DNA of 10,265 bases from an uncultured Caldimicrobium sp. (lineage in GTDB: Bacteria > Desulfobacterota > Thermodesulfobacteria > Thermodesulfobacteriales > Thermodesulfobacteriaceae): contig CALLJI010000193.1 of NCBI GenBank assembly GCA_938091475.1, forward strand, positions 1 through 10,265, written 5' to 3'. Of this stretch, positions 1-10,265 are shown in pieces (positions within the stretch are counted from its first letter, which is position 1; the number at the start of each line of letters is the position of its first letter). Below the pieces are notes generated by a model. The model saw only the letters and a program-made list of their open reading frames with translations. It did no database searches and had not been told where the DNA came from. Both the position numbers and the translations under genes were made by a program.

Positions 1-160
1 ACACAATTTTTAACAGGAGTAAGAACAGAATTAGTTCTTCAGGGTATTTCCTTGGTCTTCCTCTTCGTTGTTTTTCTGGTGGGTGTTCTTTGTAAAATTC
101 CTTAATAAGTAAATAAATCTCCTTCGGGCTAATTGTAGTTAAAGTTCTTTCGTACCGCAT
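1..160 (-). CDS. Probable transposase, N-terminal fragment cut by the window edge
   Basis: Reading the minus strand from an ATG at 160 gives 53 uninterrupted codons to the left edge. An in-frame TAA lies a few codons upstream, so the ATG is the likely start. The protein begins MRYERTLTTISPKEIYLLIK and continues with a basic stretch (RRGRPRKYPEELI, about residues 32-44), then a leucine-rich helix. A short basic GRPRKYP-type motif followed by a hydrophobic helix is what I associate with the N-terminal region of some DDE insertion-sequence transposases. The catalytic domain would lie outside the window, so the family cannot be fixed. No good Shine-Dalgarno sequence precedes the ATG, which is common for transposases. 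I saw no convincing terminal inverted repeat between 161 and 260. A DNA-binding protein of another kind remains possible. Confidence 0.55.
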   Translation of the reverse strand, partial: MRYERTLTTISPKEIYLLIKEFYKEHPPEKQRRGRPRKYPEELILFLLLLKIV

Positions 161-218
161 AGGGATATTTTATCATTAAAAATTAATATAAAAATTATTA
201 GAAATTAGAACTATATAG

Positions 219-243
219 CCTGTTATGAAAATAACAAGTTTTT
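219..243 (+). terminator. Weak terminator-like hairpin
   Basis: TGTTAT (221-226) pairs with ATAACA (231-236) across a GAAA tetraloop, and a T run follows at 239-243. The stem is A/T-rich and would be weak. It could be the end of a plus-strand gene interrupted or displaced by the mobile element to the left. No plus-strand gene is visible upstream. Confidence 0.3.
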
Positions 244-262
244 GAAACATTCTCAATTAATC

Positions 263-290
263 TTGACAATCCTAAAAATTGCTATATTTT
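263..290 (+). promoter_or_regulatory. Promoter of the rplU-rpmA operon
   Basis: A perfect -35 box TTGACA lies at 263-268. The -10 is either TATTTT at 285-290 (16-base spacer) or TATATT at 283-288 (14-base spacer). It sits 29-35 bases before the rplU start codon and its ribosome binding site (AGGGAGGGAG, 305-314), as expected for a short leader. This is the only clear sigma-70-type promoter before the plus-strand gene run. Confidence 0.6.
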
Positions 291-294
291 TAGG
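271..294. promoter_or_regulatory. Inverted repeat over the rplU promoter, candidate operator
   Basis: CCTAAAAAT (271-279) and ATTTTTAGG (286-294) are perfect 9-base arms around a 6-base centre, covering the spacer, the -10 box and the probable start of transcription. The position suits a repressor operator. A further small repeat, AGGA-AAAA-TCCT (292-303), follows directly before the ribosome binding site. The binding protein is unknown, and an A/T-rich repeat can arise by chance. Confidence 0.4.
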
Positions 295-318
295 AAAAAT
301 CCTTAGGGAGGGAGAAAA

Positions 319-630
319 GTGTTTGCAGTAATTAAAAGTGGTGGAAAACAATATGTAGTTAAACCTGGAGATAGATTAAAAGTAGAAAAATTAGAGGGTA
401 AGGTTGGAGACACAGTGGAAATTAAAGAAGTGTTACTTGTAAAAGGAGAGGATGAGCTTAAAATTGGCCACCCTGTCCTTGATTCTGCCAAAGTTGTTGC
501 AGAAATTTTAGAGCAAGGAAGGGCTCCTAAAATAATAGTTTTTAAGAAAAAACCCAAAAAAGGTTATAAAAGAAAAAGAGGGCACAGGCAATATTATACT
601 ATGATTGAAATCAAAGAAATCAAAGTTTAA
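319..630 (+). CDS. rplU: 50S ribosomal protein L21
   Basis: A 103-residue protein of the usual L21 length. It opens with FAVIKSGGKQYVVKPGD (residues 2-18) and ends with the family signature region KKGYKRKRGHRQYYT (about 80-94), which contacts 23S rRNA in the large subunit. The start is GTG at 319, chosen because AGGGAGGGAG lies directly upstream (305-314) and the protein begins exactly where L21 proteins begin. It is first in the run and is followed after 15 bases by rpmA, the near-universal partner of rplU. A promoter and a candidate operator lie immediately upstream. Confidence 0.98.
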   Translation: MFAVIKSGGKQYVVKPGDRLKVEKLEGKVGDTVEIKEVLLVKGEDELKIGHPVLDSAKVVAEILEQGRAPKIIVFKKKPKKGYKRKRGHRQYYTMIEIKEIKV

Positions 631-645
631 AGGGAGGGATCATTT

Positions 646-900
646 ATGGCGCATAAAAAAGCAGGCGGGTCCTCCAGAAATGGAAGAGATTCAGAATCGA
701 AGCGTTTAGGTGTTAAAAGGTATGGAGGTCAGTTTGTAAAGGCTGGAGAGGTTATTATCAGACAGAGAGGCACAAAATTTCATCCAGGCTTAAATGTAGG
801 TTTAGGAAGAGATTATACTATTTTTTCTAAGATTGATGGTATTGTAAAGTTTGAATATAAGCAAGGAAAAAGAGTAGTTAGCGTTTATCCTTCAGCCTAA
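646..900 (+). CDS. rpmA: 50S ribosomal protein L27
   Basis: An 84-residue protein with the complete L27 core: [16 protein letters not shown] at the N-terminus, then [29 protein letters not shown] sequence to about residue 48. The flexible N-terminal tail of L27 reaches the peptidyl-transferase centre. Here it starts directly at MAHKK, so there is no cleavable leader of the kind found in Firmicutes. A strong GGGAGGG site (about 632-638) precedes the ATG. In most bacteria the next gene would be obg/cgtA. Here the next gene is rpsB, after a 109-base structured gap, so two ribosomal operons have been joined. Confidence 0.98.
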
Positions 901-1009
901 AACTTATTCCAATAAGCACGCCTAAGGTCAAGGGTGCCCCTAAAAAGTGGGTCTGGTCCAAATCCACCTTAGGCGGAAGAAAAACCCATAAGTGGAGGTT
1001 TAGGTCGCT
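901..1009 (+). promoter_or_regulatory. Structured rpsB mRNA leader, possible pseudoknot
   Basis: CGCCTAAGGT (919-928) pairs perfectly with ACCTTAGGCG (966-975), a 10-base-pair stem. Its loop contains a short AGGG/CCCT hairpin (931-941) and a GTGGGT stretch (947-952) that can pair with ACCCAT (984-989) downstream of the stem, giving a pseudoknot just before the ribosome binding site (AGTGGAGG, 991-998). A small A/T hairpin (903-916) lies at the 5' side. In gammaproteobacteria the rpsB-tsf operon is known to be autoregulated by S2 through its leader. That this leader does the same is inference. No convincing separate promoter was seen in the gap. Confidence 0.5.
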
Positions 1010-1858
1010 ATGAGTTACATTACTATGAAACAGTTATTAGAAGCAGGGGTGCATTTTGGGCATCAAACCCGGAGATGGAATCCCAAGATGAAGCCCTTCA
1101 TTTTTGGTGAGAGGAATGGAATTCATATTATTGATTTACAACAAACTCTTAAGTATTTTGACCTTGCCTATGAGTTCACATTAAATCTCACAGCGGAGGG
1201 TGGAAAAATACTCTTTGTGGGAACGAAAAAACAGGCCCAGGATGCTATCAAAGAAGAGGCTGAGAGATGCGGAATGCCCTATGTGAATTTCCGCTGGCTT
1301 GGAGGGACCCTTACTAATTTTAGAACCATAAGGCAAAGTGTAGAAAAGTTAAAAAGGATTGAAGCCTGGTTTGAGGATGGAACCATTGAGAGATTTCCTA
1401 AAAAGGAGCGCCTTAAATTGGAAAGACTAAAGGCAAAGTTGGAGAGAAATTTAGCTGGAATAAAAGAAATGGATACACTCCCTCAGGCTCTATATGTAGT
1501 AGATCCTGTACATGAGGAGATTGCGGTAAGGGAAGCAAGAAAACTTGGGATTCCAGTGATAGCTATTGTGGATACTAACTGCGATCCAGATCTCATTGAC
1601 TATATCATACCTGGTAATGATGATGCTATAAGAGCTGTAAAGCTTATCACTTCAAGGATTGCAGATGCCTGTATTGAGGGCAAAGAGATTTATAAAGAAA
1701 AAATGGTAGCTCTAACCGACAAAGAAGCTCAATTTGAAGAGGAAATGTTAAAGTCAGAGGAGAGTAAAGCAGAGGAAATTTTGGAGGAAATCTTTGCAGA
1801 GGAAGAAAGGGAAGTTAAATTTGAAGAAGAAGCTGAACGCTTGATAGAAAAAGAGTAA
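1010..1858 (+). CDS. rpsB: 30S ribosomal protein S2 with a long acidic C-terminal tail
   Basis: A 282-residue S2 protein. The family core is intact: [28 protein letters not shown] (residues 6-33), [12 protein letters not shown] (69-80), [14 protein letters not shown] (94-107) and the D-P-V-H-E / [14 protein letters not shown] region (about 165-194). S2 joins late in small-subunit assembly and supports S1 binding. Bacterial S2 is usually about 230-260 residues long. Here a Glu/Lys-rich, probably helical tail of about 45 residues follows residue 235. The ATG at 1010 follows AGTGGAGG (991-998). The gene lies upstream of tsf in the classic order, and its leader is strongly structured. Confidence 0.98.
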
Positions 1859-1878
1859 ATCCTTTAAAGGAGGCAAGA

Positions 1879-2475
1879 ATGAGTCAGATCTCTTTAGAGC
1901 TAATTAAACAATTGAGAGAGCGTACGGCAGCTGGTTTTAGTGATTGTAAAAAAGCTTTGGAAGAGGCAGGTGGTGATATTGAAAGAGCAGTTGATATTCT
2001 TAGAAAAAAAGGTTTAGCCATTGCAGCTAAAAGAGCGGCTAAAGAAACTAAAGAAGGAATTGTAGAAGCTTATATACACGCTAATAAAAAGATTGGTGTA
2101 TTAGTTGAAATTAATTGTGAAACAGATTTTGTTGCAAGAACCTCGGATTTCAAGGAATTTGCACACAATATTGCTATGCAAATTGCTGCCACTTCTCCAG
2201 TATGCGTCTCTCGAGAAGAGATGCCCCAAGAGATTTTGGAAAGGGAAAAAAGAATTTATGAAGAACAATTAAGAGAACAAGGGAAACCTGAAAATGTTAT
2301 CCCCAAAATCTTAGAGGGTAAACTGGAAAAATTTTATAAAGAAAGTGTTTTGTTGGAACAACCTTACATTAAAAATCCTGAAATCACCATTCAAGACCTT
2401 TTAAATGAAATCATTGCTAAAACTGGAGAAAAGATAGTAATTAAGAGATTTGCTCGTTTTCAAATAGGTGAATAG
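1879..2475 (+). CDS. tsf: Elongation factor Ts, short form
   Basis: Guanine nucleotide exchange factor for EF-Tu in translation. The N-terminal UBA-like domain carries IKQLRERTAAGFSDCKKALEEAGGD (residues 9-33), and the core holds the EF-Tu contact motif ETDFVAR (81-87, TDFV at 82-85). At 198 residues it is near the short Thermus-type form and much smaller than the roughly 280-residue enterobacterial protein, so the second half of the core region is reduced. The usual TGAGMMDCK is TAAGFSDCK here. The start is well supported by AAAGGAGG at 1866-1873. It lies 20 bases after rpsB and 2 bases before the pyrH start, as in the common rpsB-tsf-pyrH-frr order. Confidence 0.97.
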   Translation: MSQISLELIKQLRERTAAGFSDCKKALEEAGGDIERAVDILRKKGLAIAAKRAAKETKEGIVEAYIHANKKIGVLVEINCETDFVARTSDFKEFAHNIAMQIAATSPVCVSREEMPQEILEREKRIYEEQLREQGKPENVIPKILEGKLEKFYKESVLLEQPYIKNPEITIQDLLNEIIAKTGEKIVIKRFARFQIGE

Positions 2476-2477
2476 CT

Positions 2478-3200
2478 TTGAGTGAAAGTGAGCTAAAATT
2501 TAAAAGAGTGCTTTTAAAACTCTCCGGGGAGGCCCTTTTAGGGAATAAACCTTTTGGCATTGATCAGGAGTTTCTGAAAAGAATAGGAGAGGAACTTAAA
2601 GAGGTTCATAGGCTGGGTGTAGAGTTAGCCATTGTCATTGGTGGCGGGAATATTTTTAGGGGGGTTGCAGGAGAGAGAGAAGGCATAAATAGAGCCAGAG
2701 CAGACTTTATGGGCATGCTTGCAACCCTGATTAATGCCTTAGCCCTCCAAGATGTTTTGGAAAGAAAGGGAGTTCCAGTGAGGACTATGTCGGCTTTAGA
2801 AGTCATTGAGGTTGCAGAAACTTACATCCGGGAAAAGGCTATAAAACACTTGGAAAAGGGAAGAATGCTTATTCTTGCCTGTGGCACAGGAAATCCCTTT
2901 TTTACAACAGATACAGCAGCTACTCTTCGCGCCTTAGAACTTGAAGCTGAAATTCTTATGAAAGCTACCAAAGTTGATGGAGTCTATGATAGGGACCCTA
3001 AAATCGACCCATCTGCCCAAAAATTTGATGAAATTACCTTTGATGAAGTTATTCAAAGGAATTTAAAAGTAATGGATGCAACGGCTTTTTCCTTAGCCAG
3101 AGATCACCATTTACCTATTTTAGTTTTTAATTTATTCAAATCTGGCAATGTAAAAAGGGCCCTTTTAGGTGAAAAGGTTGGAACACTTATCAGAAATTAG
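2478..3200 (+). CDS. pyrH: UMP kinase
   Basis: Phosphorylates UMP to UDP in pyrimidine nucleotide synthesis; belongs to the amino-acid-kinase fold. It has the usual length, 240 residues. Visible motifs are RVLLKLSGEAL (10-20, phosphate binding), IVIGGGNIFRG (52-62), GTGNPFFTTDTAATLRALE (136-154) and KATKVDGVYDRDP (162-174), followed by KVMDATAFSLARDHHLPI (197-214). The start is TTG at 2478: it leaves the normal short N-terminal lead before the conserved kinase motif, and AGGTGA (about 2465-2470) precedes it inside the end of tsf. The 2-base gap to tsf points to translational coupling. Confidence 0.97.
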   Translation: MSESELKFKRVLLKLSGEALLGNKPFGIDQEFLKRIGEELKEVHRLGVELAIVIGGGNIFRGVAGEREGINRARADFMGMLATLINALALQDVLERKGVPVRTMSALEVIEVAETYIREKAIKHLEKGRMLILACGTGNPFFTTDTAATLRALELEAEILMKATKVDGVYDRDPKIDPSAQKFDEITFDEVIQRNLKVMDATAFSLARDHHLPILVFNLFKSGNVKRALLGEKVGTLIRN

Positions 3201-3212
3201 GGGGGTCTCTTT

Positions 3213-3767
3213 ATGAAGGAAGCTTTAGAGGATTTGAAAAAAAAGATGCAAAAGACACTGCAAACCCTAAAAACTGAATTATCTCATATTAGAACATCAA
3301 GGGCCTCAGTTAGTCTTCTTGAGGGAATAAAAGTAGAGTGTTATGGGCAAAAGATGGCTATTCCCCAGATTGCCACTATAAATGTAGTAGAAGGGAAGGT
3401 TCTCATCATTCAGCCATGGGATCCTAACTTAGTCAAAGAGATTGAAAAGGCTATTCTTAAGTCTGATCTTGGGGTCAATCCCACCAGTGATGGTAAAACT
3501 ATCAAACTTGTTTTCCCTCCTCTTACAGAGGAAAGAAGAAAGGATTTGGTGAAAGTTGCTCACAAATTAGGAGAGGAAGCCAAAATTGCTATCAGGAATC
3601 TCAGAAGAGATATTTTAGAAAAATTCAAAACTGCTAAAAAAAATAAAGAAATTTCTGAGGATGAATACATAAAATTGGAAAAGGAAGTCCAAAAGGTGCA
3701 TGATGAGTTTATAAACTCCATTGATAAGCTTTTAGCTGAAAAAGAAAAAGAGATTCTGACCCCTTAA
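3213..3767 (+). CDS. frr: Ribosome recycling factor
   Basis: Splits post-termination ribosomes together with EF-G. It is 184 residues long, matching the family. The helical domain has SHIRTSRASVSLLEGIKVECYG (24-45), the hinge and small domain contain IPQIATINV (50-58), QPWDP (67-71), GVNPTSDGKTIKLVFPPLTEERRKDL (87-112), and the final long helices include IRNLRRDILEKFK (127-139). The ATG at 3213 follows a G-rich ribosome binding site at about 3199-3206. It lies between pyrH and uppS, the most common setting for frr. Confidence 0.98.
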   Translation: MKEALEDLKKKMQKTLQTLKTELSHIRTSRASVSLLEGIKVECYGQKMAIPQIATINVVEGKVLIIQPWDPNLVKEIEKAILKSDLGVNPTSDGKTIKLVFPPLTEERRKDLVKVAHKLGEEAKIAIRNLRRDILEKFKTAKKNKEISEDEYIKLEKEVQKVHDEFINSIDKLLAEKEKEILTP

Positions 3768-3774
3768 CTTTAGA

Positions 3775-4515
3775 ATGAGCTCTACTTCTCAGGAAATTTC
3801 CTTACAGGTCTCGTTACCCCGCCATGTGGCAATCATAATGGATGGCAATGGAAGGTGGGCAAAAAAACAGGGGCTTCCCCGTATTTTAGGGCATAGAAGG
3901 GGAGCAGAAGTTGCTAAAAAAATCACTATTAAATCAAGAGAATTAGGTATTCCCTATTTAACACTCTTTGCCTTCTCAAAAGAAAATTGGCAGCGCCCTC
4001 GAGAAGAGGTTTCCGCTCTTCTTTCGCTACTTGTAGAATATTTGGATTCTGAACTGCCTACAATGCTTGAAAAAGAGATTAGATTCAAGATGATCGGAGA
4101 TAGAGAAGATTTTCCCGTAGAAATTCAGAGGAAAATCTTAGAGGTTGAGAAAAAAACAGCCCAATTTAGCCAAATGACCTTAGTTTTGGCTCTGAGCTAT
4201 AGTGGAAGAGCTGAAATTTTAAAGGCCATAAATGATCTTATTAAAGAGGTCCAATCAGGGAGATTAGGGAAAGTGGAAGTTACAGAGGCTCTTCTGAGAA
4301 AATATTTCTATTTCCCTGAACTTCCGGATCCAGATTTACTGATTAGAACCAGTGGAGAGTTGAGGGTTTCCAATTTTTTTCTTTATCAACTTGCCTATAC
4401 AGAATTTTATTTCACAGACCTTCTTTGGCCGGAATTCACGGAGGAGGAATTTATCAAGGCTTTAGAGGTTTACAAGAGAAGGGAAAGGCGCTTTGGTAAA
4501 GTTTATGAATTCTAA
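3775..4515 (+). CDS. uppS: Undecaprenyl (polyprenyl) diphosphate synthase
   Basis: A cis-prenyltransferase that extends farnesyl diphosphate with isopentenyl diphosphate to make the lipid carrier for peptidoglycan and other envelope polymers. Family landmarks in the 246 residues are PRHVAIIMDGNGRWAKK (15-31, with catalytic Asp23), HRRGAE (40-45), FAFSKENWQRPREEV (66-79) and IRTSGELRVSNFFLYQLAYTEFYF (190-213), then WPEF (218-221). The ATG at 3775, 7 bases after the frr stop, has no clear ribosome binding site and the first ten residues are not typical. Translation may depend on coupling to frr, or a later start may be used. Confidence 0.97.
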   Translation: MSSTSQEISLQVSLPRHVAIIMDGNGRWAKKQGLPRILGHRRGAEVAKKITIKSRELGIPYLTLFAFSKENWQRPREEVSALLSLLVEYLDSELPTMLEKEIRFKMIGDREDFPVEIQRKILEVEKKTAQFSQMTLVLALSYSGRAEILKAINDLIKEVQSGRLGKVEVTEALLRKYFYFPELPDPDLLIRTSGELRVSNFFLYQLAYTEFYFTDLLWPEFTEEEFIKALEVYKRRERRFGKVYEF

Positions 4516-5314
4516 TTTCTTAAAAAGAACCATCTCTACAGTTATTCTTCTACCACTGCTGATTCTTTTAATTTTAAAGGGGTCATCTACTCTCCTCCTA
4601 ATTATTCTTTTCCTTTGCCTCTCCATAGCTTGGTATGAATGGGTAAAACTCTTTAACTTCTCTCTTCACTTCTACCTCTATGGTTTTATTCTTCTCCTTC
4701 TAAGCCTTTTTTTGCTGGATAAATTTTCTACCCTTTATATCTTTTTTTTAATTTTCTTTTTAGCTTATTTACCTTCAATGTTCAATTTTGAGAGAGAGGC
4801 CTTTATAAAGACTTTTTACCCCTTTTTGATTGGATTAATTTATCTTTATTTAAGCTTTGCCTCTCTTAAGCTTTTAATTCAAGGTTATCCTAGAGAACTG
4901 TTGCTTTTCCTTTTTTGTGTAGTTTTTGGAAATGACACAGGTGCATATTTAGCGGGTAGAAAATGGGGAAAGTCTCCCTTTTTTCCAGAGATTTCTCCTA
5001 AGAAGACCTGGGAAGGTTTTTGGGGAGGGTTAATTTTGGCATTAATAGTAGGAATTTTTTTGAATAAGCTTTATTCCCTTTGGTCTACTCTCTCGCTTAT
5101 TACCATAGTTTTGATGTTAACCCTTTTTGCGGTTATGGGAGATCTTTTTGAATCCTCCATAAAGAGATCCGTTGGCAAAAAAGATGCGGGTGCGCTTATT
5201 CCTGGACATGGAGGAATTCTTGATAGATTAGACGGGGTTTTCTTTGCTTCTCCAATTTATGTTTTTTTCCTTGAGGTATTAAATTATGGAGTGCCCTATA
5301 GATTGGGCTTATGA
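4505..5314 (+). CDS. cdsA: Phosphatidate cytidylyltransferase
   Basis: Inner-membrane enzyme making CDP-diacylglycerol from phosphatidate and CTP, the branch point of phospholipid synthesis. The 269-residue protein is strongly hydrophobic with about seven or eight membrane segments. Its C-terminal part has FGNDTGAYLAGRKWGKS (141-157), SPKKTWEGFWGG (164-175) and the CdsA signature running from Ser217 through Lys220-Arg221, Lys226-Asp227 and His235-Gly-Gly to Asp240-Arg241-Leu-Asp243. It overlaps the end of uppS by 11 bases. An in-frame TTG at 4493 has better spacing to the GGAAAGG sequence upstream and would add four residues, so the start is uncertain. dxr, often next in this cluster, is absent. 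Confidence 0.95.
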   Translation: MNSNFLKRTISTVILLPLLILLILKGSSTLLLIILFLCLSIAWYEWVKLFNFSLHFYLYGFILLLLSLFLLDKFSTLYIFFLIFFLAYLPSMFNFEREAFIKTFYPFLIGLIYLYLSFASLKLLIQGYPRELLLFLFCVVFGNDTGAYLAGRKWGKSPFFPEISPKKTWEGFWGGLILALIVGIFLNKLYSLWSTLSLITIVLMLTLFAVMGDLFESSIKRSVGKKDAGALIPGHGGILDRLDGVFFASPIYVFFLEVLNYGVPYRLGL

Positions 5315-5921
5315 ACTTTTACAGAGAGAAGAAGTTCCTGAGCATATTATTCGACATTCAGAGAAAGTAGCTCTTATTGCTCTTCTTATAGGGCTTATTC
5401 ATTTGGAAAAAGGAGCACCTTTAGATCTAAAAATACTTACTTTGGGCGCTCTTCTTCATGACATAAAAAAGTTTTCAAGCTTAGCTACCGGAGAAAATCA
5501 CGCTTTAGCAGGATATAACCTTTTAAAAGAGCTTGGATACGAAAGAATTGGGGAGGTGATTTATGCCCATATTTTTCTTAAGCCTCCTAACCCCGGCTCT
5601 CCGATCACGGAGGAGGAAATAGTTTTTTATGCAGACAAAAGGGTTAAGCACGACACTATAGTTCATCTTAAAGAGAGATTTAGGGATTTAAGAGAACGCT
5701 ATGGGCGCACTTTAAAATCTTTGATAAGAATGGCTTTACTTGAGGAAATGACCTTACTTTTAGAGAGGAGACTTTTTAAGAATTTGCCAGTAACTCCTGA
5801 AAACTTTCAGAGTCTGCAGGATATCAAGGAGGTAAAGGATGTCCTTAAAAAATGTTTTGAGAGTGGCTCTCCTTGCTGGAGGGACCTCCTCGGAACGGGA
5901 GGTCTCCCTAAAGGGAGCTAA
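5286..5921 (+). CDS. HD-domain protein, putative phosphohydrolase
   Basis: A 211-residue soluble protein with an HD metal-dependent phosphohydrolase pattern: His24 in IIRHSEKVALIA, the doublet His58-Asp59 in GALLHDIKKFS, His72, and Asp117 in FYADKRVKHD. These positions suit the H...HD...D metal ligands of the superfamily. The substrate cannot be told from the sequence. The ATG at 5286 lies 29 bases inside cdsA, and GAGG at about 5273-5276 supports it. The C-terminal 28 codons overlap the start of ddl by 83 bases, which is unusually long. The last residues (about 185-211) look unlike the rest and may be a read-through tail, or a frameshift may have removed an earlier stop. Confidence 0.8.
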   Translation: MECPIDWAYELLQREEVPEHIIRHSEKVALIALLIGLIHLEKGAPLDLKILTLGALLHDIKKFSSLATGENHALAGYNLLKELGYERIGEVIYAHIFLKPPNPGSPITEEEIVFYADKRVKHDTIVHLKERFRDLRERYGRTLKSLIRMALLEEMTLLLERRLFKNLPVTPENFQSLQDIKEVKDVLKKCFESGSPCWRDLLGTGGLPKGS

Positions 5922-6768
5922 TGCGGTATATAAAGCCCTGCTTGAATTAGGGCATAGGGTAGAGCTCTTTGATCCTTCCTGTGATCTTCTTAAATTAGCG
6001 CAAAGAGCCCAAGAATTTGATTGTGCATTTTTGGTGGTGCATGGTCCTATGGGAGAGGATGGCACCTTGCAAGGATTTTTGGATATGCTTGGTTTACCCT
6101 ATCAGGGCTCTAAAGTATTAGGAAGCGCTCTTGCTATGCATAAGGGAATTGCTAAAATTTTATACAAAAGAGCAGGACTCCCTGTTCCAGAGGGCATTCT
6201 CCTAAATAAAAAAGTCTCTCAAGAAGAAATCACAGAAAAAGCCAAAGCTCTTGGTTTTCCACTTATCATTAAACCAGCTACTCAGGGCTCAAGCGTAGGT
6301 CTCTCTTTAATCAGAGAAAAAAAGGACCTAAAGGAGGCTGTAGAGAGAGCCTTTTCAGTAGACAATGAGATATTGTTAGAGGAATACATCCAAGGAAGAG
6401 AAATAACTGTCGGAATTCTAGAGGATAAACCTTTGCCAGTGGTAGAAATTTTGCCAAAGGGAAACCTTTTTGATTATGATACAAAGTATACACCTGGTAT
6501 GGCAGAAGAGATCTGTCCTGCCAGTCTGCCAGAAGATTTAACTATTAAGGCCCAAAATTATGCCCTTTATGCCCACAGAGCACTTTATTTAAGACATTAT
6601 AGCCGAACAGATATGATGGTAAAGGAAAGTGAAATTTATGTACTCGAAACTAATACCATTCCAGGAATGACTGAAACTAGTTTATTTCCTCTTGCAGCCA
6701 GAGTAGCTGGCTATAGCTTTAAGGATTTAGTACAAAAGCTTTTGGAATTAGCTTTGTCACAGCCTTAG
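5839..6768 (+). CDS. ddl: D-alanine--D-alanine ligase
   Basis: ATP-grasp ligase joining two D-alanines for the peptidoglycan stem peptide; cytoplasmic. At 309 residues it is full length. Motifs are ALLAGGTSSEREVSLKGA (10-27), VVHGPMGEDGTLQG (66-79), IIKPATQGSSVGLS (143-156), the flexible-loop YDTKYTPG (213-220), and the metal and substrate region SRTD (255-258) with LETNTIPGMTETSLFP (269-284). Asp258, Glu270 and Asn272 fit the Mg-binding positions. The usual MDK in the central domain is MHK here (100-102). The start at 5839 is supported by AAGGAGG at 5826-5832. It ends 4 bases inside the opposing gene, and it stands apart from any mur cluster. Confidence 0.97.
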   Translation: MSLKNVLRVALLAGGTSSEREVSLKGANAVYKALLELGHRVELFDPSCDLLKLAQRAQEFDCAFLVVHGPMGEDGTLQGFLDMLGLPYQGSKVLGSALAMHKGIAKILYKRAGLPVPEGILLNKKVSQEEITEKAKALGFPLIIKPATQGSSVGLSLIREKKDLKEAVERAFSVDNEILLEEYIQGREITVGILEDKPLPVVEILPKGNLFDYDTKYTPGMAEEICPASLPEDLTIKAQNYALYAHRALYLRHYSRTDMMVKESEIYVLETNTIPGMTETSLFPLAARVAGYSFKDLVQKLLELALSQP

Positions 6769-7157
6769 CTTTGATAATAGCCTTGCCTTATTTTTTCTGC
6801 TTCAATTCCAATGTAAAAGGCGGATTCTTTAAATAGATTTTTAATCGCACCCTCAGGCAAGGTCTCTGCTATTTTTTCCATCTCCATAGCTTGGGTAAGA
6901 AGGAAATCCCCCACGGTGGAAGCTGTGGATTCACTAACGGGTGTCTTAGCCATTCGCTCTAATAAGTCTAAGGTAAATTCAAGCTTATCCGAGAGTACTT
7001 TAATTTTGGCCTTTTCTGTATCTTTAAGAATTTCTGCACTCTCAAGCTCACGGAGAGCACTTTTGAGATAATCTTCAAAGATTCTATTTCCCTGTTTAGC
7101 AATAGCCTCTTTGGTTATAAAGTAACTGTTTTCAATACTTTTAGTCTCTATTTTCAT
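6765..7157 (-). CDS. Unrecognised small helical protein
   Basis: I do not recognise this 130-residue protein. It starts MKIETKSIENSYFITKEAI and is probably all-helical and soluble, with alternating charged and hydrophobic residues, many Glu and Lys, and no signal peptide, membrane segment or cysteine. The ATG at 7157 is preferred over an upstream start at 7241: AGGAGG lies 7 bases before it (7165-7170), and the upstream extension would run through the promoter into the first palindrome of the repeat array. A good promoter (-35 at 7209-7214, -10 at 7186-7191) fits this start. Its stop overlaps the stop of ddl by 4 bases. It is transcribed alone, against both neighbours. Confidence 0.75.
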   Translation of the reverse strand: MKIETKSIENSYFITKEAIAKQGNRIFEDYLKSALRELESAEILKDTEKAKIKVLSDKLEFTLDLLERMAKTPVSESTASTVGDFLLTQAMEMEKIAETLPEGAIKNLFKESAFYIGIEAEKIRQGYYQS

Positions 7158-7185
7158 AAAGAGGCCTCCTTTAAACCTTTTAAAT

Positions 7186-7214
7186 ATTTTAATCATTTTA
7201 TCGGCAAAAGTAAA
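7186..7214 (-). promoter_or_regulatory. Promoter of the 6765-7157 gene
   Basis: On the minus strand TTTACT (7209-7214) and TAAAAT (7186-7191) are separated by exactly 17 bases. This would start transcription near 7179, giving a leader of about 20 bases that holds the AGGAGG ribosome binding site. The first palindrome of the repeat array (7232-7249) ends about 17 bases upstream of the -35 box. Confidence 0.5.
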
Positions 7215-7230
7215 GATTTGGTTAAGAGGA

Positions 7231-7488
7231 AGGCGATTCACGAATCGCCCCCCAAAAAATGTAGGGGCACGGCACCGCCGTGCCCAAGGGGTTTATAAAA
7301 CCGCATTTGGGCAGCCGCAAGGGCTGCCCCTACATTTTTGGAATTTCTGAGCAATTCTTGAATTGCCCCTACTTTTCTAATCCTTTGGGCTCAGCATGCT
7401 GAGCCCCTACATTTTTATTCTTTTGAGGCAAATCGTGATTTGCCCCTACCAAGATTTTAATTTCGGGTACAGCATGCTGTGCCCCTAC
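7231..7488. repeat. Compound palindrome cassette, copy 1 (A-B-C-D-E-F-G)
   Basis: The hairpin order is A, B, C, D, E, F, G. Copy 2 at 7557-7843 has A, B, I, C, E, F, J, G. The six shared types keep both order and orientation. Part of the spacer between A and B is also alike: CCCAAAAAATGTAGGGG here against CCCAAAATTTGTATGGG in copy 2. Type D is found only here. Confidence 0.7.
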
Positions 7489-7556
7489 ATTTTTTCAAAT
7501 TCAAAAATATTAAAAAAGTAGGGGCACGACATGTCGTGCCCTAAAGGTTTTAAAGG

Positions 7557-7843
7557 GTAGGGGCGATTCACGAATCGCCCCAAAATTTGTATGGGCACGG
7601 CACATCCGTGCCCAAATTGGTTTTATATGTAGGGGCAGGGCTTGCCCCTGCCCTTTAATTGCGGGCAGCCGCAAGGGCTGCCCCTACTATTTTTTGAATT
7701 TTTGGGCTCAGCATGCTGAGCCCCTACGGAATTTTTCAATTTTTTGGGGCAAATCGTGATTTGCCCCTACAAGGCACTTCTCGCAGGCTAAAGCCTGCGG
7801 CTACCATTTGTTAATCTATTGGGCACAGCATGCTGTGCCCTAC
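7557..7843. repeat. Compound palindrome cassette, copy 2 (A-B-I-C-E-F-J-G)
   Basis: This is the second copy of the six-type series, separated from copy 1 by a single plus-oriented hairpin, H (7518-7541). Types I and J are extra relative to copy 1, and D is missing. Unit J (7782-7799) is an outlier: its flank reads GTAGCCGC on the minus strand and its stem is CGCAGGCT/AGCCTGCG. Confidence 0.7.
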
Positions 7844-7860
7844 AATTTTAAATCAATTAC

Positions 7861-7901
7861 AGCTACCTCTACTTGAAGAGGAGCTCTTAGTATGTTATTT
7901 T
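7861..7901 (+). promoter_or_regulatory. Possible promoter and hairpin before the lipoprotein operon
   Basis: TTGAAG (7873-7878) and TATTTT (7896-7901) are 17 bases apart, a moderate match to a sigma-70 promoter. The -35 box falls in a hairpin whose arms AGCT-A-CCTCT (7861-7870) and AGAGGAGCT (7877-7885) pair with one bulged base. No T run follows the hairpin, so it is not an obvious terminator. It is not of the GTAGGGGC type. Confidence 0.3.
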
Positions 7902-7921
7902 AATGTAAGGGGATCTCCTGA

Positions 7922-8521
7922 GTGGTTAAATATTTGTGTAAAAGATCAGTCTCTCTAAAATCCTTAACTTCAATTTTTTTAGCTTTTTTCTTATTTTCTT
8001 GTGCACCGAAGGAAAAAATTATAACCACTCTGACGGATTTTAAAGAAAAGCTTTCGGAAAGGGTAAAGGCAAAGCTTTCTCAAGTGCCTTTGGTTAGTAG
8101 GTGGGTAAAACTTCCCCCACCACCAAAGGAGCTTTATCAAAGGGTAGAGGAAAAGATTTCTCTTTTAAAGCTCTCCAAAGCTAAGGATTTATATAAAGAG
8201 GAATATGATAAAGTCCTTAAGCTTTGGGAGGAGGCTAAGGAAAATTATAAACAAAAATATTATCGGAGTGCGGAAAAGAAATTAAAAACAGTGCTAAGCG
8301 AGGCAGAGAAATTACTTGTAAAGGTAGAGGAGTATGAGAAAAACTTAAGGGCGAGGACCTTATTAAGATATAAAACTCTTGAAGATAAGTATTACAGTCA
8401 AAATTTCAAAGGGGAAGAAGAGAAAATTAAAGCCAGATTATATCTTTTTAAACTTAAAAATTTAATTGAGCTTGGATATTTTGATGAATTTGAAAAAGAA
8501 GCTGAAAACCCCCCTTTCTAA
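7922..8521 (+). CDS. Putative lipoprotein with long charged helices
   Basis: A 199-residue protein. Residues 1-26 form a lipoprotein signal peptide: a basic start (MVKYLCKRSVSLK), a hydrophobic core, and the lipobox LFSC with Cys27 as the lipidation site, followed by APKEK. The mature part is Lys/Glu-rich and probably helical, with a proline patch PPPPKE (66-71). Residues about 85-135 alternate Ala, Tyr and charged residues in a way that resembles tetratricopeptide or DUF4398-like helical lipoproteins; this likeness is weak. The GTG start at 7922 follows AAGGGGATC (7907-7914). It overlaps pgpA, so the two are probably co-transcribed. The function is unknown. Confidence 0.75.
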   Translation: MVKYLCKRSVSLKSLTSIFLAFFLFSCAPKEKIITTLTDFKEKLSERVKAKLSQVPLVSRWVKLPPPPKELYQRVEEKISLLKLSKAKDLYKEEYDKVLKLWEEAKENYKQKYYRSAEKKLKTVLSEAEKLLVKVEEYEKNLRARTLLRYKTLEDKYYSQNFKGEEEKIKARLYLFKLKNLIELGYFDEFEKEAENPPF

Positions 8522-8972
8522 TTTAGAAAAGGTTTCTCTTTTTATATCTTCAGGTGCTTTAATTGGTTTTATTCCCCCCTTTCCTGGGACCTTAGGTGCT
8601 CTGCAAGGTATATTTCTTTACTGGCTCTTGCAGGATTTTCCCTTTTTCTTACATTTAATTATTGTGATTTTGTTTACCCTCTTGGGTATTTATTCTTCTC
8701 AGATGTCCTCTTTTGTTTTGCAGAAAAAAGATCCTGATGAAGTAGTCATCGATGAGATTCTTGGTGCATATTTAGCCTCTTGGGGGAAAAGCGGTTTTTT
8801 AGAATTGACACTTGCCTTTATCTTCTTTAGAATAATAGATATAATGAAACCTTTCCCCTTGCGAAGATTAGAAAGATTGCCTGGTGGTTTTGGAATAATG
8901 GCAGATGATATCTTAGCAGGACTTTGCACGAATCTATTAGTAACACTTATTGTAATATGGTTTAGGGGATAA
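8484..8972 (+). CDS. pgpA: Phosphatidylglycerophosphatase A
   Basis: Membrane enzyme that removes the phosphate from phosphatidylglycerophosphate to give phosphatidylglycerol, downstream of CdsA. Counting from the ATG at 8484 it has 162 residues. Family motifs are GFIPPFPGTLGAL (28-40), DPDEVVIDEILG (83-94), FFRIIDIMKPFPLRRLERLPGGFGIMADDILAG (about 114-146, with Asp141-Asp142), and several hydrophobic segments. The start overlaps the lipoprotein gene by 38 bases and lacks a good ribosome binding site. A TTG at 8466 would add six residues. The stop is 2 bases before the cinA start. Confidence 0.95.
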   Translation: MNLKKKLKTPLSNLEKVSLFISSGALIGFIPPFPGTLGALQGIFLYWLLQDFPFFLHLIIVILFTLLGIYSSQMSSFVLQKKDPDEVVIDEILGAYLASWGKSGFLELTLAFIFFRIIDIMKPFPLRRLERLPGGFGIMADDILAGLCTNLLVTLIVIWFRG

Positions 8973-8974
8973 AA

Positions 8975-10255
8975 GTGAGAGGAGCCCTTCTTTTTATAGG
9001 TGATGAATTGATGGCAGGAAGAATTCTTAATACTAATGCAGAATTTGCAGGGAAGGTTCTATCTGCTACAGGTCTTACTATTAGAGAAATGGTAACAATC
9101 CCAGATGAAGAAGAAATCATTATAAAGACGCTTAAAAGGCTGATTGAGGAATATGATTTTTTGATTGCTTCAGGGGGGCTTGGACCCACTGAGGATGATC
9201 TCACACTGGAAGCCCTCTCCAAGACTCTCAACTTAAAGCTTATCCAAGATAAAGCTTTGCTTGAGTCTATTCTTTCTGCCAAAGAATACAAGGGGACTCC
9301 GGAGATGGCCATCAGAATGTCCTATATACCAGAGGGAGCTATTCCTCTGGCAGATGCTTCGGATATGGTAGGTTTTTATTTACCTTATCAGGAAAAAATA
9401 CTCTTTTTTTTACCCGGTGTACCAGAACAATTTCAATTTTTGCTAAAAAATAAAGTGCTTTCCATACTCTGTGCAAAGGAGAGTGAAAGGTTAGGTAAAG
9501 GAGCTTGTAAAGAGGAGAGGATTATTAGATCCTTAGTTTTCTTTGATTTGAATGAAACCGATTTAAATCAATTTATAAAGAGCCTCCACCAAAGTGAAGA
9601 GATTAAAATTGGTTATTATCCCCTCTATCCTGAAGTAAAGGTAGTACTTTTTGGAATTCAAGAAAGGGTTGAAGATTTGGTTCAGTTATTAAGGGAAAGA
9701 TTTAAGATGAACTTAGTAAGTGAGGAGGATGAAAGTTTAAAGGTAGTAATAGGTAAAATTTTAAGTTTAAAAAATCAAACATTAGCAACAGCTGAATCTT
9801 GTACAGGGGGAATGTTAGCTAGTCTTATTACCAGTGTGTCTGGAAGTTCTCTCTATTTTGAGAGAGGTTTTGTCACCTATACAGAGAAAAGTAAATGTGA
9901 GCTTTTAGGGGTTAAAAGAGAGACCATTGAGCAGTATGGTGTATATAGTTATCAAACTGCCTTGGAGATGGCCATAGGCTCTAAAAATATAGCTAAAACT
10001 GACTTTGCCTTAGCTACTACAGGGATTGCAGGTCCCACTGGTGGGAGCCCTCAAATTCCTGTAGGTACGGTCTTTATTGCCTTAGCAACCCCTTCTTCAG
10101 CTTTTGCTTTTCGTTTTCAATTTACAGGAACGCGTGAGGCGATACAAAAAATAGCCAGTTTCACCGCCCTTGATATCCTGAGGAGGTATATCCTCTATGG
10201 TGAGAACTTTTTTAGCTATAGATTTGCCCTTGGATTTGAAAAAAGAGCTCTCTAA
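8975..10255 (+). CDS. cinA: CinA-family protein (MoCF domain plus NMN amidohydrolase domain)
   Basis: A full-length two-domain protein of 426 residues. The N-terminal molybdopterin-binding-like (COG1058) domain starts with LLFIGDELMAGRILNTNAE (5-23) and has ASGGLGPTEDDLTLEAL (65-81); in studied members it is an ADP-ribose pyrophosphatase. The C-terminal domain has ATAESCTGGMLASLITSVSGSS, then VTYTEKSKCELLGV and ATTGIAGPTGG, the features of NMN deamidase. The likely role is in pyridine-nucleotide salvage or damage repair. Despite the name, competence is not implied. The GTG start at 8975 follows GGGGAT (8964-8969). The order pgpA-cinA-thpR is common. Its last 59 bases overlap thpR. Confidence 0.96.
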   Translation: MRGALLFIGDELMAGRILNTNAEFAGKVLSATGLTIREMVTIPDEEEIIIKTLKRLIEEYDFLIASGGLGPTEDDLTLEALSKTLNLKLIQDKALLESILSAKEYKGTPEMAIRMSYIPEGAIPLADASDMVGFYLPYQEKILFFLPGVPEQFQFLLKNKVLSILCAKESERLGKGACKEERIIRSLVFFDLNETDLNQFIKSLHQSEEIKIGYYPLYPEVKVVLFGIQERVEDLVQLLRERFKMNLVSEEDESLKVVIGKILSLKNQTLATAESCTGGMLASLITSVSGSSLYFERGFVTYTEKSKCELLGVKRETIEQYGVYSYQTALEMAIGSKNIAKTDFALATTGIAGPTGGSPQIPVGTVFIALATPSSAFAFRFQFTGTREAIQKIASFTALDILRRYILYGENFFSYRFALGFEKRAL

Positions 10256-10265
10256 TCTTAGAAAA
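10197..10265 (+). CDS. thpR: RNA 2',3'-cyclic phosphodiesterase (2'-5' RNA ligase family), N-terminal fragment
   Basis: The last 69 bases of the window encode MVRTFLAIDLPLDLKKELSN and a few more residues in a frame different from cinA, running off the right edge. RTFLAIDLP is the typical opening of ThpR/LigT-type 2H phosphoesterases, where it forms the first beta strand. AGGAGG (10181-10186) lies 10 bases before the ATG at 10197; a GTG at 10200 is a close alternative. The two His-x-Thr/Ser catalytic motifs would be outside the window. Identification rests on this short opening plus the position after cinA. Confidence 0.75.
   Translation, partial: MVRTFLAIDLPLDLKKELSNLRK

What the first reader, a model, noticed from the sequence alone, without database searches (positions are those of the whole stretch)
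7231..7843. Dense mixed array of sixteen palindromes in one intergenic region
About 610 bases hold sixteen hairpins of ten stem types, fourteen of them with a GTAGGGGC (or near) flank on one side and GCCC on the other. REP/BIME loci usually contain one or two sequence types in alternating orientation. Here many distinct stems sharing one flank are gathered together. This suggests a family in which the flank, not the stem sequence, is what is recognised, or a locus that captures such elements.
Basis: partly seen in the sequence, partly recalled or inferred. Interest (0 to 1): 0.8.

Follow-up and report, generated by a model that had tools for sequence, protein, structure and literature searches.

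The report
Ordered mosaic of many REP hairpins
One spacer between two genes of a heat-loving bacterium holds sixteen small DNA hairpins of ten kinds, and the same kinds recur across its genome in a preferred order and direction, an unusually dense form of a known mobile repeat that probably spreads with the help of a transposase.

Summary
In detail: 16 hairpins of 10 stem types lie at 7232-7843. They are GTAG-tagged REP elements: GTAG, a 9-bp stem (near-constant GGGC base, four variable pairs), and mostly one of two loop classes. They are not a random collection. In 92 contigs (520 kb, 41% of the assembly; probably Caldimicrobium) I found 752 units in 94 clusters. All common types but AATT keep one orientation relative to their array, and types tend to follow a cyclic order, ACGA+ GATT+ AGGG+ ACGG+ | AGCC- AATT- TCAG- AAAT- GCAGGC- ACAG- |; contigs fetched later confirmed both. 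Identical neighbours are almost absent. Arrays occupy many of the larger intergenic gaps, divergent ones included. The ordered pair TCAG-AAAT occurs 18 times here and in none of 296 other genomes of the phylum; a simpler AGGG+/AACC- dimer does occur elsewhere. One RAYT gene was found, with three REPs inside its reading frame. Best explanation: a BIME-like composite with many stem types, copied in multi-unit blocks, probably mobilised by a RAYT that reads tag, stem base and loop rather than the stem middle. GTAG REPs, RAYTs and in-gene REPs are known; the ordered, polar array of ten stems is a new variant. Main gaps: one 72% complete MAG, no biochemistry.

The parts
7232..7843 (.). whole array of 16 REP-like hairpins, about two rounds of the cyclic order
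   Evidence: order score of the window alone 26.6 bits against shuffles -19.5 +/- 8.2, max 5.8 (orientation-keeping shuffles max 10.1)
7232..7251 (+). unit 1, core GATT, degenerate tag
   Evidence: (repeat D4)
7261..7285 (+). unit 2, core ACGG
7309..7333 (-). unit 3, core AGCC, loop CTTGC
7349..7372 (-). unit 4, core AATT, one stem mismatch
7387..7410 (-). unit 5, core TCAG
7426..7449 (-). unit 6, core AAAT, one stem mismatch
7465..7488 (-). unit 7, core ACAG, one stem mismatch
7518..7541 (+). unit 8, core ACGA
7557..7580 (+). unit 9, core GATT
7589..7613 (+). unit 10, core ACGG, tag GTAT
7629..7653 (+). unit 11, core AGGG, loop CTTGC
7663..7687 (-). unit 12, core AGCC, loop CTTGC
7704..7727 (-). 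unit 13, core TCAG
7747..7770 (-). unit 14, core AAAT
7780..7804 (-). unit 15, GTAGCCGCAGGC type (called CGCA in the scripts)
   Evidence: read; type found
7821..7843 (-). unit 16, core ACAG, one base missing next to the tag
6765..7160 (-). flanking gene of unknown family (no Pfam match for the longer ORF 6765-7241, no NCBIfam match); start at the ATG near 7160 is inferred
7922..8521 (+). flanking gene, no family match; its order with pgpA and cinA is kept in nine of nine relatives' loci looked at

Best explanation
The array is a composite REP element (BIME-like) of the GTAG super-family, one of roughly two hundred in this genome if the sampled 41% is typical. Each unit is a guide tag GTAG, a hairpin of about 9 bp whose bottom four pairs (GGGC) are nearly constant while four middle pairs vary, and usually one of two loop classes. 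SHOWN: all common types but AATT keep one orientation relative to the array; types tend to follow a cyclic order; near-identical blocks of several units recur at different places; arrays occupy many of the larger intergenic gaps; long matches to the array were found in no relative searched; one RAYT gene with the expected motifs lies among such units and carries three of them inside its reading frame. INFERRED: these REPs with their group-4-type RAYT entered or expanded in this lineage after it split from its genus. The RAYT cuts and joins single-stranded DNA at units using tag, stem base and loop, so hairpins with different stem middles are all substrates. Multi-unit blocks are copied (by RAYT or by recombination between arrays), which spreads the order. 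Copies that bring two identical stems side by side in one direction are soon deleted by slippage, which leaves arrays in which neighbours differ.
For: Units: 752 in 94 clusters in 520,087 bases of 92 contigs. Polarity: 351 of 369 (first 61 contigs) and 245 of 257 (31 later contigs) agree with the type, AATT not counted; because the array direction is set by majority, random orientation would give 236.6 and 163.8 (max 262 and 184 of 1000). Order: adjacency information 1.49 bits, shuffles 0.57 (max 0.67), orientation-keeping 0.72 (max 0.83); later contigs scored with the earlier ones +227 bits, shuffles -321 +/- 35 and -223 +/- 33. Minus block forward 171, backward 30; plus block 159 and 80. Shared blocks: 64 of at least 70 bp and 92% identity, up to eight or nine units. 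Same-type neighbours 2 of 658, shuffles 49.8, minimum 33. One RAYT with three units in frame and motifs HIH and REYIINNP. Ordered pair TCAG-AAAT in 1 of 297 genomes, the own one.
Against: No binding or mobility shown. MAG 72% complete, so further RAYTs may be missing. The RAYT scores below NCBIfam's REP-RAYT cut-off (61.5 vs 80 bits) and only just over Pfam's (28.9 vs 23 bits with its neighbours in the frame). Order is loose in the plus block, and AATT occurs in both orientations (45 and 40). In other genomes the in-gene REP shares its stem with a flanking REP in only 16 of 37 loci that have both, so tag-and-loop reading is not the only way to see stem variety. Stem mismatches are common and paired double changes rare, so many units may be dead copies. 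The longest shared block joins two contigs (C3, C73) where the array lies near a contig end and may be one place assembled twice. The deficit of identical neighbours partly follows from the order itself.
Confidence: 0.7

Rival explanations
1. Several REP families, each served by its own RAYT (in the missing 28% or since lost), inserted beside each other; arrays are accumulation sites.
For: Six of the cores seen here (AATT, ACGG, GATT, AGGG, AACC, ACCC) also stand near or in RAYT genes of other phyla, often alone. Di Nocera et al. state that species with several GTAG families have repeat-specific REPtrons (PMC3733652, section 16).
Against: Only one RAYT found by two searches. Independent insertion would not give shared polarity and order, unless it happened once and the result was then copied.
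Confidence: 0.17
2. The arrays are kept for a function, such as two-way transcription terminators or insulators between genes, or supercoil sinks, and selection keeps order and stem variety.
For: Nine terminator-like sites in 6900-8100 against 2.0 +/- 1.7 expected; A-tracts 5' of the tag, so T-runs on the other strand, in 283 of 651 units; arrays in 20 of 30 divergent gene pairs.
Against: In six of the nine sites CTAC lies between stem and T-run, and one of the nine lies outside the array. Per kb of free intergenic DNA the classes are similar, so there is no clear preference for divergent gaps. Copies decay without compensation. No long match to the array in the relatives searched.
Confidence: 0.08
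3. Assembly artefact: repeats misjoined in a short-read MAG.
For: Fragmented MAG of 233 contigs; one long block shared near two contig ends; 31 of 86 arrays of three or more units had no ORF of at least 90 aa on one side before the contig end.
Against: Units are not enriched within 150 bp of contig ends: 13 of 184 against 14.6. Misjoining should not create one order and polarity on contigs fetched later. Stated contamination 0.54%.
Confidence: 0.04

Closest known systems
GTAG-tagged REPs (Di Nocera et al. 2013, PMC3733652; abstract, sections 5, 15, 16 and passages seen)
   Same: Unpaired GTAG at one end of a short G+C-rich hairpin with a small loop, high copy number, mostly intergenic, clusters of variable make-up.
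   Different: [quoted passage not shown] Here 483 of 658 neighbour pairs are head-to-tail and 20 of 30 divergent gaps hold an array.
BIMEs and ordered REPIN clusters (PMC2817692, PMC3116915; passages seen)
   Same: REPs in clusters with regular spacing; ordered tandem clusters exist in Pseudomonas fluorescens.
   Different: [quoted passage not shown] Here ten stems, orientation bound to type, identical neighbours almost absent.
TnpA-REP subclass 2.4, corresponding to RAYT group 4 (Quentin et al. 2018, PMC6006769; section 13 and passages seen)
   Same: RAYT with in-frame REPs between HUH and Tyr motifs (59 of 80 related loci have a GTAG-type hairpin in the matched gene stretch), and REPs with a foot of G-C pairs.
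   Different: One RAYT found for at least ten stems, and 386 head-to-tail unit pairs in 1.26 Mb against 0-12 in 42 genomes that hold related RAYTs.
Inverted AGGG+/AACC- REP dimer with CTTGC-type loops
   Same: The AGGG+/AGCC- pair of the array resembles dimers in three other genomes of the phylum, one of the same family, and one inside the RAYT gene of a WOR-3 bacterium (L143).
   Different: There I saw the pair alone, not the ten-stem array.

Membership tests
GTAG REP super-family | GTAG at the foot of a short hairpin | tested here: met
   tag positions G 701, T 708, A 716, G 685 of 752 units
GTAG REP super-family | high copy number, mostly between genes | tested here: met
   752 units in 520 kb; of 86 arrays of three or more units one lies inside an ORF, the RAYT
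BIME / REPIN | REPs of the same type in alternating, inverted orientation | tested here: not met
   all common types but AATT keep one orientation; 175 of 658 neighbour pairs are inverted, and these are almost always of different types
RAYT (REP-associated tyrosine transposase) | Y1 HUH domain with HUH and Tyr motifs and NP near the Tyr | tested here: met
   HIH and REYIINNP in the alignment; PF01797 28.9 bits with its neighbours in the frame against cut-off 23; NCBIfam RAYT model 61.5 bits, below its cut-off of 80
TnpA-REP subclass 2.4 / RAYT group 4 | in-frame REPs between HUH and Tyr motifs | tested here: met
   three units between the HUH and Tyr motifs of the own gene; 59 of 80 relatives with a hairpin in the matched stretch, nearly all starting 7-56 codons after HUH; all 80 loci hold the non-REP search peptide DEFVIMPN, so they were not drawn in by the REP-encoded peptide
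TnpA-REP subclass 2.4 / RAYT group 4 | place in the family tree | not tested
   no tree was built
RAYT-REP pair (REPtron) | enzyme cuts its REPs | not testable with these tools
   needs biochemistry
intrinsic terminators | G+C-rich hairpin directly followed by a T-run | tested here: inconclusive
   9 sites against 2.0 expected, but CTAC lies between stem and T-run in six of them

The most novel reading that the evidence does not exclude
A composite REP element of a kind I did not see in the papers read: about ten different hairpins in cyclic order and fixed polarity, identical neighbours excluded, spread over much of the free intergenic space of one thermophile by a single RAYT that ignores the stem middle and reads tag, stem base and loop. 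Stem diversity would then be a property of the element itself: it keeps dense arrays stable by avoiding long direct and inverted repeats.
Probability: 0.35. Interest if true: 0.68.

Novelty: new variant of a known kind. Interest (0 to 1): 0.52.

Why it matters
How a group 4 RAYT recognises its REPs, and whether one RAYT can serve many stems, is open as far as I read. This genome is a natural experiment: one enzyme found, ten or more stems, near-constant tag, base and loop. The arrays also suggest that REP clusters can be copied as long mixed blocks, not only as single REPs or REPINs, and that they can fill gaps between divergent genes.

Tried and rejected
Giant palindrome: in the window the two halves look like mirror images, but over all arrays family-level mirroring holds only for the innermost minus/plus pair (53 of 72; null mean 0.36, max 0.53); the second pair is at chance (16 of 44), and the plus/minus junction shows none (34 of 103 at the first pair).

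Preference for divergent promoters: 20 of 30 divergent pairs hold an array against 34 of 334 others (ORFs of at least 90 aa), but per kb of free intergenic DNA the classes lie within about twofold of each other at all three ORF limits, so room explains most of it.

Compensatory evolution within a type: 35 of 5,884 pair cells, 26 of them AGGG to TGGG, the latter partly because both forms were search patterns. Arrays as assembly break points: not enriched. Rfam: no match in the window at gathering thresholds. Plasmids: no match. Exact 24-base TCAG unit in viral contigs: none. A frame through an array as protein query: 3 proteins, all listed without a source, as own proteins are; gene callers rarely call such frames, so this is weak. 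Higher identity of hairpins than spacers (88% vs 75%) is biased by where alignments seed and is not used. Ends of copied blocks were not analysed: the shared tag makes them uninformative. No structure was predicted and no tree built.

Literature: open-licence PMC only. 'GTAGGGGC' held in 440 papers; the 20 listed look unrelated; the other 420 were not seen. I do not claim the arrangement is unpublished. PMC12306157 lists Caldimicrobium thiodismutans in a table of predicted REPs (passage).

Full report
WHAT IS THERE. Between a minus-strand gene (6765 to about 7160) and a plus-strand gene (7922-8521) lie sixteen hairpins in 612 bases. The ten types, named by the four bases after GGGC, are GATT, ACGG, AGCC, AATT, TCAG, AAAT, ACAG, ACGA, AGGG and a separate GTAGCCGCAGGC type (CGCA in scripts). 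The assembly is an unnamed MAG of 1.26 Mb, 233 contigs, 72% complete. The named proteins nearest to its CinA are from Caldimicrobium MAGs (73% identity and less), so it is probably a Caldimicrobium.

HOW COMMON. The exact pattern GTAGGGGC-N(4-30)-GCCC gives 448 + 552 hits in this genome, some units counted twice, against 1 + 0 for the reversed control. Six same-genus genomes have 0 to 19 hits. I fetched 91 further contigs. They cover C1-C88 without gaps, plus C217 (holds the RAYT) and C226 and C231 (hits of the array search). With the window that is 92 contigs and 520,087 bases, holding 752 units (at most five mismatches to a type) in 94 clusters, 86 of them of three or more units; 57 of 92 contigs have a unit. 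Extrapolated, about 1,800 units. Clusters span 28,397 bases, 5.5% of the sample.

ANATOMY OF A UNIT. Of 360 units found by tag, 286 have exactly GTAGGGGC, and at least 321 have either a loop beginning with A between C and G (C-A..-G) or the loop CTTGC/CTTGT. Four middle pairs vary. Types form groups that differ by one or two base pairs: ACGG/ACGA/ACAG/TCAG, GATT/GGTT/AATT/AAAT, AGCC/AACC/ACCC, AGGG/TGGG (my grouping). Within a type, of 5,884 pair cells in 672 units 365 are broken on one side, 152 are wobble, 12 changed on both sides without pairing, and 35 changed on both sides with pairing, 26 of these AGGG to TGGG. So types are discrete and copies decay.

POLARITY AND ORDER. I saw the order by eye in the window, the RAYT locus and the first listed places, then tested it. 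Orientation agrees with type in 351 of 369 units (first 61 contigs) and 245 of 257 (31 later contigs), in arrays of four or more units and without AATT, which occurs both ways (45 and 40). The array direction is set by majority, so random orientation would give 236.6 and 163.8, at most 262 and 184 in 1,000 draws. Adjacency information is 1.49 bits against 0.57 in shuffles (max 0.67) and 0.72 (max 0.83) when orientation is kept. The 31 later contigs, scored with transition counts of the earlier ones (window left out), give +227 bits against -321 +/- 35 (max -205) and, orientation kept, -223 +/- 33 (max -113) in 1,000 shuffles. Three of these contigs (C61, C226, C231) had been seen as hits and so were not blind. 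In the minus block the order AGCC, AATT, TCAG, AAAT, CGCA, ACAG runs forward 171 times and backward 30; in the plus block (ACGA, GATT-like, AGGG, ACGG) 159 and 80, a looser order; shuffles give 50%, at most 59%. Spacers have typical lengths: plus/plus 8 or 13-15, plus/minus 5-6 or 21-23, minus/minus 8 or 14-16, minus/plus 28-33, with outliers; spacers of one transition look alike. Sixty-four blocks of at least 70 bp and 92% identity are shared within or between arrays; the longest (358 bp, eight units) joins C3 and C73 near a contig end of each and may be one place assembled twice; the next (323 bp, nine units) is a repeat within C61.

NEIGHBOURS DIFFER. Same type next to same type: 2 of 658 pairs; orientation-keeping shuffles give 49.8 (33-65). 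At distance two there is no deficit (34 against 34.0). The order itself explains part of this. I read the rest as loss of direct repeats by slippage, an inference.

WHERE ARRAYS SIT. With ORFs of at least 90 aa, arrays of three or more units lie in 20 of 30 divergent, 9 of 37 convergent and 25 of 297 co-directional gene pairs. Per kb of remaining intergenic DNA this is 2.76, 3.19 and 2.18 (70 aa: 3.11, 4.42, 2.5; 120 aa: 2.7, 2.43, 1.61). Of gaps with 150-400 bases left, 30 of 46 hold an array (36 of 47 at 70 aa, 21 of 41 at 120 aa). So arrays have taken a large part of the room there is, including divergent gaps. These are simple ORF calls, and 31 of 86 arrays could not be placed because no ORF followed on one side.

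THE TRANSPOSASE. One Y1 transposase gene was found with Pfam PF01797 and with its own protein: L029 119-832, 237 aa, with HIH and REYIINNP. It lies upstream of rpmH-rnpA (names from my reading), with two units before it (read) and an array of twelve after it. Its frame contains ACCC+, AATT+ and AGGG-. It scores 61.5 bits against the NCBIfam RAYT model, below its cut-off of 80. In six same-genus loci no RAYT and no GTAGGGG lies in the about 1.3 kb before rpmH. One same-genus genome, G003, has another Y1 hit, not followed. In 80 named loci with related RAYTs from many phyla (the best 80 of 274), 59 have a GTAG-type hairpin in the matched stretch, 1.87 per kb against 0.09 per kb farther away; where flanking hairpins exist too, the stem is the same in 16 of 37. 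All 80 hold the search peptide DEFVIMPN, so the REP-encoded peptide did not select them. In-gene REPs are a published mark of subclass 2.4 (PMC6006769), which corresponds to RAYT group 4 there; I place the enzyme there by this mark, not by a tree.

SPECIFICITY OF THE COMPOSITE. BLAST of the array in 99 genomes (at most five candidates scored in each): 12 have a match. G000 has long ones; the other 11 have short ones of at most 68 bases, many to the GTAGCCGC unit alone. In G078, G057 and G024 they span an inverted dimer like AGGG+/AGCC-, with AACC-like or other second stems. So this dimer is older than the composite, perhaps its seed. The ordered pair TCAG-AAAT: 18 hits here, none in 296 other genomes of the phylum. 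Two units head to tail with any stem: 386 here; 0-12 in each of 42 genomes reached through 44 of the 80 RAYT loci, chosen by hand from those with hairpins; the 12 are in a 5.7 Mb genome. Behind the array, the plus-strand gene with pgpA and cinA is kept in nine of nine relatives' loci, while the genes to the left of the array are not found in the 3-4 kb before it there.

MECHANISM. Most likely an acquired or newly expanded REPtron whose enzyme reads tag, stem base and loop. Two group 3 enzymes need GTAG bases and particular loop bases for cleavage and tolerate many paired stem changes, though mismatches harm (PMC8266576, sections 17 and 20, and 23 in part, read). I saw no such data for group 4. 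Order arises because blocks, not single units, were copied; whether RAYT or recombination copies them cannot be told here.

LIMITS. One incomplete MAG; no binding, expression or population data; other phyla were searched for arrays only through the 42 RAYT genomes; literature only in open-licence PMC.

Noticed in passing
L119-L198, RAYT gene in each: 59 of 80 related RAYT loci from many phyla carry a GTAG-type hairpin in the matched gene stretch, nearly all starting 7-56 codons after the HUH motif; the stem equals that of a flanking hairpin in 16 of 37 loci with both. Known for subclass 2.4, but the variety of stems per enzyme is worth a survey.
   Followed up: partly
L230, L242 (G078), L237 (G057), L239 (G024): Inverted dimers AGGG+/AACC-like with CTTGC-type loops occur in other genomes of the phylum, one in the same family; a possible seed of the composite.
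   Followed up: partly
window 7780-7804: The GTAGCCGCAGGC hairpin also occurs in several distant genomes of the phylum (G046, G051, G056, G057, G088, G094, G097) without the other types in the match.
   Followed up: no
G032 (same order; locus L074): 22 Y1_Tnp matches in one genome; many come in two halves with an insert between them, reminiscent of RAYTs with internal inserts.
   Followed up: no
L069 (G003, same genus): A Y1 transposase match in a same-genus genome that has no GTAGGGGC...GCCC pattern hit.
   Followed up: no
protein P0003: A 70% identical RAYT relative of 348 aa that continues past the usual end into a REP-like peptide (RAIHELPL) and an unrelated stretch.
   Followed up: no
L044 6266-6493: Arrays give open frames that could be annotated as spurious proteins, with peptides such as VGTQHAVP.
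   Followed up: no
window 6900-8100: Six of nine terminator-like hits are units read on the strand where CTAC and a T-run follow the stem.
   Followed up: no
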